Part shown: positions 1 through 64,000 of the stretch, piece by piece
How positions within the stretch are numbered: the stretch's first letter is position 1
How the letters are laid out: every line of letters begins with the position of its first letter
From: Thermoanaerobaculia bacterium
GTDB taxonomy: Bacteria; Acidobacteriota; Thermoanaerobaculia; Multivoradales; J023
DNA length: 64,000 nt
Direction of reading: 5' to 3'
NCBI GenBank assembly: GCA_030431255.1
Contig: JAUIJL010000004.1
Coordinates: forward strand, 496,001 to 560,000
Program-made: the position numbers and the translations under genes
Notes under the pieces: generated by a model
Seen by the model: the letters and a program-made list of their open reading frames with translations, nothing else
Told to the model about the DNA's origin: nothing
Database searches by the model: none

Positions 1-663
1 GCTCCGATTCGAGGAGTGATCTTCGATTTAGACGGCACCTTGCTCGACACCGTGGAGGATATCGGCCACGCCGCCAATGAGGCTTTGGGGTCCAAGGGCT
101 TGCCCATCCACCCCATCCCCTCCTACCTGGACTTCGTAGGCCACGGATCCCTGGAGCTGATGAGGAGGGCGGCCGCGAACCCGGTCCACGGCGAGACCGA
201 GGAGACGGTCGTGATCGAGCTCGAAGCAGCTTTTCAAGCCGCCTACGAGAGCCATTGGTCGCGCGCCACCCGCCCCTATCCGGGCATCGAGGAGCTGCTC
301 GACTCGATCGCTGAAAAAGGGCTACCCATGGCGGTCCTTTCCAACAAACCCCACCGCTTCACCCTCAAATGCGTCGAGTCCTTGCTGCACCGCTGGACGT
401 TCTCTCCGATCTTCGGCCAACGGGTAGACGTCGCCAAGAAACCCGACCCCACAGCCGCCTTGGATATCGCCGAAACCTGGGGCCTAGCGGCGTCGAGCCT
501 GGCCATGGTCGGCGACACCACCATCGACCTGGAGACCGGCAACAACGCGGGCATGCGAGCCATCGGCGTCACCTGGGGCTTCCACCCTCGGGACAAGCTC
601 ATGGCCTATGCACGTCCTCTGGCCGACTCCGCCGATGAGCTGCGGGGCCTGCTCGGTCTTTGA
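1..663 (+). CDS. gph: HAD-family phosphatase, phosphoglycolate phosphatase-like (5' partial)
   Basis: Haloacid-dehalogenase hydrolase of the phosphoglycolate phosphatase type, which removes phosphate from 2-phosphoglycolate in the cytoplasm. All four HAD motifs are visible: the nucleophile motif DLDGTLLDT near the N-terminus, the serine in VLSNKPH, the lysine in AKKPDP, and the acidic motif VGDTTIDL. The cap domain lies between the first two motifs. A GTG at position 16 is possible, but the frame is open to the window edge and the preceding codons (APIRG) read like the normal residues before the first beta strand, so the true start is probably outside the window. Substrate specificity within the family cannot be read from the sequence. 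Confidence 0.85.
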   Translation, partial: APIRGVIFDLDGTLLDTVEDIGHAANEALGSKGLPIHPIPSYLDFVGHGSLELMRRAAANPVHGETEETVVIELEAAFQAAYESHWSRATRPYPGIEELLDSIAEKGLPMAVLSNKPHRFTLKCVESLLHRWTFSPIFGQRVDVAKKPDPTAALDIAETWGLAASSLAMVGDTTIDLETGNNAGMRAIGVTWGFHPRDKLMAYARPLADSADELRGLLGL

Positions 664-695
664 GCCCCGCCTTTCCGGCCTCTGCATCTGAGCTC

Positions 696-748
696 GCGGC
701 CTCCCTCTCCGATCCGGTATCATGAGGCCTCACATCCGGAGAGGCCGC
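696..748 (+). terminator. Possible hairpin terminator after the HAD gene
   Basis: Arms at 696-711 and 737-748 can pair as an imperfect GC-rich stem (CGGAGAGGCCGC against its near complement with a 3-nt bulge). A T-rich stretch follows at about 761-782. The long loop and distance to the T tract make this weak. Confidence 0.3.
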
Positions 749-826
749 CCGGATCCGGCGTTCTTTCTTTGACTTCTTCTTTCTCCCGCCGCCGAGCCCG
801 GCTCGATGGCTGGGATGAGGGCTTCT

Positions 827-3343
827 ATGCGCATCCAGTACCACGAATTCGAAAGCCTCGAACACCTGCTGGCCAACCGTCTGCTGCCGGGCGGCGCACG
901 CCATCCCATTCGTTTCGTGGTCTTCGGCGGTACCGGCGCGGTGGGTGGAGCCGCGGTCATGGAGCTCTGCCGGTTGATCCTGATGTCCGCTTCCGTCGGT
1001 CGAGCCCTCAAGGGTGAGATCTACGCCACGGGTCTCGGCAGCAAAGAGATCTCCAAATTCGTCAGCCGGATGTATATGGCCCTCGGCGACCAAATCGACA
1101 TCGAAAAGATTGAGCCCCTGAAACACTACCGGCTCGACCACCGCATTGATCTTCGCTTCTCTACCTTGCGCTTGGATCTGCCCGAGGATTTGGCCGAGCA
1201 CGTGGCCAAGGAAATGCCCGAGAACGGCGACGCCGAGCACCTCTGTGACATCTTCGATCAATACTTCCGCGATCAACCCTGCCCGTTCCTGAGATTCGTC
1301 GAAGACCTCGAAGGCGAGATGTTGCACGCGGTGGTGGTGGCCATTCCCTTGCCCAGCGTCGCCACCTACACCATGGGCTCCATCGACCGCTTGGTCAAGA
1401 CCCACGGTTTTGACCCCTTGGTGGCCAAGCGCATCAAGAAGAGCTATCTCAACACCTTCATTCGCGGCCTAGCGGTGATCCAACAAAAGCAGGCTCGCCA
1501 TGTGGTGATGGCCCACACCACCGCCGTCGGTGGCATGTACCGGGTCGACGAAGGCATCCCCGAGATTCGTCTGGGCTTCGCCCACAGCTCGTTGGGCAAG
1601 AAGCTGGTGGAGAAAAAATACTTCGCCGACGAGCTGACCCAGCTCTTTGTCGACCACGGTTTCGACGTCCTGGTCACCGCCGCGGCGATCGGCATCGACG
1701 CGGTGGATTTTCGGTGTCGCTTACCCTCGGATCGAGCCGTCACTCGACATCTGCGGGATTGCGCCGACCGCGCGAGCCACGAAACCCTACCGATCGAGGA
1801 TCTCGCTTCCGGCGTGATTCACCTCTATCCGTATCGCAACGTCCCGCTGATCCCCGCGGTCGACGGCGAAGCGACGCCCAATGACCGGGAATCGCTCGAC
1901 CAGATCACCGGTAGCTCTCAGGACGCCGAGGGCTCGGATGTGGCGGATCCGATCACAGCGAATGCGGCCGAGGATTCCGCGGATCCAGCCCAAACGGAAC
2001 CACCCCAAACGGAACCTTCGAACGAAGCTGCCCTCGGGTCGGAAGCCGATGCCGAGCCGCCCAGCCCCTACGCCTCCGGAGCTTTCCAAGCTGAAGAGCG
2101 GGATCCCGGAGCCTTGAGCTTCGGCCAAGGTAAAGATTTGATTGTGGAAGCGGCCATCCGCTCCGGCGAAAATGGGCTTTTCTCCGTCGCCAATTGCGTC
2201 GCCCTCTACAACGTGATGAAAGTGGCGATCCCCGAAGAGCTGGCCATGGTCCTGGTGCGCCACGCGGTATTCGGTCCGGAAAGACGTCGAGATTGGTTCC
2301 AAGACAAGATTTCCTATTACACCGAAACCGAAAACAGCTACTTTGCCCTGCGATTGCTCGACAGCTATCCCGAGCTCCTACGGGCCCACCATGGGCCGTT
2401 CGCCGTCCAGGCCTATCAGGCGCTCGGCTCTTCGACCCACCAGGCTCGTTTGCACGAGCTGGGGCTCGTGATGCTCGCGTTGCGGCTGCGGGAGCTGGGC
2501 CGACGATTCGCCGACATCCCGGTCCAAAAGCTGGTGGATGCTTTGCCCGATGTCGCCACATTTGTTTGGCGCAACACTCGCATTCCCAGCTTCCAAGACC
2601 TGGACGACCTCGACGCCCATGCCCTCTCCGAGCTCCTGACCCGCCTTTGTGAGGCGGACTCCATGGAAAGCGCCGGCCGTCTTTTGGGGTTCGAAGCCCG
2701 CAAGCTGGGAATTCGCCAGCCCGGCCGGGAGAAATTCTTGAGCCGCTTGGCCACCTGCATCCAGCGCTACTTGCAGACCATCACCTCATTGGGCATCCCG
2801 ATTATCTATCGACGCGCCGGTGGTCGAGATCGGGTCTTGGTGGGTCCGTACGTGGCCCCCTTGGACATGGCGGTGAGCCGAGTCGAGGATCTCGATGCTC
2901 GTTTTCACGAATCGGCCGGCAAGCTCGGCACCGAGCCGGGAGCGTTCCGGGATTGGGCCATCGCCAACAACGGATTCGTCGACTTGCGACCTGTTGCCGT
3001 GGTCAGCGCCGCCCAAGCGCCGGGCCCGAGCCTAGATTCGCTCGCCCATGGATTCTCCTCCGAGCAGGAGCTGGTGGATTGGCTCGGGAGCTTGTCTGTG
3101 GGCAGCTACTTCACTACCGCCGGCATGATCGCGTTCCGCTACCGCGTCGGTCGGCTCGGGCAAAAAGTCCGTCAAAGAAAAGTTCAGCTCGGCACCCGCG
3201 AGACTTGGAAACACCTCTTCCGCCAAGACCGTAACCACCGCCATTTGATCACCCCCGGCTTGGTGGAGACTGTGCGAATGTATTCAGAGGGCCTCGGCAA
3301 GATCACTGGCACAGAAGCACTATGGCCCGGCTGGGGTTATTGA
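827..3343 (+). CDS. Large protein of unknown function with N-terminal Rossmann-type motif
   Basis: I do not recognise this 838-aa protein. Residues about 31-41 (VVFGGTGAVGG) form a beta strand plus glycine-rich turn typical of NAD(P)-binding Rossmann folds. The first ~350 residues look like a globular nucleotide-binding domain (also VAIPLPSVATYTMG and MAHTTAVGGMYRV). An acidic, Pro/Ala/Ser-rich linker follows at about 350-430, then a largely helical second half with no motif I can name. There is no signal peptide or membrane segment, so it should be cytoplasmic. The ATG at 827 was chosen because GAGGG sits 5 nt upstream; ATGs at 806 and 815 have no Shine-Dalgarno. It stands alone between the HAD gene and the subtilisin. 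An epimerase/dehydrogenase-like role is possible but unproven. Confidence 0.75.
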   Translation: MRIQYHEFESLEHLLANRLLPGGARHPIRFVVFGGTGAVGGAAVMELCRLILMSASVGRALKGEIYATGLGSKEISKFVSRMYMALGDQIDIEKIEPLKHYRLDHRIDLRFSTLRLDLPEDLAEHVAKEMPENGDAEHLCDIFDQYFRDQPCPFLRFVEDLEGEMLHAVVVAIPLPSVATYTMGSIDRLVKTHGFDPLVAKRIKKSYLNTFIRGLAVIQQKQARHVVMAHTTAVGGMYRVDEGIPEIRLGFAHSSLGKKLVEKKYFADELTQLFVDHGFDVLVTAAAIGIDAVDFRCRLPSDRAVTRHLRDCADRASHETLPIEDLASGVIHLYPYRNVPLIPAVDGEATPNDRESLDQITGSSQDAEGSDVADPITANAAEDSADPAQTEPPQTEPSNEAALGSEADAEPPSPYASGAFQAEERDPGALSFGQGKDLIVEAAIRSGENGLFSVANCVALYNVMKVAIPEELAMVLVRHAVFGPERRRDWFQDKISYYTETENSYFALRLLDSYPELLRAHHGPFAVQAYQALGSSTHQARLHELGLVMLALRLRELGRRFADIPVQKLVDALPDVATFVWRNTRIPSFQDLDDLDAHALSELLTRLCEADSMESAGRLLGFEARKLGIRQPGREKFLSRLATCIQRYLQTITSLGIPIIYRRAGGRDRVLVGPYVAPLDMAVSRVEDLDARFHESAGKLGTEPGAFRDWAIANNGFVDLRPVAVVSAAQAPGPSLDSLAHGFSSEQELVDWLGSLSVGSYFTTAGMIAFRYRVGRLGQKVRQRKVQLGTRETWKHLFRQDRNHRHLITPGLVETVRMYSEGLGKITGTEALWPGWGY

Positions 3344-3426
3344 CCCACAAAACGCAAAAATCTCGATTGTCGGTATATCAAACGTCGGTCTTCCGCACTC
3401 TATTGAGGTGGGCAACGTTCTACAAA

Positions 3427-3501
3427 CCGGCCTCCCTAATGGAGGCGGCTCCCGATGGTGAGTACCCACCACTGATACCCCGGAATCGGGAGCAAGGCCG
3501 G
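3427..3501 (+). promoter_or_regulatory. Structured 5' leader (three-way-junction candidate) before the subtilisin
   Basis: Three helices can form: P1 pairs 3427-3432 (CCGGCC) with 3496-3501 (GGCCGG); P2 pairs 3431/3433-3435 with 3441-3443/3445 around the loop CTAAT; P3 is a perfect 9-bp helix between 3448-3456 (GCTCCCGAT) and 3485-3493, with a small internal GGTG/CACC hairpin. The Shine-Dalgarno (AGGAGG) and ATG of the peptidase gene follow about 12 and 27 nt later. I cannot match it to a known riboswitch class; it may be a leader controlling translation or just a stable structure. Confidence 0.4.
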
Positions 3502-3527
3502 CAGCCCGCCCAGGAGGAAAGGAACCC

Positions 3528-4760
3528 ATGATTCGTGTGTTGATTTGCATCGTGTTTCTTGTGTCGAGCTCAGCTTCCCATCTGAAAGCTCTAAATTGCG
3601 GCCACACATCGAGTGAAGATTGCCTCGTCCTCGAAGAGGTCCGCTTGGACTCCCTCGCCGACGGCTCTGGGGTACCGGTCCAATCACTGATCCTGCAGGG
3701 CGAATACTCCGGAACCGAGGCTTTGTTTTTCGAGTCTCCGGTCTGGGAAGGGTTCATGAGCCAACCGGCGGCCGACTTGATTCGACTTCCGGAGACCCGC
3801 GCGCTCGACTCCATGGCGTCCCAAGGGTTCGGCACCGTCGCCATCATCGACACCGGAGTCGACTTGGACCATCCTGTGCTGGCCGGGGCCCTGGTTCCGG
3901 GCTTCGACTTCATCGAAAACAGCGGCTCCGGCTCTGAATGGAAGGCCATCCACCCCAGCTTGCGCAATCAGGTCGAAGAGGATCTTCGCGGCTCGGCAGA
4001 CCAATCATTCGCCAGTATCTTGGAAGGCCGTGGACAAGCGGTATCCATGAGCTCGTCCACCCGCACCATCGTGGACCAAAGCTTTGCTTCCATCCTGGAA
4101 GGCACGGATCTACCGGACGCTTTCGGTCACGGCACCATGATCGCGGGCCTCGTTCGGTTGGCGGCCCCGGGCGCCAAGATCATGCCCCTGAGGGTTTTTG
4201 ACGGCTACGGTCAGGCCAACCCGCGACATGTCATCCAGGCGATCTACTACGCCGTGGACCACGGCGCCAACGTGATCAATATGAGCTTCAGCGTCGACCG
4301 CCAATCCGTGGAGCTGAAAAAGGCCATCGACTACGCCGCCGCCCGCGGTGTGGTCTGTGTGTCGTCCGCCGGCAACAACGCCCGCAGCTCGAAAAGCTGG
4401 CCCGCCGCCTTCAACACGGTCTTAGGGGTCGCCGCTACCAATACCCTCGGCGATCTCAGCGACTTCTCCAACTTTGGACCCAACCTCGTGAGCTTGGCCG
4501 CGCCCGGTGAGGAGCTGATCACTATCTACCCCGGCGGCCTCTATGCAGTGGCTTGGGGCACCTCGTTCAGTGCTGCCTTGGTTTCCGGTGCCACCACGTT
4601 GCTCAACGCCGACGAGGTGGTAGACCTCTTCGTCGACTACCAGGCGGCCGAGGAAATCTACGAGGCCAGCTCGGTGGAGCTGGATGATCTAAACCAAGAG
4701 ACCGGAAGCGGCCGGCTCGACGCCTACAACGCCTTCTTCCACGGCCTCTCCGGATATTGA
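3528..4760 (+). CDS. Secreted S8 (subtilisin-family) serine peptidase
   Basis: Subtilase predicted to be exported by an N-terminal signal peptide (hydrophobic core IVFLVSSS, about residues 8-15). The catalytic triad is complete: Asp108 in AIIDTGVDLDHP, His201 in FGHGTMIAG, Ser346 in WGTSFSAALVSGA. The oxyanion-hole Asn is in SSAGNN. The Asp-His interval is unusually long and carries two copies of the decapeptide DQSFASILEG (3999-4028 and 4074-4103), 25 residues apart. The start is fixed by AGGAGG upstream of the ATG. The 3' end overlaps the convergent TPR-CHAT gene by 72 bp. The protein is 410 aa, short for a subtilase, with no C-terminal sorting domain visible. Confidence 0.92.
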   Translation: MIRVLICIVFLVSSSASHLKALNCGHTSSEDCLVLEEVRLDSLADGSGVPVQSLILQGEYSGTEALFFESPVWEGFMSQPAADLIRLPETRALDSMASQGFGTVAIIDTGVDLDHPVLAGALVPGFDFIENSGSGSEWKAIHPSLRNQVEEDLRGSADQSFASILEGRGQAVSMSSSTRTIVDQSFASILEGTDLPDAFGHGTMIAGLVRLAAPGAKIMPLRVFDGYGQANPRHVIQAIYYAVDHGANVINMSFSVDRQSVELKKAIDYAAARGVVCVSSAGNNARSSKSWPAAFNTVLGVAATNTLGDLSDFSNFGPNLVSLAAPGEELITIYPGGLYAVAWGTSFSAALVSGATTLLNADEVVDLFVDYQAAEEIYEASSVELDDLNQETGSGRLDAYNAFFHGLSGY

Positions 4761-7616
4761 GATCCGCCCGAAGGCGTCGCCGATCAGCACGAACGGCGCC
4801 CAATGGTAGGGGTGGGCATGTTGCCGCCGAAGCTCCAACATCGCCTCCTGCAAGGCTTCGGCGGCTTCAACCCCCCGGCTGAGCCGCGAATAAAAAGCCT
4901 CCATCAGCTCCGTGGTGGTCTCGTCGTTGACGTCCCATAGGGACACCGCGACGGTTCGCGCACCGGCATAGAGCAAACCACGGGTCAACCCCACCAGCTC
5001 GTCACCCCGACGCACGTCGCTCAGACCCGTTCCGCAGCCGCTGAGCACCGCCAGATCGGCATCGAGCTCCAGGTTGTAGAGATCAAAGAGGCTGAGGCGC
5101 CCGCCTCCGAGCTGGATCGACGAAAACATGGGATGGTCGCGACGGAAATGGCCGTGGGCGGCCAAATGCACGTATCGCGCGTCCTTCCCGTAGAGTTGCA
5201 GATTCTGCTCCGTGGCTTCGGCGCCGACGAATAGTCGGGTTTCCGGCAAGGTCCTCGCCACCGCCTCGGCTTCCTTACGGATCAAAGGCGCCCGCTCGTC
5301 GGCCACCCCCAGCACCAAAGCGCCTCGCCCGGCGCTGGGCGGACGGTTACGGCATAGACCGTAAACCCCCATGCTCGGCGAATAGGAGATGGAGAACCGG
5401 TCGATCAAATATCTCTCTCCATCGAAAAGCGCATGGAACGGCAAGTAGTGGAGAGAGCCGTGGGGCACGATGATCAGATGCCGACAGCTCAAACAATCGA
5501 TCGCTTTGGGAATCAATAGCTCGTAGAGCTCCTTGAGCCGAATCTGGATATGCTGCAATAAAGTGGCCTGGAAAGCCTCGACATATTCCGGATTCAACAA
5601 CATTTTCGAGAGCTGGAATCGAAAAGCGCGCATCAGCATTTCGAGCTGATCGGACGATCCCAAGTCGAACACCTCGATGCCGTCTTCCCGCACCAAACAG
5701 GAGACGACGCGCCCCCTGGCGACGAAATACTCCAACAACGCGGAGCTTTCGGGCAAAACGGCCAGAGCTCCGTCCAAGCTCGGTTTCGTCCCCTGTTGCA
5801 AGGAGCTGAGCTCTCGATCCGAGCTCTGAAGCCGACGCAAGGAGCGCACTAGATGATCCTCGTTCTCGCGGATCCACTGCCTCAGCTTCTCGAGTCTCTC
5901 TGTGGGCTGGGAGCCCGCCTGAACCTCCAACAAATCCAGCTGACGATAGGCACCGTTGAGCTCTCGCCGCAGCTTGCGCAGCCGGTCCAGCCCCTCCTCC
6001 GACTCAGATTTCGCCCGGATGGTATCGACCTTAACCGCCAGCAAATCCGCCAAACCCCGCGATTTTGCCGCCTCAATGTCCTCGAAGATCGCGCCCGGCT
6101 CGGCCTCGAGCTTCTCGATGCCGAGCCAGACCAAACCTTCATAGATTTCCGATTTGTCTTCGAGGAAAGAAATCTTCAGCTCGTCGGTTTGTAGGTGGCT
6201 GCGCAATCGCTCCAGGGTCGACTCTGCTTTTCGATAGGCCTCCACCGCGGCTTCGGGTCGACCCAAATGCTCTTCGACCTCCCCCAACAACGCCCAGATC
6301 CGATATTCGAATGCGGGCATTCCGAAGGATTCGAATCTTGAGATGGCCGATGAGCATCGGGCACGAGCCCGCTCCGCATCGTTCTGACGCAGGGCCAGCC
6401 GCGCCAGGTGAATCTCACACCTGGCGATCCTCACCGGCAAGCCGTGGGTCTCGAAGATCTCCAAGGCTTGCTCGGCGAGGGTCTCGGCTTCCTCGACCTG
6501 TCCGGAGGAAGCCACGATCTGGGATCGATAGAGATCGATCAACGCGGCCCAGATCGAGTTGTTCTCTTCGACGAACCGAGATCGGGCTTTGTCGAGAAGC
6601 TCGAGCGCCTGGTCGAGCTCGTGGGCTCGCCCCTTGGAGAGAGCCAGATTCGTCAAGCACTTGGCGACCTCATAACCCATCTCCAGGGACTCGAATTCTC
6701 GACGTCCCCGCTCGGCCAAGTGTGCCGCTTCGCCGACTAGGTTCAGCTCTAGATAGATCTCCGACAGATCGAGGTCACACAGCGCCATGTGCTGACGATC
6801 CCCGAGCTCCTCGCAATTGACCCGACCCCGCTCGAAAAGCTCGATCGCCTTTGCATACTCTCCCCGTAGATAGTGCAAGTAGGCGATGTTGTAGTCGATT
6901 TCGAGCACCAGCAGGGAGAGCTCGTTTTGCTCACAATAGACCCGGGCCTCATGGTAGGCCTCTAAAGCCTCCTCGAGCTGATGATCGCATTGTAGGCAAA
7001 CCGCGATATTCCGCAGCGAGGTCCCGACATCCTGGGCGCGACCGATGGCGAGGAACGTCCGATGGGCCGAGCGGTAATGGCCCAACGCCTCGCTGAAGCG
7101 ATCTTGCCGAGCCAATAGGGTACCGACGTTGAATCTCAACCGCGCCAACCGGAGATGATCCCCGCAGCGCCGGAAGGTGTCCTCCGCCGCTTTGGCCCAG
7201 TCCAGGGCACGATCATGAAAGCCGAGGTGGACCAAGCCGTGGAGATTGCTGGATCGAGTAATCGCAGCCTCGAGCTCCTCACCGGCGGCATTGAAATGCT
7301 CTAGAGCCTCTTCCGCGTGGATCAGCGCGGAGGGATAGTCACGGCGTTGGATGCAGACGATGGATTGTGCTCGGCAGCTACGACCGCGGCAGTATTCATC
7401 ATCCAGCTCTTCCGCTAGAAACCTGGCCCCGGCGGCTAGACGCTCGGCGGCGTCCAAATTCGTGCCCAGCTCCGCCACGACCTGATCACACAACTCCTCG
7501 ACCGAGGCCGCCCGCAGGATCTCGGGCCGACGGGACAGCTCGGCACGCCGCTGCTCCTCGCTCATGAGCGATGCCCACAAGGACAGTTGATCAGTGACGG
7601 GAATGGGATCAGACAT
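4689..7616 (-). CDS. TPR-repeat protein with C-terminal CHAT (caspase-fold) peptidase domain
   Basis: 975-aa cytoplasmic protein. Roughly residues 25-480 are tetratricopeptide-type helical repeats (for example ALGHYRSAHRTFLAIG, ALEAYHEARVYCEQ, AIELFERGRVNCEELG). A coiled-coil-like stretch follows at about 520-620 and then a CHAT domain. The caspase-type dyad is intact: His821 in HLAAHGHF and Cys861 in LSGCGTG. The family (separase/caspase relatives, including the CRISPR-linked TPR-CHAT protease) cleaves specific protein partners; no partner is evident here. The ATG at 7616 gives a 14-bp gap after the upstream gene's stop; an in-frame start at 7655 would overlap that gene and is less likely. 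It is in line with the oligopeptide-binding gene and tail-to-tail with the subtilisin. Confidence 0.9.
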   Translation of the reverse strand: MSDPIPVTDQLSLWASLMSEEQRRAELSRRPEILRAASVEELCDQVVAELGTNLDAAERLAAGARFLAEELDDEYCRGRSCRAQSIVCIQRRDYPSALIHAEEALEHFNAAGEELEAAITRSSNLHGLVHLGFHDRALDWAKAAEDTFRRCGDHLRLARLRFNVGTLLARQDRFSEALGHYRSAHRTFLAIGRAQDVGTSLRNIAVCLQCDHQLEEALEAYHEARVYCEQNELSLLVLEIDYNIAYLHYLRGEYAKAIELFERGRVNCEELGDRQHMALCDLDLSEIYLELNLVGEAAHLAERGRREFESLEMGYEVAKCLTNLALSKGRAHELDQALELLDKARSRFVEENNSIWAALIDLYRSQIVASSGQVEEAETLAEQALEIFETHGLPVRIARCEIHLARLALRQNDAERARARCSSAISRFESFGMPAFEYRIWALLGEVEEHLGRPEAAVEAYRKAESTLERLRSHLQTDELKISFLEDKSEIYEGLVWLGIEKLEAEPGAIFEDIEAAKSRGLADLLAVKVDTIRAKSESEEGLDRLRKLRRELNGAYRQLDLLEVQAGSQPTERLEKLRQWIRENEDHLVRSLRRLQSSDRELSSLQQGTKPSLDGALAVLPESSALLEYFVARGRVVSCLVREDGIEVFDLGSSDQLEMLMRAFRFQLSKMLLNPEYVEAFQATLLQHIQIRLKELYELLIPKAIDCLSCRHLIIVPHGSLHYLPFHALFDGERYLIDRFSISYSPSMGVYGLCRNRPPSAGRGALVLGVADERAPLIRKEAEAVARTLPETRLFVGAEATEQNLQLYGKDARYVHLAAHGHFRRDHPMFSSIQLGGGRLSLFDLYNLELDADLAVLSGCGTGLSDVRRGDELVGLTRGLLYAGARTVAVSLWDVNDETTTELMEAFYSRLSRGVEAAEALQEAMLELRRQHAHPYHWAPFVLIGDAFGRISISGEAVEEGVVGVEPAASGLLV

Positions 7617-7630
7617 GACCGATCGACCCC

Positions 7631-9532
7631 TCAGTTGCCCGCGGGAACCTTCCAATACAGCTCATCGACATTCCACAGGGTCGAGTGACCCAATACCGTG
7701 GGTCGAAAGTTGCCGAGACCCGACGCTCCTCCGGTCAACACATGGGGGCTGACCAAGGGGATCATCGGCAAATGCTCCGCCACCAGCTCTTGAGCTCTTC
7801 CGTAGATCCGCTTGCGCTCGGCGACGTCTAAGGTGATCGCTTGAAGAGCCATCAGATCATCCATTTCCCGCTGCCAGCTCGGCATGTCCGCTCCCGCCTT
7901 CAGCCGCCAGAGATGATTGCCCCCACCGGAGGTCAGGACCGGTATCAGGGCGTTGGGATCCGTGTCGCCACTGGTCATGGAGAGCACCACCGCCTCGTAG
8001 TCGAACCGATTGAAGACCCGATCCAGCAGGGCTCTGAATTCCAGCCCTACCACCGTGGCTGCGATCCCCACCTGCCTCAGGTCCTCCTGCACGATCGTGG
8101 CCATGCCCATGCGCGCCTGATTCGAGGAGGTGGTGATGATCGTCAGCTCCACCGGTTGCCCGCCGGCATCGTAGAGCTTATTTCCCCGAGAACGGAAGCC
8201 GGCTTCTGCCAACTCTTTTCCGGCTCGATCAAAGGATTGGGATTTGGCCTGGAGATCCTTCCGAACCCATTGCTGAATACCCGGAGTGACGTGGGTGGCT
8301 AGGGGTTTGGCTCGGTCGGCATAGATCAAGCCGGCGATGCCGTCCCGGTCGATGGCGGCTGAGACGGCCCGACGAAATCGGACATCTCGGAACCACGTCT
8401 GTTTGTGCTCGAGGTCCGACTCAGGTGAGGTCGTGTCGCCCTCCGCGGTGCCGTCTGCCGCGGTGTTGTCGGCCGCGGTGTCTGCCGCAGTGCCCTTTCC
8501 CAAGGTGTTGAGATTGAAGAAGAGAAAGCTGTATTCCAGCCCCGGCCCCAGATCCTTCATGGACTTGCCCGGGAGATCCTGCAAATAGGCGAAGGCCTCG
8601 GTGGTCAAACGATCGACCACGTGCACCTCTCCGGCTTGGAACCGCAAGGCCTGCGCGGTTTGATCGGCAACGAAGACGAAAACCAGCCGATCCAGGAAGG
8701 GCAGGGGGCGGCCGGCGGAGTCGACCTTCCAATAATGTGGATTCCGGCTCAGCACGATCTGCTCGCCGGGCACGTAGGACTCGATTTGAAACGGTCCCAG
8801 CCCGGCGAATTGCTTGGGATCGCTGCCGATTCCCCAAACCTCACCGAATCGCCCCTCCCGATAGGCCTTCTCCAGCAGATGCTTGGGCAAGATGGGCAAG
8901 TTGTCGAAAAGCCGCAGGCCGGCGGCGTTCGGTCGATGAAGCTTGAATCGCAGCCGGTGGGAATCCAGCTTTTCGATCTCAATCGCTTGGCCGCCGGGCA
9001 TCAGAAAATCCCGTTGGGGTGAGCCGATTTCCGGATCCAGCAAGACCTCCAAGGTGAATAACACGTCATCGGCATCGAAGGGCTTACCATCGGAGAATCG
9101 GATGCCCCGGCGTAGGTCGAGAACATATTCCAAGCCGTCGTCGGATCGCTGCCAGCTTTTTGCCAGGGCAGCCACCGGCTTTTGGGTCGATCGATCCACG
9201 TGCACCAAATCCGCCGTGGTTCGATGCAAAATCGTTAGGGAGGGATTGTCGAGGGCAGTGACCGGATTAAACGTGGTCGGCTCCGCCCGTAAAGCCACCA
9301 CCAACCGGCCACCGTGCTCACCCGTCACGGGGCTGACCAAAACGTCGGTCGAAGCCGCTGAAGCTTTTGGGCTGGTTTCCGCGGCAAGCGGAAATCCGAG
9401 ACACCATGCCGCCAAGATCGCAATCCAAAGACCCGAGCTTCCCCAGCCGGCGGTTTTCAGCCTTTGGATCTCCCCTCGGCCTGCGGAGCGATCTAATGGA
9501 TTCGGATCACAATCTATTGGGTTGCCGGTCAT
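7631..9532 (-). CDS. ABC transporter substrate-binding protein, family 5 (oligopeptide/dipeptide type)
   Basis: Extracytoplasmic solute-binding protein of the DppA/OppA class (633 aa). After a short charged N-terminus there is a hydrophobic segment (LWIAILAAWCLGFPLAA, about 35-51) that serves as signal peptide. Typical family sequence follows: LVVALRAEPTTFNPVTALDN, then GLEYVLDLRRGIRFSDGKPF, and SRNPHYWK. An Ala/Thr/Asp insert (TAADTAADNTAADGTAEGD), coded by a repetitive tract near 8440-8495, interrupts the domain. No permease or ATPase genes lie next to it, so it either works with a distant transporter or has another role. It probably shares a transcript with the TPR-CHAT gene 14 bp downstream. 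Confidence 0.88.
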   Translation of the reverse strand: MTGNPIDCDPNPLDRSAGRGEIQRLKTAGWGSSGLWIAILAAWCLGFPLAAETSPKASAASTDVLVSPVTGEHGGRLVVALRAEPTTFNPVTALDNPSLTILHRTTADLVHVDRSTQKPVAALAKSWQRSDDGLEYVLDLRRGIRFSDGKPFDADDVLFTLEVLLDPEIGSPQRDFLMPGGQAIEIEKLDSHRLRFKLHRPNAAGLRLFDNLPILPKHLLEKAYREGRFGEVWGIGSDPKQFAGLGPFQIESYVPGEQIVLSRNPHYWKVDSAGRPLPFLDRLVFVFVADQTAQALRFQAGEVHVVDRLTTEAFAYLQDLPGKSMKDLGPGLEYSFLFFNLNTLGKGTAADTAADNTAADGTAEGDTTSPESDLEHKQTWFRDVRFRRAVSAAIDRDGIAGLIYADRAKPLATHVTPGIQQWVRKDLQAKSQSFDRAGKELAEAGFRSRGNKLYDAGGQPVELTIITTSSNQARMGMATIVQEDLRQVGIAATVVGLEFRALLDRVFNRFDYEAVVLSMTSGDTDPNALIPVLTSGGGNHLWRLKAGADMPSWQREMDDLMALQAITLDVAERKRIYGRAQELVAEHLPMIPLVSPHVLTGGASGLGNFRPTVLGHSTLWNVDELYWKVPAGN

Positions 9533-9736
9533 CCAGTGATCCTCGGCCGAAAGGGTTCTCGATCCGGCGTTTGAAAGGAAACGTTCGAAAAATTCAGTCG
9601 CGAGCGCTGCACCGGTGGATCTCCTAGGCGCCGAAAACAGGGTGGGGGTCTCGATGTCGGCTTTTGAGAATCTTAGCAGCCCACAGCGGTGGTCTCGGAG
9701 ACTCGATGCTCGCGATTTGCTGAAAAGCCGTGCCCT

Positions 9737-11293
9737 TCAATCTGCAAGCACACAGATCTGATTCCACAATCTCCCTCGAATCGGCTCCTCTTCCTCACCC
9801 GTCGGCAAGGTCCGCTCGCGCATGACATACATGCCGATGGAGGCGAGCCGATGGTCCCCTTGGGCGTCACGATTCCAAGTCCGGCAGAGGTATTCGCCGA
9901 GCATGCGACGGTGGACCCCGTTCTGGGGATCATCGAGGCTCATGAGATATTTCTTCCAGCGCTCATTGCCCAAGGCTTGAGACGGATTGGTCGGTTTGTC
10001 AAAGGTCACGGATTCAGGATTCATCGGGTTTGAGCGGGCGTCGACCACGTCTCCATTGACCAACTGACCTTCGAAGACGAACCATCCGTCCTCCGTGGCG
10101 GGAAAAGGAGCGAAGAGATTCCAGATCTGCCCCAAACGCAAGAAGTCGCCGACAAGATTGGCCGATTCGGGGAAGACCGGCTCCCAACGCTCGAAATTCA
10201 CGGTCCGGAGGTTCCACAAGCCAACGTAGACCAGCAGCACCAGCGCCAGACTCTGAGCCGCCCATCCGCCGGCTCTTGCCAACTTCCCCCGAGGCTTCCA
10301 TCGGCTCGACCGAGATCCTGATCCACTCGACCCTCGCCCGCCCCAGGCGAAGGACATCCTCCGCAGCCAGGCCCCCAACGCTACTCCGCGGTAGCGGGGC
10401 CACCATTCCTCCCAGAACCGCGCGGGGATGAACATGCACCAACCGGCCGCACACACAAAAGGGAAAATTCCCAAATAAAGCGCTGGGGCCAGACCGAATA
10501 AGTGGAAACCCGCAAAGAGCACCACCGCAAACATTTGCAGGAACGGGGTCAGGACGGGCAGGAAGACCAAGGCGGGGCCGACCGTTTCCAGGACCATGGT
10601 GGCGAAGGTAGCGGCTTGAAGCAGGTCCGGCCATTGGGTGAGGAAGCGGCCGAACGGTGTCACCAATTGATCGAGACGCAGGGCCATGAGAACGGCTGTG
10701 CCCTCTTCGACCCACACTGGGTGCCATTTGAGCGCGGCGGAGAACCAATACATCCCACATAGCTGCAATTTCAGCGCTAGGCTGCCGACGCTGACCACCC
10801 ACGGATCTCGGTCGATGGGCGGCTGTAACCGGGAATCCCAAGAAGCGGCCCGTCCCCAGGGAACGAACATTCCCCAGAAAAGCAGCATTCGCAACAAGAG
10901 ATCGCCCCCGTGCAGCACGAGGGGATTGCGGACATGCAACGAAGCCACCATCAGCCAGCACACGAAGGCCGCGACACGGGTGTGGCGCCCCACCAACAGG
11001 GAGATGGCAGCGACTAGGCTCAGGGCGAAGAGCAGCCCTTGAACCCACCAAATGCCACTCGAAAAATGGATGGAGAAATTGAACGCATCTTCATTCCAAG
11101 CCAGCAGACCGACACGGGGTAGAACCCCTGTGTCGGAATAGAAGGCTTCCAGATCTCGTAAGCGGGCGAGCAGGTCATAGATGAGCACAGCCGCCAAACC
11201 CATGCGCAGAGCCGCCAAGGAGCGCACATCGATGCCGACGAGCTGCCGCCAGACCGAACCCGACGATCCTGTGCCGGCGGCGACGGGGCTCAT
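9737..11293 (-). CDS. HTTM-domain polytopic membrane protein (vitamin K-dependent gamma-carboxylase-like)
   Basis: 518-aa membrane protein with an HTTM domain, the membrane module shared with vitamin K-dependent gamma-carboxylase. Recognisable features are the N-terminal LAALRMGLAAVLIYDLLARLRDL, the GVLPR turn, and several hydrophobic helices with LHVRNPLVLHGGD. The C-terminal ~150 residues (after a last hydrophobic segment near LALVLLVYVGLWNL) are soluble and include WNLFAPFPATEDGWFV, common in this family. The ATG at 11293 overlaps the upstream stop as ATGA, so the two genes are translationally coupled; a start at 11347 would lie inside the upstream gene. The enzymatic activity of bacterial HTTM proteins is mostly unknown. 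Confidence 0.85.
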   Translation of the reverse strand: MSPVAAGTGSSGSVWRQLVGIDVRSLAALRMGLAAVLIYDLLARLRDLEAFYSDTGVLPRVGLLAWNEDAFNFSIHFSSGIWWVQGLLFALSLVAAISLLVGRHTRVAAFVCWLMVASLHVRNPLVLHGGDLLLRMLLFWGMFVPWGRAASWDSRLQPPIDRDPWVVSVGSLALKLQLCGMYWFSAALKWHPVWVEEGTAVLMALRLDQLVTPFGRFLTQWPDLLQAATFATMVLETVGPALVFLPVLTPFLQMFAVVLFAGFHLFGLAPALYLGIFPFVCAAGWCMFIPARFWEEWWPRYRGVALGAWLRRMSFAWGGRGSSGSGSRSSRWKPRGKLARAGGWAAQSLALVLLVYVGLWNLRTVNFERWEPVFPESANLVGDFLRLGQIWNLFAPFPATEDGWFVFEGQLVNGDVVDARSNPMNPESVTFDKPTNPSQALGNERWKKYLMSLDDPQNGVHRRMLGEYLCRTWNRDAQGDHRLASIGMYVMRERTLPTGEEEEPIRGRLWNQICVLAD

Positions 11294-11643
11294 GAGCCCG
11301 ACGAATCCAGCACTTCGATGTGGGTCACGTTCAAGGGCGTGCCCCATCTGCGGCCTTTGGTGTCGGAGGGATCGCCGAGCTCACCGCTGAACCGCACTCT
11401 TAGACCGTCGCTTCGGAAGGCGTCCGCCAAGGGCTCGGTAGGTGCATAGCGGGTCCCCGGATCGTCGTCCGGCACCAAGCCGAAGCCGAAGCTACCCACC
11501 TTGACCACCGTCCCTTTGACGTTGTCGATCCGAGCTTCCTCCGACTCGGCCGTAGCGCCCAGCGCCGGGTGGATCCACAGCGCCAAACCGATCGCGACCA
11601 GACACCTCAACCACCTCAACGCCCAAGGGCTTTGACCCACCAT
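11290..11643 (-). CDS. Small secreted protein of unknown function coupled to HTTM gene
   Basis: 117-aa protein with a signal peptide (WLRCLVAIGLALWIHPALGA, about residues 11-30). The mature part is a small beta-rich domain (GTVVKVGSFGFGLVPDDD, then LRVRFSGEL and LNVTHIEVL), similar in layout to OB-like periplasmic proteins. I do not recognise a named family. AGGGGG lies 9 nt before the ATG. Its stop overlaps the start of the HTTM gene (ATGA), which suggests the two products act together in the envelope. Confidence 0.75.
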   Translation of the reverse strand: MVGQSPWALRWLRCLVAIGLALWIHPALGATAESEEARIDNVKGTVVKVGSFGFGLVPDDDPGTRYAPTEPLADAFRSDGLRVRFSGELGDPSDTKGRRWGTPLNVTHIEVLDSSGS

Positions 11644-11732
11644 ATGAGCTACCCCCTAGAACCTGCTAAGGCCTCATTCTTTGCAGATGAGCCGATTTTT
11701 ACGGCGATAGACCCATGATCACGGTAGATCTG

Positions 11733-11819
11733 GCGTAGGGGCGGGGCTTGTCCCCGCCCGTGAGGCGCGGCAATGCCGGCCTACGCAGACGCGGTTGGGG
11801 GCAAGCCCCAACCCTACGC
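11733..11819. repeat. Large imperfect inverted repeat (intergenic palindromic element)
   Basis: The left arm starts GCGTAGGG at 11733 and continues as a GGGGCTTGtCCCC palindrome. The right arm ends CCCTACGC at 11819 and contains a GGGGgCAAGCCCC palindrome. The two arms are near-complementary over about 26 bp and enclose a short centre. This is the form of the small dispersed palindromic elements common in intergenic regions of GC-rich bacteria. Confidence 0.6.
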
Positions 11820-11842
11820 GCGGTAGGTCTTCACACCAAAAA

Positions 11843-11876
11843 CGAAAAGGGGGGCGCCGGAACGCCCCCGTTTTCG
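11843..11876 (-). terminator. Strong hairpin terminator after the M43 metalloprotease gene
   Basis: Arms 11843-11856 (CGAAAAGGGGGGCG) and 11863-11876 pair over 14 bp with one mismatch around a 6-nt loop. The A-rich flank at 11837-11848 becomes a T tract on the minus strand, as expected for a terminator of the leftward metalloprotease transcript. Confidence 0.75.
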
Positions 11877-11916
11877 CGCGACCTATGTTATCTCGGCCGC
11901 GATATCTAGGCCGAGA

Positions 11917-12900
11917 TCACAGCAACGGACGGTAGGTCTGGACCTGCGCGTGCATGCGCAGCATTTGACCCGTGCTGAAGGTATTCATGCAGTCGTCGTC
12001 GGTGTAGTCCATGAAGTTGGTGATCGGGTCGAGGCCCGGGTCACGGCGGCAGGAGTCACGGCCGGTGGGGCAACCGTAGGCGGCGCTCTTCTCGGCCGGA
12101 GTGTCGTCAACCTGATCGCCTTGGCCGTTACAGCCACCTTGAAAGGTGTGGTAAAGGCCGAGCCAGTGGCCGACTTCATGGGTGCCGGTGTCGCCTTCGT
12201 TGTAGGGCGCGGCGCTACCGCCGGGCAAGGACTCGTCGAGCAAGACCACACCATCGTCATCCGGATTGCCGTTCAAGGACGAGGGGAAGGTCGCCCAGCC
12301 GAGCAGGCCACCGCTCAGGTTGGCGGTGTAGACGTTGAGGTGGGTGTGAGGATCGATGTTGAGGGCGGCTTTCGCGTCGCGCTCGGCGGCGGTGTTGTAG
12401 CCCATGTTGTACCAGGAAGCGTTGTCGGTGTAGTCGACACTGGCCAGGGTGAAGGAAAAGCCGGTACCGGAGAACGCTTGGTTCAAGACGTTCATCTGAC
12501 CGTTGATGTCACCGCTGCTCAGATAGCCGCTGTTTCCGTCGTGCAATACGTGGAAGGCCACGGGGATGGAGACATTCGCGGGGGGATTGCCGCCACCGCC
12601 GCCACCGCCGCCACCACCGCCGTTGCTGCCGCCGCCGTTACCGTTGCCGTTCTTGGCTTTGGAAACACCGAGGCGGGTGAGCGAATCCATGGCAAACGCG
12701 ATGTCGAGCTCGACCCGCTCCATCTCTTCGGCGCTGAGGTCCCGTTGGCCACAACGCAAGTTGTGGAATTGCACATGATCCCGGAAGGCCTGCTCGTTCA
12801 CGAAGGTCTGCCCGTTGTGCTTGAACTCGCCTTGACCTGCGCCGGCGAGGGCAGGAATGAGCAACGCGAGCACCGAAAGTGCCATCACAACACGTTTCAT
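11917..12900 (-). CDS. Secreted M43-type (pappalysin/cytophagalysin) zinc metalloprotease
   Basis: 327-aa exported metallopeptidase. The signal peptide covers about residues 1-21 ([18 protein letters not shown]). A ~70-residue pro-region-like segment is joined by a long Gly/Asn/Ser linker (about 84-106) to the catalytic domain. The extended zinc site [11 protein letters not shown] has ligands His241, His245 and His251 with catalytic Glu242. The Met-turn is in [12 protein letters not shown], and paired cysteines ([16 protein letters not shown]) are typical of M43B enzymes. AAGGAG lies 8 nt before the ATG. It follows the sigma-factor pair on the same strand but is separated from it by hairpins, so it is probably its own transcription unit. 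Confidence 0.92.
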
Positions 12901-13008
12901 TGGAAAACTCCTTTAGGGGGTTGCCGGAATTCACGGCGAAAAGCCGGAAAGAGCCGGAATAAGCTGATCACTTGCTCATATAGAGACCGCGCCGCCGAAA
13001 AAAATATA

Positions 13009-13046
13009 GCCGTAGCAACTTTTTTCGAAAAAAAAGCTCCTACGGC
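13009..13046 (-). terminator. Hairpin with T-rich stem between the sigma-partner and metalloprotease genes
   Basis: GCCGTAG at 13009-13015 pairs with CTACGGC at 13040-13046, and the inner tracts (CTTTTTT and AAAAAAAAG) extend the stem across a small internal loop. It can act as a terminator for the leftward gene ending at 13122 or shape the leader of the metalloprotease mRNA. Confidence 0.5.
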
Positions 13047-13060
13047 CATGGATTGTGGAG

Positions 13061-13084
13061 TTTTGGTCGCCTTGGGCGACAAAA
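13061..13084 (-). terminator. Hairpin terminator after the sigma-factor partner gene
   Basis: TTTTGgTCGCC (13061-13071) pairs with GGCGACAAAA (13075-13084) apart from one bulged G. The outer A/T pairs give a U tract on the minus strand. A second small hairpin (TCGCT ttc AGCGA) lies just before it on the transcript. Confidence 0.55.
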
Positions 13085-13121
13085 CCGGGTCGCTTTCAGC
13101 GACAAGACCGGTCCGGTCTAA

Positions 13122-13775
13122 CTAGCTGACTGGAATCTCGATGTGCAGCGTCTCTTCGACCAAGAATTGGAGCTTGGTCGGCGTCTGTTGGAGGTCTTGG
13201 GAATGGAGCTCACCGAGCTCGTCACAGACCACCGACGCCAACAAGTCGTCGTCTTTGAGCAGCAGCACCGGAATTCCGCCCTGCTGGGATCCTGGGTCGG
13301 TCTTCTGTCGAGAAGAACGACCTAGGGGTTGTCCATCCTGCCGGGCCACTTGGCCGTCGAGCCGGCAGCCCTTGGGGTCTAGGCTCTCGATGCGAATGTC
13401 AAAGACGTAGTCTTCCGCCGAGTACACGGAATGGCGTACGGCAGAGGTGGCGCCACGAACTCCAACCGGAGCCGGTTGATGGCCAAAGGTGAGCTCGGCC
13501 ACCAATCTGCGAACGGCGGCGAGACCGGTCTCGGCAGGGGCGGGCAGATGCATCCGGCCCATGGCCTTAACGATCCTGGTCACGTCGAGCTCGTCGGCAA
13601 TCTCTTGCTCGATATCACGACGACCTAAAGCGGCGACGCTTCGCCACAGGTCGATTTCTTTCTTGTCTCGATTAGAACCCGAAGCGAGCCTTTGCAGAAT
13701 CTCCGACTCCGTGTCGGGATCCGCGACTCCGCGGGCGAAATCCAGCCAGGCGATTTCTCTATCTTGTTTCTTCAT
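13122..13775 (-). CDS. Hypothetical protein paired with ECF sigma factor
   Basis: 217-aa protein without signal peptide or membrane helix. The N-terminal half is helical (AWLDFARGVADPDTES, then LWRSVAALGRRDIEQEIADEL). The C-terminal half is beta-rich (YVFDIRIESLDPKGCRLDGQ, then VLLLKDDDLLASVVCDELG and KLQFLVEETLHIEIP). I do not recognise the family. The ATG at 13775 has GGGGG 5 nt upstream; the in-frame extension to 13877 lacks a ribosome site. It lies 138 bp downstream of the ECF sigma gene on the same strand, the usual position for an anti-sigma or sigma-controlled partner, but no zinc-binding anti-sigma motif is visible. Confidence 0.7.
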   Translation of the reverse strand: MKKQDREIAWLDFARGVADPDTESEILQRLASGSNRDKKEIDLWRSVAALGRRDIEQEIADELDVTRIVKAMGRMHLPAPAETGLAAVRRLVAELTFGHQPAPVGVRGATSAVRHSVYSAEDYVFDIRIESLDPKGCRLDGQVARQDGQPLGRSSRQKTDPGSQQGGIPVLLLKDDDLLASVVCDELGELHSQDLQQTPTKLQFLVEETLHIEIPVS

Positions 13776-13913
13776 GAAACCCCCTTTTGCGACGGCCCGT
13801 AGCCGGCGCTTCCTCATACACCCTAATAGAGGCACGAGGGGCTTGCAGAAATATAGGCATCGTGCTTTTTTTTGCAAACGTCTCTTCTGAAGTGCTCTTT
13901 TGAGGGTTGAGAC

Positions 13914-14483
13914 TCATCGATCCAGGCCTTTCTCGCCGAGAGCTTTGCGCAGCTTTTGCAGACAGCGCCCGCGGATAAAGCCGATCGAGCCGGTGGCTAA
14001 ACCCAATATCTCGGCGACCTCGTTGTACGGCTTCGGAGGGATATCGAAGAACAACAGCTGGATCATTTCCTGGCAGCGCTCGGGCAGCTCGAAGATCGCT
14101 TCACGGATGAGCTGCTGATTTTCCAGCTCCTCGACGAAATCCGGAAAGACCTCCTCGTCGGGTATCTCTTCGGACTCCACCCAGGACGGGCCCCTTTGCC
14201 GATTGCGCAGCCATTGACGGCAGCGATTGAGCGTAAGAGAGGTCAGCCAAGCCTTGAAGGCCTCTTGCTTCCGCAAGGTGCTCAGGGACTTACAGGCGTC
14301 GAACCACACGGATTGAAAAACATCTGCGGCATCATCTTGGGGGATGCCGAAATCCAGGATGATGGCGAAAACCAGCTTCCTGAATTTGTCGACCAGGGCG
14401 TCCCAAGCTTGGGTATTTCCCTGGAGACATGCCTCGACCAACCGTCCGTCGGGCCAGCTTGGATTTGGTGTCTTGGTCAACAA
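13914..14483 (-). CDS. ECF-type RNA polymerase sigma factor
   Basis: 189-aa sigma-70 family protein with only regions 2 and 4, as in extracytoplasmic-function sigma factors. Region 2 includes FRKLVFAIILDFGIPQDDA, DVFQSVWFDACKSL and AFKAWLTSLTLNRCRQWLR. Region 4 includes AIFELPERCQEMIQLLFF and a helix-turn-helix at about 155-180 (PYNEVAEILGLATGSIGF). The linker is acidic. It would direct RNA polymerase to a small regulon, plausibly including its neighbour at 13122 and perhaps the nearby peptidases; this is inference. Confidence 0.92.
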   Translation of the reverse strand: MLTKTPNPSWPDGRLVEACLQGNTQAWDALVDKFRKLVFAIILDFGIPQDDAADVFQSVWFDACKSLSTLRKQEAFKAWLTSLTLNRCRQWLRNRQRGPSWVESEEIPDEEVFPDFVEELENQQLIREAIFELPERCQEMIQLLFFDIPPKPYNEVAEILGLATGSIGFIRGRCLQKLRKALGEKGLDR

Positions 14484-14626
14484 TTCACCCTCTATTCAGC
14501 CGCCGAGACGGCCTGATGCAAGGGCAACACAGCCCAGATCGTGCTCGAAGGGGATCACATTATTCTCCCCGGAATCGGCGAATCATAACCCGGTCCGACC
14601 GATAGGCCAGCGGACTAGGCAAGAAA

Positions 14627-14656
14627 AAACCCCGAAGCTGTGGGGCTTCGGGGTTT
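14627..14656 (-). terminator. Rho-independent terminator of the lolA-tgt-yajC-secDF operon
   Basis: A perfect 12-bp stem forms between AAACCCCGAAGC (14627-14638) and GCTTCGGGGTTT (14645-14656), with a 6-nt loop. The A run at 14623-14629 reads as a U tract on the minus strand, 33 bp after the secF stop. Confidence 0.88.
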
Positions 14657-14688
14657 GAAAGCTGCGGGTCGTTTAGAGGCCTTGTGGA

Positions 14689-15873
14689 TCAAGCCTGCTG
14701 AGCGACCGGAGCCTTATCTGCGGACTTACTGCCGCGCCACTGCTCCCAGAGCAAAGCGAACGGGCTGGCCACGAAGATAGACGAGTAGGTACCGATGATC
14801 ACACCGACCATCAATACGAAGGCGAATCCGCGCAGCACCTCACCACCCGCAAAGAACAAACACGCGACCACCAACAACGTCGTGCCGGAGGTCAGGATCG
14901 TTCGGGAGAGGGTTTGGTTGATGCTCAGATCCATCACCTCTTCCATGGGCTTCCGGCGATAGCGACGCATGTTCTCGCGCACGCGGTCGAAAATGACCAC
15001 CGTGTCGTTCACGGAGTAACCGACCAAGGTCAGAAACGCGGCGATGGTGGAGAGGTTGAACTCGTAGTTGAGAATGGCGAAGAGGCCGACGGTGATCAGG
15101 AAATCGTGGAATACCGCGACCAGCGCACCGATACCGAAACGCAGCTCAAAGCGGAACCAGATGTAGGCCAACATGCCCAAGAGGGACATGATCACCGCCA
15201 GATAACCCTTGGTCCGCAGCTCGGAGCCGATTTGCGGACCGACGTTCTCGCTCGACAAGACCTGGAAGGCGCCGAGCCCCGCATTGCTCTCGAGGAATTG
15301 CGCCGTGGCAGGGGTGACCTCGTCCAGCGAGGTCACCTGATCGAGGCTCTTGAAGAGCTTCAGCTCTTGCCGCTTGGACACGATGGCGTCGGCCACTGCC
15401 TCGTAATGGTTCCGAGCGGCGTCCGCGTCGGCCGCCATGCCATCGGGATCCGCCTGGATCAGCAGATCGGCGATGGTTTCGCGTCCGCGTTGGTTGAGAT
15501 CGGTTCTATTGCCGAGGTCACCGTTCAGCTGGGCATTCAAAGCCGCCAACACCTCGGCGGCAGTGCCCTCTTCGCTGTCCTCTTTGACCGGCGTTTTGAT
15601 CAAGATCTCGTGCTCTTCGGGCGCGCCGTACTGTTGAATCAGCGCCTCCCGCAAGCCGGCCTCGGTCAGTGAGTTGCGCACGTCGTCGGTGGTTTGATCC
15701 GCGTCGCGGAGCTTGAGGGTGAGCTGGGTGCCACCGACGAAGTCGATGCCGAAGTTCAGCCCCCCGAGGAACATCAGCTCGGCGACCGCAATCACCAACA
15801 GGGATAGGGACAGCCAGACGAATACCTTGCGGTATTTCAAGAACTGGATGTGGGTATTGGTAAAAAACTGCAT
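14689..15873 (-). CDS. secF: Protein translocase subunit SecF
   Basis: Inner-membrane accessory subunit of the Sec translocon that with SecD uses the proton-motive force to finish protein export. It has one N-terminal membrane helix, the signature GLNFGIDFVGGTQL, a periplasmic P1-like domain of roughly 170 residues, then five C-terminal helices containing ALVAVFHDFLITVGLFA and VGYSVNDTVVIFDRVREN. The length of 394 aa is slightly above the usual ~310 because of a longer periplasmic loop. It lies 36 bp after secD in the same operon, and a strong terminator follows. Confidence 0.97.
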   Translation of the reverse strand: MQFFTNTHIQFLKYRKVFVWLSLSLLVIAVAELMFLGGLNFGIDFVGGTQLTLKLRDADQTTDDVRNSLTEAGLREALIQQYGAPEEHEILIKTPVKEDSEEGTAAEVLAALNAQLNGDLGNRTDLNQRGRETIADLLIQADPDGMAADADAARNHYEAVADAIVSKRQELKLFKSLDQVTSLDEVTPATAQFLESNAGLGAFQVLSSENVGPQIGSELRTKGYLAVIMSLLGMLAYIWFRFELRFGIGALVAVFHDFLITVGLFAILNYEFNLSTIAAFLTLVGYSVNDTVVIFDRVRENMRRYRRKPMEEVMDLSINQTLSRTILTSGTTLLVVACLFFAGGEVLRGFAFVLMVGVIIGTYSSIFVASPFALLWEQWRGSKSADKAPVAQQA

Positions 15874-15909
15874 GTTCAGATCCTCGTTGCAGAGTCTCGA
15901 TGGGCGGTG

Positions 15910-17478
15910 TCAGATCGACAGCTTTTCAACCCGGTCGCGACGGGAGTAAAGCGCGTCGAACAAGAAGCGGCTGATGAACACCGCCGTGAACACGGAAGCG
16001 AAAATGCCCACCGACAGGGTGACGGCAAAACCGCGGATCGGGCCGGTTCCAAACATGAAGAGGAACATGGCCGCGATCAGAGTGGTGATATTCGCGTCGA
16101 GAATGGAAGACAGTGCTTTCTCGAAACCGGCGGAGATCGCCGACTTGACCGTACGCCCGGAGCGGAGCTCCTCGCGAATGCGCTCGAACACCAGCACGTT
16201 GGCGTCCACCGCCATGCCGATGGTCAGCACGATACCGGCAATACCCGGCAGGGTGAGCACCGCGCCGAAGGAGGCCAAGGCACCGAAGACCAGGATGACG
16301 TTGAGGCCCAATGCGGTCACCGCGTTGATGCCGGTCAGCTTGTAGACCACGAGCATGGTGAGCACCACCAAAAGACCTCCGAGCATGCCGGCACGGCTAC
16401 CCTTCTCGATCGAGTCACGACCGAGGCTGGGGCCCACGGTCCGCTCTTCCAACACGGTCAACCCCGCGGGCAGAGCACCGGAACGCAACACCGTCACGAG
16501 ATCTTGGACTTCTTGTTGGGTGAAGCTACCGTGGATGACACCCTGATCACGGATGCGATCTTGGATGGTCGCTACCGACATGACCTGGTTGTCGAGCACG
16601 ATCGACAATCCGCGGCCGATGTTGGCTCCCGTGACCTCGGCGAATTTCTCGCCACCGTCGCTGGTCAGGATAAAGGCCACCGTGGGCTCGCCGAAGTCAC
16701 CTGACGACATGCGCGCGGTTTTGAGGTCACGACCGGTGATCACGCGTTTCTTTTCGAGCGCCCACCATTGCTCGCCGATCGTCCGTTTGTTTTCGTCCCG
16801 AAGCTCTTCCTTCATCACCTCGATGTCGTCGGTCAGACCCCCGGGCAGCGAATCGATGACTTGCTGCTGGGTATCTCCGGGACCGACGCCCGCGACGGAG
16901 AGCCTGAACTCGAGGAAAGCGGTGTTCTGGATCAGCTCCTTCACCCGCTCCGGATCGTCGACGCCCGGCAGCTGGACCACGATGCGGTCGGAGCCCGCGC
17001 CTTCGTCGTGGATGATCGGCTCACCCACACCGAATGCGTCAACGCGATTCCGAATCGTTTCCTGGGCCTGATTGACGGACATGCTGCGCAGGTTGTTGGC
17101 CTCTCCCGGGGTCAGGCTGATCTGCAACCGATCCCCGCTCCGGGCCATTTTCCAACCCGGCAAGTAGACCTCGACGACATCATCCTCGATCTCGCTGTCC
17201 TTGGCCGAGGGCACGCCGAGCACATCGAAGGTGTCGATGCCCGTGCGCTCGGTGGTCGCCTGGATATCCCGATCGGCGAGCTCGCGGACGAGGGTGTCGA
17301 TCGTATTGTCGGTTTCGGCACGGATGGCGTCGTCCGTTTTGACCTTCAACACCAGATGCATACCACCTTGAAGATCGAGGCCGAGGTTGATCTTTTCTTC
17401 GGGCGGATACGCCGAAATGGCCATCACCACGACGATGGTCGCGATCAGCAGGCCGCGATAAAGCAAATTACGGTCCAT
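15910..17478 (-). CDS. secD: Protein translocase subunit SecD
   Basis: 522-aa partner of SecF. The N-terminal membrane helix is followed by NLGLDLQGGMHLVLKV, a large periplasmic P1 domain with NRVDAFGVGEPIIHDEG and DRIVVQLPGVDDPERVK, and six C-terminal membrane helices with VLTIGMAVDANVLVFERIREE. The gene lies 5 bp after yajC and 36 bp before secF, the conserved order. Length and motifs match the family. Confidence 0.97.
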   Translation of the reverse strand: MDRNLLYRGLLIATIVVVMAISAYPPEEKINLGLDLQGGMHLVLKVKTDDAIRAETDNTIDTLVRELADRDIQATTERTGIDTFDVLGVPSAKDSEIEDDVVEVYLPGWKMARSGDRLQISLTPGEANNLRSMSVNQAQETIRNRVDAFGVGEPIIHDEGAGSDRIVVQLPGVDDPERVKELIQNTAFLEFRLSVAGVGPGDTQQQVIDSLPGGLTDDIEVMKEELRDENKRTIGEQWWALEKKRVITGRDLKTARMSSGDFGEPTVAFILTSDGGEKFAEVTGANIGRGLSIVLDNQVMSVATIQDRIRDQGVIHGSFTQQEVQDLVTVLRSGALPAGLTVLEERTVGPSLGRDSIEKGSRAGMLGGLLVVLTMLVVYKLTGINAVTALGLNVILVFGALASFGAVLTLPGIAGIVLTIGMAVDANVLVFERIREELRSGRTVKSAISAGFEKALSSILDANITTLIAAMFLFMFGTGPIRGFAVTLSVGIFASVFTAVFISRFLFDALYSRRDRVEKLSI

Positions 17479-17483
17479 GGTCT

Positions 17484-17810
17484 CTAACTCCCGTTATCGG
17501 CCTGGGATCCGTCCAGACCGCCGATCGCCCGTTTGGCGACTCGAACTCTGACATTGTCGGCGAGCTCCAGAACGACTATCTCCCCGTCGACTTTGATCAC
17601 CTTGCCGTAGAAACCGCCATTGGTAATCACTTTGTCGCCCTTGGAGAGCTTGTCCACCATCTCATCCAAGGCTTTCTGCTTCTTGCGCAGGGGCAAGAAC
17701 CAAATCACGTAGAAAACCAGGAAAATCAGGACCATCGGCATCAATTGCACGATCGCCGAAGGCTGCTGGCTCGCCTGAGCGAGCGCGATGGTCCACCAGA
17801 GGCTCGTCAT
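17484..17810 (-). CDS. yajC: Preprotein translocase subunit YajC
   Basis: 108-aa small membrane protein. One helix (VLIFLVFYVIWFLPLR, about 28-43) is followed by the family hallmark LRKKQKALDEMVDKLSKGDKVITNGGFYGKV and a small beta domain. It associates with SecDF. Position between tgt and secD is the widely conserved arrangement. Confidence 0.95.
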   Translation of the reverse strand: MTSLWWTIALAQASQQPSAIVQLMPMVLIFLVFYVIWFLPLRKKQKALDEMVDKLSKGDKVITNGGFYGKVIKVDGEIVVLELADNVRVRVAKRAIGGLDGSQADNGS

Positions 17811-18030
17811 CTATTTAGCTCCTCGAGAGCATGTCGATCAGAATGCGCTCTAGGCCCAAGCTATTGCCCGACGCTCGATCACCCCGGCTCGACCCCACCG
17901 GCTAGGACGCGTAACGGCCCGCAGGCATCACAGTCCGATGGCCCGGGACACGCTCCGCGCATCCGATGAGACCGACACTGTGCTGAGGGCGGAAACCGCG
18001 ATGGGTGGGGGCTCTGGGGAGGGGAAAGGT

Positions 18031-19155
18031 CTAGGACGACCCGGGATCCCCTGCGGTGTAGCGGCGGACGAATTCTTCGGCCAGAGTCGCCAACGTTCCA
18101 AGCTCGACACCCTCTCGCAAGTCGGCCATAAAGTCAAGATAGAAGCGGACGTTGAGCAGGGTGGCGAGCACCGGCGCGGTGATCTCTTTGGCCTTGAAGA
18201 GGTGGTGGAAAAACGCCCGGCTGTAACGCTGCGCCAGGGGCCAGGAGCTGTGGGGATCGATCGGCGTGGGATCGTCCTTAAAGCGGGCGTTTTTGATCTT
18301 GATCACCCCGTCGCGGGTGAACAGCTGGCCGTGACGAGCGTGACGGGCCGGCATCACACAATCGAAGAGATCGATGCCGTGCTGAACTCCGTGCAGCAGA
18401 TCCAAGGGTGTGCCCAAACCCATCAGATAACGGGGTTTGTGCTCCGGCAGCGCCGAGGTCGTGCACTCGACCGCGAAGCGACGGTGCTCGATGCCCTCGC
18501 CGACGCTGACCCCGCCGATGGCGTATCCCGCGAAATCCATCTCCGTCAGCTCGCGGGCGGCCCGCAGCCGGAGGTCCTCGAAGACCGACCCTTGGACGAT
18601 CCCGAACAGGCCACCGCCGGCTTCGTCCGGCCAAGCCTGCCTCGCCCGCTCAGCCCAGTGGTTGGTCAGCTCGAGGGACTTCGCCGCATCGGCTTTTTCG
18701 ATCGGATACGGCGGACATTCGTCGAGCATCATGGCGATGTCGACCCCCATCCGAGCTTGACTCTCGGCCACGCTCTCGGGAGTGAATTTCACCATCGAGC
18801 CGTCCAGATGACTCTTGAACACGACCCCTTCACGGCTCATCTTGCGCAGGGGCGAAAGGCTCCAGACCTGATATCCGCCGCTGTCGGTGAGGATCGGTCG
18901 TTGCCAGCCGGTGAAAGCGTGGATGCCCCCGAGGCGCTCGATGACGTCGATGCCCGGCCTCAGGGTCAGGTGGTAGAGGTTGGCGAGCATCACCGACGCG
19001 CCGGCGTCCTCGAGCTCTTGGAAGGTCAACCCCTTGACCGCTCCGAGCGTGCCGACGGGCATGAATGCCGGGGTTTCGACCACCCCGTGGGGGGTGGTCA
19101 GCCGACCCCGACGGGCTTGGCCGTCGGTGGCGAGAAGCTGGTATTTCAGGGCCAT
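18031..19155 (-). CDS. tgt: Queuine tRNA-ribosyltransferase lacking the zinc site
   Basis: 374-aa tRNA-guanine transglycosylase, which swaps G34 of GUN anticodons for a queuosine precursor. Active-site regions are intact: LTDSGGYQVWSL (general acid Asp), MLDECPPYP (base-recognition Asp), GIVQGSVFEDLR, AIGGVSVGE, and LFDCVMPARHARHG (nucleophile Asp). The structural zinc site is missing: where E. coli Tgt has Cys302, Cys304, Cys307 and His333, this protein has Ser303, Trp305, Ala308 and Leu334, while flanking residues (PIDPH, YSRAFFHHL, NVRFY) still align without gaps. The frame is open, so this is not a frameshift. It lies between lolA and yajC. Function is probable but the metal-free fold is unusual. 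Confidence 0.93.
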   Translation of the reverse strand: MALKYQLLATDGQARRGRLTTPHGVVETPAFMPVGTLGAVKGLTFQELEDAGASVMLANLYHLTLRPGIDVIERLGGIHAFTGWQRPILTDSGGYQVWSLSPLRKMSREGVVFKSHLDGSMVKFTPESVAESQARMGVDIAMMLDECPPYPIEKADAAKSLELTNHWAERARQAWPDEAGGGLFGIVQGSVFEDLRLRAARELTEMDFAGYAIGGVSVGEGIEHRRFAVECTTSALPEHKPRYLMGLGTPLDLLHGVQHGIDLFDCVMPARHARHGQLFTRDGVIKIKNARFKDDPTPIDPHSSWPLAQRYSRAFFHHLFKAKEITAPVLATLLNVRFYLDFMADLREGVELGTLATLAEEFVRRYTAGDPGSS

Positions 19156-19206
19156 AGATTGATGTGGGAGGCTCGGATCACCGCACGCTTTTCGAAAGGG
19201 CTGAGC

Positions 19207-19998
19207 TCACTGACCCTTTCCGCCGTCACCCTTCTCGGTTTTGGCGGCTCGCTTGCCTTTTTTGCCCAGCTCGACCACCTTGACCTCGACATCTTCCGGC
19301 AGCTCGACCACGAATTGCTCTTCGGCGATCTCTTCGTTGACCGTTACGTCCTCAAAGAAGAATTCGGTCACGCTGCCGTCCGGCTCCACGTATTTCAGGT
19401 ACAGCGGGTAGTAGCCCGTGCGATGCAGGTGGATGCCCATGCCTTTGATCTTCTTCTCGACCCGCTTGAACTTCGGCACCAGCTCCAATCGGTAGGGCGC
19501 CTCGGGGTCCCGCGGAAAGGTGGTGCGCAGGGTGAAGTAGCGCTGCAAGGTCTCCAAGGAGTTGCTGGCGGAGAGATACTCCATCACCCGATCCGCCTGC
19601 TTGCCGACGTTGACCTTCTCCGCCGTGCCCAAGTCCCGGAACCAGGTGAGCATCTCGTTGGCTCGAATCAACACGGTGGTCTGATTCGGCTCGCTGAAAT
19701 CCCAGCGCACGCGATCCGGAGACTGGTACCAAAATCGACCCTTGGAATCCTCCGGCTCCATCAGGAACACGCTTTCCTTGCGTTGGATGAAGTTGGCTTC
19801 CATGGTGGCGAGCTGCGCCTGCTCGTATTTGATGCGTTCGATCAACAGCTCGAGGCGCTCGCTGATCCCCAAGCCTTCTTGCTCCGGGTCCGGAATGTCC
19901 TCGGCGAGCACAGCAGGCGTATGAAGCAAGAGCGATAGAAGGAAAATCGATGACGCCAGGCGTCTCGGACGAGAGGTTTTGAAAGTCATCCAGTCCAT
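19207..19998 (-). CDS. lolA: LolA-like periplasmic lipoprotein carrier
   Basis: 263-aa protein with an N-terminal signal peptide (ASSIFLLSLLLHTPAVLA, ending near residue 32). The mature part fits the LolA fold: an opening helix (ERIKYEQAQLATMEANFIQRK), then RFWYQSPDRVRWDFSEPNQTTVLIRANEML and a run of beta strands. LolA ferries lipoproteins from the inner to the outer membrane, which supports a diderm host. A Lys-rich C-terminal tail (GKKGKRAAKTEKGDGGKG) is an unusual extension. It is the first gene of the minus-strand sec operon. An ATG at 19989 is an alternative start. Confidence 0.85.
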   Translation of the reverse strand: MDWMTFKTSRPRRLASSIFLLSLLLHTPAVLAEDIPDPEQEGLGISERLELLIERIKYEQAQLATMEANFIQRKESVFLMEPEDSKGRFWYQSPDRVRWDFSEPNQTTVLIRANEMLTWFRDLGTAEKVNVGKQADRVMEYLSASNSLETLQRYFTLRTTFPRDPEAPYRLELVPKFKRVEKKIKGMGIHLHRTGYYPLYLKYVEPDGSVTEFFFEDVTVNEEIAEEQFVVELPEDVEVKVVELGKKGKRAAKTEKGDGGKGQ

Positions 19999-20155
19999 AG
20001 ATTTCGGATGGTACCCCGCGTCTTACCCCCGATCAAGACAACGAAACGCTCCCGCCCAGAGATTGACAAGCCATTGACAACAGACAAGCCGGCTCCGAGA
20101 CAGACGAGGGACCGTGCTCGTTGACAGCTCATCGGCCGGTTGCTAGCTTGCAACG

Positions 20156-20755
20156 GTGAATCTTCAGATCGAGTCCAGCCCTGTCGCGATGCCCGATCCG
20201 GCTCTGCATTCGCCGCGAGGCTGGATCGGCTTTGGATTGGGCTCCAACGTCGGCAACTCTCGGCGCAGACTGAGGCAGGCCCTCGACGCGTTGGCGAGCT
20301 GCTATGGCGATCTTCGAATCGCTCCTCTTTATGCCACCGAGCCGATCTCGGCCATCGAGCAAAACGACTTCCTCAACACCGTGGCTTTGGCCCGACAGCC
20401 GATCTCGGAGAGCTCTTCGGAGCACCAGATTCGCCGCGCCGTGGGCTTGGCCAAGGAATTGGAGCACCGAGCCGGACGCCGACCCGCAGCCCGTGACAGC
20501 CCACGGGAGCTGGACGTGGACCTCCTTTTTTGGGGTGAAACCCAGCTGGTCTTAGCCGCCTTGCCCCAGGGCTCGAAGGATTCGGCGTCCTGGTCGGGAG
20601 CCATTGAGGTGCCCCATCGCCGCATGACCGAGCGCCGCTTCGTGCTCGCACCGCTGGCGGACCTGGCTCCCGGGCTCCACTTGCACGGTCGACCCATCGA
20701 GCTTTTGCTCCGGCAGGTCTCAGATCAACGAGCCCAGCGGCTGGATTGGGTGTGA
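20156..20755 (+). CDS. folK: 2-amino-4-hydroxy-6-hydroxymethyldihydropteridine pyrophosphokinase
   Basis: 199-aa HPPK of folate synthesis, transferring pyrophosphate from ATP to 6-hydroxymethyl-dihydropterin. Visible signatures are FGLGSNVGNSRRRLRQAL, the YATEPI strand, the Mg-binding RELDVDLLFWG, and VPHRRMTERRFVLAPLADLAP. It begins with GTG at 20156 or ATG at 20189; the first conserved strand starts near residue 23, so the later start is equally plausible. It is divergent from the lolA operon. Confidence 0.93.
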   Translation: MNLQIESSPVAMPDPALHSPRGWIGFGLGSNVGNSRRRLRQALDALASCYGDLRIAPLYATEPISAIEQNDFLNTVALARQPISESSSEHQIRRAVGLAKELEHRAGRRPAARDSPRELDVDLLFWGETQLVLAALPQGSKDSASWSGAIEVPHRRMTERRFVLAPLADLAPGLHLHGRPIELLLRQVSDQRAQRLDWV

Positions 20756-20926
20756 GCGCAAAGTGGTGAGCACGCCAAGGGCGTCCGAGACATGAAGATC
20801 CAAAGACAATGGAGCCCAGAGGCAATTCGCCACACCAATTCGCAACAGAAAACGTTGTACCATGGGCTACCCAAACCAACTCACAACTCGAGCTCGAAGC
20901 CGATGAGCTCGCCCTAAGGACCACCC

Positions 20927-21622
20927 GTGCCCCCCACTCCCACCCCGTTCGGCCCCAGGCGACTTCCCCTGATCCCCCTCTCCGAGGAGGTGTGTTTTCC
21001 GTGCACCGAGCTGCGGTTACGCATTGTGGAGCCCGAATACCGGCGGCTGGTGAAATCGATCCGGGACGGGGGCTTGGACGAGAGCTGGTTGGGCCTGGTG
21101 CTTCTGCGAGCCGACCAAGAATCTGTGCCCGGACAGGCTTCGGTCTACGGCGCGGGCACCGCGGCCAGGCTGCTCGACGTCGAGGAAAACGACGAGGGTT
21201 TCCACGTGGTTCTCGAGGGCTGTCATCGCTTCGAGATCGAGCGGGTCGTGCCCGCGGGTTTCTGGCGCGAGGGCTGGGTTCAGCCCATGGACGAGCCGTA
21301 TGTCTCGGAGCTCGATCCCGACGTTCAAGAGCTTAGGCGCCAAATCCTCGCCCTGGTGATCGAGCTTTCGGAAGAGCTCGGGGAGCGATTCGCCCTCGGA
21401 CGCGAGGCGCTGCAACACCTCACCCAAGGTTTGACTTTCGAAGCCATGGTCAACCACTTGGCCGCCAATCTCGACATGGCGCCCCCTAAGAAATTGCAGC
21501 TGCTTCGCCACGCACTACCGGATCGGGCGCTCTACCTGCTGACCATTCTCAGGAGCCGGCAGAAAGTTCTCGACGTCTTGCGCCCCTATCGACACCTGGC
21601 GCCGTATTCGGATTTCCACTGA
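20927..21622 (+). CDS. LON substrate-binding (LON-N) domain protein
   Basis: 231-aa stand-alone version of the N-terminal domain of Lon protease, with no ATPase or protease domain. The beginning RLPLIPLSEEVCFPCTELRLRIVEPEYRRLV is the typical entry strand-turn-strand. YGAGTAARLLDVEENDEGFHVVLEGCHRFEIE is the core beta domain, and a helical C-terminal part follows. The GTG start has AAGGA about 8 nt upstream. Such proteins are thought to bind unfolded substrates or act as adaptors; the role is unknown. Confidence 0.85.
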   Translation: MPPTPTPFGPRRLPLIPLSEEVCFPCTELRLRIVEPEYRRLVKSIRDGGLDESWLGLVLLRADQESVPGQASVYGAGTAARLLDVEENDEGFHVVLEGCHRFEIERVVPAGFWREGWVQPMDEPYVSELDPDVQELRRQILALVIELSEELGERFALGREALQHLTQGLTFEAMVNHLAANLDMAPPKKLQLLRHALPDRALYLLTILRSRQKVLDVLRPYRHLAPYSDFH

Positions 21623-21649
21623 TCCAAAAGACCTGACAAAGGCGCCGAC

Positions 21650-22864
21650 ATGCTCTCGATTCGCGATCCTATCCACGGCTTTATTCGCACCGACGAGCTC
21701 GAGACCGCGCTGCTCAAAAGCCGGCCCATGCAGAGGCTGCGCTTCATCCATCAATTGGGATTGACCTTCTTGGTCTTCCCCGGCGCCGAGCACAGCCGAT
21801 TCAGCCACGTGCTCGGCACCATGCATTTGGCCGGCCAGATCTACGACGCCTTGGCCGCCAAAGGCGATGGCCTATTGCCGCGGGACGCCGACGCTCCAGA
21901 ACGCCGGTTGGTCAGGGTCTCGGCCTTGTTGCACGACATCGGTCACGCGCCGTTCAGCCATTCCGCGGAAGACCTCTTCGAAGGTGGCATCGACCACGAA
22001 GACATGACCATGCGGCTGCTGGAAACCCCGGAGATCCAAGAGATTTTCGCGCATCTCGGCAACGGGGTCGACACCGAGGCGGTTCGCCGGGTGCTGACCA
22101 AGACCGGCAGCGGTCTCGAGCATCTTTTGTCGGACATCGTGTCGTCGGAGCTGGATGTCGACAAGATGGACTATTTGCGTCGAGACAGCCTCTACTGCGG
22201 GGTGCAATACGGCATCTACGATTTGCAACGGCTGACCGAGATGGTGGAGCCGCTGAAAGATCCACGGGACGGTCGATGGCGGGTCGGCGTCGGCCACGGC
22301 GGGGTGCATGCCCTCGAAGCCTTGGTCATGGCCCGGTACTACATGTTCACCCAGGTCTATTTCAACGTCACCAGCAAGGTGATGGAGCTGCATTTCAACC
22401 GCTGGCTGCGCTCGCGTGGTGTGGAATGGCCCGCGGATCCCGAAGCCTTCCTGAAACACGACGACCTGACCGTGCTTCAGCAGATGCGAGAGTCCGAGGA
22501 TCCCCACGCCCGTGCCATCGTGCACCGGGAGCGCTTCGCCCTCGCCTTCGAATCGGACGAGCATCTGGAGCCGGCCCGCCGAAAGGAGCTGCTGGGTCTC
22601 GTGCCCGAGCTCAAAGAGGCCTTCGGCGAGCACAACCTATTGGTGGATCACTCCGAAAAAGATCCCCATCGCCTGGGACAAAATCGCGTCTGGGTCCGAC
22701 GATTCGACGGCTCTTTGCAGCCCATGGACAAGGCCAGCAACTTCATCGGTCAAATGACCCCGATCGATTGCGTGCGCATCTATGCACCGCGAGAATTGCG
22801 CCAAGAAATCGGCCGCGCGGTCGAGTCCCGATGGTCGACGAATGAGCAGGCGGTTGAAACGTAG
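21650..22864 (+). CDS. HD-domain phosphohydrolase (dNTPase/SAMHD1-like)
   Basis: 404-aa HD-superfamily metal-dependent phosphohydrolase. RDPIHGFIRTDE at the start, AEHSRFSHVLGTMHLAG, and LLHDIGHAPFSHSAEDLF hold the metal-binding H...HD ligands; the distal Asp is probably in the SELDVDKMDYLRRDSLYCG stretch, which is a hallmark of this subgroup. Members act on dNTPs or related nucleotides. The gene lies 27 bp after the LON-N gene and 60 bp before the next one, so it is probably cotranscribed. Confidence 0.9.
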   Translation: MLSIRDPIHGFIRTDELETALLKSRPMQRLRFIHQLGLTFLVFPGAEHSRFSHVLGTMHLAGQIYDALAAKGDGLLPRDADAPERRLVRVSALLHDIGHAPFSHSAEDLFEGGIDHEDMTMRLLETPEIQEIFAHLGNGVDTEAVRRVLTKTGSGLEHLLSDIVSSELDVDKMDYLRRDSLYCGVQYGIYDLQRLTEMVEPLKDPRDGRWRVGVGHGGVHALEALVMARYYMFTQVYFNVTSKVMELHFNRWLRSRGVEWPADPEAFLKHDDLTVLQQMRESEDPHARAIVHRERFALAFESDEHLEPARRKELLGLVPELKEAFGEHNLLVDHSEKDPHRLGQNRVWVRRFDGSLQPMDKASNFIGQMTPIDCVRIYAPRELRQEIGRAVESRWSTNEQAVET

Positions 22865-22924
22865 TGTCGGAGTCCGAGATCATTCGGAAAACTCGTCATT
22901 CCATTCCATGGAGGCAAAGAAAGC

Positions 22925-23719
22925 ATGGGATTTCTCAACGGCTTGGTCAATGACATGCTGAAAGAGTCCACGGGTTACGACGTCCGCAAGATCACCCGCA
23001 TGGTGGGCGGAAAGAACCTATTGATGTTGGGCGCGGGCGCTGCGCTGGCCGGAGGCATGGCCGGCGGCTTCGGCCAAGGCGCCAACGACGGCCCCAGCAC
23101 CTGGGCGGAGCCCCCGAGGGCGGGCGGCGGCTCACCTCCGCCGCTGCCGCCGTTGCCCGGAGCTTCTCCCGCGCAAGCCGCACCCCCTCTACCCACGCCG
23201 ACGGCGGCTCCCCTGCCGGCGGCCCCGGAGCCCGCGGCGCCTCCGCCCTTGCCACCGACGCCGGCGATCGCTCCTCCCATGGAGGCGCCGGCGGCCGACG
23301 GCATCATCGCGGGATCGGGCCAAGCGGCTGAAGAGGTAGCAGAGGAAGAGGTACCGATTTCAGCGGACCTGACCTACGCCATCGTGCGGACCATGGTGTC
23401 CGCCGCGCTGGCCGACGGCAATATGGACGAGAAGGAAAAGGCGACGATCCTGGATCGCCTAGGTAGCTCCGGCCTCGACGCGGAAAGGGTCCAACAAGTC
23501 CATCGTGATCTGGTGATCCCGCCGACTCCCGCCGAGCTGGCATCCCTCACCGAGTCGTTCTCCGAACGGGAAGCCATGTATCGATTCGCCGGGTTGATCG
23601 TGCTCAGCGACGGCCAGGTCACCGATTTGGAGAGAAGCTGGTTGGACCGTCTTGCGGTCGCCTTGGGTTTCGACGCCGAGCGAAAGGGGCATTTGGAAGG
23701 GGAAATTTTCGCCGAATGA
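22925..23719 (+). CDS. TerB/YebE-like (DUF533-type) protein with proline-rich linker
   Basis: 264-aa protein. An N-terminal segment with a Gly/Ala-rich hydrophobic stretch (LLMLGAGAALAGGMAGGFG, about 36-54) is followed by a Pro/Ala-rich linker of about 70 residues. The C-terminal helical domain (about 145-262) has the paired acidic metal-binding-like turns of the TerB superfamily: ALADGNMDEKEKATILDRLG and VLSDGQVTDLERSWLDRLA. DUF533 proteins are inner-membrane-associated and uncharacterised. The gene precedes the ion-channel gene by 16 bp. Confidence 0.78.
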   Translation: MGFLNGLVNDMLKESTGYDVRKITRMVGGKNLLMLGAGAALAGGMAGGFGQGANDGPSTWAEPPRAGGGSPPPLPPLPGASPAQAAPPLPTPTAAPLPAAPEPAAPPPLPPTPAIAPPMEAPAADGIIAGSGQAAEEVAEEEVPISADLTYAIVRTMVSAALADGNMDEKEKATILDRLGSSGLDAERVQQVHRDLVIPPTPAELASLTESFSEREAMYRFAGLIVLSDGQVTDLERSWLDRLAVALGFDAERKGHLEGEIFAE

Positions 23720-23735
23720 CGAGGACGGCGACGGT

Positions 23736-24635
23736 ATGTGCTCGGCCGGAGGACCTCACCAAGTGTTGAGCGCGAAAACTACGAAGCTCTTCGATCGGTT
23801 GATTTCGGAGCGCTGGGTGATGAGCGTCATTCTGCTCAACACCCTGGTGATGACTTTGGGAGGTTTTTACCCGGCCGGTAGCCGGGAATACTTCATCGTT
23901 CACACCATCGACTATTTGTGTGTCCTCTATTACATCGGAGAAGCCGGCTGGAAAATCCACCGCTTGGGCTGGAAGGGATACCGTAGCTTCGGTTGGAATC
24001 GATTCGATTTCCTCGTCACCTTGCTCTGCTTGCCCGTGCTGCTGGAGCCGCTCACCAACGGCGTTCACTACTTGACTTGGCTACCGGTCTTCCGGGCTGG
24101 GCGCCTTTTTCGTCTGCTCCGCCTGCTTCGATTCATTCCCGATTCCCTCGGCCTAGCCCAAGGTATCGTCCGCGCTCTCAAAGCCTCCGTTGGAGTCTTT
24201 CTGGCTTTGGCCCTGGTCAATTTGATCTTCGCCCTCTCGGCCCACTTCATTTTCGGCACCATCGCACCGGAGCGCTTCGGGGATCCCGCCAAGGCCGTCT
24301 ACAGCATCTTTCAAATCTTCACGCTCGAAGGCTGGAACGAATTCCCCGAGCTTATCGAGCAGAAAATCATCGACGGCGACCTGAACGGGGGATGGATCCA
24401 CATCACGAGGGTTTTCTTCGGCGCCGCGGTCTTGGTCGGCGGCATTCTCGGCTTTTCCATGGCCAACGCGGTCTTCATCGACGAAATGACCCTCGACAAC
24501 AATCGAGCCTTAGAGCAGAAAGTCGACGTCTTAACCCGGGAAGTGCGCGATCTTCATCGCCTCCTGGAAAGGCTGACCGCGGAAGACATCGCGACTGCCA
24601 CGCCGACGAGCTCCGAGGAACCACCGACGACCTAG
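23736..24635 (+). CDS. BacNav-like voltage-gated ion channel subunit
   Basis: 299-aa single-domain 6-TM channel. S1-S3 lie at about 27-105. S4 has arginines at exactly every third position (Arg120, 123, 126, 129, 132 in FRAGRLFRLLRLLRF), the classic voltage sensor. S5 is at about 151-173, the pore loop contains the filter TLEGW (196-200), and S6 ends near VGGILGFSMANAVF. Bacterial sodium channels have TLESW here, so Na+ selectivity is likely but not certain. The C-terminal tail (RALEQKVDVLTREVRDLHRL) is a coiled coil, as in BacNav tetramers. The ATG at 23736 was chosen because earlier in-frame codons lie inside the upstream gene. Its TAG overlaps the convergent neighbour's stop by 4 bp. Confidence 0.88.
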   Translation: MCSAGGPHQVLSAKTTKLFDRLISERWVMSVILLNTLVMTLGGFYPAGSREYFIVHTIDYLCVLYYIGEAGWKIHRLGWKGYRSFGWNRFDFLVTLLCLPVLLEPLTNGVHYLTWLPVFRAGRLFRLLRLLRFIPDSLGLAQGIVRALKASVGVFLALALVNLIFALSAHFIFGTIAPERFGDPAKAVYSIFQIFTLEGWNEFPELIEQKIIDGDLNGGWIHITRVFFGAAVLVGGILGFSMANAVFIDEMTLDNNRALEQKVDVLTREVRDLHRLLERLTAEDIATATPTSSEEPPTT

Positions 24636-25681
24636 GTCCCTGAACGGGCGACCTCGGCTTCGGCGGCGATCCGACCGAACGAGGCCCACGACTCGCCGTC
24701 GGCCACGGTCCGCCACACCTCCATGGCTTGCTCCGAATCTCCTTGGGCGAAATAGCCGAAACCCACGCCATAGCCGGTGGTCGCCAAAGCGGCCGGTCCT
24801 TGGGATGCGGCTTCGTCCCACAAGGCGTCCAGGTCACGCTCGCCTTTGAACGCCAGAATTAGATGGTGGTAAGCGTGATTCTCCAGGAGCTCCCAACCTT
24901 CGTGGATCGGCGCCACCACCTCGGCGGCGGCCTCCCCTTGCCCCAGGCGGACAAGGGTCATGTACAGCCAATAGGCCGTGGCCGCCTGCATGTCCGGATT
25001 TTTCGACAGCTCCATGCACTGCCGGTAAGCCGCCGAGGCCGATTCGAAATCGCCTTTTAAGTAGTGGACCAAGCCGAGGTGGTACCAAATATTGGTGCCC
25101 AGGGTGCTGGTGGGCGTGTTCTGAGCGTTGGGCAGGCCATCGGCCTCCACTCGATCCTGCATGCCCTGCACCAGCTCGGCCGCCTGCTCGAAATCGGCCT
25201 GAGCCGCGTCCAATCGGCGCAGGCTCAGCAGGCGGTGTCCTCGGTGACGCAACAAACGAGCCCGGGCTTGAGGGTCGAGATCCTCCCGCTCCAAACCGCG
25301 ACTGTAGACGGCGATCGCGTCCTGATAACGACCCAAATAGGCGGTCCGACGCCCTTGCCAAATCAACGCCTCCAAGTCATTGGGGTTCTTTGCCAGCGCG
25401 GCTTTGGCCTCGGCCAAGAAATCCTCTTGACGCTGCCGGAAATCCTCGTCGAGCTCGGGCCGAGCCAGCTCTCGGCCCAGGAGATCTTGTCCTTCGACCG
25501 CGGTAGCCGACTCGGCCGTCGCGTCGCCGGGGGCCCCTGGCGTGCCCTGTGAATCGAAACCCGGTGACTCGGAGCCCGGTGACTCGGTGCCCGGAGCGGC
25601 AGTCTCTGGCGGGACGTCGCAACATCCCATTCCCAGGCAGCCCACCACCAATACCACCCACACATTCCATCTGCTCGCCAT
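24632..25681 (-). CDS. TPR-repeat lipoprotein
   Basis: 349-aa protein with a lipoprotein signal sequence (VVLVVGCLGMGC, lipobox ending at a CC pair near residue 20). A Gly/Ser/Pro/Glu-rich tether follows (about 22-62), then tetratricopeptide helices (ALIWQGRRTAYLGRYQDAIA, WYHLGLVHYLKGDFESASAA, GYGVGFGYFAQGDSEQAMEV). It should be anchored in the periplasm and act as a scaffold or partner-binding protein. The tether is coded by short repeats of a GTGACTCGG-type motif near 25560-25600. It is convergent with the channel gene. Confidence 0.82.
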   Translation of the reverse strand: MASRWNVWVVLVVGCLGMGCCDVPPETAAPGTESPGSESPGFDSQGTPGAPGDATAESATAVEGQDLLGRELARPELDEDFRQRQEDFLAEAKAALAKNPNDLEALIWQGRRTAYLGRYQDAIAVYSRGLEREDLDPQARARLLRHRGHRLLSLRRLDAAQADFEQAAELVQGMQDRVEADGLPNAQNTPTSTLGTNIWYHLGLVHYLKGDFESASAAYRQCMELSKNPDMQAATAYWLYMTLVRLGQGEAAAEVVAPIHEGWELLENHAYHHLILAFKGERDLDALWDEAASQGPAALATTGYGVGFGYFAQGDSEQAMEVWRTVADGESWASFGRIAAEAEVARSGT

Positions 25682-25790
25682 GCGATTTCTCCTCGGCTTT
25701 GTGTCTCAAACGCTGAGCCGACTCGTTGTATTCTTTTTCCCCAACACTCTATCCCGGGATCCTTCGAGTCTCACCATCCCTCTAGCACCT

Positions 25791-26081
25791 ATGGCACGAA
25801 CCCAGAACCGCATGCGCAACCTCGGGCCGGTCTCCATGGAATGGCTCAAAACGATCGGCATCGAGACCCGAGAGGAGCTCGAGACCCTCGGCGCGGTGGA
25901 GGCCTACCTCCGAATCTGCGACGTGGGATTCAAGCCGAGCTTAAATCTGCTTTGGGCTCTGCAAGGCGCGGTGCTCGACGTCCATTGGGCCCAGCTTCCG
26001 CCGGAGATGAAGGCCGCCTTGAAGTCCGATTTGCAACGGGCGAAAGGCGAGCCGGCCGACGAAACCGCTGGGCACGCCTAA
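25791..26081 (+). CDS. TfoX/Sxy C-terminal domain protein
   Basis: 96-aa protein matching the stand-alone C-terminal domain of TfoX/Sxy: RNLGPVSMEWLKTIGIETREEL, LGAVEAYLRICDVG and NLLWALQGAVLDVHW. This helical domain resembles helix-hairpin-helix folds and occurs in competence regulators, but single-domain versions are of unknown function. In-frame sequence upstream of 25791 overlaps the divergent lipoprotein gene and has low-complexity content, so the ATG at 25791 or 25812 is the likely start. Confidence 0.82.
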   Translation: MARTQNRMRNLGPVSMEWLKTIGIETREELETLGAVEAYLRICDVGFKPSLNLLWALQGAVLDVHWAQLPPEMKAALKSDLQRAKGEPADETAGHA

Positions 26082-26137
26082 CCCCGACCGATCACCTCGC
26101 AGAAAATTTTCCCATGTCTACTGGAACCCTAGGGCTC

Positions 26138-26158
26138 AAATATGCGTAATGCATATTT
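26138..26158 (+). promoter_or_regulatory. Perfect inverted repeat abutting the PadR start codon (putative operator)
   Basis: AAATATGC (26138-26145) and GCATATTT (26151-26158) are perfect reverse complements around the 5-nt spacer GTAAT. The right arm ends at the base before the ATG at 26159. PadR-family repressors bind such AT-rich dyads in their own promoters, so autoregulation of the padR-permease operon is likely. No Shine-Dalgarno fits between the dyad and the ATG. Confidence 0.65.
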
Positions 26159-26539
26159 ATGAGCCTGACGCGACCCGCTCGACCTTCCCCAGACCGCCCC
26201 CAAGAGGTGGATCGATACCTGCCGCTCTCGGCGGTGGATTGCCATTTGCTGCTCGCCCTCTCTCGCCGAGAGCTCTACGGCTACGCCCTGTTGCAAGCTA
26301 TGTCCGACGACTCCGACGGCGCCGTCGGCATGGACATCGGAGCCCTCTATCGGGCTTTGGATCGCTTGTCGCGCCAGGGATTGATCGAAACCAGCGACCG
26401 TCGAGAAGCACAGCCGACCCGGGGCAAGCCACGCAAATACTACCGACTCAACGCGCTCGGACGAGAGGTGCTCGACGCCGAGCTCGGACGGTTGCGCCGG
26501 GTGGTCGAGCTGGCGGGATGGCAAGGAGCCGGGTCATGA
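26159..26539 (+). CDS. PadR-family transcriptional regulator
   Basis: 126-aa winged-helix DNA-binding protein. PadR signatures are present: LLALSRRELYGYALLQAMSD, then IGALYRALDRLSRQGLIETS, and GKPRKYYRLNALGREVLDAE for the wing and following helix. It likely represses its own operon through the dyad at 26138-26158. The stop overlaps the permease start (ATGA, 26536-26539). PadR genes directly upstream of giant ADOP permeases are typical of Acidobacteriota. Confidence 0.92.
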   Translation: MSLTRPARPSPDRPQEVDRYLPLSAVDCHLLLALSRRELYGYALLQAMSDDSDGAVGMDIGALYRALDRLSRQGLIETSDRREAQPTRGKPRKYYRLNALGREVLDAELGRLRRVVELAGWQGAGS

Positions 26540-29247
26540 ACGTGGAGCTTTGGTTGCGTCTGGCTTTGGCCTTCTTTCCCCAAGACTTCCGTCGACGCCG
26601 AGCCGACGAGATGGTCGACACCGTGGAAGAGATGCTGCTCCGATCCCGACCCGAAGAGCGGACCAAGCTGCGTCTACGCATTTTTTTCCAAATCACCCGA
26701 GCCGGCTTGGCGGAGCGCTTCTCCGCTCCCATCGTCTCGGCTGCTATTCCTTCGACGACCACCGTCACTGCAACAGCCGCCGCGTCGACCGCCGGCCCCC
26801 AGCCTTCTCACACTTTTCACAAGCATTCCCGGAGCCCGTTCATGGACGATTTGATCCACGACCTCAAGAGCGCCTTCCACTCCCTCGTCCGACGCCCCGC
26901 CTTCGCCCTGATGGTGGTCGCCACCCTCGCGGTGGGCCTGGGCACCAGCGCCGCCATGTTCGGTGTGGTCCACGGAGTGCTGCTCAAACCCCTGCCTTTC
27001 GACGATCCCGATCGCTTGGTCATGATCTTTCGCCACTTCAGCAACGAGCCGGGTCGCGAAGAGGACAATATGTCGCTGCCGGACCTGCACGACCTGCAAG
27101 AGAAGGCCACGACCCTGGAAGCGATCGCCGGCTTCGGCCGATCCAGAAGCACTTTGGTCCGCAACGGCGAGCCTAGCCTGTTGATCACCGGCCGGGTCAC
27201 CAACGGCTTGCTGGAGGTCTTCGGAGTGGCACCCCACCTGGGTCGGGACATCGAGCTCGACGATGCCGTGCTCGACGCGCCCAAAGTCGTGATGCTCAGC
27301 CATTCGTTCTGGCAAACCCAATTCGGTGGCGACCCATCCGTGATCGGCGACGTGCTACAGCTCTCCGGGGACGATCACACCATCGTCGGCGTCGCGCCGG
27401 CGGGCTTTCAATATCCATCGGACGTCGAGGCATGGGTGCCGTGGCAAATCGATATCGAAGGTTGTGGTCGCGGCTGCCATCTGATGGATACCGTGGCCCG
27501 ATTGGCGCCCGGAGCCGACCCCGGCTCCAGCTCCCGGGAGCTCGAGGTGCTCAGCGCGGCCCTGGGCAAGCAATTCCCGGAATCCAATATCTACAAACGG
27601 TTTGCGGTCCGTCAGCTCAAACAGCAACAAATCGCGCCGGTGCAATCCGCCCTGTGGTTGCTCATGGGCGCGGTGCTGCTGGTGGTTCTGGTGGCGGCCG
27701 CCAACGTCGCCAACTTGGTTTTGGTTCGAGGCGCTCGACGTCGACGTGAAATGGCGATCCGCCGGGCCGTGGGCGCCGGTCGCGCTCGGCTTTTCCGTCA
27801 GCTGATGCTGGAGAACGGGCTTCTGGCCCTCGGCGGAGCGCTCGCCGGCCTGTTGATCGGCCAAGGGGTGCTGTCCGCGTTCCTACGGCTCGCGCCGTCG
27901 GACCTACCCCGTCTCGATGCCGTCGGCCTGGACGTCAACGTGCTCGCCTTCACAGTGGTGTTATCCGCCGTGGTCTTGTTGGTCTTCGGCTTGGCGCCCG
28001 CCCTGCGCATCGCCAATGTCGAGCTACGCGGCCGAGGCGAGGCCGGAACTCTGCGCGGCCGCCGATCTCGGCGGGTGTTGCTCACCGCCGAGCTGGCATT
28101 GACCTTGGTCCTCTTGCTCGGGGCGGGCCTGCTCTTGCGCAGCTTCGTGAGCATGACCGAGGTCGACCTCGGCTTTGCTCCCGAGCGGGTGACCCGGTTC
28201 TCATTCCTGCTGCCCGACTCCGGATATTCGGAGCCCGGAGCCTCGATCGTCTTTTCCAACCAGCTCGAGCAGCGTCTCAAGGACACGCCGGGGGTCGAAG
28301 CCGCCGGTCTCGCCTTCACCGGACCCTTCGGCAGCAGCCAGATCTCCTCCACCATCCAACCCTTGGATCGGCCGGAGCCGGCTCCCGGCGAGGAGCTCGA
28401 TGCCGTCTTCGACGTGGTCACCCCGGGCTTTTTCGAAACCCTTCAAATCCCGGTGACACGGGGCCGGGTCTTCGCCGATTCCGACACCCGCGAGGCGCCC
28501 CTCGTGTTGGTGATCAGCCAAGCCTTGGCCGATCGCTACTACCCGGGCAGGAACCCCGTGGGCGAGCGAGCCAAAGTCGGGGTCAGCTTCGATTTCGACG
28601 ACGACGATTCGGCCTACACCATCATCGGCGTGGTGCCCGACATCCGCGCCTATTCCGTGACCGATGATCCCAAGCCGGCGGTGTACATGGCCCAAGCTCA
28701 GACCTCTTCGCCCTACCTGAGCGGTTTCGTGCGCAGCCGCGGTGGGGTCGACATGCGGCCGGCGATCCGCGAGCACATGCGCGCCTTGGATCCTTTGATC
28801 CCCCTGCGGTCGGTCGAAACCCAAGAGGCCGCCATCGACGAAGCCTACGGTCCCCAACGCTTCTACCTGGCCCTGCTCGGCGCTTTCGCCGCCATCGCGC
28901 TCATCCTCTCTGCGGTCGGGCTCTACGGCGTGATCGCCTACCTGGTCAGCCAACGGACCCGCGAGCTGGCGGTGCGCATGGCCCTGGGAGCCAACGGACC
29001 CAGCATCCTGCGCCTCGTGCTCGCCGACGCCCTACAGCCGACTCTGCTCGGCGTCTTCCTCGGGCTCACCGGCGCGTGGCTGGGCGCCACGGTGCTCGAC
29101 AAGTTGCTCTTCGGCATCACCGCCCACGACCTCACCACCTACCTCGCGGCCCCGGCGATCCTCATCGCCTGCGCCCTTCTCGCCACCCTCGCCCCGGCCT
29201 TGCGAGCATCCCGGCTGGAGCCGAGGGTGGCTTTGCAGGAAGAGTAG
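26536..29247 (+). CDS. ADOP-type MacB/FtsX-like ABC permease
   Basis: 903-aa permease of the acidobacterial duplicated orphan permease family. The N-terminal ~75 residues are the family cap (LALAFFPQDFRRRRADEMVD). After a Thr/Ala-rich linker come two MacB-like units: helix (PAFALMVVATLAVGLGTSAA), periplasmic domain, FtsX helices (LLMGAVLLVVLVAAANVANL, EMAIRRAVGAGRARLFRQL), then a second periplasmic domain and FtsX helices (RELAVRMALGANGPSILRLV). No ATPase gene is adjacent, as the 'orphan' name implies; it may borrow one or act as an envelope signalling/export protein. The start at 26536 is fixed by the ATGA overlap with padR; an in-frame extension upstream would overlap padR entirely. Confidence 0.93.
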   Translation: MNVELWLRLALAFFPQDFRRRRADEMVDTVEEMLLRSRPEERTKLRLRIFFQITRAGLAERFSAPIVSAAIPSTTTVTATAAASTAGPQPSHTFHKHSRSPFMDDLIHDLKSAFHSLVRRPAFALMVVATLAVGLGTSAAMFGVVHGVLLKPLPFDDPDRLVMIFRHFSNEPGREEDNMSLPDLHDLQEKATTLEAIAGFGRSRSTLVRNGEPSLLITGRVTNGLLEVFGVAPHLGRDIELDDAVLDAPKVVMLSHSFWQTQFGGDPSVIGDVLQLSGDDHTIVGVAPAGFQYPSDVEAWVPWQIDIEGCGRGCHLMDTVARLAPGADPGSSSRELEVLSAALGKQFPESNIYKRFAVRQLKQQQIAPVQSALWLLMGAVLLVVLVAAANVANLVLVRGARRRREMAIRRAVGAGRARLFRQLMLENGLLALGGALAGLLIGQGVLSAFLRLAPSDLPRLDAVGLDVNVLAFTVVLSAVVLLVFGLAPALRIANVELRGRGEAGTLRGRRSRRVLLTAELALTLVLLLGAGLLLRSFVSMTEVDLGFAPERVTRFSFLLPDSGYSEPGASIVFSNQLEQRLKDTPGVEAAGLAFTGPFGSSQISSTIQPLDRPEPAPGEELDAVFDVVTPGFFETLQIPVTRGRVFADSDTREAPLVLVISQALADRYYPGRNPVGERAKVGVSFDFDDDDSAYTIIGVVPDIRAYSVTDDPKPAVYMAQAQTSSPYLSGFVRSRGGVDMRPAIREHMRALDPLIPLRSVETQEAAIDEAYGPQRFYLALLGAFAAIALILSAVGLYGVIAYLVSQRTRELAVRMALGANGPSILRLVLADALQPTLLGVFLGLTGAWLGATVLDKLLFGITAHDLTTYLAAPAILIACALLATLAPALRASRLEPRVALQEE

Positions 29248-29341
29248 GACGTTCCATCGGCTCGATGCGCTCCCCTAAGGCGAGAATCGTCGGAGAGCCA
29301 TGGATAGTCTATAAATCTTAGCGATTAATCATATGTAGATA

Positions 29342-29370
29342 TTGACAATCGACAATTGTTCGCATAATAT
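29342..29370 (+). promoter_or_regulatory. Sigma-70-type promoter for the beta-propeller-M23 gene
   Basis: A consensus -35 TTGACA (29342-29347) is separated by 17 bp from TAATAT (29365-29370), within a locally AT-rich region. The transcript would start near 29377 and carry an ~85-nt leader to the ATG at 29462. Confidence 0.7.
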
Positions 29371-29461
29371 CTGCTCATTCGAGGCGTTTCTACCGAAACA
29401 CGGCCTCCGTTTAAGACTCGGCGTCGTGCCGAGCCCTCTTCAAACGACCTTAGGAGCAACA

Positions 29462-31066
29462 ATGCGAATTCTGTGCAAAGCCATGGCTTGCCTATTTCTT
29501 CCTCTCGCCGCGAGCGCGGCCGCCGCAACCGGCGGTAGCTTCGCCGCCGACGGCCTTCTCTTCACCCAACATGCGGACAGCAAGGCGATCGTTCACGAGC
29601 TTCCCGTCAAGGTGCACCACGCCTTCGGCTCCGTAAACGGCCAAACCCTCTTCACTGTCCAAGACGTCGAGCCCACTTCCCATTCCGACGTTCTCGACGG
29701 TGAGATCAATCTGTGGACCGTCGTCAACGGAACGGCCGTGCCACTGACCTCGGCCGAACGCGTCTTGGGCGCTTTTTGGAGCGACTCCCTCGAACGGATC
29801 GTCTATTGGAACGACCAAAAAGAGGTGATTCTCGTCGACCGCGCCGGAGACAGCCGGCAAGTGCTGCTCGAGAACGCCATCTCACCCGCCATCTCACCCG
29901 ACGGTCACCTGATGGCCTACGTCTCGACACCCGCCGATTGGAGCTGGGACAGCCATTCCAAAGCTTTTGAGATCCGTCTCCGTGATCTCACCACCGGCGA
30001 CGAGCGCATGCTGCTCGATGCCACCGACGCCCACAGTCTGATCTGGGCTCCAGACAGCCATTCTCTGCTTTTTCAATCGGGTATCACCGGCGTGACCTCC
30101 CTGTGGCGGGTGAGCACCGCCGGCAACGACGCCGAGCAGCTGACCAACCTTGGGCTGCGCACCGCAAAGAGCAGCTCGTTCGTGATGAATCCATCCCGCG
30201 CTTCCGACGCCACATGGTCTGAGGACGGCCGAAAGCTGCTTTACGGCACCACCTACAGCCAAGAAGGCGAGATCATGGTGCTCGAAATGGACGCGACCTA
30301 CAAAGTCGATCGCGCCTTGCACCTCACCTACGGTAAATCCCCGTCCTGGCTCGACAACGACACCGTATTGGTTCCGCGACCCGGCGCATCCACCGACTCC
30401 AAAGCGGCCGCTACGGAAATGCGCCTGAGTCAATTCCCGGTCGACGCCGCCTACGCCGAATCCGTCGTAGAGATCAGCGCTTTGCAGCCCTTCGAGAAAG
30501 CAAGCCCGCCGGCGACCCCGCAGCCGCTTCCGACCAAAGCGATCAGCAAATATCGCTACCCTCTGCACAGCAGCGCGGGTCACCCCTACACCGCTTTCTA
30601 CGACAACAACAATGGTAGCGGCCTGCTGGATTGGCAGTGCGGCACCTCGACCTACAACCAACATCGTGGCACCGACATCGGCGTCAACGGTTGGTGGGTC
30701 TACGCCGGCGCCTACGGCACCCTGAACAGCTGGAACGACGGTTGCCCGACCACCGGTTATTACGGCAGCTCCTGTGGTGGTGGCTTCGGCAACTACATCA
30801 AGCTGAGCCATGGCTACACCAGCGGTCGCAACTGGTACACCATCTCCGCCCACTTCCGTAACGGAACCGTGGTCGCCTCCGCCCACAACTGCGGCAGTCG
30901 AGTCGGCATCTCCGGCAGCTCCGGCAACTCCACCGGTCCGCATTTGCACTTTGAGGTCAACGCCTACGGCCATCCTTACGACGACCCCTTCTCGGGCTCG
31001 TGCAGTGGCTCCGTCAGCTACTGGTGCAACCAGAATGGTGGCTATCCGACTTCCAGCTGCTGCTGA
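29462..31066 (+). CDS. Secreted TolB-like beta-propeller fused to M23 (LytM) endopeptidase domain
   Basis: 534-aa exported protein. The signal peptide (MACLFLPLAASAAAA) spans about residues 8-22. Residues about 40-350 contain propeller-like blades (HLMAYVSTPADWSWDS, LIWAPDSHSLLFQSG, DATWSEDGRKLLYGTTYS). The C-terminal ~170 residues are an M23 peptidase domain with the zinc residues in HRGTDIGV and TGPHLHFEV and the catalytic His in SAHFRNG. Several cysteines suggest disulfides. It should cleave peptidoglycan or protein crosslinks outside the inner membrane. AGGAG lies just before the ATG; sequence read further upstream runs into the -35 box, so it is not coding. Confidence 0.88.
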   Translation: MRILCKAMACLFLPLAASAAAATGGSFAADGLLFTQHADSKAIVHELPVKVHHAFGSVNGQTLFTVQDVEPTSHSDVLDGEINLWTVVNGTAVPLTSAERVLGAFWSDSLERIVYWNDQKEVILVDRAGDSRQVLLENAISPAISPDGHLMAYVSTPADWSWDSHSKAFEIRLRDLTTGDERMLLDATDAHSLIWAPDSHSLLFQSGITGVTSLWRVSTAGNDAEQLTNLGLRTAKSSSFVMNPSRASDATWSEDGRKLLYGTTYSQEGEIMVLEMDATYKVDRALHLTYGKSPSWLDNDTVLVPRPGASTDSKAAATEMRLSQFPVDAAYAESVVEISALQPFEKASPPATPQPLPTKAISKYRYPLHSSAGHPYTAFYDNNNGSGLLDWQCGTSTYNQHRGTDIGVNGWWVYAGAYGTLNSWNDGCPTTGYYGSSCGGGFGNYIKLSHGYTSGRNWYTISAHFRNGTVVASAHNCGSRVGISGSSGNSTGPHLHFEVNAYGHPYDDPFSGSCSGSVSYWCNQNGGYPTSSCC

Positions 31067-31087
31067 TTCGGGTCAACTCGCAGGAAT

Positions 31088-31119
31088 ACGCGTCGCGTTT
31101 GAAACGCGACGCGTTTTTT
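31088..31119 (+). terminator. Perfect rho-independent terminator
   Basis: A perfect 13-bp stem (ACGCGTCGCGTTT at 31088-31100 with 31102-31114) with a one-base loop on paper, in practice a small loop, is followed by six T (31114-31119), 22 bp after the M23-fusion stop codon. Confidence 0.9.
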
Positions 31120-31278
31120 GTGCCGATGCAACCCACGATGCAGCCGGGCAAGTTCCAAGAGAACGGCTCCGACAACAGCCTGCCCTTCCTTTTCCGCGAC
31201 GGGCGCTCCATGATGTTGTAAACAGGTTGCTTCGGGCGATCAACGAGCTGCACATAAAGAATCGGAGGACTTCGAGAT

Positions 31279-31980
31279 ATGGACCTCAAAGGCGCCAAAA
31301 CACTCATCACCGGCGGCAGTGAAGGTATCGGCAAAGGCATCGCGGCGGCATTCCGCCAGGAAGGGGCCGATGTGATGATCACCGGCCGAAACGCGGACAA
31401 GCTCCAAACTGCTGCCGCCGAGCTCGGCGTGGGCTACAGCGTCGGTGACGTGGGCAACGAGGAAGACGCGATCCGCACGGTGCGGGAATTCGTCGAGCAA
31501 CACGGACGGCTCGACATCCTGGTCAACAACGCCGGCTTCGGGCTCTTCGCCCCACTGGTGGAGATGGAGCTCGCCGACCTCGAGTCGGTCTACCGCACTA
31601 ACGTCTTCGGCGCCTTCCTCATGGCGCGCGAGGCGGCCAAAGTCTTCATCGAGCAACAATCCGGAAACCTGATCAACATCTCGTCCACCTCCGGCCTCAA
31701 AGGCGGACGCGGCAGCACCGCCTACTCGTCGTCGAAATTCGCCCTACGCGGCATGACCGACTGCTGGCGCGACGAGCTCCGGCGACACAACGTCAGGGTG
31801 ATGCTGGTCAACCCGAGCGAGGTGCAAACCGAGTTCTCCACCAAAGCCGGCTACCACCGCGAAGCCTCGGACAAAAAGCTCCGCTCCCAAGAAATCGCCG
31901 ACGCCGTGGTCGGAGCGATCAAGATCGACGATCGAGGTTTCATTCCCGAGTTTTCGGTCTTTGCTACCAACCCGTTCTGA
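31279..31980 (+). CDS. Short-chain dehydrogenase/reductase
   Basis: 233-aa classical SDR. Coenzyme motif TGGSEGIG (about 11-18), NNAG (about 82-85), catalytic Ser in NISSTSG and YxxxK in AYSSSKFALRG are all present. PSEVQTEF matches the PG-motif region. The basic residue in TGRNADK suggests NADPH. A GGAGG sequence precedes the ATG. Substrate unknown; 3-oxoacyl reductase-type annotation is common for this subgroup. A perfect terminator upstream isolates it from the M23 gene. Confidence 0.92.
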   Translation: MDLKGAKTLITGGSEGIGKGIAAAFRQEGADVMITGRNADKLQTAAAELGVGYSVGDVGNEEDAIRTVREFVEQHGRLDILVNNAGFGLFAPLVEMELADLESVYRTNVFGAFLMAREAAKVFIEQQSGNLINISSTSGLKGGRGSTAYSSSKFALRGMTDCWRDELRRHNVRVMLVNPSEVQTEFSTKAGYHREASDKKLRSQEIADAVVGAIKIDDRGFIPEFSVFATNPF

Positions 31981-32014
31981 ACGTCAATTCGCGGATAACG
32001 TCAATTCGTGGATA
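31981..32014. repeat. 17-bp tandem duplication at the SDR/Uma2 junction
   Basis: Two adjacent 17-bp units (31981-31997 and 31998-32014) differ at one base (ACGTCAATTCGcGGATA / tGGATA). The second copy supplies the last codons and stop of the convergent Uma2 gene. Confidence 0.8.
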
Positions 32015-32594
32015 AGTCGAAGCGAACCTTGGCGTAGATCTCTTTTAAGGGCAGGTTCACGTCCAGGGAAGGGACGAGGATCTCTGCCGACAAGTCTCGG
32101 GTTTCTCTGAGAATCCATGTGCTGAACGCGGCCGGTTTGTCGGTACGACGATAGAACATGACGTGAATCGATTCGGAATCGACGAAGAGCACTTCCTCAA
32201 CGCTTTCGAGCGCGCGGTAGTGCTCGAATTTCTTGCCTAAATCGTAAGCGGCCGTCGATTTGGACAGCACCTCGACAAGAAGCTTGGGATTCAGCAGCGT
32301 GTCGAGCTCCTGGTCTTCGAATCTAGGCTCATCGCAAACGACCGAAGCGTCGGGATAGGTGTAGAGGCCTGTGGGATCCACCTTGATGCGCATGTCGCTC
32401 GGATAGACCTCACAGGGCCCTCGACGCAAAGCAGCCCGAAGCTCGCCGACGATATTGGCGGTGATCAAGTTGTGCCGGCGCGAAGCTCCCGCCATGGCGA
32501 AAGGCTCACCGTCCAGGTATTCGTGCTTGCTGTCCGACCGCCTCTCGAGCTCTAGGTACTCTACGGCGGTCAGAGTCGATTTGGGCTGAGCCAT
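32001..32594 (-). CDS. Uma2-family (DUF820) putative restriction endonuclease
   Basis: 197-aa PD-(D/E)XK-fold protein. Typical Uma2 features: LTAVEYLELERRSDSKHEYL with the acidic EYLDGEPFAMAG, HNLITANIVGELRAALRRGP, the catalytic-type YTYPDASVVCDEP, and PKLLVEVLSKSTAAYDLGKKFEHYRAL, where the E and K fit the nuclease core. Members are widespread and expanded in cyanobacteria and acidobacteria; their biological role is not settled. The ATG at 32594 is preferred over a TTG six bases upstream. Confidence 0.92.
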   Translation of the reverse strand: MAQPKSTLTAVEYLELERRSDSKHEYLDGEPFAMAGASRRHNLITANIVGELRAALRRGPCEVYPSDMRIKVDPTGLYTYPDASVVCDEPRFEDQELDTLLNPKLLVEVLSKSTAAYDLGKKFEHYRALESVEEVLFVDSESIHVMFYRRTDKPAAFSTWILRETRDLSAEILVPSLDVNLPLKEIYAKVRFDLSTN

Positions 32595-32696
32595 AACCAA
32601 CCTCTCTTGGATGCTCGGCGAGGAAACCGTTTCGAGCTAGTCAAACTTAGCACGTCCCTGAGGTCAGCTCGGTCCTGTCAACGACCGAGCTCCAGT

Positions 32697-32800
32697 TATG
32701 ATCTGGCCATGAAACTAGTGACTGCCGAAGTGATGAATGAATGGCCAAGTTGCGCTCCCGCCGGGTACGGCCAAAGACGGCACTTTCCTCTGCTAGTCCT
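32697..32800 (+). pseudogene. Decayed duplicate of the downstream antitoxin gene with its promoter
   Basis: From ATG 32709 the DNA aligns with the intact antitoxin at 33700: MKLVTAEV here against MKLITAKV, and at DNA level GGCCAAGT, GCGCT, CCGCCGGG and ACGGCC blocks are conserved in register. The frame is then lost and the sequence runs into unrelated DNA by about 32800. A TATGAT box (32697-32702) sits 6 nt before the ATG, exactly the spacing of TATAAT in the intact copy. No toxin remnant follows. Confidence 0.65.
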
Positions 32801-32801
32801 T

Positions 32802-32984
32802 CTAATCTTGCGGCAGATCCTGGGCCAATTTCTGCTGGGACGGCCCCTTGGACATCCTCCTCCAGAGGAGAAACACTGGAATCAAAACGAAGAAGACACC
32901 GGTCGCGGCCGAGATCACTAGACCCATCGTAGCTAAATCGCCGAGCCCACCACCTCCACCAATCAGGTTGGGCGTCGGAATCAA
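32802..32984 (-). CDS. Possible small single-span membrane protein
   Basis: 60 codons from a TTG start: a Gly-rich beginning, one convincing membrane helix (MGLVISAATGVFFVLIPVFLL, with positive WRR after it) and a polar tail. It overlaps the end of the antitoxin remnant on the other strand. There is no good Shine-Dalgarno and no recognised family; an ATG at codon 20 is an alternative. Confidence 0.25.
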   Translation of the reverse strand: MIPTPNLIGGGGGLGDLATMGLVISAATGVFFVLIPVFLLWRRMSKGPSQQKLAQDLPQD

Positions 32985-32987
32985 TGT

Positions 32988-33006
32988 GGGGAGGTGGGAT
33001 GGTAGC
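32988..33006. repeat. Direct repeat copy 1 (matches the tRNA-Glu 3' end and flank)
   Basis: The 19-bp sequence GGGGAGGTGGGATGGTAGC is identical to 34336-34354, which covers the last 7 nt of the tRNA-Glu gene (including CCA) plus 12 bp of downstream flank. The two copies bracket 1.3 kb containing the toxin-antitoxin pair. Confidence 0.7.
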
Positions 33007-33173
33007 CCTTCTCGTAACGAGCTCGAACACTGGAACGAGCAAGATCGAGGCGGATACTTGGCAGCTGGTCTCTCTCAAGTCAGCCTTCGCGGCTTGATCC
33101 CTATTGGAAGAATCGCTGTCTCCTGAACCCGGAAACGTCCGAAGGCTGTTTCACCGCCATTCAGCGTCTTGAG

Positions 33174-33431
33174 TTACTGAATCTTGAAGCGAAGGCGCCT
33201 CGGCAGCGGTATGGAGGCACTCATGACCATCACGCTTCCGGAGCGCACCTGTCCTCGACGGTCTTTTAGTCGAAAGCTCGTAGCTTCGTCTTTAGCAAGT
33301 TCTTCGATCAAAACTAGATGAAGCCGAAACTCCGATGGACCTTTCTTGGGAGCAATTTCAAGATGCGTTCCAGATATTCTTGCCTGGCTCACCCAGTTGG
33401 TGCAGTTCACGTTAGCGAGTTCGAATTTCAC
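33174..33431 (-). CDS. Small hypothetical protein
   Basis: 85 aa from a GTG with an excellent AGGAGG 7 nt upstream, which is the main reason to believe it. The sequence (KFELANVNCTNWVSQARISG, then FRLHLVLIEELAK and VRSGSVMVMSASIPLPRR) is beta-rich and basic at the C-terminus. I do not recognise a family. It lies alone in an AT-richer accessory patch between the antitoxin remnant and the intact toxin-antitoxin pair. Confidence 0.5.
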   Translation of the reverse strand: MKFELANVNCTNWVSQARISGTHLEIAPKKGPSEFRLHLVLIEELAKDEATSFRLKDRRGQVRSGSVMVMSASIPLPRRLRFKIQ

Positions 33432-33673
33432 TTTCCCTCCTCCTGGGATCTAGTTTTCCGAGCGGCTTTGAGTTGACCCGGTTTCGTGTAGAAGCACATA
33501 CAATATGACACAAGAGCAAGAAATACACGCTCCTGCGACATATTGATGCAAAAATGATCCTGACTTCCGTACTGTCTCAGCCAAATAAACTCCCCGCTAC
33601 CTGAACCGTCTGGTGGTCAGAAAGCGCCATAGCCACCTGGGAGGTTCGACTCCAACTCGTGGTCCAGACCCTC

Positions 33674-33693
33674 ATAGCTTTCCAAGCTATAAT
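33674..33693 (+). promoter_or_regulatory. Operator and -10 box of the toxin-antitoxin pair
   Basis: ATAGCTT (33674-33680) and AAGCTAT (33684-33690) form a perfect 7-bp dyad with a 3-nt spacer. The dyad overlaps a consensus -10 TATAAT (33688-33693). The antitoxin ATG is only 6 nt after the -10, so the mRNA should be leaderless. Autorepression by the antitoxin or toxin-antitoxin complex at this dyad is the expected regulation. Confidence 0.65.
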
Positions 33694-33699
33694 CGGACC

Positions 33700-33921
33700 A
33701 TGAAGCTAATCACCGCCAAAGTTGTAGACGGCCAAGTCGCGCTTCCGCCGGGGACGGCCGATGACGGCGCCCTGGTGACTTTGCTCGTACCGGAACCAGA
33801 TCAAGAATCATTTGAATTGACGGATTCGGAAAGAGCTTTCCTTCTAGAGTCCATCAAACAAGCCGAGAGAGGCGAAGTTGTCGACGGCTGGGAGCTCTTA
33901 GAGGATCTTCGTCCCGCGTGA
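33700..33921 (+). CDS. Antitoxin of a RelE/ParE-type pair
   Basis: 73-aa acidic protein. It begins MKLITAKVVDGQVALPPGTADD, a beta-hairpin with a short DNA-binding-like N-terminal domain, and ends in an acidic helix (DSERAFLLESIKQAERGEVV) that in this class wraps the toxin. It overlaps the toxin gene by GTGA (33918-33921). No Shine-Dalgarno is possible with the -10 box 6 nt upstream, so the ATG at 33700 is read from a leaderless message. The exact antitoxin family cannot be named. Confidence 0.8.
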   Translation: MKLITAKVVDGQVALPPGTADDGALVTLLVPEPDQESFELTDSERAFLLESIKQAERGEVVDGWELLEDLRPA

Positions 33922-34214
33922 GAAGGTCTCTCCGGGTTTCTCGAAGTGCGGAACGGCAAATCCGCAAAGCTGCCGATTGGTGGCTTGCGAACCGCCGCGC
34001 GGCTCGTGGTTTGTTTCATCGAGAGGTTTCCCGAGGCTTCGACTTGATCACCGCTCAGCCTCAAGCCGGTCCAGAGATAGATGATCCCGAGTTGCCGGGC
34101 GTTCGTAGACTCTTGCTTTCGCGAATCCACTACCACTTGTATTACCGCGAGGTCGGCGATCAGTCGATAGAGGTTCTGGCCATTTGGCATACCAGCCGAG
34201 AGCCCTGGCCTTAG
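33918..34214 (+). CDS. RelE/ParE-superfamily toxin
   Basis: 98-aa basic protein with the superfamily pattern: VSRSAERQIRKAADWWLANR (first helices), FDLITAQPQAGPEIDDPELPGVRRLLL, then YHLYYREVGDQSIEVLAIWHTSREP, which is the typical ParE ending (strand with H/Y residues and VLAIWH). The tail resembles ParE more than RelE, so DNA gyrase rather than ribosome-bound mRNA may be the target; this is inference. GTG start, coupled to the antitoxin. Confidence 0.9.
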   Translation: MRRSLRVSRSAERQIRKAADWWLANRRAARGLFHREVSRGFDLITAQPQAGPEIDDPELPGVRRLLLSRIHYHLYYREVGDQSIEVLAIWHTSREPWP

Positions 34215-34335
34215 GCGGCTCTACAAATATCGACTCACAGAGCTTACCCGGACAGGTTTCCAGACATACAAAAGCGATCGACAATTCGTCGATTTCGGCG
34301 TGAAACTAGCGATCTGGGAGTCTAGCTGAAGCTGC

Positions 34336-34354
34336 GGGGAGGTGGGATGGTAGC
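34336..34354. repeat. Direct repeat copy 2 at the tRNA-Glu 3' end
   Basis: Identical over 19 bp to 32988-33006. It covers tRNA positions 70-76 (on the minus strand GCTACCA) and 12 bp beyond the tRNA 3' end. Confidence 0.7.
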
Positions 34355-34423
34355 GCATACGGGATTCGAACCCGTGTTACCGGCGTGAGAGGCCGGCGTC
34401 CTAGACCCCTAGACGAATGCGCC
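34348..34423 (-). tRNA. tRNA-Glu (anticodon CTC)
   Basis: A full cloverleaf can be drawn on the minus strand: acceptor GGCGCAT with ATGCGCT (one G-U), D stem GTCT/GGAC, anticodon stem CCGGC/GCCGG with loop CTCTCAC giving anticodon CTC (reads GAG), and T arm ACGGG-TTCGAAT-CCCGT. The gene encodes its CCA end (34348-34350). A consensus promoter lies upstream at 34477-34506. Confidence 0.96.
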
Positions 34424-34781
34424 ACTGAAAAGGCCCCTAAGAAGGGTCACACGGGGGTCTCCGTGCGAGGAGCGGCATTATAGACACGGGAATTTCGCCT
34501 TTGCAACCCCTCGGGCCGACTTTTTCTTGCGGGCTGACTCGGTAGACGAGGGACGGTGTCCCATCCCCGCGGCGAAGAGCCTCTCCGCTCAGCTCCCTTC
34601 TTGTGCGAGCCGTCTGCCGGGTTCGGATCCGGCAGACGATGGGTTACAATCCGAAGGCTCCTGTGGCGCGCTTTGGAGTCCGAATCGGCCCCACTTGCGA
34701 CGGGAGGCCGCCCGCGGGGAACCGCGAGCACGCACGCCCCACGATACTCCTTGTCCATCAGCCCTTGAGAGGTGTTGCTCG
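34424..34781. other. Intergenic region between tRNA-Glu and the amidase gene
   Basis: This 358-bp stretch holds the tRNA promoter (34477-34506) on the left. Open frames within it have no supported start. I see no further gene, clear plus-strand promoter or terminator. Confidence 0.5.
34477..34506 (-). promoter_or_regulatory. Promoter of tRNA-Glu
   Basis: On the minus strand TTGCAA (34506-34501) and a perfect TATAAT (34482-34477) are 18 bp apart, about 54 bp before the tRNA 5' end. This is a near-consensus sigma-70 promoter, as expected for a stable RNA gene. Confidence 0.78.
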
Positions 34782-36392
34782 TTGAGTCTGCGGACCTGCC
34801 AATTTCTCAGCATCCTGACCCTTGTCGCCTTTGGAATCGGCTCATTCCCCGATGAGGTGAAGGCTCAGGATCCTCCCCCGGCCGCTGCCGAGACCTCGAC
34901 CGTCAATCCCGCCGGCTCGGCTCGCCTGATGTTCGAGGGCAAGCAGGTGGCGGGCGTGGGTTTCAGCCTACGCAACGACGGCCCGCGCTTCACCCTTGCC
35001 CCGATCGCTCAGGTGCTGGGGGTCGAGCTGCGCATCGGTCCTCTCGGTGACAGCCACACCCTGATTTTCGACAATAAGAAGATACTGCTCGGCCCCGACG
35101 ATCCGACCGTGGTGACGGTCAACTCCGACGGTCAGGTGACCGAGGAAATCACCCGCTTGAGGTTGGCGCCGATCAAAACCGCCCGGGGCTTGGAAGTTCC
35201 GCTGGAATTTCTCCGGTGGGCCCTCGGCGACGAAATGGGTTACGAGCTGGATTGGAGCTTCCGCAATCTGGAGCTGGTGCTCGCCCGACGGGAGCTGCGT
35301 GAGCTGACGGGCTCGATCAACCTGGTGCACCAATACCGCATCAGCACCGTGGAGATCGAATTCTCCGACAAACCCCGCTTCCGCTTCGAGACCCTTCCCA
35401 CGGGCGTAGAGGTTCGCCTGGTGGGCGACAGCTTGACCCTCGACTCGCCGTTCTCTCGCCCTGCCGATCCCCTGGTCACGAATATCGTCACCCAACCGAC
35501 CCGCATCCGCATCGACTTGACCGAGGACGCGGTGGCCGGTGAGCCGCGTTTGGTGCCCCGGGGCGCCAAAACCAGCATGGTGATTGAGATCTACCGCCAG
35601 CGGGGCAAGAGGGCCGACACCGGCACGGAAACCTCGGCTCGGTCGGTCGATCCGTTGACCACGGGCCTGCGACGGATCGTTTTGGATCCAGGTCATGGCG
35701 GCGCCGAAACCGGTGCGTTGGGCCAAGGCGGCGCGGTGGAAAGCCACTTGACCCTGCTGATGGCGCGCTTGCTGAAGACCCGCTTGGAGCAGCGCTTGCC
35801 GGTCCAGGTGGAGCTCACCCGAACCACTGACGTCGACGTTCCCCACGACCATCGGGTGGCGTTCGCCAATGAGGTCAAGGCAGACCTCTTCATCTCCCTA
35901 CACTTCAATTCCTATCGCGGCTCCCGCGCCCGCGGCGCCGAGACCTTCTTCCTCAGCCGGTCCGCCAGCGATCAGCTGGCAGCCCAGCTCGCGGAACGGG
36001 AGAATGCTTCGGGCGCCAAAACCGGTGGCGAGCCGAGCAGCGATCTAGGATTGATCCTGTGGGATTTGGCCCAGTCGTACCACCTCACCGAGAGCCAGCG
36101 TTTCGCCAGCTTGGTGCAAGAAGAGCTCAACCAGGCCTTGGGATTGCGCAATCGCGGGGTTCGCCAAGCTCCGTTCCGCGTGCTCATGGGGGCGAATATG
36201 CCCGCGGTGTTGGTGGAGCTCGGCTTCCTCAGCAATCCTGAAGAGGCGGCCAAGGTGCAGAGCCCGGCCTACCAGATTCAACTAGCGGACGCCTTGGTCC
36301 GCGCCATCTCCCGATTCAAGACCCAATTGGAAGCCCGACAGGCCGGCGGAGCCGAATCTCCGGACGTGCCGTCCACCGGGGGCCGGCCATGA
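34782..36392 (+). CDS. N-acetylmuramoyl-L-alanine amidase (AmiC type, with AMIN-like domain)
   Basis: 536-aa exported peptidoglycan amidase that cleaves the MurNAc-L-Ala bond during cell separation. Signal peptide about residues 1-30 (FLSILTLVAFGIGSFP). Residues about 40-290 carry a copper-amine-oxidase-like/AMIN beta region (VEIEFSDKPRFRFETLPTGVEVRLVG). The Amidase_3 domain holds zinc ligands in VLDPGHGGAETG, the Glu of AVESHLTL and the His of FISLHFNS, with catalytic Glu in VLVELGFLSNPEEA. The TTG start at 34782 follows GAGAGG and puts the signal peptide at the N-terminus; upstream in-frame sequence is not protein-like. Coupled (ATGA) to the GerMN gene. Confidence 0.92.
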   Translation: MSLRTCQFLSILTLVAFGIGSFPDEVKAQDPPPAAAETSTVNPAGSARLMFEGKQVAGVGFSLRNDGPRFTLAPIAQVLGVELRIGPLGDSHTLIFDNKKILLGPDDPTVVTVNSDGQVTEEITRLRLAPIKTARGLEVPLEFLRWALGDEMGYELDWSFRNLELVLARRELRELTGSINLVHQYRISTVEIEFSDKPRFRFETLPTGVEVRLVGDSLTLDSPFSRPADPLVTNIVTQPTRIRIDLTEDAVAGEPRLVPRGAKTSMVIEIYRQRGKRADTGTETSARSVDPLTTGLRRIVLDPGHGGAETGALGQGGAVESHLTLLMARLLKTRLEQRLPVQVELTRTTDVDVPHDHRVAFANEVKADLFISLHFNSYRGSRARGAETFFLSRSASDQLAAQLAERENASGAKTGGEPSSDLGLILWDLAQSYHLTESQRFASLVQEELNQALGLRNRGVRQAPFRVLMGANMPAVLVELGFLSNPEEAAKVQSPAYQIQLADALVRAISRFKTQLEARQAGGAESPDVPSTGGRP

Positions 36393-37081
36393 ATCAACGC
36401 ACGGGATGGATTGTCGCGGCGTTCGTGCTCGCCGCGATCGCCGGTGTGGTCGTCCGACTTTTCCTGTGGCCGGCCAAAAGCTCGACACCGACCGATGAGC
36501 CCGACGAGGATCGGCCGGCCGCGGTGGCGGTCACCGAGGAGCTGGTGTTGGAGCCCGCCGACCTCTACTTCCCCAGTCTCCAGGGGGGCTTGAGGGTGCA
36601 TCGACAGGCGCTGCCGACCGACGACCGCCCCGAAGAACGGATCCGCTACTTGGTCCAGGCGCTCATCGACGGCCCGGGAGGCCCGGTGGACGGTGACCTC
36701 TACAGCCCGCTGCCGGAGGGAGCGCAGCTTGGATCGGTCTATTTCTTGAGCAACGGAGCCGTGGCCCTCGATCTTCGATCCCGAGCCGAAGAGGAGCCGA
36801 TTCAAGCCGTGGGCTCGGAAGCATCGGAAACGGAAGAAAATGCCGAGGAAGTCGCGGACTTGGTGCCCGCTCCACGTCCGGAGGCGGTCAAGCTCGCCCT
36901 CGGCTCGGAAGATGAGCTGTTGGCGGTCTACAGCCTGGTGAATACCGTGGCCCTGAACGACATTGAAGGGGTGGGGTCGGTGGTGCTCATGTGGGACGGC
37001 CGCCAGCCGGAGACTTTCGCCGGTCATGTGGACGTGTCGCGCCCACTGATGGCCGACACCTCGTGGGTGATCACCCCTTGA
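36389..37081 (+). CDS. GerMN-domain membrane-anchored protein
   Basis: 230-aa protein with one N-terminal membrane helix (IVAAFVLAAIAGVVVRLFL, about 8-26), an acidic linker, and a GerMN domain (about 50-225): LVLEPADLYFPSLQGGLRV, RIRYLVQALIDGPG, YFLSNGAVALDL and LLAVYSLVNTVALND. GerMN proteins are linked to cell-wall amidases in several phyla; the ATGA overlap with the amidase gene here and TTGA overlap with murI agree with a role in wall turnover. Confidence 0.88.
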   Translation: MNQRTGWIVAAFVLAAIAGVVVRLFLWPAKSSTPTDEPDEDRPAAVAVTEELVLEPADLYFPSLQGGLRVHRQALPTDDRPEERIRYLVQALIDGPGGPVDGDLYSPLPEGAQLGSVYFLSNGAVALDLRSRAEEEPIQAVGSEASETEENAEEVADLVPAPRPEAVKLALGSEDELLAVYSLVNTVALNDIEGVGSVVLMWDGRQPETFAGHVDVSRPLMADTSWVITP

Positions 37082-37941
37082 CGACGGCGGCCTCGGATAG
37101 ACCGATCGGTGTCTTCGATTCAGGGGTCGGCGGCTTGACCGTGGCCTCGGCGCTGATGCGTCGCTTGCCCCACGAATCGATTCTCTACCTCGGGGATACG
37201 GCCCGGCTGCCCTACGGCACGAAATCCGCCGCCACGGTGGAACGTTACACCCGGCGCAATATCGACTTCCTGGTCGATCGCGGGGTCAAGGCGGTGGTGA
37301 TCGCCTGCAACACGGCTTCGGCGGTCACCCTCGACCACCTGGATCTCCCGGTGCCGGTTTGGGGGGTGATCGAGCCGGGAGCCGAGCAAGCGGTGCGCTC
37401 CGCCGGCGACCACGGAATCGGTGTGCTCGCCACGGAATCCACCGTGCGGTCCGACGCTTATGCCCGCGCGATTCGTCGTCTAAAGCCGGAAGCCGAGATC
37501 TTCAGCCAACCCTGTCCGCTTTTCGTGCCCCTGGTGGAAGAAGGCTGGAGCGACGACCCCATCGCCGAGCAGGTGGCCGAGCGCTACCTGCGACCGGTCA
37601 TAGACGCGGGCTGCCGTACCCTGGTGCTCGGTTGCACCCACTACCCGTTGTTGACCGAGGTCTTGCGTAGGGTCACCGGGCCACACATTCAACGGGTGGA
37701 CTCAGCCGTGGCGGTGGCTCGATTTGTCGACGACCAATTGCAGAAGGCAGATCTCAAGATTCAGCCGTCGAACGCCGAGGACCCCGCGGCTCAAATTCCC
37801 CAGCACCACCTTTGCGTGACCGATTTGAGCGACCGATTCGAACGCATCGCCCACGATCTCTTGAGCCACTACGGAACCCCGGTGGACGAAGAAGATCGTG
37901 CTTGGAAAGCAAACGTTTCCCTGGAGTGGGTCGAGGTTTGA
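37078..37941 (+). CDS. murI: Glutamate racemase
   Basis: 287-aa cofactor-independent racemase making D-Glu for peptidoglycan. [17 protein letters not shown] opens the protein; catalytic cysteines are in VIACNTASA and [24 protein letters not shown] is also diagnostic. The start is a TTG at 37078 that overlaps the GerMN stop as TTGA; an earlier start would lie deep inside that gene. A C-terminal extension of about 30 residues goes beyond most MurI proteins. Confidence 0.95.
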
Positions 37942-37954
37942 CCCCGGAGAGATT

Positions 37955-38770
37955 ATGAGCAACAGCCAACGTCCGGCGGGCCGCGCCGCCAACGCCCTAC
38001 GACCCGTCCGCTTCGAGCTCGGCGCCCAACGCTACGCCGAAGGCTCGGCGATCATCGAGGCGGGGCATACCCGAGTGTTGACCGCCGCCTCGGTGGAAAA
38101 CCGGGTGCCTTCGTTCTTGGCCGACTCGGGCAAGGGCTGGATCACCGCAGAGTACGCCATGTTGCCCCGAGCCACCCACACCCGAAACCGGCGCGAAAGC
38201 TCGAAAGGACGACCCGGCGGGCGCACCCTTGAAATCCAACGCTTGATCGGCCGTAGCTTGCGCACGGCGGTGGACTTGGAGCGTCTCGGAGAGATCTCGA
38301 TCACCGTGGACTGCGACGTGCTGCAAGCGGACGGCGGCACGCGCACCGCGGCGATCACCGGCGGTTATGTGTCCCTGGTGCAAGCCCTCGCCCAAAGCTT
38401 CCTCTCCGGCGACCTCAAGCAATGGCCGATGATTCGCCAGGTGGCCGCCGTGTCCGTGGGCATCGTCGACGGTGAGCCGCGCCTGGACCTGGAATACGTA
38501 GAGGATTCGGCCGCCCAAGTGGATATGAACGTGGTGGCCACCGCCGACGGCGAGCTGATCGAAATCCAGGGCACCGGTGAGGAGCACAGCTTCACCCGCA
38601 AGCAGCTCAACACCCTATTGGACTTGGCCTTCGAAGGCATCGACCAGCTGGTGGCGCACCAGAACAAAGCTCTCGAAACGGTGATGTCGGAAGTCGACGA
38701 CCTGCTCAAACACGGCCGACGGCGAGCAAAACCCAAGGACGAGTCGGAGGTCTGGGGTCCTCCGGGCTGA
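37955..38770 (+). CDS. rph: Ribonuclease PH
   Basis: 271-aa phosphorolytic 3'-5' exoribonuclease that trims tRNA 3' ends. Signatures: [69 protein letters not shown] and [22 protein letters not shown] precedes the ATG, 13 bp after murI. The C-terminal ~25 residues are a charged extension. The murI-rph order suggests a cotranscribed housekeeping unit. Confidence 0.96.
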
Positions 38771-38870
38771 GGCACAGGCGACTGGCACGGCCCTCGGCAT
38801 TCCTGCTAGGTTGAGAAATCTATTCCGAACGCTTCGGCCGATCGCAGGATCCGGCCTAGGAGGATATTCC

Positions 38871-39686
38871 GTGTCTCAATCCCTGACGTATTCCTCGTAC
38901 CTCGAGCTCGAGCCCTTGCTGAAGCTCCAGGTCCCCCGATCCGGCGAGACCTGGGACGATGCGGAGCACGATGAGCTGCTCTTCATCATCATTCACCAGG
39001 TGTATGAGCTTTGGTTCAAGCAGACTTTGCACGAGATGGACCTCATGGCGGAGCTGCTCGAGACGCACCGGCCGGAGAACGACAAAACCGCCAAGGTGCG
39101 CGGTGCCCTCAAGCGGGTGTTGACGATCCTCAAGACCATGGTCGGCCAAGTCGATATTTTGGAGACCATGACGCCGATCTCGTTCAACTCCTTCCGCACC
39201 CGCCTCGACGAATCGAGCGGTTTTCAATCCCCCCAATTCCGCGAGCTGGAATTCATGCTCGGCAATCGTCGGCGGTCGATGCTCAAATATCACCAAGACA
39301 ACCCCGCGGCCCTCGAGCGGCTCCAGCGTCGGCTCGACGAGCCGCCGATCTACCAGCTCTTTCTCCGCTTCCTGAGCCGTAGCGGATACGACATCCCCGA
39401 GCAGGTCTTCGACTTCGATCCCGAGCAGCCGATCATCGAAATGCCCGAGGTCCGCCCGGAGCTGATCAAAATCTACAAAAATGACGATCAGCTGACCCAA
39501 ATCTGTGAGCGGCTGGTGGATTTCGACGAAGGCCTTCAAGAGTGGCGCTATCGCCACGTCAAAATGGTGGAGCGCACCATCGGCACCAAACCCGGCACGG
39601 GTGGATCTCCCGGGGCGGAGTACCTGAAGAAGACGCTTTTTCAACCGGTATTCCCCGATTTTTGGGCGATCCGCGCAGAGCTGTAG
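38871..39686 (+). CDS. kynA: Tryptophan 2,3-dioxygenase
   Basis: 271-aa haem enzyme opening the indole ring of L-Trp to N-formylkynurenine. Diagnostic stretches are LTYSSYLELEPLLKLQ, ELLFIIIHQVYELWFKQTLHE (haem/substrate region), TPISFNSFRTRLDESSGFQS, and near the end GTGGSPGAEYLKKTLF. The GTG at 38871 has AGGAGG about 7 nt upstream. It begins a two-gene kynurenine-pathway unit with the kynureninase; no formamidase gene is seen. Confidence 0.95.
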   Translation: MSQSLTYSSYLELEPLLKLQVPRSGETWDDAEHDELLFIIIHQVYELWFKQTLHEMDLMAELLETHRPENDKTAKVRGALKRVLTILKTMVGQVDILETMTPISFNSFRTRLDESSGFQSPQFRELEFMLGNRRRSMLKYHQDNPAALERLQRRLDEPPIYQLFLRFLSRSGYDIPEQVFDFDPEQPIIEMPEVRPELIKIYKNDDQLTQICERLVDFDEGLQEWRYRHVKMVERTIGTKPGTGGSPGAEYLKKTLFQPVFPDFWAIRAEL

Positions 39687-39755
39687 GCTGCCCGCGTCCA
39701 CGCTGATCCAGCGCACCCACTTGAGAGCAATCACGGAGAGCAGAGGTGAGCCGCC

Positions 39756-40955
39756 GTGGCCTTCAATGACACTGATTTCTATTCCAAGCCCAACGCCCTA
39801 GCGCCCCACTATCGACACTTTCGGGTCGACGAGCGGCTGCTGCTCACCGGCCACTCCCATCAGGCGTGGCCGGATCGGGCTCGGCAGGCCCAGCTCGAAG
39901 CTTTCGACGACGCCGCGTTATGGGTCGACAAGAAGTGGTCTCGGGCTTTCGAAAAGGCAGATAGGGTCAAACGGGGCATCGCCGAGCGCCTGGGGGACGA
40001 TCCCCAAAATGCCGCTCAAACCTATGCCCTGGCGGCCAACACCCACGACCTGCTGATCCGCTTCCTCTCCGCCCTGGATCTGAAGACCCGGCCGCGCTTG
40101 GTCACCACCGACGGAGAATTCCACACCATCCGTCGACAGCTCGCTCGCCTCGAAGAGAGCGGCATCGAGGTGCATCGCGAAAGCTCCGCGGATCCCTCGA
40201 CCCTCGCCGAGCGGCTGGCCGACGCCGTGGACGACCGCACGGCAGCAGTGCTGGTGTCCACCGTGCTCTACGGCACGGGTCGCATCGTGCCCGGCCTCGA
40301 ACGGGTGGCTGAAGCGACCCAGCAACACGGCGCCGAGCTCTTGATGGACACCTACCACTCCCTCAACGCCGTGCCCCTGGACTTACCCTCCACTGGGCTC
40401 GACGGCGCCTTTGCCGTGGGCGGAGGTTATAAATACCTCCAGCTGGGGGAAGGCAATTGCTTCTTGAGGGTGCCTCCCGACCGCATCTTTCGACCGGTGG
40501 TCACCGGTTGGTTCGCCGAATTCGACGCCCTGAGCTCGGCTCCGGGTCAGGGCGTGGCCTACGGCCCTAGGGCTACCGCCTTCGGCGGGGCAACTTACGA
40601 TCCCACCAGTCACTATCGCGGCGCTGCCGTCCTGGACTTTTTCGACGATTTGCAGCTCACCCCCGAGCTTCTGCGACGGGTCAGCCAACACCAAGTCGCA
40701 CGGCTGGCGGCGGGATTCGACGCCCTCGACGCGGATCCGTCCAAGATTCGGCGTCCCGAGGTGAATCTCGAGCAGATCGGCGCCTTCTTGACCTTGGACA
40801 GCCCCGAGGCCCAGCATCTACACGACGCCCTGCGGGAGCGCGGCGTGGCCACGGACTTCCGCGGTCGGCATCTGCGGTTCGGCCCGGCCCCTTACCTTTG
40901 CGATCAACAGCTCGACGACGCCATGGCCTGCTTGGGCGAGGTCTTGGGATCCTGA
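39756..40955 (+). CDS. kynU: Kynureninase-like PLP enzyme
   Basis: 399-aa fold-type I PLP protein. LTGHSHQAWP near the start, MDTYHSLNAVPLD (PLP-binding Asp region) and the Schiff-base lysine Lys226 in GGGYKYLQLGEGNCFLR fit kynureninase; FGGATYDPTSHYRGAAVLDFF matches the substrate-binding part. It would split kynurenine or 3-hydroxykynurenine to (hydroxy)anthranilate and Ala. Being 69 bp after tryptophan dioxygenase strongly supports the assignment; other aminotransferase V enzymes are the alternative. GTG start with GGTGAG upstream. Confidence 0.85.
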   Translation: MAFNDTDFYSKPNALAPHYRHFRVDERLLLTGHSHQAWPDRARQAQLEAFDDAALWVDKKWSRAFEKADRVKRGIAERLGDDPQNAAQTYALAANTHDLLIRFLSALDLKTRPRLVTTDGEFHTIRRQLARLEESGIEVHRESSADPSTLAERLADAVDDRTAAVLVSTVLYGTGRIVPGLERVAEATQQHGAELLMDTYHSLNAVPLDLPSTGLDGAFAVGGGYKYLQLGEGNCFLRVPPDRIFRPVVTGWFAEFDALSSAPGQGVAYGPRATAFGGATYDPTSHYRGAAVLDFFDDLQLTPELLRRVSQHQVARLAAGFDALDADPSKIRRPEVNLEQIGAFLTLDSPEAQHLHDALRERGVATDFRGRHLRFGPAPYLCDQQLDDAMACLGEVLGS

Positions 40956-40982
40956 GGGTCTCTGCCATGAGGGGTCTTTGAG

Positions 40983-42038
40983 ATGACGCGCTTGCTGCGT
41001 TACCGGGCCGGCCCCGCGGCCATGCGGACGCTCAAAGAGCACGGGCTGACGGCGGACCGCATCGGAGCTTTGGTAGGGCCCGCCAGCGGTCCGAAGTGGT
41101 TGGTGCTCTCAGGGCTGGACCACGCCCTGATCGATCTGGATCTCCTGGGCTCCGAGTCACGCCGGAGCCTCCTGGTCGGCTCCTCGGCGGGAGGTTGGCG
41201 AATCCTCGCCTTGGCGTCGTCGGATCCCCGGGCCACGCTCCACGGCTTGACCGCCGGTTACGTGCATCAGGTCTTCACCCGCGAGGACACCCCGATCACC
41301 GTCAGCCGCGCCTATCGCGAGATGTTCGAGGAGCTGTTCTCCGAGTCGGACATCGAGCACGTGCTGAACCATCCCCGCTTCGACGTCGCGCTGCACGTCG
41401 TCCGCTGCCGCGGCTGGAAATCCAAGGGTCGCGCCGCCCAATGGCCGCGTCTGATCGGAGCCGCCGCCGCACAATGCGTGTCCAAACGAGGGTCGCAGCT
41501 CTTCTTCGAGCGCATCCTCTTGCACAGCCGACCGGGCACCGATCACCCCATCGACGGGCGTTGTCTGCCCCTCGACCGACGAAACTTCTTCGACGCCGCC
41601 ATGGCCACCGGAACCGTGCCCCTCTACATGGACCCGATCCGCGATCTCGGAGACGCCTCACCGGGTCCCTACATGGACGGCGGCCTAGTCGACTACCACC
41701 TCAATCAACGCTACGTCGCGGACGACCAAAGCGTGGTGATCTTCCCCCACTACCGCGAGCGCATCGCCCCGGGTTGGTTCGACAAACACTTGCCGTTCCG
41801 CAGACCCTCCACCGAGATGCTCGACAATGTGCTGCAGATCTTCCCCTCTAGAACATTCGTGGATCGCTTGCCCGGAGGCACCCTGCCCGACCGCCAAGAC
41901 TTCACCACCTTTGTCGACGATTCGAGCCAAAGGATCCGTCGCTGGCAGGAAGCGGTGCGCTTATCCCAAGAGCTCGGGGCGGAGCTACGGGATGACGTCG
42001 AAAGTGGCCGGCTCGTCGATCTCTTGGAGCCGATCTGA
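40983..42038 (+). CDS. Patatin-like phospholipase
   Basis: 351-aa patatin-family acyl hydrolase. The nucleophile elbow is GSSAGGW (GxSxG) and the catalytic Asp is in YMDGGLVDYHL (DGG). The oxyanion region near GALVGPASGPKWLVLSG is somewhat unusual. No signal peptide is present, so it acts inside the cell on phospholipid or other acyl esters. It is 27 bp after the kynureninase gene and likely cotranscribed, but a link to tryptophan catabolism is not obvious. Confidence 0.88.
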   Translation: MTRLLRYRAGPAAMRTLKEHGLTADRIGALVGPASGPKWLVLSGLDHALIDLDLLGSESRRSLLVGSSAGGWRILALASSDPRATLHGLTAGYVHQVFTREDTPITVSRAYREMFEELFSESDIEHVLNHPRFDVALHVVRCRGWKSKGRAAQWPRLIGAAAAQCVSKRGSQLFFERILLHSRPGTDHPIDGRCLPLDRRNFFDAAMATGTVPLYMDPIRDLGDASPGPYMDGGLVDYHLNQRYVADDQSVVIFPHYRERIAPGWFDKHLPFRRPSTEMLDNVLQIFPSRTFVDRLPGGTLPDRQDFTTFVDDSSQRIRRWQEAVRLSQELGAELRDDVESGRLVDLLEPI

Positions 42039-42040
42039 GG

Positions 42041-44815
42041 CTAACCCCGCGTTCGAGCCAAACCGTCGCTCTTACTACCTTCCAACCAGGGCGACAGCAC
42101 CCGCTGCAAATCCTCAAGGCGCAAGGGTTTGGTCAAGAAGTCATCCATGCCGGCGGCGAAGCAGCGCTCCCGCTCCCCGTCCACCGCGTGGGCGGTCAAG
42201 GCGAAGATCGGCAGGCGTTGTCCGGGACCTTCGAGGTTTCGCCACCGGCGGGTGGCTTCATAACCGTCCACGCCCGGGAGCTGGCAGTCCATGAACACCA
42301 AGTCGAAGCTCTTCGACGCCAACAGCTCAAGGGCCGACTCTCCGTCCTCCGCCTCGGTGACCTCCGCCCCCAAGTTTTCGAGATTGGAAGCGGCCACCAG
42401 CCGATTGACCGGATCGTCCTCCACCAGCAAGATCCGAGCGCCCCGACGCAGCGACAGCGTGTCCGCATCGGTCGGTTGGGCAGGCTCTGTCACCGCGGAC
42501 AGCGGTAGATCCACAAAGAAGGTCGAGCCCTCCCCCAAAGTGCTCTTGACGGTGATCCAACCGCCCGCGCTTTCCACCACCCGTTGGGCGATGACCAATC
42601 CCAAACCGGTACCGCCGAAGCGCCGCTGGGTCGAGCTGTCCCCTTGCTCGAAAGGTTGAAAAAGCCTGGCCAAGGTCTGCTCGTCCATGCCCATGCCCGT
42701 GTCGTCGATTCGGAACCGAATCCAGGTTCCCGGCCGGGAAGGCTCTTCCCCTCCGCCGCTCGACCTCGGAGAGGCCTTGACAAACCAAGAGGTGCTTGCG
42801 GTTTCGGCGGGGGGGTGGATCGGGCCTGGAGCGACGGAATCGGTCGAGCCATTCGATGCGTCCGAGCCAGTGGCGGCCGACCCAGCCGGATCGTCCGGCG
42901 CCGGAGCGGCGGCCCGTCGAGACATCCGGATCATCTCCAGCGGAGCCAGCGCCAGCTCGACCGAGCCTTGCTCTGTAAACTTGACCGCGTTGCTGATCAA
43001 ATTGCCCAGCACTTGGCGTAACCTCGCGGGGTCGCCCTCCACCCACCGGGGAACCCGTGGATCGATTCGCAATCTCAGCTCCAGACCCTTCGACTCGGCC
43101 TCCAAGCGCGCTAGCCCCGCCAATTCGTCGCATAGCCGATGTAGGTCAAAAGCCTCTTCCAAAATCGACACCCGCCCCGATTCGATGCGCGACAGATCCA
43201 AAACGTCGTTGATCACCCGAAGCAACATCTCCGCCGACGAGCGAATCAAATTCAAATAGCGTTGCTGAAACGGCTGTAATGGAGTTCGGGCCAGCAAATC
43301 CATCACCCCCAACACACCGTTCATGGGGGTTCTGATTTCATGGCTCATGTGGGCCAGAAAACGGCTCTTGGTGAGGCTGGCGTGCTCGGCGGCATCCCGT
43401 GCTTCCTCCAACTCGAGCGTCCGCTCCCGCACCCTTTCCTCCAGCCCCCGCCGAAGGTGATCCAGCTCGCGATGGACGCGGTTGAAGCGCCCGGCCAACG
43501 AAATCGCCATGGTGGCCGCGAAGGCGGCGAATCCATAGGTCGAGAGGGCGGCTCCCGTGATCCAACCTTGAGCCAGGAAAAGATCGTGGATGAAAGTCAC
43601 CACGGTGATCGAAAAACCGAGACCGATGGCCTTCCCATCTGGATGTCCTGCCCACCACGCCCGCACCACGCGGTAGCTCATCCAAATCACCCCGAGAATC
43701 GCCCAGGGCAGCCACCATAAGAGCACCTTCAGATGGTGATGGAGGGACGGGGTCAGGACACAGACCGCCACCGCTAGAAGGTGGGTGCTGAGATACAGCT
43801 CCATGGGCCAATGCAAACTGGATTCGAGCAACAACCAAACGAATCGCATGGACATGTAGACCAGGAGAAACGCGGCGATGAACTCCCAACGTTTCAATTC
43901 CGCGTAATCGTCGCTGAGCACAAACCGCCACTGGCTGATCAGCAGCGAATAACTGCTGAAGGCGAGAGAAAATAGGCCGAACCACAGGTAGATCTTGAGC
44001 TGCGGTCGCCAGCTGTACAGGTAGAGGTGGTAGAGACCGGCGCAGATGAAGACGGCCGCCAACAACAGGCGGTCGAGATCCCAGCGGGCGTAGCGACGCA
44101 AGAGCGTATCGTGACCACCGATCTCGATCGGCCCCCGCACGATGCCACCTCCACCGGGATCCACCGGATCGCTGTAGACCCGCAGGGCCAGGGTCACCTC
44201 CGACGTGCCCAACGACGGGATCTCCAGTGGTGGGGTCTCCAGCGTCGAGGTCTCCGGCGATGGTGCCCTCTCCGAAGGCCCCGCCAATGGCCAAACCCGA
44301 AGCTGGTCGTAGCACATCACCGAATTCGGCGGCAGCTCGCCCGCATGGGCTACCAAGCGTCCATCCACGTAGAGCTCAAAGGCGCTGAACACGCGGCCAA
44401 AGGCGATGCCCCAACCTCCACTGGGCTTGCCCTCAAGGGAAATCCGGGCTCGGTACCAGCCAAATCTGGCGTCACCGACCCCGGCGCTCTTCCAAGCCGA
44501 AGGCACCTTCAGACTTGTCCACGAGGTGTCGTCGAAATCCGGATCCGCCCAAGCCGGATCGTCGCCTTCTTGAAAACGCCAAAAACCGGCCAACGACGTC
44601 ACCGACTCCGCCGTGGCGACAAACCGACCCGTCTCGGCGGCGGATGCATCGGTCGCCGAGGGCGGTGCGGGCACCGCGTCAACCGGAGCCGAAATCCAAC
44701 TGAGACCGAGCACCCAAAGCGCCGTCCAGAAGCGGCCGACACGGAACCGGCCGACACGGAACCGGCCGGCACAGAGGCAGCTGAGACCCCGCGGGCTGAG
44801 TCGGAAGCGATGCAT
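42041..44815 (-). CDS. Hybrid sensor histidine kinase with 7-TM sensor and receiver domain
   Basis: 924-aa membrane kinase. After a signal peptide, a periplasmic galactose-binding-like beta domain ([42 protein letters not shown]) leads to seven hydrophobic helices, the 7TMR-DISM-type plan. A coiled coil ([20 protein letters not shown]) joins HisKA with phospho-His492 in [11 protein letters not shown]. HATPase has N box [16 protein letters not shown] and GGTGLGL. The C-terminal receiver has Asp843 in VFMDCQLPG and Lys in FLTKPLR. The ATG at 44815 (AAGGAG 13 nt upstream) is preferred; 44917 and 44911 are possible. The N-terminus includes [13 protein letters not shown] from a 15-bp tandem repeat. 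Confidence 0.92.
44733..44762. repeat. 15-bp tandem repeat inside the histidine kinase signal region
   Basis: Two exact 15-bp units (CGGCCGACACGGAAC) are followed by a partial third. Each adds GRFRV to the protein N-terminus, so copy-number change would stay in frame. Confidence 0.85.
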
Positions 44816-45267
44816 CGCGGACGAGAGCTCCTTCAAATGAGAGCCTGGAGCAGGGGGGCGCTGCGCAGCACGGCTCGATCGGCGGGCGAGCTTCGGACCG
44901 AGCCCCGCCATGACCATGAAATACCAACGCCCATGATATCTTGGTCCGGAAGCTATTCAGTCAGCAATCGGTCCGAGCTTTGTGCACGGCTCGAACCGTC
45001 CGGCCCTGGCGAAGCGCTAGGGCAAAGACCCGCTCGGTGGAGAAATTTTCCATGCCCTTGGAAAAATTACCGGCCGAGCCGGCCTGTCGGGACCCGGTGT
45101 AAACGTCTGGGCCTGTTCCAGCCGCGGTCAAACCGGCCCAACAGCTCGAAGCCAACGCTGGCCTCGTTTTTGCTTTAGATAGCTTCAAACGGTTTAAGAG
45201 CCGGTCTCGCGGTCGTGTCCGCGGATCGCTCATCCTTTCTATCTGTCCGACACCCCGAGGAGAAACC
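44816..45267. other. Intergenic region between the kinase and GlsB genes
   Basis: Divergent control region of about 450 bp. It holds an imperfect A/T inverted repeat (AATTTTCC at 45044-45051 with GGAAAAATT at 45060-45068) and a locally AT-rich stretch near 45165-45200 that could hold a plus-strand promoter. No further gene is supported. Confidence 0.4.
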
Positions 45268-45513
45268 ATGGAAAGTCTCATCATCACCCTCTTTATCGGC
45301 GCCGTCGCCGGCTGGTTGGCCGGCACCATCATGAAAGGCAGAGGATTCGGCCTGATCGGAAACATCGTGATCGGCATCCTCGGCGCGTTTCTCGGCAGCT
45401 TCACCTTCGGCGCCCTCGGCATCTCGATCGCCGCCGGCATCCTCGGCATGATCATCACCGCCACGATCGGCGCCGTGATCCTCCTTTTCTTGATTGGGTT
45501 GATCAAGAAATGA
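45268..45513 (+). CDS. GlsB/YeaQ/YmgE-family small membrane protein
   Basis: 81-aa protein made almost entirely of three hydrophobic helices with Gly-rich turns: IITLFIGAVAGWLAGTIMKG, then LIGNIVIGILGAFLGSF and IGAVILLFLIGLIKK. This is the transglycosylase-associated/YeaQ family, often induced by stress. GAGGAG precedes the ATG. Its TGA overlaps the next gene's ATG (ATGA), coupling it to an M23 peptidase. Confidence 0.95.
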   Translation: MESLIITLFIGAVAGWLAGTIMKGRGFGLIGNIVIGILGAFLGSFTFGALGISIAAGILGMIITATIGAVILLFLIGLIKK

Positions 45514-46355
45514 TCACTCTGCCGCAACAGGTCCGAACGTCGAGCCTTGTCCGGTCGACGATGATCGCGGGTCTGGCTTTCATGGGCCCGGCCGGTTTTG
45601 CCGCCACGGTGGTCGAAGCCCCCCAAGGGTCGGTGGTCCGGTGGCAGGGCGAGTCCGTCAGCTGCGGCATGGACGGCCGCACGTGGAAGGCGCTCGAAGG
45701 CGTCTGCTATTACCCCATCGACTTCCAGCGTAAACCCGGTCGGATCGAAATCGCGCGCTGGCCCGCCGCCGGCTCGATGGAAAGCGCTTGGTTGCAAATC
45801 CAAGAGAAGGATTTTGGACACCAGGACATCGAATTCCCCGATGACACTTTCGTTCACCTCTCCGAAGAAAATCTGGGCAGACTCTATGCCGAGCAGGCGG
45901 AGATCAAACCTCTCTTCAAGAGAAAGGGCGAAGCCCAATTCACTCTGCCCCTGGGACCACCGGCCGATCCTTTGCCGGAGGGCAAGTACTTCGGAACCCG
46001 TCGGACGTTCAACGGCGAGCCCAAAAACCCTCATACCGGCACCGACTACGCCATCGGCATGGACAACTCGGTGAATACCGTGGCCGACGGTGAGGTGGTG
46101 TTGATCGGTGAGCATTTCTTCGCCGGCAACTCCGTCTACGTGGACCACGGCGATGGCTTGATCAGCATGTATTTCCACCTCAATTCCTTTAGCGTGGAAG
46201 TGGGCCAGAAAGTCAGCAAAGGCGATGAGGTCGGCAAGATCGGCTCCACCGGCCGCTCCACCGGTCCGCACCTACACTTGGGGTTGCGCTGGAAAGGCGC
46301 GCGCATCGACCCCACACCGTTGATCGATCCCCTGAGCCTGATCGACGTGCCTTGA
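45510..46355 (+). CDS. Secreted M23-family (LytM) peptidase
   Basis: 281-aa exported peptidase. Signal peptide about residues 12-31 (LVRSTMIAGLAFMGPAGFA). An N-terminal beta region with PQGSVVRWQGE precedes a catalytic M23 domain (about 165-275): zinc ligands in NPHTGTDYAIG and the HLHLG motif, with the additional His in MYFHLNSF. VADGEVVLIGEHFFAGNSVYVDHGDG and GRSTGPHLHLG are typical. Likely cleaves peptidoglycan cross-bridges. Coupled to the GlsB gene. Confidence 0.93.
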   Translation: MITLPQQVRTSSLVRSTMIAGLAFMGPAGFAATVVEAPQGSVVRWQGESVSCGMDGRTWKALEGVCYYPIDFQRKPGRIEIARWPAAGSMESAWLQIQEKDFGHQDIEFPDDTFVHLSEENLGRLYAEQAEIKPLFKRKGEAQFTLPLGPPADPLPEGKYFGTRRTFNGEPKNPHTGTDYAIGMDNSVNTVADGEVVLIGEHFFAGNSVYVDHGDGLISMYFHLNSFSVEVGQKVSKGDEVGKIGSTGRSTGPHLHLGLRWKGARIDPTPLIDPLSLIDVP

Positions 46356-46366
46356 CGGCCGGATCT

Positions 46367-46389
46367 GGCCGGCAGGCAATCTGCCGGCC
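46367..46389 (+). terminator. Hairpin after the M23 gene
   Basis: Perfect 9-bp stem GGCCGGCAG/CTGCCGGCC around loop GCAAT, 12 bp after the stop codon. There is no T tract, so it may be a rho-dependent end or mRNA stabiliser. Confidence 0.5.
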
Positions 46390-46521
46390 GCTTGCCATAA
46401 GCCTAGGCCGATCCGGCCCTGGGCCGACCTAGCCCTAACCCTTCGATCACGCTAGGATCCAAAAGCCATTCTTTTCGGCTGAGCGCAGAATTGGCGTCAG
46501 TTTTTCCGTCTAGGAATTGAT

Positions 46522-47472
46522 ATGACGAGACCACTGCGCCTATTCAGCCGCCCTCGGCAGGTCACCGCCGAGATCACCCAAGTCACCTTTCAATTTCGAT
46601 CGCTGCTCAAACCCGATCGAAGCCTCAACCTGAAGATCGTCGGAGCTCTGGCCAAAGCCAAAGAGCTCTACCCCATCGATCTGCATTCCTTCGTGTTTTT
46701 GAGCACACACCTGCACCTCCAGGCGACCTTCGCCGACGCTGAACGCATGTCCGACTTCATGCGTCATTTCAGTCAGAAGCTGTCGAAAGAGGTGGGCTTG
46801 GCCCACGATTGGGACGACTCCGTCTTTCCCAAGCGGTACCACCATGTGGAGCTGTCTCAGGAGCCGGAGGTGGAGCTCGCCCGCCTGCGATACGTCACCA
46901 GCAACTCATGCAAAGAATCGCTCGTGATGTCGCCGCTCGACTGGCCGGGGGTGTCGTCGGCGGAAGCGCTGATCACCGGGGAGCCCATGAAAGGCGAGTG
47001 GGTGGATCGAACGGCCTACCACCACGCCCGAAATCGTGGAGAGGATGTGTCGGAGGCGGATTTCACGGAAGAGATTGAGCTGCATCTGACGCCCTTGCCG
47101 TCGCAGGCGCATCTGTCGGCCCGCGATTATCGGCAGCTGGTGCTCGAGATGGTCCGGGAGATCGAGGCGGAGACGCTTCAGCGCCATCGAGAGAACGAGA
47201 CCGCGCCCTTGGGGGTGGAAGCGATCCTGAGTCGTCATCCTCACTATCGTCCCGGAGAGAAACCGAGCTCGCCGCGTCCTTGGTTCCACGCGATCGGTCG
47301 CGAGGTGCGGGAAGCGATGCGAATCGCGTTGATTTGGATCGTAGCGGCCTATCGGGAGGCGTCGGAGCGGTACCGGGCGGGTGAATTTGACGTCGAGTTT
47401 CCGGAGGGCACGTTCCCGCCGGCCCGTCCTTTCATAAACCCTTGCCCCTTAGATCCCTTAGTGCCTGGATAG
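46522..47472 (+). CDS. REP-associated tyrosine transposase (RAYT/Y1-like) protein
   Basis: 316-aa protein with features of IS200-like single-domain HUH transposases: the metal-binding His-hydrophobic-His in FVFLSTHLHLQATF, then MSDFMRHFSQKLSKEV and the family-typical RLRYVTSNSCKESLV followed by a PxDWPGVSS motif. The C-terminal half is helical and charged. The catalytic Tyr cannot be fixed; candidates lie in RYHHVELSQEP and RYVTSN. The hairpin and direct repeats at 47629-47711 just downstream fit the REP partner of such genes. It could be a domesticated copy. Confidence 0.75.
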   Translation: MTRPLRLFSRPRQVTAEITQVTFQFRSLLKPDRSLNLKIVGALAKAKELYPIDLHSFVFLSTHLHLQATFADAERMSDFMRHFSQKLSKEVGLAHDWDDSVFPKRYHHVELSQEPEVELARLRYVTSNSCKESLVMSPLDWPGVSSAEALITGEPMKGEWVDRTAYHHARNRGEDVSEADFTEEIELHLTPLPSQAHLSARDYRQLVLEMVREIEAETLQRHRENETAPLGVEAILSRHPHYRPGEKPSSPRPWFHAIGREVREAMRIALIWIVAAYREASERYRAGEFDVEFPEGTFPPARPFINPCPLDPLVPG

Positions 47473-47628
47473 CTTCGACAATCGTCGTTTTTCGGTGGCC
47501 TTACACGGTTGGTAAGAAGCTGGCTCGGGCGTGTCCATGCCTGGGGAGGGGGTCGGTGTGTCTGATTCACAAAATTAAGGGAGTCAACGACGGATTCGCG
47601 ACTCCGTCATGGCACTGAATACCTTTTT

Positions 47629-47672
47629 CGATTATTCGACTGACACCTCTTCAAGGGGTCACCGAATAATCG
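47629..47672. repeat. REP-like hairpin downstream of the RAYT-like gene
   Basis: CGATTATTCG (47629-47638) and CGAATAATCG (47663-47672) are perfect 10-bp inverted repeats. The enclosed sequence can form a second stem between GACaCCT and AGGGGTC. The double stem is like the palindromic units mobilised by RAYT proteins. Confidence 0.65.
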
Positions 47673-47711
47673 ATTGACACCTCTTCAAGCACCTCTTCAA
47701 GGGGTCACCGA
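47644..47711. repeat. Short direct repeats overlapping the end of a minus-strand gene
   Basis: A 22-bp sequence containing CCTCTTCAAGGGGTCACC occurs at 47644-47665 and again at 47690-47711, with a truncated 15-bp copy at 47675-47689. The last copy contains the stop codon of the gene at 47697-48941. Confidence 0.8.
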
Positions 47712-48941
47712 CTTACGGACAAAATCGATCGTCCAATAGGGCTGCGCTGGAGCGCTGCGGTCCGCGCTGCGCAGCCCCTTCCAGCGATAGGAATCCTCTT
47801 TCGCATCGAAGAAAATCCATTGGGAAAGGGCGTTGCGACCGGTTTGGGCTCCGAACGGATGAAGCACGATGCGATCCCCTTCTTGAACCCCGCCGAAACG
47901 CAACGGCGTGTTGCCGCGATTGGGCATGAAGAGACTCTCCCATTGACGCATGCTGCGGTTGTAAATCCGCAGAATGGTGGTGGCAGCGTCAGGCAGGGAC
48001 GGATCATTATTGTGCCAGTCGAATTCCAGGATCGCGTGTCCATCCAGGGCATGGACGGCGGTACCGGTGGACTTCCAGCGTAGCTCCTGCTGAGGCTGCT
48101 TGAGCCAATGGGTGGCCTCGAATTCGCCCAGGAGAAAATCGAATTGAGCCGCCTCGGATGCCCGTTCCGGGTCCGGCAGGCCGACATCTTCGCGCACCGG
48201 AAAGAAACCCTCGCTCGGTTCTCGACGCTGGTAGGTCCGACGCACCAGCAGCGACCAAGTCTTGCCCACGTCCGCGGACATTTCCGTGTCCACGGTGAAG
48301 CTCGCCACCGGACCGCCGCCGTCTGCTTTGGCCGACCGAGCATAGGTTCGCCGAAGCATCAACAGAGTCGGTCCGCCGCCGGGGCGCATGGCGTCGTACA
48401 CCACCAGCTTCTCCCCTTCAAAACCCCCGCTGGACAGGCTGATGGCCTCGGTCCAGCTATTACCTTCGCTGACTGTCCACACCCCCTGGGCATTGACGGC
48501 GATGAATTCGATCGTCGCCATGGGGTGACCCTCTCCATCAAAATCCCCGTTGCGGGTTCGCTCCATCAGCCCATGACCGCGGTTCATGAAGGTCACCTTG
48601 GACTTGCCCTTGGAGCGTAGGACTTCTTGGCCGGGACGATGGACCTCGAAATCGAAATCCCACTCCCCAACAAAATCGACCATGCGCTCGAGTGCCTCGG
48701 GGGCGCTTTCCGCCGGCTCCGTGAGCTCGATCCCCGTGTCGAAGAGACGGCCATCCCGGATCTCGGATTGGTCGGACGAGCCATTCGCTTCCGCGGCAGC
48801 CTGTGCCGGACCTGAGACGTTGAACACCACCGCGAGCAAGGCGACCCACGAGCAAAGACCGCGCCCCGAGAAACGAGATATGGACAGACGAACGTCGAAT
48901 ACGGGCAGACGAATATGGAACGTAGGATCGTTCATTTCCAA
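47697..48941 (-). CDS. Secreted protein with two DUF1579-like domains
   Basis: 414-aa exported protein; signal peptide about residues 27-49 (GLCSWVALLAVVFNVSGPAQA). Two related lipocalin-like beta domains follow, each opened by a similar motif: MVDFVGEWDFDFEVHRPG (about 87-104) and FDFLLGEFEATHWLKQP (about 262-278), the DUF1579-type start. The second domain has HAILEFDWHNND and AATTILRIYNRSMRQWESL. The function of the family is unknown. The last residues SVTP and the stop are coded by a repeat of the RAYT region, so the C-terminus may have been altered by repeat insertion. ATG at 48935 is an alternative start. Confidence 0.78.
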   Translation of the reverse strand: MEMNDPTFHIRLPVFDVRLSISRFSGRGLCSWVALLAVVFNVSGPAQAAAEANGSSDQSEIRDGRLFDTGIELTEPAESAPEALERMVDFVGEWDFDFEVHRPGQEVLRSKGKSKVTFMNRGHGLMERTRNGDFDGEGHPMATIEFIAVNAQGVWTVSEGNSWTEAISLSSGGFEGEKLVVYDAMRPGGGPTLLMLRRTYARSAKADGGGPVASFTVDTEMSADVGKTWSLLVRRTYQRREPSEGFFPVREDVGLPDPERASEAAQFDFLLGEFEATHWLKQPQQELRWKSTGTAVHALDGHAILEFDWHNNDPSLPDAATTILRIYNRSMRQWESLFMPNRGNTPLRFGGVQEGDRIVLHPFGAQTGRNALSQWIFFDAKEDSYRWKGLRSADRSAPAQPYWTIDFVRKSVTP

Positions 48942-49072
48942 GCTCCTCGCAGGCAGATGATTTGATCTTCGATACGGAGGGGCTCGCCAAAGGTTCCTTT
49001 GACGGGACCAATGTCACCCCAAGACGGGTCCAACGCCGGCCTCCAGGGCCGGCCCACGGGTTAATATGAGCC

Positions 49073-50701
49073 ATGACCAAAACTTCAGCGCAACGGACAC
49101 GCCGCCTCGGTGGTTGGGGTTTCGAAGGCGCGGCGTTCTCGCCCCCCACCCCGATGCTCACCTGGCTGGAAGAACGGCTGGGCCCCTCCGAGCCTTTTCC
49201 GTCTTTCGACCCGGCGACGGCGGAGATTCCTGCCGCCGAGCCCTTGCCCGACCTGGGATCGGCGCCGCTCTCCACTGACGATTTGGATCGGCTCGCCCAC
49301 TCTCGGGGCCAAAGCTTGATCGATTTGATTCGCCTGCGCTCGGGCACCGTGTCCGCGACCCCGGCCGCGGTCGCCCGTCCCGCCAATGATCAGGAGCTGG
49401 AGGATCTCCTGCGTGCCGCGGACCGGCACGGGCTGAGGATCGTGCCCTTCGGCGGAGGCACCTCGGTCACGGGAGGTGTCACGGTGGTGCCAGACGACCG
49501 CCCGGTGGTGACCGCGAGCTTGGAGGGCCTCGCCGGCCTGCACCACCTCGACGAAGTCTCGGGCCTGGCTACCCTCGGGGCCGGCACCCGCGGACCCGCC
49601 TTGGAAGCGGCCCTCGGTGCCCACGGATTTACCCTCGGGCATTTCCCCCAGAGCTTCGAATTGTCGACCCTGGGGGGCTGGATCGTCACCCACAGCTCGG
49701 GCCAAGAATCCCTCGGCCACGGCCGGATCGAGTCCATGGTCGCGGGCCTGGATCTGGTGGCGCCGGCCGGTCGTCTGAGCATCCCCGCCCTGCCCGCCTC
49801 CGCCGCCGGACCCGATCTGCGCCAATGGATCACCGGCAGCGAGGGACGCTTCGGCATCATTACCAAGGCCACCATGCGAGTCCGCCGACGGGCCGAGACC
49901 TTGAGGGTCGAAGCCGCCTTGGCCCGCACCTGGCGTCAAGGCGTCGACACCGTGCGCACCCTGACCCGCGCCCACGGCTCGGGTCGCATTCCCCTTTGCC
50001 TGCTCCGCCTCTCCGACGGGCCTGAAACCGAGGTGGCGCTCACCGTCGGCCTAGCCAAGAGCCGATTCGAGGGACTGACCCGCAAATACCTCGGGCTCCG
50101 GGGTGTCGACCGCGGCTGCCTGCTCCTGGTCGGCGCCAAGGGATCCCCTTGGGACGTGGACCGCTCCCTCGAGCAAGCCAAGATCCTCGCCACAGAGCGC
50201 GGAGTGGTGTGGCTCGGCGCTGGGCCCGGCCGCAATTGGAGCCACGATCGCTTCCGCCACCCCTACCTGCGGGACGGCCTGCTCGACCGGGGTTACGCCA
50301 CCGACACCTTAGAAACCGCCGCCCCGTGGTCGAAGGTCGACACCGTCTACCGCGCGGTCCGAGACGCTCTCGGAGATCTACCCGTGCTCTGCCACCTTTC
50401 ACACCCCTACGGCGACGGCGTCTCCCTCTACTTCACCTTTTTCTTCCGCTGCCCCACGGATCCCGACGAAGCCGCCGCCCTTTGGGCCGGTCACAAACGT
50501 AAAGCCCAAAACGCCATCGCCGAAACCGGCGCCGCCACCAGCCACCATCACGGAGTGGGCTTTTGGCACGCGCCGTGGGCGCCGACGGAATGGGGCGAGC
50601 TCGGGACCGACATGCTGCGCGGCGTCGCCGAGCGCCTCGACCCCAACGGCATCTTGAACCCCCACGTCTTGCTGGATCCCACGGATCGATTGGAGCTTTG
50701 A
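49073..50701 (+). CDS. FAD-binding oxidase, alkyl-dihydroxyacetonephosphate synthase-like
   Basis: 542-aa flavoprotein of the VAO/AGPS family. The PCMH-type FAD domain shows IVPFGGGTSVTGGV (pyrophosphate loop), TLGAGTRGPALEAAL, LSTLGGWIVTHSSGQES and ITGSEGRFGIITKATMRV. The C-terminal domain has the triple His 491-493 in SHHHGVGFW, which in alkylglycerone-phosphate synthase is essential for swapping the acyl chain of acyl-DHAP for a fatty alcohol. The N-terminal GGWGFEG is also AGPS-like. The stop overlaps the glpD start (TGATG). D-lactate/glycolate oxidases are relatives but lack the HHH motif. Confidence 0.85.
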   Translation: MTKTSAQRTRRLGGWGFEGAAFSPPTPMLTWLEERLGPSEPFPSFDPATAEIPAAEPLPDLGSAPLSTDDLDRLAHSRGQSLIDLIRLRSGTVSATPAAVARPANDQELEDLLRAADRHGLRIVPFGGGTSVTGGVTVVPDDRPVVTASLEGLAGLHHLDEVSGLATLGAGTRGPALEAALGAHGFTLGHFPQSFELSTLGGWIVTHSSGQESLGHGRIESMVAGLDLVAPAGRLSIPALPASAAGPDLRQWITGSEGRFGIITKATMRVRRRAETLRVEAALARTWRQGVDTVRTLTRAHGSGRIPLCLLRLSDGPETEVALTVGLAKSRFEGLTRKYLGLRGVDRGCLLLVGAKGSPWDVDRSLEQAKILATERGVVWLGAGPGRNWSHDRFRHPYLRDGLLDRGYATDTLETAAPWSKVDTVYRAVRDALGDLPVLCHLSHPYGDGVSLYFTFFFRCPTDPDEAAALWAGHKRKAQNAIAETGAATSHHHGVGFWHAPWAPTEWGELGTDMLRGVAERLDPNGILNPHVLLDPTDRLEL

Positions 50702-52341
50702 TGTTTCATCGCCAATGGCGGGAAATGGCCCTCGCCGACCTCGACCGACCCTTCGATGTGGTGATCATCGGCGGTGGCATCACCGGCTGCGGCATCTTCT
50801 TCGACGCTGCTCAACGGGGCTTGCGGGTGCTGCTCTTGGAAAAGAACGACCTGGCGTCGGGCACTTCCTCACGTTCCTCCAAGCTGCTGCACGGCGGCTT
50901 GAGATATCTGAAGAATCTGCAATTCGGCGTCACCCGCAAGTCGTGCATGGAAAGGGATCGACAGCTGGCTCTGAATCCCAATTTGGTGACGCCGATCCCT
51001 TGGCTCTACCCTACCTACCACGGCCAAAAGACACCGGGTTGGAAGATCGGCCTCGGCCTGTGGATCTACGATCGGCTGACGAGCAACACCGTCGCCCACC
51101 GCACGGTGGACGCGGAGGAGATCCACCGCCTCGCCCCCGGCTTGACCGTCGACGGTCTGGACCGCGCCATGGTCTACCAAGACACCCGGGTCGACGATGC
51201 CCGGCTCACCCGAGCCGTGGCGGCCACGGGTTTCGCCTACGGCGGCCGCATCTTGACCTACGCCCAAGCCGAGGATCTGCGACGCGGCGCGGGCGGAAAG
51301 CTGGCAGGGGTGGTGATCCGCGATTTGCTCAACGACACCACCCACGAGGTGAAGTGCCCACTGGTGATCAACGCCACCGGCGCCTGGGTGGACGGCGTGC
51401 GCCATCGTCTGGGGCTCGACGGACAGAAAGTCCGCCCGTCCCGCGGCTCGCACTTGATTTTCGAGCGGGATCGTCTGCCGATTGAAAGCGCGGTGACCAT
51501 CGAATCCCCCGACGACCGGCGGCCGGTTTTCCTCATCCCCCATCCCGAAGGCACCCTGGTGGGCACCACCGACCTCTTCCACCACGGATCCCTCGACGAT
51601 CCGCGACCGACCCGCGAGGAAATCGATTATTTGTTGCGGGTGCTGGCCGCGGGTTATCCGGGCAGTCCGCCGGGCCTCGACGACATACGCGGCGCCTTCG
51701 CCGGGGTACGACCGATTCTGAACAGCGACGCGGAAACTCCCTCCGCTGCCAGCCGCGAGGAGGCGGTGTGGTTTGAGAACGGCCTGCTCTCCGTGGCCGG
51801 TGGCAAGCTGACCACCTGGCGACCGACCGCTGAGGAGACTGTGGACGAGGCGCTGCGTCATTTGCCCGACGACATCCAGCGTCGGGCAGCGCCTTGCGCT
51901 ACCGCCGGCACTGCGCTGATCGGTCTTGCCCCCGCAGACCTCGACCTGCGCTTGGCCAAAGCTTTCGATCTCCGACCAGACCTGGCATCGGCCATGGCCC
52001 GTCGGCTCGGGTCGGCGGCCTGGGTCGCCTGCGAAAGCGCCGACGCCGACGAGCTCAAACCCTTGCGTGACGATGTCGACCTCTGCCTCGCCGAGCTGCG
52101 ATCCCATGTGCACGGCGGCGGTGTGATCCACCTCTCGGATCTGCTGCTGCGACGAGTCCGCCTCGGCATGTGGCGTCCCGACCAGGCCCGTACCTTGGCT
52201 CCCGTCCTCGAAAAGCCTGTCCGCGAGCTCACTGGCTGGTCCGCGGATCGTTGGGATCGCGAAGCCCAGGGTTTCGAGACCGAGCTCGAGGGCTGGACCT
52301 TGGACGGGGTCGACAACGGGACAGGGGCCCAGAAGTCGTGA
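50701..52341 (+). CDS. glpD: FAD-dependent glycerol-3-phosphate dehydrogenase
   Basis: 546-aa aerobic-type GlpD that oxidises glycerol-3-phosphate to DHAP and feeds electrons to quinone. FAD motif FDVVIIGGGITGCGIFFDAA (about 20-39), SGTSSRSSKLLHGGLRYL, VINATGAWVDGVRH, PHPEGTLVGTTD and SVAGGKLTTWRPTAEETV are all diagnostic; a C-terminal helical cap follows. The start is the ATG at 50701 that overlaps the previous stop. In this context DHAP may be produced for the AGPS-like neighbour. Couples by GTGA to the next gene. Confidence 0.95.
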   Translation: MFHRQWREMALADLDRPFDVVIIGGGITGCGIFFDAAQRGLRVLLLEKNDLASGTSSRSSKLLHGGLRYLKNLQFGVTRKSCMERDRQLALNPNLVTPIPWLYPTYHGQKTPGWKIGLGLWIYDRLTSNTVAHRTVDAEEIHRLAPGLTVDGLDRAMVYQDTRVDDARLTRAVAATGFAYGGRILTYAQAEDLRRGAGGKLAGVVIRDLLNDTTHEVKCPLVINATGAWVDGVRHRLGLDGQKVRPSRGSHLIFERDRLPIESAVTIESPDDRRPVFLIPHPEGTLVGTTDLFHHGSLDDPRPTREEIDYLLRVLAAGYPGSPPGLDDIRGAFAGVRPILNSDAETPSAASREEAVWFENGLLSVAGGKLTTWRPTAEETVDEALRHLPDDIQRRAAPCATAGTALIGLAPADLDLRLAKAFDLRPDLASAMARRLGSAAWVACESADADELKPLRDDVDLCLAELRSHVHGGGVIHLSDLLLRRVRLGMWRPDQARTLAPVLEKPVRELTGWSADRWDREAQGFETELEGWTLDGVDNGTGAQKS

Positions 52342-53243
52342 GCCGAACGGTCTTCGTCCTGAATCCCAACGCCGGTGGGGGACGAGCCGCCGTCGTGCGT
52401 GATCGTTTGCTCAAGCGAAGCCCGGACCTTCAGGACGAAGATTGGATCGAAAACGCCGACGCCGGCGAAGCCCGTGGGCAGCTCCGAGAACGGCTCACGG
52501 AGCGCGACGTCGAGCGGGTGGTCGCCATCGGCGGCGACGGCACCGCCCACGGGGTGGTGGAAGAGCTGTTGCGAGCCGAGGTCGGCGAGAGGATCGCCTT
52601 CGGTTTGGTGCCCGCCGGCACCGGTTCGGACTTCGCCCGCTATCTCGGTCAAACCTACGCCTTTCCCCAGGATCCGGAAGCGTGCCTGCGCCGGGTGCTC
52701 GAAGCCGAGCCCAGGCCGATCGACGCCATCGCCATCGAGACCGACTCGGGGATCCGGACCCACTGCCTCAACATCGCTTCCGCGGGTTTGTCCGGCGCGG
52801 TGGATTTGGCGGTCAACGCCGTCTCCGGGCACGGCTCTTATCTTTGGGCCACGGTCAAGACCCTGCTCACCTACCGGCCCATGGCCTGCAAGGTCGAGGT
52901 GGACGACCAACCGCTCACCGAAGAGCCGTTTTTCCTCGTCGCCATGGCCAACGGCCGCTACTTCGGCAAAGGCATGAAGGTGGCACCCGACGCGCGCATC
53001 GACGACGGCCTGCTGGATATCGTGCTGGTGCCGCCCGTGCCCCTCTGGCAGCTCCCGATCCGGCTGCCCCAATTCCTCACCGGCCGCCACGTGCACCTTA
53101 AGCAGGTCCGGACCCTCAAGGCGCACAAGGTCCGCGTCGAGCCCCCCGAAGGCTTCTTTCCCTTCGACCTCGACGGCGAAACCCAAGCCGCCGAGCCCGC
53201 CACCTTCAGGATCCTGCCCCGCGCCCTGCGGCTGTTGGTCTAG
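52338..53243 (+). CDS. Diacylglycerol kinase-family lipid kinase
   Basis: 301-aa protein with the DAGK catalytic domain: FVLNPNAGGGRA, VVAIGGDGTAHGVVEELL (GGDGT nucleotide loop), GLVPAGTGSDFARYLG, and a C-terminal beta domain with MANGRYFGKGMKVAPDARIDDG and PFDLDGE. It resembles bacterial YegS/DgkB lipid kinases. GTG start overlaps glpD stop as GTGA, completing a tightly coupled AGPS-like/GlpD/lipid-kinase trio. It could phosphorylate diacyl- or alkylacylglycerol. Confidence 0.93.
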   Translation: MSRTVFVLNPNAGGGRAAVVRDRLLKRSPDLQDEDWIENADAGEARGQLRERLTERDVERVVAIGGDGTAHGVVEELLRAEVGERIAFGLVPAGTGSDFARYLGQTYAFPQDPEACLRRVLEAEPRPIDAIAIETDSGIRTHCLNIASAGLSGAVDLAVNAVSGHGSYLWATVKTLLTYRPMACKVEVDDQPLTEEPFFLVAMANGRYFGKGMKVAPDARIDDGLLDIVLVPPVPLWQLPIRLPQFLTGRHVHLKQVRTLKAHKVRVEPPEGFFPFDLDGETQAAEPATFRILPRALRLLV

Positions 53244-53473
53244 CTCGGGCCCAGCATCCGCGCGTGCTGGCACGCTCCGAGGCCAATGTGAGAGAATACG
53301 GGCATCATCAGCCCACCGACTCGCCACCGTTCGACTTCGGTGAATCGGCCTCGGGCTTGAAAAGGTTCTTGAGTTTTCCCAAGGTTTTCCCACCGATCAT
53401 AGATCCCGCTATCGCCCGTCCCCGTTTTGGGCTGGGCGTCATAAGCCGGCGCTATAAGACAAGGAGCGTTCCG

Positions 53474-54277
53474 ATGAGCGATTCAAAGACCCTCGTGCGT
53501 TACGACGTGAAGGACGGCGTGGCCTACCTCACCCTCGACGACCCGCCGGCCAACACCTACACCCACGAGATGATGCGGGATCTGGACGAGGCGATTCTGA
53601 AAGCCCGCTTCGACGCTGACGTGCACGTGATCGTCATCGTCGGCAACGGCGAGAAATTCTTCTGCGCCGGCGCCAACATCGCCATGTTGCAGCAGGCCGA
53701 GCCGCGCTGGAAATACTTCTTCTGCTTGCACGCCAACGAGACCCTGAACCGTCTCGAGCACACCCCGAAATTGGTGATCGCGGCCCTCAACGGCCACACC
53801 GTGGGCGGTGGTTTGGAAATCGCCATGGCCTGCGATCTGCGCATCGCCCGCAAGGGCGCCGGCAAGGTCGGTCTGCCGGAGATCAACCTCGGTGTGCTGC
53901 CCGGCACCGGTGGCACCCAGCGCTTCTCGCGCATGGTCGGCAAGAGCAAATCTATCGAGCTGATGCTCACCGGCGAGCTGCTCTCCTTCGAGCAAGCGGA
54001 GGAGCTCGGCGTGGTGAATTCCGTGCTCGAGACCGAGAGCCTGGACGACTTCCACGCTCAGATCCACGACTACGCCAAGCAATTCTGCCCGCCGAATAAA
54101 GCCGCCAAGGCCGCGGGTCGCATCAAGCGTTCGGTGCAAAGCGGTTGGGAAATCCCCTTCGAGTCCGGTTTGGCGGTGGAGCGCGAGCTGCAACAACAGC
54201 TCTTCGAGTCCAACGACGCCAAGGAAGGCCTCGACGCCTACATCGAGAAGCGGAAGCCCGAATTCTCCGCCACCTGA
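53474..54277 (+). CDS. Enoyl-CoA hydratase/isomerase family protein (crotonase 1)
   Basis: 267-aa crotonase. LTLDDPPANTYTHEM, FFCAGANIAML (CoA/oxyanion loop), NGHTVGGGLEIAMACDLRIA with the first catalytic-type Glu, and GLPEINLGVLPGTGGTQRFSRMVG with the second are present, so hydratase chemistry is likely. AAGGAG lies 8 nt before the ATG. A perfect hairpin follows the stop. It begins a set of fatty-acyl-CoA genes on the plus strand. Confidence 0.9.
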   Translation: MSDSKTLVRYDVKDGVAYLTLDDPPANTYTHEMMRDLDEAILKARFDADVHVIVIVGNGEKFFCAGANIAMLQQAEPRWKYFFCLHANETLNRLEHTPKLVIAALNGHTVGGGLEIAMACDLRIARKGAGKVGLPEINLGVLPGTGGTQRFSRMVGKSKSIELMLTGELLSFEQAEELGVVNSVLETESLDDFHAQIHDYAKQFCPPNKAAKAAGRIKRSVQSGWEIPFESGLAVERELQQQLFESNDAKEGLDAYIEKRKPEFSAT

Positions 54278-54293
54278 TCGTCTGGATCTCACC

Positions 54294-54320
54294 ACGAACC
54301 CCGGCCCGTCCGGGGTTCGT
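54294..54320 (+). terminator. Hairpin terminator after crotonase 1
   Basis: Perfect 11-bp stem ACGAACCCCGG/CCGGGGTTCGT (54294-54304 with 54310-54320) around the loop CCCGT, 16 bp past the stop. It is followed by CGGTTT, so only a weak U tract. Confidence 0.65.
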
Positions 54321-54345
54321 CGGTTTAGAGGCGGCCGCGGTTGCA

Positions 54346-54554
54346 TGCACCCTCACCCCCCAGCCCCCTCTCCCGCACACGGGAGAGGGGGAGCCAGAAT
54401 GCACGCCCAACCAGCTCGGTGGACTCGGAGATTTCAAACGCTCAATCGGTTCACAGTCACCTTCAAACGCGCGCGCGAAACGCAAGCGTACATTCCCCCC
54501 TCTCCCGCCTCGGGCAGCCCGCGTAGGGATAGGGGGGCCAGGAGGGTGAGGGCA
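54346..54554. repeat. MITE-like element with hairpin ends
   Basis: About 210 bp. Outer arms CCCTCACCC (54350-54358) and GGGTGAGGG (54544-54552) are reverse complements. Each end also carries its own hairpin: a perfect 12-bp stem CCCCCTCTCCCG with tetraloop CACA at 54364-54391, and a 12-bp stem with one mismatch at about 54495-54537. C/T-rich palindromes of this type recur in many GC-rich genomes. There is no coding potential. Confidence 0.6.
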
Positions 54555-54590
54555 GTCAAGCTTGCGATAAGAGAACAACCCGAAAGAACT

Positions 54591-55781
54591 ATGTCAAAAA
54601 CCCGCGCACCCCTCGTTCTCGCCGCCCCGGTCCGCACACCGATCGGTAAATTTGGTGGCGCCCTGGCTTCCCTTTCCGCCGCCGATCTCGGCACCGCCGC
54701 GGCCGAGGCTTGTTTGGAGCGAGCCGGCGTCTCCCCCGACACCGTGGACCTGACCCTCTTCGGCCACGGTCGCCAAGCCGGCGGCGGACCCAATACCGCC
54801 CGCCAAGTCTCTTATCGCGCCGGCGTGCCCCAAGAAAGCCCGGCGTTCACCATCAATCAGGCCTGCGGATCGGGCCTGCAAGCGGTGCTCTCCGGCGCCC
54901 GGCACATCCGCCTCGAAGAAGCCGAGGTGGTCCTGGCCGGCGGCACCGAGAGCATGTCGAATACGCCCTACATGCTGCCCCGAGCCCGTTGGGGTTATCG
55001 GCTGGGTCACGCCGAGCTGAGCGACGGCATGTATCGCGACGGCTTCAACGATCCCCTCTCCGGACTGGTGATGGGCGAGACCGCCGAGGAGCTGGCGGAG
55101 GACTACGACATCGACCGCGCCGCTTCCGACGCCTGGGCCGTGGGCTCCCAAAACCGTAGCGAAAGAGCGCGGGCCGAGGATCGATTCGCCCAGGAGATCG
55201 TGCCCATCACCGTGCCCGGACGCAAAGGCGACACCGTGGTCGAGCGCGACGAGCACCCCCGCGACGGCATCACCGCCGAGAAAATCGCCAAGATGCCGAC
55301 GGTCTTCCGCCAGGGTGGACGGGTGACCGCCGCCAACGCCTCCGGCATCACCGACGGCGCCGCCGCCTTGTTGGTGGCGTCCGAGCAGGCGGCGGAGCGT
55401 CACGGCTTGCAGCCGGCCGCCCTGCTGCGGGATTGGCAGGTGGTCGGTGTCGACCCGCGGATCATGGGCATCGGTCCCGTGCCCGCCTGCCGCGAGCTGC
55501 TCAAACGCAATCACCTGAGCTTCGACGACATCGACCAAGTGGAGCTCAACGAAGCCTTCGCCTGCCAGGTGCTGGCCTGCCTCAAAGATCTGCCCTTCGA
55601 TCCCGAAAAAGTCAATCCCGACGGCGGCGCCATCTCCCTGGGTCACCCGATCGGCGCCACCGGCGCCCGCATTCTGGTGACCCTCTTGCACGGCTTGGCC
55701 TGGCGCCAAGGGCGCTTCGGCATCGCCACCCTGTGCATTTCCGGCGGTCTGGGCATCGCCGCGTTGGTGGAACGGATCTGA
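54591..55781 (+). CDS. Thiolase (acetyl-CoA C-acyltransferase)
   Basis: 396-aa thiolase. Active-site Cys92 in INQACGSGLQAVLSG, GGTESMSNTPYML, NASGITDGAAALLVASE, LNEAFACQVLACL, the His in SLGHPIGATGARI, and the second Cys in TLCISGGLGIA are all in place. The family makes or splits acetoacetyl-CoA/3-oxoacyl-CoA. The stop overlaps the next crotonase ATG (TGATG). The ATG at 54591 was chosen because upstream in-frame sequence lies in the MITE-like repeat. Confidence 0.95.
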   Translation: MSKTRAPLVLAAPVRTPIGKFGGALASLSAADLGTAAAEACLERAGVSPDTVDLTLFGHGRQAGGGPNTARQVSYRAGVPQESPAFTINQACGSGLQAVLSGARHIRLEEAEVVLAGGTESMSNTPYMLPRARWGYRLGHAELSDGMYRDGFNDPLSGLVMGETAEELAEDYDIDRAASDAWAVGSQNRSERARAEDRFAQEIVPITVPGRKGDTVVERDEHPRDGITAEKIAKMPTVFRQGGRVTAANASGITDGAAALLVASEQAAERHGLQPAALLRDWQVVGVDPRIMGIGPVPACRELLKRNHLSFDDIDQVELNEAFACQVLACLKDLPFDPEKVNPDGGAISLGHPIGATGARILVTLLHGLAWRQGRFGIATLCISGGLGIAALVERI

Positions 55782-56584
55782 TGATCGGCTCCCACGATCC
55801 CGTGGCGCCCGAGCCCCAGGCGGTCTTCCTCGATTTCGAGGGACGGGTCGCCGAGCTGACCATCGATCGGCCCCCGCTCAACGTGTTGAACCTGGCAACC
55901 CTCGACCAATTGGGCGCCGCCCTCGTAGAGGTTTCGGCCCGATCCGACCTACAGGTCTTGATTCTACGCGGCGGCGGCATGCGCGCCTTTTGCGCCGGGG
56001 TGGCGATCGAGGATCACACGCCGGACAAAATCGCCGCCATGCTCGGCGGTTTTCACGACGCCCTGCGTCGGCTCTTCGCCCTCGAGATCGTCACCGTGGC
56101 GGCGGTGGACGGTCATTGCCTGGGGGGCGGCATGGAGCTGGCCGCTACCTGCGACCTGGTGATCGCCACCGAGCGATCGTCCTTCGGTCAGCCGGAAATC
56201 GAGCTGGGCTGCTTTCCGCCCGTGGCCGCCGCCCTCTACCCCACACTCTTTGGACCCGGTCGCACCTTCGACCTGCTGACCACCGGCCGTAGGCTTACCT
56301 GCGAGCAAGCCGAGCATATGGGTTTCGTCGCCCGTCGCGTGGCCAACGGCGAGCTCGACCAGGGCCTGCGCCAGCTCAAGAGCGAGCTGACGTCGAAGAG
56401 TGCCGCCGCCCTACGGCTGACCAAAAAAGCGATCCGCGCGGGTCAGCCCCAGGTTGCCCTCTTCGAAAAGGCTTTGGCTGAAACCGAGAAGATTTATTTG
56501 AACGAGCTAGCGACTTGCGAGGACCTCAACGAAGGGGTCCAAGCGTTTTTAGAAAAACGACCTCCGGAATGGCGCCACGCCTGA
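55781..56584 (+). CDS. Crotonase 2, dienoyl-CoA hydratase (Dch)-like
   Basis: 267-aa crotonase coupled to the thiolase. MRAFCAGVAIEDHTP and DGHCLGGGMELAATCDLVIA hold the oxyanion Gly region and first Glu; SFGQPEIELGCFPPVAAALYP has the second Glu but replaces the usual GAGGTQR with FPPVAAALYP. The same replacement is known from cyclohexa-1,5-diene-1-carbonyl-CoA hydratase-like enzymes, so a cyclic or dienoyl-CoA substrate is possible. Whether the organism degrades aromatics cannot be judged from this window. Confidence 0.85.
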   Translation: MIGSHDPVAPEPQAVFLDFEGRVAELTIDRPPLNVLNLATLDQLGAALVEVSARSDLQVLILRGGGMRAFCAGVAIEDHTPDKIAAMLGGFHDALRRLFALEIVTVAAVDGHCLGGGMELAATCDLVIATERSSFGQPEIELGCFPPVAAALYPTLFGPGRTFDLLTTGRRLTCEQAEHMGFVARRVANGELDQGLRQLKSELTSKSAAALRLTKKAIRAGQPQVALFEKALAETEKIYLNELATCEDLNEGVQAFLEKRPPEWRHA

Positions 56585-56796
56585 AATGCTCCCGGAGCAC
56601 CCAATCGAGGCGCGGCGATCCGAGCACGGAAAGCGAGCTTGTCTGAGCGAGTTACAGCGAGAATCGGCGTAAGTCCCTACTCTTCAGCACCTCGAAGCGG
56701 CACATCAACGGTGGCGCGAGTTAGGAGCGACGCGCGCAGGACGCCGCGCCGGCCCAAAAACATCCATCTGATAGAAGTTATATAAGGAGTTTTCAC

Positions 56797-57576
56797 ATGT
56801 CTGAAGCTGTGGTTCTGAGAGAGCAGGAGGGCCGCGTCGCGGTCTTGACCATCAACCGTCCGAGCAAGCTCAACGCCCTCAACCAACAGGTGCGTGACGA
56901 GATGCTCGAGCACCTCAATGCCATCGAAAGCGACGATTCCGTGGGCGCGGTGGTGATCACCGGCGCGGGCGAGAAATCCTTCGTCGCCGGTGCCGACATC
57001 CAGGAATTCGAGGGCCGCTCGCCCTTCGATCAGCGGGAAGCCATGAGCTTCCCCCGCATCTTCGATGTGATGGCGAGCTTCCCCAAGCCGGTGATCGCCA
57101 TGATCAACGGCTTCTGCCTCGGCGGTGGCTGCGAGATGGCCATGTCCTGCGACATGCGTATTGCGTCGGACCGCGCGCGCCTCGGCCAGCCGGAGATCAA
57201 GCTCGGCCTGATCCCCGGCGGCGGCGGCACCCAACGTCTGCCGCGTCTGGTAGGCGTCGGCAACGCCATGCGTCTGATCCTCACCGGCGACATGATCCCG
57301 GCGGCCGAAGCCAAAGACATGGGCCTGGTGGACATGGTGATCCCCGCCGACGAGCTGCGCGCCCAAACCCTGGAGCTGGCCAATAAAATCGCCGCCCAAA
57401 GCCCGCTCACCCTGCGCGTGGCCAAAGAAGCCGTGCGCGCCTCCGAGCGCCTGGCGATCGAGGAAGGCATCCTCTACGAGCGCGACCTCTTCTGCCTGTG
57501 CTTCTCCACCGAGGACAAAAAAGAAGGCGTCGACGCGTTCCTCAACAAACGCGCACCGGAGTGGAAGAACCGCTGA
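56797..57576 (+). CDS. Enoyl-CoA hydratase (crotonase 3)
   Basis: 259-aa canonical short-chain enoyl-CoA hydratase: LTINRPSKLNALNQQV, SFVAGADIQEFEG, INGFCLGGGCEMAMSCDMRIA with the first Glu, LGQPEIKLGLIPGGGGTQRLPRLVG with the second, and FCLCFSTEDKKEGVDAFLNKRAP at the end. AAGGAG lies 9 nt before the ATG, and an AT-rich TATATA stretch at about 56776-56782 may be the -10. Probably works in beta-oxidation or a butyrate-type pathway with the thiolase. Confidence 0.94.
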   Translation: MSEAVVLREQEGRVAVLTINRPSKLNALNQQVRDEMLEHLNAIESDDSVGAVVITGAGEKSFVAGADIQEFEGRSPFDQREAMSFPRIFDVMASFPKPVIAMINGFCLGGGCEMAMSCDMRIASDRARLGQPEIKLGLIPGGGGTQRLPRLVGVGNAMRLILTGDMIPAAEAKDMGLVDMVIPADELRAQTLELANKIAAQSPLTLRVAKEAVRASERLAIEEGILYERDLFCLCFSTEDKKEGVDAFLNKRAPEWKNR

Positions 57577-57582
57577 TCACGT

Positions 57583-57748
57583 CGGCACCGGTGCCCGGCA
57601 CCGGTGCCAGGTTGATGTCTCAGCATCGGTGCCACGTTGATGTTTCGGCCGATCTGTTCGGACCGGTGCCACGTTGATGTTCGGACCGGTGCCACGTTGA
57701 TGTTCGGACCGGTGCCACGTTGATGTTCGGACCGGTGCCACTTTGATG
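57583..57748. repeat. 23-bp tandem repeat array
   Basis: Four contiguous 23-bp units at 57657-57679, 57680-57702, 57703-57725 and 57726-57748 are identical except one base in the last (CACGTTGATG becomes CACTTTGATG). The core is GGACCGGTGCCACGTTGATG. Diverged copies end at 57617 and 57642, and two GGCACCGGTGCC palindromes start the array. There are no unique spacers, so it is not a CRISPR. It lies between convergent genes. Confidence 0.9.
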
Positions 57749-57809
57749 TTCCGGCGGCATCCCGTACCCCGAAGGGGTTCTTTTCCAAAGCCTGGGGTTG
57801 CGCGCAGCG

Positions 57810-58757
57810 CTACCCCAGGGACGGTTCGTCCCGCCAAGTCTCCGCCCAACGCCGAGGCCCCATGAACCGACAAGACGCCGTGGCCACCCGGCCGGCCTGG
57901 CGTAGGCTTCTTTCGAAGTCGTTTTCCTTGGCGAAGAAATAGCAGAAGGCACCGTGGAAGACATCACCCGCAGCCAGGGTATCGACCTCCCGGCCGGCTT
58001 CGATGGACGGCACCTCGATGTCCAGCAGCTCCGAAACGTCCGAGGGATCCAGAGCGAGGATCGGTCGCTCGCCACGGGTCATGGCGGCCATGGCGAGACC
58101 CAAGTCGCGGAAATAGCCCATCACGCCATGCTCGGTTTCCACCCCGGGCGGACGGAAATCCGCCGACGCCACCACCGCGTCCACCCGCCGGAGCAGCTCA
58201 TCGGTACCGTCCTTCCAGCTACCGGCGTCCATGACGATCCGCGGTCGCGGTCCGGGTTGATCTCGAAGCCGTTTCGTGACCTCCAGGCTCAAGGCCATCT
58301 CGTGACCGTCCACCAAGAGCACGTCGACTCCCTCGAAGGAGAGCTCCGCGGGCAGCCGTCCGGCCCGGAGAATCGCCGGGGATGAGACGATGGTCCGCTC
58401 GGAGCTGCCCGGGGTGATGAAGATGCAGGAGAGCGACGGCGGGGTTTGCCGGCCTGGATCGAGATCGTCGATCTTCACCTCGGGTCCGAGGTCCTTGCGG
58501 ATGACGTCCGCCAAGCTGTGATTTCCCACTTGGGCCAACAACCCGGCGCGTCCGCCCAGGAGCGAAAACGTGGCGGCGGCGTTGGCGGCCGGTCCACCGG
58601 CGAATTCCCAACGCTCCTCGGCCACGGTTTTTCCGCCGATCACGGGTAGGTGGGGCAGGCGATAGAGGAAATCGACGGTCGCCAGCCCCAGAAAGCGACC
58701 CACCGGCCCAGCCTCCGATTCCGGCCCAATCTCCGAAGGCGTCGATGAGTCGCTCAA
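57810..58757 (-). CDS. PfkB-family carbohydrate kinase
   Basis: 315-aa ribokinase-like sugar kinase. LGLATVDFLYRLPHLP and the GG dipeptide in EFAGGPAANAAATFSLLGG form the first signature; VDTLAAGDVFHGAFCYFFA is the second, with the catalytic Asp in AAGDVFHGA. VLLVDGHEMAL and SADFRPPGVETE lie between. The start is a TTG at 58757 overlapping the methyltransferase stop (TTGA), which removes an unlikely 38-residue extension. The sugar substrate cannot be predicted. Confidence 0.9.
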   Translation of the reverse strand: MSDSSTPSEIGPESEAGPVGRFLGLATVDFLYRLPHLPVIGGKTVAEERWEFAGGPAANAAATFSLLGGRAGLLAQVGNHSLADVIRKDLGPEVKIDDLDPGRQTPPSLSCIFITPGSSERTIVSSPAILRAGRLPAELSFEGVDVLLVDGHEMALSLEVTKRLRDQPGPRPRIVMDAGSWKDGTDELLRRVDAVVASADFRPPGVETEHGVMGYFRDLGLAMAAMTRGERPILALDPSDVSELLDIEVPSIEAGREVDTLAAGDVFHGAFCYFFAKENDFERSLRQAGRVATASCRFMGPRRWAETWRDEPSLG

Positions 58758-59614
58758 GACCTTTCCACACTCGTGGGCTTTCGGGCGTAAGCGCTTTGCC
58801 AATAGGCCACCGAGGACGGCCAAATGCGTCGCAAGGCGTTGTGAAGGCGGTCTTTGGGACCCTTCTTCCAACGTCGATTGGCGTAGATCCGATGCTCCTC
58901 CAGCTCGAAACCCAGGGAGGTCAGGATGCGCGCGGTGGTCGCTTTGGGGAAGCCGAAGGTGTGATCCTGACCGAGACCAAATCGCCCGGTGACCAAAGTG
59001 ATCACCTCGCCCAGGGGCGTCACCGGATTGGGCATGCCCATGTGCAACACCCCGCCCGGTTTCAACCAGCGGTAAATGTTCTCCAGCGCTTTCACCGGCT
59101 CCCGCAAATGCTCGATGACGTGCCAGAAACGCACATAATCGAATGAGGCGTCCGGATAGTCCACCTCACCGATCGCCGCCTGCTGCAACGTCTCCAACCC
59201 ACGCTCCCGTCGCGCAAAGTCGACAAACGCCCCGGAAAGCTCCACCCCGTCCACCGCCCAGCCGAGATCCCGAAACGCCTCCATGATCTCGCCCGACGCC
59301 GCCCCTACATCGAGAAAACGCCCGTCCGTCGGCTCACCCATCCGTTCATGGGCCGCCGCCACATACTCCCGAACCGACGCCGAAATCTCCACCGAGCGCG
59401 GATTTGTCTCCCCATACCCCGCGTAGTACTCGCGCATGCTCTCCGCGTCGGCAATGGGATTCACAAACAACAGCCCACAACCCGGGCAAGCTACCACCTG
59501 GGGATGAAACGCCACCCCCGTGCCCTTGCGGCCCTTGGGGCGAAAATCGGTGCCGCCGCAAAACGGACACCGCTTGAAATACTGATATCGATACCTGGTT
59601 TCCAGCACCGGCAA
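58754..59614 (-). CDS. Class I SAM-dependent methyltransferase with N-terminal zinc ribbon
   Basis: 286-aa protein. A CPFCGG...CPGCGLLF pair (about 16-47) forms a zinc-ribbon-like start. The methyltransferase core has FLDVGAASGEIMEAFRDLG (SAM motif I), VDGVELSG, FDYVRFWHVIEHLREPVKAL and LKPGGVLHMGMPNP, the Methyltransf_11/23 pattern often seen in cell-surface or glycan-modifying enzymes. TTG (59614) or GTG (59608) start. Coupled to the sugar kinase, so a sugar or nucleotide-sugar target is a reasonable guess. Confidence 0.88.
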   Translation of the reverse strand: MPVLETRYRYQYFKRCPFCGGTDFRPKGRKGTGVAFHPQVVACPGCGLLFVNPIADAESMREYYAGYGETNPRSVEISASVREYVAAAHERMGEPTDGRFLDVGAASGEIMEAFRDLGWAVDGVELSGAFVDFARRERGLETLQQAAIGEVDYPDASFDYVRFWHVIEHLREPVKALENIYRWLKPGGVLHMGMPNPVTPLGEVITLVTGRFGLGQDHTFGFPKATTARILTSLGFELEEHRIYANRRWKKGPKDRLHNALRRIWPSSVAYWQSAYARKPTSVERS

Positions 59615-59766
59615 ACCTTTGAGTCGTAAGGCCCTTGATGGGGGCGGTCATTGGCGACGCGGGCTGAGTTTACTCAGGGTTTGGTGGGGCGTCGAGGAAT
59701 AGGAAGGGAAGTTGAATTCATACAGTGAGACGACTCACTCACATCTCAGCTAACCCGAGCTTCATC

Positions 59767-60510
59767 TCACACTAACTGAGCTTCAAATTTGAGCCTGCGG
59801 CGGATTTCTGGAATCCAAATAACCATCTGGACGAGGCAGATAACCCCAGCAGCAAAAATCATTCCAACAAACACTATTGGTTTCCAATTAGCGAGCGTTC
59901 CGTCTATGCGAAATGATAAGAGTGCCATTGAAACTGAAATGATCAAAAGTACTACGTCAAAGAACAGCCACAAGTGCTTCATCTTTTGACGCTGCTCCGC
60001 AGGCGAATCTCCAAGGTTTACGAAGGAATTCTCGCCTGATGCCACCATTATTTCCCGATACATCGCGAAATCCCAACCGATCAAAATCAGAAAGAGTGTC
60101 GTATAGTAACCCCACAAAGAGAGCCCGAGAGGAAGCTCTTCGCCAGAAGCAACCTTGCTAAAGCAGTTTGGCAAGTAGCTCACGAGAAAAACCCATAGGG
60201 CCCGCAGAATCCACTCCACTTTTCTAATTACATTAGTTAGTTTCTCCGAACCCAAGATCGGCAAGCTGTCGACTGCCCATGCATGGGCATAAAGTCTCGC
60301 CGCCATTGAAGTATGTGCAATAATTACGGGATAGGCCAACCCTGGAAGCTCCAGCAGCTGTTCTCCCTCCTCGGTAACAACCGTCAACTGTATTGCCTTT
60401 GCAATATTGGGAAGACTCTCTAGAGTGCCTAGCAGATAAACAGCGCAAGAAGTCACAGCAAACACGGAAACCGTTAAACCGCCCTTCTTCTGCCGCTCGA
60501 AGGTAACCAT
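59767..60510 (-). CDS. Polytopic membrane protein of unknown function
   Basis: 247-aa protein with about five hydrophobic helices (LTVSVFAVTSCAVYLLGTL, ILRALWVFLVSYL, YYTTLFLILIGWDFAMY, HLWLFFDVVLLIISVSMALL, PIVFVGMIFAAGVICLVQMV) and a basic C-terminus (RRRLKFEA). I do not recognise a family. It is the last gene of the AT-richer minus-strand operon, 15 bp after the DxDDT protein gene, so it probably shares that system's function. Confidence 0.75.
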   Translation of the reverse strand: MVTFERQKKGGLTVSVFAVTSCAVYLLGTLESLPNIAKAIQLTVVTEEGEQLLELPGLAYPVIIAHTSMAARLYAHAWAVDSLPILGSEKLTNVIRKVEWILRALWVFLVSYLPNCFSKVASGEELPLGLSLWGYYTTLFLILIGWDFAMYREIMVASGENSFVNLGDSPAEQRQKMKHLWLFFDVVLLIISVSMALLSFRIDGTLANWKPIVFVGMIFAAGVICLVQMVIWIPEIRRRLKFEAQLV

Positions 60511-60525
60511 GTCCCTTCCCTCTAC

Positions 60526-61575
60526 CTACCCCGTTCGCAAGAACGGTGATCTATTCCGCCTGTTGGCAATTTCGAAGCCTTGAAGGCGCCTAGTCCATCC
60601 AGGAGAACCATAGTAGTGTCTGAGTCGACGGTGGCGAAAAACTATATCCGGAGATTCATTCTCCGGCTCAACTGTGCCTTCCAATGAACCTCGTTCAACA
60701 GTGGAAATTGGAGGATATTCGCAAAGGCCCAGAAAGCCCTCGAGTATTCCCCACCATTTCGCTTCCTGTGAATATTTGTTTCCGACTTTCAGACAACTGT
60801 CTTCTTTATGGCTCTCTACCCTTTCTTTCAGCGATCTAGGGTTCACTCCAATTTCTTCAAGATCTACATAGAGAAGACACGCCGCCTCCGCAAGGCGATA
60901 GGCAAAATGACCCGCCGAAAAGTAGTATCTAGAGAGATCAGAAAAGGGAACTCCATTTAAGCTGAAGTTGAGAACCTCGCCAGCTCGACGAAGAAGAGCG
61001 AGGAGTAGATGCCTATTTCTCGTAGCAACCTTGGGATACCAAAGTGCGGTAGTTCGAACAGTCGCGACCGTCACCATTGGATCTTCTCTTTTCGGTAGAT
61101 TCCTTGAGTCTCCAAGAAAGACCGACAGCGCAAAAGTAGACTCGGATTTCAAGCGAGTGTCTACACCCAAGAAGGCCCGCTCGAATATCGAAGATTTCAG
61201 ATGTCTCTCCCACCAAGAGTCGTCCGGAATAGGACCCCTCAGATCCAGCACTAGCCCCAACGTCTGTATAGCTCTGACAAGATCGACTGCCTTCGAGGTG
61301 TCATCCCAATCTGGTGGAAAATCCACTCCTGAAATAGACGGTGTCTTTTCCCATTTCCACGCCGAACAACCGTCATAAATAACAGCTTCTTCCGCTACTC
61401 GATCAGCAGAGGATCTTAACTCTTCTATGTCGTTCTGTTGTAAGCCCTCAAGCTGGCAGAAAGCCTCCGCCAGATAGCACTCCAAACCTAGATTCGATGA
61501 TCTTCCGACGTGAGCAGACGCCTCAATCTCATTATATCGATAAGTTTCTGCTCTTATTGGACTTAAGCCCGACAT
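60526..61575 (-). CDS. Uncharacterised helical protein with DxDDT motif (terpene-cyclase/prenyltransferase-like toroid candidate)
   Basis: 349-aa soluble protein. Residues 87-94 read PPDWDDTS, matching the DxDDT acid motif of class II terpene cyclases (Asp89, Asp91, Asp92), and the flanking WKWEKTPSISGVDF and KAVDLVRAIQTLG resemble one repeat of an alpha/alpha toroid. Other helices (RAGEVLNFSLNG, FAYRLAEAACLLYVDLEE) would fit such a fold. I cannot find the repeated QW motifs of squalene-hopene cyclase, so this could be a non-cyclase relative. It starts at the base after the EcfT-like stop (TGAATG) and is followed by a membrane protein gene. Codon use is AT-richer than the core genome. Confidence 0.7.
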   Translation of the reverse strand: MSGLSPIRAETYRYNEIEASAHVGRSSNLGLECYLAEAFCQLEGLQQNDIEELRSSADRVAEEAVIYDGCSAWKWEKTPSISGVDFPPDWDDTSKAVDLVRAIQTLGLVLDLRGPIPDDSWWERHLKSSIFERAFLGVDTRLKSESTFALSVFLGDSRNLPKREDPMVTVATVRTTALWYPKVATRNRHLLLALLRRAGEVLNFSLNGVPFSDLSRYYFSAGHFAYRLAEAACLLYVDLEEIGVNPRSLKERVESHKEDSCLKVGNKYSQEAKWWGILEGFLGLCEYPPISTVERGSLEGTVEPENESPDIVFRHRRLRHYYGSPGWTRRLQGFEIANRRNRSPFLRTG

Positions 61576-62262
61576 TCATATTCTCCATTTATTTTCTAAT
61601 AAATAAGCTAGTGTACTAAGAATGGCAGCCGTGCAGAGCCTTCCCAAGAGAGACTCTGACGATCGGCTCCAAGCAGTCCCAGAGACCAATCTATAGTGCC
61701 GCACTATCGCCGCTGAATGCACTGTTCTCGAGACATCAGGTACTCGCGCAGCAACGACTATTGCCAACAAATAGGCTTGGCGAACTCTGTCGAAACCGCT
61801 CTTGCGAACCTGTCCACTTTTGAGGGAATACTTCAAGCCTTGAGCAAATTCAGATATTGCGCTCGGAAGCAGGTTGCGATGGAGTGCAAATGCCTCCCAG
61901 AATCCAGGCTCACCTGATTTTCTTCTAATTAGCCCAACCAGTGAATCAAAATAAGATGGCATTACCAAGACTGTAGATATAACAGCGCAAAGGAGGTACC
62001 TAGCCAACATCTCAGCACCATCAAAGGGACTGATCAGGAGAGCCAACACAACTAGAGCGCAAAAGCCAAGCCCCCTCTTTAGAAAACCAGAGAGACCTTC
62101 CCAGGCATCGGCCAAGCACCAGCCATGAAACCAGATTACTACCATGCCGGTCAGAAAGAGCCCCCACGGATTCAGATTCAGCGCCAATGCTGATGCCCCC
62201 ACCACATAGACAACTCCAAAAAAAATGCTGGCCCAGCTTGACCAATTCGAAAGGCTATGCAA
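61576..62262 (-). CDS. EcfT-like energy-coupling transmembrane protein
   Basis: 228-aa membrane protein. N-terminal helices (ASIFFGVVYVVGASALAL, WGLFLTGMVVIWFHGWCL, LGFCALVVLALLISPF, LARYLLCAVISTVLVM) are followed by an amphipathic region with basic residues (RQAYLLAIVVAARVPDVS, AIVRHYRLVSG), where EcfT proteins have the Ala-Arg-x coupling helices that touch the ATPases. Identity is weak at motif level; the call rests largely on context between a fused two-domain ATPase and S-like gene. TTG start overlapping the ATPase stop by 8 bp. Confidence 0.6.
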   Translation of the reverse strand: MHSLSNWSSWASIFFGVVYVVGASALALNLNPWGLFLTGMVVIWFHGWCLADAWEGLSGFLKRGLGFCALVVLALLISPFDGAEMLARYLLCAVISTVLVMPSYFDSLVGLIRRKSGEPGFWEAFALHRNLLPSAISEFAQGLKYSLKSGQVRKSGFDRVRQAYLLAIVVAARVPDVSRTVHSAAIVRHYRLVSGTAWSRSSESLLGRLCTAAILSTLAYLLENKWRI

Positions 62263-63556
62263 TTTTCAGAACCTTGCTTCGAATGTTTTTAAAGCACTGC
62301 TCGGGAGCTGCACTGATAACGATTTTGCCGTGGTTACACCCTAGCTCAACAGCTCCTTTGATGACTTCTACGTGCTCTTCGTCCAATCCGGCAAATGGCT
62401 CATCTAAGAGAACTATGGGAGCTCCTGAGGCTAGGGCCAGAAGAATCGCAAGTAGCTTTCGCTGACCGAAGCTCAGCGCAAGCACATCGAGGTCAAAAGT
62501 ATTCGCTCTAACTTCTTGGTGCAACCCTCGTCGTTGTTTTTTGTCCCGGAAGTGAGAACGAAGACATCTCTCTATTTCGTCACCTACAGTTGGCCCTAAG
62601 ACTTGGTAGATGGGATCAGCTGGTACAAACGAAGCTTTGTATATTCCCCTCTGCCGCGAAGAAATAAACATAGGCGGCCAGAAAAATCTTTTATTTGAGG
62701 TAAATATATTCCAAAGGCTTCTCAGAAGAGTAGATTTGCCTACACCGTTTCTTCCAACAACCTCAATCAAATCACCAGAACTGGCCTTAATATTAATGAC
62801 TCTCTTGACCCCGACCGGCAATTCGACGCTTTCATCGACGGTTGTCTCAGCCGCAGCAGCGGCAGGAATAAGGCGATTGGTTAGCTCCTTAACCTCACCT
62901 GCAATATCCCAGTGCTCTCGCTCTTCTTGCTGGACCACAAGAGTCGACAGGAGGTCGAGGGGATACCCGTCTGGAGCTCCGCTCGAAGAATTCACCAATG
63001 CGAGATGGGTAGTTCCATTACCACACAGGCGACCCAGCAACTCAAGAATCTTCAGACGCCAGAAAGTATCGAGATGGAGATCCCATTCGTCGGACACTAT
63101 CACTTTAGGGTGGGAAGCAATGGTCAACGCAATCTGGATTCGCTTTTTTTCGCCATCAGAGAGAACACCCTGGGGACGATCCGATAGCTCAAAGATCGCA
63201 AGCTCTTCATAGACCTCGGCGGCCCAGGTTTCCGATCCATTCCCCACTAGTGATACCGCTTTGGCCTCAGATTCTAAAGAATATCCTAGTGAAAAATGTT
63301 GCCACCTCTGAGGAATCACTCGAACTAAATCGCTCTTCAAAGGAAGATAACGGCGATCTCCTAGAAAAAGGTCCATTTCGATGTTTGCCCAGATCGCCTC
63401 AGGAATGACTCCTGCGAGGAAAAGAGACAGCGTGGATTTACCTTTTCCGTTTCCAGCCAGCAAGGCCTGACATCGCCTGTTTTGACTCAGACTAAATTCT
63501 TCAAATTCAATTGATGTACCACTGTAACCTACAGCACCTGCCGACCATCCAATCAT
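62255..63556 (-). CDS. Fused two-domain ABC ATPase (EcfA-EcfA'-like)
   Basis: 433-aa protein with two nucleotide-binding domains in one chain. Domain 1: Walker A AGNGKGKST (34-42), signature LSDGE (132-136), Walker B VIVSDE (152-157). Domain 2: Walker A GRNGVGKST (268-276), signature LSFGQ (361-365), Walker B IVLLDEPFAGLD (381-392). The switch-loop His is missing in both: domain 2 has ISAAPE where STHD-like sequence is normal, and domain 1 has ALVNSSSG. Fused ATPases like this drive ECF-type vitamin/metal importers. Flanked by S-like and T-like genes. Confidence 0.85.
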   Translation of the reverse strand: MIGWSAGAVGYSGTSIEFEEFSLSQNRRCQALLAGNGKGKSTLSLFLAGVIPEAIWANIEMDLFLGDRRYLPLKSDLVRVIPQRWQHFSLGYSLESEAKAVSLVGNGSETWAAEVYEELAIFELSDRPQGVLSDGEKKRIQIALTIASHPKVIVSDEWDLHLDTFWRLKILELLGRLCGNGTTHLALVNSSSGAPDGYPLDLLSTLVVQQEEREHWDIAGEVKELTNRLIPAAAAAETTVDESVELPVGVKRVINIKASSGDLIEVVGRNGVGKSTLLRSLWNIFTSNKRFFWPPMFISSRQRGIYKASFVPADPIYQVLGPTVGDEIERCLRSHFRDKKQRRGLHQEVRANTFDLDVLALSFGQRKLLAILLALASGAPIVLLDEPFAGLDEEHVEVIKGAVELGCNHGKIVISAAPEQCFKNIRSKVLKIA

Positions 63557-63581
63557 GCCCTTGCCTCGAAGGCTTGATCCT

Positions 63582-64000
63582 TCAGGATTCTTGCCTCAAG
63601 TCCCTAAACAGACTTAGTTTGGCGAGCCGTCCATTGTACACAACTTCGCCGAGATATACTCCAGCTGTCGTAACAACCATATTGATACTCATGAGAATCC
63701 AGAACGCTTGTTCGTATTTCGCCAGTGCTACAGCAGGGTCCTTACCGAAGCCGAAACTCAGCGCTGCAATAAGGGAAAGCATGATGCTGGCAGCCCCAAC
63801 AATAGCGCCCGTATAGAGACCAAGTCTGCCCTTGCCCAGCAAGGTGTATATCAAGTCCCAAAGACTCCCTGCTAAAAACCCTATTGCTATTTTGTAAATG
63901 CCCGGAGGTCCGAGAGTGGTTGTCCAAACAGCCAAAGTGGAAAACACCAGCCACATCACAGTTGCTGCTCCAAAAAAGCGAGTCGCTAAGAGTCCCACTG
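63582..64000 (-). CDS. ECF transporter S component-like membrane protein (5' partial)
   Basis: At least 138 aa, reaching the window edge; a GTG at 63998 could be a start but the frame is open. Four or five hydrophobic helices. GPPGIYKIAIGFLAGSLWDL, followed by a loop and GLYTGAIVGAASIMLSLIAAL, resembles the Gly-rich helices of S components, which bind the substrate in ECF importers. No substrate-binding residues can be named. It lies 25 bp before the fused ATPase gene. Another small membrane protein family is possible. Confidence 0.55.
   Translation of the reverse strand, partial: VGLLATRFFGAATVMWLVFSTLAVWTTTLGPPGIYKIAIGFLAGSLWDLIYTLLGKGRLGLYTGAIVGAASIMLSLIAALSFGFGKDPAVALAKYEQAFWILMSINMVVTTAGVYLGEVVYNGRLAKLSLFRDLRQES

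Follow-up and report, generated by a model that had tools for sequence, protein, structure and literature searches.

Loss of all four zinc ligands from an otherwise intact tRNA-guanine transglycosylase in one genus of Thermoanaerobaculia

We found that the tRNA-guanine(34) transglycosylase (Tgt) of the genome studied (G000) has all four zinc ligands replaced, whereas its modelled fold, its catalytic and base-recognition residues and its length are those of the zinc-type Tgts of Z. mobilis and E. coli (TIGR00430), and the positions of their dimer hot spot can be matched in its alignment. Most likely this is an ordinary, vertically inherited and working Tgt whose structural zinc site was lost on the stem of its genus by point substitutions at the four ligands. 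Losses of this kind are widespread in Bacteroidota and, as far as the open-licence PMC literature goes, apparently undescribed; the novelty of the present case lies in the clean replacement of all four ligands within the existing gene of one genus, and in the zinc-free forms of the ribosomal proteins L31 and S14 that accompany it.

The zinc site and the rest of the protein

The tgt gene is an open reading frame with an ATG start at positions 18031 to 19155 on the minus strand of the window, by which we mean the whole stretch of 64,000 nt that was analysed, and encodes a protein of 374 amino acids without the zinc site. It is the sole copy in the window, and its product, as a full-length match, exceeded the curated cut-offs of both TIGR00430 (453.6 bits, cut-off 306.75, residues 5–367) and PF01702 (454.5 bits, cut-off 26.3). 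A second tgt, which the sequence-only reading had proposed to look for, was sought via PF01702 across the whole genome (10.2 Mb, 98.8% complete) and none was found, this gene being the single PF01702 gene there.

We take the zinc ligands of E. coli Tgt to be Cys302, Cys304, Cys307 and His333. The zinc-site region aligned without gaps, with DPHSSWPLAQRYSRAF...ATLLNVRFY in G000 against CxCxxC...HN in its relatives. At the columns which hold Cys, Cys, Cys and His in the family, the G000 protein has Ser303 (codon at 18247–18249), Trp305 (18241–18243), Ala308 (18232–18234) and Leu334 (18154–18156), all on the minus strand and with calculated coordinates. Where a zinc-type Tgt carries three cysteines and one histidine (CxCxxC...H), this protein therefore carries S, W, A and L; the same four residues had been read from the sequence beforehand, and our alignment confirmed them, with all of their codons inside positions 18130 to 18270.

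The earlier reading was also borne out in its claim that the catalytic aspartates and the base-recognition residues are intact. D91, D145, D265, Q188, G214 and G215 were invariant in 170 of 170 aligned Tgt rows (one Bacteroidota Tgt, L105/L119, being present twice), and Asp145, Gln188, Gly214 and Gly215 are residues of the preQ1 pocket. Asp265 and Asp91 correspond to Asp280 and Asp102 of Z. mobilis Tgt, which are named as its catalytic aspartates in PMC4425180. The aromatic hot spot of the Z. mobilis Tgt dimer consists, according to PMC5395182, of Phe92, Trp326, Tyr330 and His333, the last three of which are on the helix directly after the zinc cysteines. By alignment mapping these positions are held in the G000 protein by Phe81, Tyr311, Phe315 and His318, all aromatic or histidine; codons 311–318, with Tyr311, Phe315 and His318 at the places of Trp326, Tyr330 and His333, lie at 18202–18225 on the minus strand.

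An AlphaFold model of the G000 protein, built from 44 of 47 alignment rows (L056, L068 and L069 were excluded), had a mean pLDDT of 92.8. Across residues 301–310 the value was 88, compared with a mean of 92.7 and a value of 93 in this block for a zinc-type control (L031) modelled from the same alignment, so that confidence across the zinc-site loop was slightly below that of the control. The model superposed on Z. mobilis Tgt with a TM of 0.95 at 1.3 Å and has the same overall fold, although it should be noted that such a model is biased to the usual fold because its alignment consists mostly of zinc-type relatives.

A single origin of the loss

The analysis covered two genomes of the genus and seven of the family. 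In the second genome of the genus (G001) the Tgt is 73% identical to that of G000 and has Ser, Trp, Ala and Val at the four ligand places. As this separate genome shows the same loss of four ligands, and as the frame in G000 is open without gaps, an artefact of sequencing, assembly or reading frame can be dismissed as vanishingly improbable. The four Tgts from sister genera of the same family (G002–G005) have Cys, Cys, Cys and His, and that of the remaining family member (G006) is a fragment only, in which the ligand His is visible. The sequence-only reading had counted a kept CxCxxC...H in close relatives as evidence against itself; this motif is indeed kept in the sister genera (G002–G005) and is not kept in the congener, and since the sisters are zinc-type and the congener is not, its retention dates the loss and does not refute it.

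We then considered wider samples. Outside the genus, 119 of the 120 distinct readable Tgts from the same class had all four ligands, and the remaining one, from a genome of the same order (G013), kept three (CCCA). A search of genome contigs, Bacteroidota apart, yielded 73 further distinct readable Tgt matches, every one of which (73/73) keeps all four ligands. Both tallies omit L061, L171, L181 and L182, whose rows are gapped at a ligand position; among these, the planctomycete Tgt L061, gapped at a single ligand position, lacks one ligand or more. It is also worthy of note that the genome with the CCCA Tgt (loci L178, L421 and L422) contains both zinc and zinc-free S14. Divergent second Tgt copies with an intact zinc site were seen at L026 (G014) and L183 (G026), and the motif near the nucleophile is altered in these copies (CIIPTQVAQR in L183).

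In a tree made without the zinc columns, from rows of over 250 aa and with no Bacteroidota rows, the Tgts of G000 and G001 were sisters (support 100/97) nested among CCCH members of the family, the four other full-length Tgts of the family in the tree all being CCCH. The stem of the genus measured 0.10 changes per site. From this sisterhood within a zinc-type family it follows that all four ligands were lost on one short branch, and the proposal that they had been lost together on a single branch was thereby upheld. Horizontal gain of the gene, with Bacteroidota as one conceivable donor of a zinc-free Tgt, was considered and rejected, as the tree nests the protein in its own family and, for the Bacteroidota (which are absent from the tree), the identities of 67–73% to the sisters leave no room for such a gain.

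The changes in the two proteins were confined to the zinc site as far as the most conserved columns are concerned. The reference set for this comparison comprised 224 Tgt rows with an intact site; it was not deduplicated and includes some Bacteroidota rows. Of its 68 columns with at least 98% conservation, all 4 ligand columns and 0 of the 64 others were changed in both proteins (Fisher: P = 1.2e−6). Lowering the threshold to 95% gave 4/4 ligand columns and 0/79 others, and lowering it to 90% gave 4/4 and 0/98. Six intact relatives used as a control at 95% each had 0 or 1 conserved column changed. Between G000 and G001 we obtained dN/dS of about 0.225/1.22 for the whole of tgt and 0.170/0.80 for residues 296–345, roughly 0.2 in both, values which are only rough because dS is near saturation. 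Ser303, Trp305 and Ala308 are common to the two proteins despite 27% of positions differing between them. Further changes near the site in sequence that are shared on the stem are V/M/I320F and G327A; P306 and L307 are found in the Tgts of the sister genera too.

Zinc-site erosion in Bacteroidota

The zinc site had been described in the sequence-only reading as nearly universal in this enzyme family. This is close to the truth for the class discussed above and fails in Bacteroidota: 61 genomes of this phylum gave 60 Tgts, of which 46 were without two to four ligands. Four ligands were kept in 14 of these proteins, two in 8, one in 26 and none in 12. The catalytic residues were intact in those with a lost zinc site. 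Since 46 of the 60 are without a complete site, the site is a hallmark and not a condition of the wider Tgt family, and incomplete-site Tgts are common in one phylum; likewise the complete loss of four ligands in our genus is not unique, because 12 of the Bacteroidota Tgts are also without any ligand. The zinc state of Tgt has changed at least three times on the Bacteroidota tree. Erosion in many residue patterns could be observed across the Bacteroidota loci (L119, L121–L170 and L303–L311).

The Bacteroidota proteins resemble the one studied here in that ligands were lost from a single-copy, otherwise intact Tgt. They differ in that they have replacing residues of their own (LGSQ, FNCQ, GTDH etc.) and in that their loss is deep and often partial, in contrast to the complete loss on one short branch in the genus studied. 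When the sequence of a zinc-free Tgt from Bacteroidota was searched against the PDB, none of the matches listed appeared to be the structure of a zinc-free Tgt, and no report of zinc-free Tgts was seen among the open-licence PMC papers listed by our literature searches.

These part-eroded sites bear on the question of why the ligands were lost. In one explanation a first ligand was lost in a fold that tolerated it and the others drifted afterwards, giving zinc independence without any benefit. The many Bacteroidota Tgts that keep one or two ligands (26 and 8 of 60) are what such a process should leave behind, as are the CCCA Tgt in the same order and the partial loss in the planctomycete L061. 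However, in our genus there is no ligand left and the branch is short, and two species 27% apart agree in the replacing residues W, P, L and A, which suggests constrained replacement; this last argument is weakened by P306 and L307 being residues of the sister genera as well. We regard such an unselected ratchet as quite possible, though short of probable. The earlier proposal that coordinated loss points to selection is accordingly upheld in part: the ligands were lost together, on one branch, from an intact and constrained enzyme, but selection for a fold independent of zinc does not follow from this, as the many part-eroded sites of Bacteroidota (FNCH, FSCH and GTDH among them) fit unselected decay once a first ligand has gone.

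Zinc-free ribosomal proteins in the genus

We also compared five other zinc proteins (L31, S14, L36, S4 and L24), with L31 searched in 80 of 192 genomes and S14 in 63. L31 was present in G000 and G001 in one form only, which is long and cysteine-free, compared with a zinc form (CxC...CxxC) in all five other genomes of the family (G002–G006). S14 was likewise present in one form only, long, zinc-free and located outside the spc operon, compared with CxxC...CxxC in G002–G005; unlike G002 and G003, G001 has no S14 between L5 and S8 (loci L396, L399 and L313 for the S14 of the genus). L36 and S4 have kept their cysteines and are of the zinc type in the genus, so a genus-wide zinc-free set fits Tgt, L31 and S14 and fails for L36 and S4. 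L24 was rejected as a further zinc loss of the genus: its four-cysteine motif is complete in G003 and broken in G000, G001 and G002 (L312, L313, L314 and L315), and the absence of the same cysteines from a sister genus makes it uninformative. Taken together, the L31 and S14 forms suggest that parts of the translation machinery of this genus no longer need zinc. An L28-like gene adjoins the zinc-free L31 in both genomes (L234, L235, L429 and L430), and an Rfam scan of three loci around L31 and S14 gave no matches.

Zinc-free, or C-minus, forms of ribosomal proteins were reportedly described by Makarova et al. in 2001. The C-minus forms L31B and S14 are similar to the present case in that a structural zinc site has been lost in proteins of translation, and both C-minus forms occur in the genus studied. 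There, however, a zinc-free paralogue replaces or accompanies the zinc form, whereas Tgt has been altered in place.

A plausible cause of the Tgt loss is zinc economy, in which selection during low-zinc life, past or present, stripped the metal from sites that are abundant or can be spared, that of Tgt included, with L31 and S14 swapped for zinc-free forms. It is a serious candidate because every L31 and S14 of the genus is zinc-free, against the zinc forms in the sister genera, and zinc-free L31 paralogues are an established zinc-saving device according to PMC9825181. The retention of cysteines in L36 and S4 speaks against it, and the five proteins on which the comparison is based include the uninformative L24. 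Family f4 of the same order is a further difficulty: both f4 genomes read (G009 and G017) have zinc-free S14 together with intact Tgts, and G009 has zinc-free L31 as well. Zinc sites are therefore not shed in a fixed order, and G009 rules out a strict coupling of Tgt to L31 or S14. The f4 loci carrying zinc-free S14 or L31 beside an intact zinc-type Tgt are L383, L393 and L394.

Among Bacteroidota, L31 with cysteines was found in 12 of the 14 genomes with an intact Tgt versus 13 of the 46 with a lost site, an association in the direction expected from zinc economy which is significant but confounded by clade (Fisher: P = 3e−4). With at least three changes of Tgt state, the contrast between Tgt and L31 comes down to one independent pair on starred branches and three on all branches, and the association mostly reflects shared ancestry. 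Weighing these points, we hold zinc economy as a possible explanation and no further than that. Similarly tentative is the broader idea that Tgt is a translation-related zinc site shed in concert with L31 and S14, which would place the queuosine step within an evolved, permanent zinc economy and have a hydrophobic plug replace the metal. If the link to zinc-free L31 and S14 is true, the loss of zinc known from ribosomal proteins extends to a tRNA-modifying enzyme.

Probable function of the protein

QueA, which acts on the product of Tgt, is present in all seven genomes of the family. Purifying selection on tgt, the presence of QueA and the lack of a second tgt together make it very probable that the G000 protein is a functional Tgt and most likely that it works without zinc. 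The alternative that it is inactive, and either kept for another role or decaying, draws on the site it has lost, since Tgt is stated to require zinc for activity, with E. coli work cited, in PMC9508795 (2022). The catalytic and base-site residues are intact, however, none of the 64 other highly conserved columns has changed, dN/dS is low and QueA is there for the product, and we consider an inactive protein very improbable.

For a working zinc-free enzyme, the side chains of the Ser-x-Trp-Pro-Leu-Ala turn and of Leu/Val334 would occupy the former metal site, with Trp305 probably packing against Leu/Val334, and V/I/M320F and G327A are candidate compensations. Through the Trp/Leu/Ala replacement, the helix with the dimer-interface aromatics could stay in place without the metal, and the protein would still dimerise and exchange G34 for preQ1. 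Another metal, or a second set of ligands elsewhere in the protein, may also be involved. What led to this state is less certain, and might have been a lower zinc demand of the translation machinery or unselected decay after the loss of a first ligand. Sister genera with and without the site, at about 72% Tgt identity, form a natural pair in which the role of the zinc is directly testable.

Gene neighbourhood

The neighbours of tgt, all on the minus strand and named by eye, are a LolA-like gene upstream (19207–19998) and, on the other side, yajC-like (17484–17810), secD-like (15910–17478) and secF-like (14689–15873) genes. The order tgt-yajC-secD-secF, and the position of the LolA-like gene next to tgt, are kept in the congener G001 and in the sister genus G002. 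An open reading frame of 666 codons runs antisense to tgt and lolA on the plus strand (17938–19938), and its GC content by codon position resembles a shadow of the minus-strand genes. At the end of the window, positions 59767–64000 have a codon pattern unlike the rest and a lower GC content (0.487 for 60001–64000), and this segment is possibly an acquired island.

Follow-up and report, generated by a model that had tools for sequence, protein, structure and literature searches.

An AT-rich operon in a Thermoanaerobaculia bacterium: a possible ECF-like importer beside a protein with a cyclase-like acid motif

Five tightly packed, AT-rich genes at one end of a window of 64,000 nucleotides (the whole stretch of DNA analysed, from a Thermoanaerobaculia bacterium; GCA_030431255.1, JAUIJL010000004.1:496001-560000) encode a fused double ABC ATPase, three membrane proteins and a soluble protein with an acid motif of the class II terpene-cyclase kind. 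We tentatively interpret 59767-64154 as an operon acquired by horizontal transfer and encoding a dedicated ECF-type importer resembling the group I YkoEDC transporters, with the soluble protein X as its partner; we lean towards this reading while holding it at somewhat short of even confidence.

Vitamins and metals are the cargo of known ECF importers, whose soluble partners, as far as seen, deal with thiamin-type compounds. If the interpretation is true, the link between an ECF-like pump and a cyclase-like protein would point to a terpenoid or another hydrophobic metabolite being taken up and to a stand-alone single-domain cyclase, and the question would be raised how ATP is turned over in a transporter whose ATPase has lost both switch histidines. 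Since there is at present one orphan operon, it matters mainly as a testable lead.

Layout, base composition and origin of the island

All five open reading frames (Table 1) lie where the first-pass annotation had placed them, and the recomputed frames and spacing agree with its description of overlap, abutment and short gaps. The genes are transcribed in the order S, A, T, X, M: a gap of 25 bp separates S from A, A and T overlap by 8 bp, T and X abut (0 bp), and 15 bp lie between X and M. The S gene is cut by the end of the window. Reading past position 64000, as had been advised, into the following contig stretch (C49:554001-574000, L002) completes it with an ATG start, giving a protein of 190 aa (L002:5582-6154 on that stretch).

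Table 1. Genes of the AT-rich operon in order of transcription (window coordinates; extended positions continue past the window end).
Feature	Coordinates	Strand	Basis
S-like membrane protein, 190 aa, ~6 hydrophobic segments	63582..64000, start at extended 64154	minus	
A, fused double ABC ATPase, 433 aa	62255..63556	minus	PF00005, collinearity with YkoD-type ATPases
T-like membrane protein, 228 aa, TTG start	61576..62262	minus	hydrophobicity, low-confidence model
X, soluble 349-aa protein containing AWKWEKTPSISGVDFPPDWDDTSKAV, predicted all-helical	60526..61575	minus	
M, 247-aa membrane protein, last operon gene	59767..60510	minus	

The claim that the base composition departs from that of the core genome is borne out: GC content is 48.4% in the island against 62.0% in the remaining window, where the lowest value among other same-length stretches sampled is 57.4%, and the GC3 of the five genes is 44-51%. 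As to the two counts first given in its support, 41/60 at 54901-54960 is reproduced and 24/60 at 62641-62700 becomes 25/60 on recounting. The AT-rich composition stops just upstream of S, and beyond it follow an aminotransferase and tsaD at about 62-64% GC.

Relatives of X were sought widely. None was found in the genome itself beyond X, among 59 relatives, 396 genomes of the phylum and 162 from another of its classes, or in collections of plasmids, phages, viral contigs and genome contigs; weak matches among the 396 phylum genomes were inspected and set aside as chance. Pattern scans confirmed no relative either; these were steered by the real X plus artificial rows that mark PPDxDDT and YYGSP as conserved blocks and carry zero evolutionary information. 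Likewise, 149 genomes of the class yielded no relative of S, the phylum sample none of T, and the phylum none of A at 1e-35 (with the best four candidates per genome scored).

Four family members have the neighbouring aminotransferase (L002:6305-7588), at 70-74% identity, and in two of them it adjoins tsaD; the five island genes are not adjacent to it there. This comparison of insertion sites excludes the nearest relative (G001), in which a scaffold gap cuts the aminotransferase. No convincing flanking repeats were seen at the island edges. Given the absence from the relatives searched (family, class and phylum) together with the foreign, AT-rich composition, the operon fits horizontal gain from an unsampled donor, and the transfer first suggested from composition is supported.

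The surroundings hold further features. A SAM methyltransferase gene (window 58754-59614) lies directly downstream of the island, 152 bp away; it has no match at 1e-30 in six other family genomes and is possibly accessory DNA of native composition. Window 57583-57751, between an enoyl-CoA hydratase-like gene and a pfkB-type kinase, contains tandem repeats, with a 23-bp unit (TGTTCGGACCGGTGCCACGTTGA) present in 4.2 copies and a 13-bp unit present twice. On the other side, L002:10422-12329 (extended 68422-70329) encodes a 635-aa animal-type haem peroxidase of bacteria (PF03098, 2.5e-161).

The ATPase and the membrane proteins

A is the sole protein of the five with a recognisable family. PF00005 matches it in two stretches (4e-25), so that the annotated fusion of two ABC domains stands. 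The best NCBIfam model is cbiO, and at 90 bits, far under the cut-off of 212, A is a distant relative of it. In a phage collection that includes stray bacterial contigs we obtained four matches under 1e-5, two of which are full-length fused ATPases of S-A-T operons: one comes from gut DNA, the other from an Enterococcus contig where ykoE, ykoD and ykoC are followed by a tenA-like gene (names based on translations and on comparison with annotated operons). Aligned with six fused ECF ATPases, A is collinear across both halves.

The N half contains Walker A AGNGKGKST (with its first Gly replaced by Ala), signature LSDGEKKR and Walker B VSDE; the C half contains GRNGVGKST, LSFGQRKL and LLDEP, respectively. 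All three motifs, together with the catalytic Glu, are retained in both halves. The switch (H-loop) histidine is lost from both (VNSS and SAAPE where EH/TH is expected), whereas, among 15 ATPase domains encoded next to EcfT genes in the phylum, 14 have it, and the Q-loop Gln of the C half is changed to Ala. Because of these losses, normal ATP turnover by A is doubtful.

The ECF-specific Q-helix of the A subunit follows the pattern X-P-D/E-X-Q-hydrophobic (PMC6828968). It is unrecognisable in the N half of A (QRWQHFS) and incomplete in the C half, where DPIYQV keeps the P, the Q and the hydrophobic residue but the acid is replaced by Ile. One half of the canonical fused ATPase of this genome also has no Q-helix (NPSRLLF). 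At the T-contacting acidic position, 11 residues after the Q-helix acid (PMC6828968), a Glu is found by eye in both halves of A.

The first-pass label of an ECF-type system therefore holds for the ATPase, through the cbiO model and the full-length matches to fused ECF ATPases. For S and T no homology was found: every profile test against ECF S and T families was negative. The size of S, its place in the gene order and its approximately six hydrophobic segments suit an ECF S subunit, and the protein has zero matches in Pfam, NCBIfam, PHROGs and PDB. A by-eye impression that it is YkoE-like was dropped, as a proper YkoE profile scored S no better than shuffles.

T is built of a hydrophobic N-terminal part, a helical middle and one C-terminal helix. 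Its single-sequence model (pLDDT 46), with four helices ahead of the helical middle and one after it, is compatible with EcfT but is not evidence for it, and fold searches with this low-confidence model gave generic helical matches only, among which no EcfT stood out, a result that excludes nothing. T matches neither PF02361 nor any other Pfam, NCBIfam or PHROGs family. A custom profile of the phylum's EcfTs gave -1.9 bits (1717 of 3000 shuffles were equal or better), and the YkoC profile was equalled or bettered by 860 of 5000 shuffles. On these results T is not recognisable as an EcfT, CbiQ or YkoC homologue. ECF T subunits have two coupling helices that each end in X-R-X. In T, R153 and R188 of the helical middle are spaced 35 residues apart (33-44 in about 30 EcfTs), and the best window for the coupling-helix-3 motif, 172-191, is in the expected place, though only at p about 0.04. 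For M, searches of Pfam, NCBIfam, PHROGs and PDB returned zero matches. Pfam does identify the native ECF proteins of this genome, S by PF12822 and T by PF02361. Overall, the size, topology and gene order of S and T are consistent with roles as ECF subunits.

Two other roles for these proteins have to be weighed at this point. A together with S, T and M might work as an exporter or an immunity (self-protection) pump, acting on a compound that X makes or handles. We consider this unlikely, given that the fused A is collinear with ECF ATPases, that S, T and M match no exporter-type permease family in Pfam or NCBIfam, and that the island has no biosynthetic genes, X possibly excepted. It would nevertheless account for several observations: an ECF importer would not usually lack both switch histidines and one Q-loop Gln, S, T and M are without ECF homology, and a horizontally gained orphan operon would suit a specialised-metabolite cassette.

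Much less probable still is a degenerate ECF-like ATPase that was recruited to regulation or defence and has no part in transport. The PADLOC model mad3 gives A 85.6 bits and both H-loops are lost, as such a role might have it; however, the match most likely concerns the generic ABC ATPase domain (on which ground a MADS or defence identity of A was rejected), the other four proteins have no match in PADLOC, the motifs listed above and the catalytic Glu are retained in both halves, and three membrane proteins in one operon favour transport.

Protein X and its acid motif

The class II acid motif noted in the first-pass annotation is present: PPDWDDTS occupies residues 87-94 of X and is preceded by W-x-W, in class-II-like aromatic surroundings. 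The segment, AWKWEKTPSISGVDFPPDWDDTSKAV, resembles GGWAWTDLPGGVPDADDTA of the genome's own squalene-hopene-cyclase-like protein. On a segment profile of 21 class II cyclases X scores 7.8 bits, and one of 5000 shuffles scored higher; this test is post hoc, X having been chosen because of its motif, and two unrelated ORF translations score slightly above X on the same profile. The window contains a second DxDDTS (DPDFDDTSW), in an unrelated 971-aa minus-strand ORF, where it is apparently a chance occurrence within what looks by eye like a galactose-binding-domain motif. Consequently, the motif alone is not decisive.

No family was matched by X up to E = 10, PF13243, PF13249 and PF00432 included, and it has no Pfam, NCBIfam or PHROGs match; TenA and YkoF are not matched either. 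The genome's own cyclase, used as a positive control, matches PF13243 at 3e-25. AlphaFold, given the single sequence, predicts an all-helical protein with approximately 13 helices and the motif at the start of one (pLDDT 42.5); fold searches with this model returned generic helical matches only, and that no toroid stood out excludes nothing. Of the earlier description of X as toroid-like, the part drawn from the motif and its aromatic region is retained and the expected family match is missing; an alpha/alpha toroid is suggested by the motif.

It might be argued that an ECF-like or other ABC transporter lies beside an unrelated all-helical protein (for example a hydrolase or a binding protein) in which PPDWDDTS is coincidental. 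This is a plausible explanation, though not the favoured one. It would agree with the absence of a toroid family match, the chance DxDDTS elsewhere in the window and the uninformative structure model, and with the soluble partner in YkoEDC operons being TenA or YkoF and not a cyclase. On the other hand, motif and upstream aromatics of X fit the squalene-hopene-cyclase profile above 4999 of 5000 shuffles, and the predicted helices place the motif where a helix begins.

The same genome holds a probable triterpene operon with a native class II cyclase on contig C17 (L079:1456-5892). Its genes encode proteins of 572, 298 and 627 aa: on visual inspection the first looks like a polyprenyl-synthase fusion and the second has toroid-like repeats, and the third is squalene-hopene-cyclase-like and contains PDADDT.

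Proposed transporter and comparison with known systems

Under the preferred reading, a YkoEDC-like importer with X as soluble partner, S would capture a small compound, probably hydrophobic or terpenoid-like, in the membrane, and T would serve as the coupling between S and the fused ATPase. Binding and hydrolysis of ATP would then release the compound into the cytosol, the direction of transport presumably being that of import. By analogy with TenA or YkoF beside YkoEDC, binding or processing of this compound would fall to X, which is soluble, predicted to be all-helical and equipped with a cyclase-like acid motif; M may be an accessory membrane protein. The acid motif of X suggests a hydrophobic, perhaps isoprenoid, substrate; no riboswitch that would mark a vitamin substrate was found upstream of the operon.

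A bolder variant is a new ECF-like class with ATPase halves that lack the switch histidine, devoted to a terpenoid or polyprenyl compound that is bound or cyclised in the cytosol by X as a stand-alone, single-domain class II cyclase-like protein; we think this improbable. The most likely mode of action is that of a group I ECF importer, but given the Q-helix, the results for T and the lost switch histidines, the operon is not counted among the group I ECF transporters, nor is X counted among the class II cyclases. Since only A has recognisable relatives, the pairing of an ECF-like pump with a cyclase-like protein is suggestive; the searches gave no relative of the operon that would show the association to be conserved.

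The association was initially put forward as one without a known parallel. In one respect a parallel exists: a dedicated ECF operon with an adjacent gene for a soluble protein is known from ykoF-ykoEDC (PMC5037267), and tenA beside ykoEDC, seen in the operons compared here, is a second precedent. For the more specific part, a literature search for a link between ECF transporters and terpene cyclases or toroids found nothing.

The genome also has a canonical ECF operon of native composition (C49:741-4734, L036), with an S of PF12822, a fused double ATPase and a T of PF02361. Like the island it unites these three components in a single operon, but it differs in its GC content (about 61-66%), in its Pfam-recognised S and T and in the presence of both switch histidines, and no X-like gene is among the neighbours seen. 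Compared with class II terpene cyclases and the C-terminal domain of squalene-hopene cyclase (PF13243), X comprises just one stretch (349 aa) with no Pfam match and a putative fold, whereas the cyclases compared here measure about 620-745 aa; what they share is the W-x-[FW]...PDxDDT[AS] region and the all-helical prediction.

The closest parallel is YkoEDC with YkoF or TenA, the group I ECF transporter for thiamin or HMP. Unlike YkoEDC, the island has S and T proteins that the YkoE and YkoC profiles do not recognise, no THI riboswitch, a partner X that matches no family (TenA and YkoF included), an extra membrane protein M and an ATPase from which both switch histidines are lost. In both, nonetheless, a soluble partner is encoded next to S, the fused double ATPase and T, the genes overlap or abut, and the ATPases are collinear over both halves.
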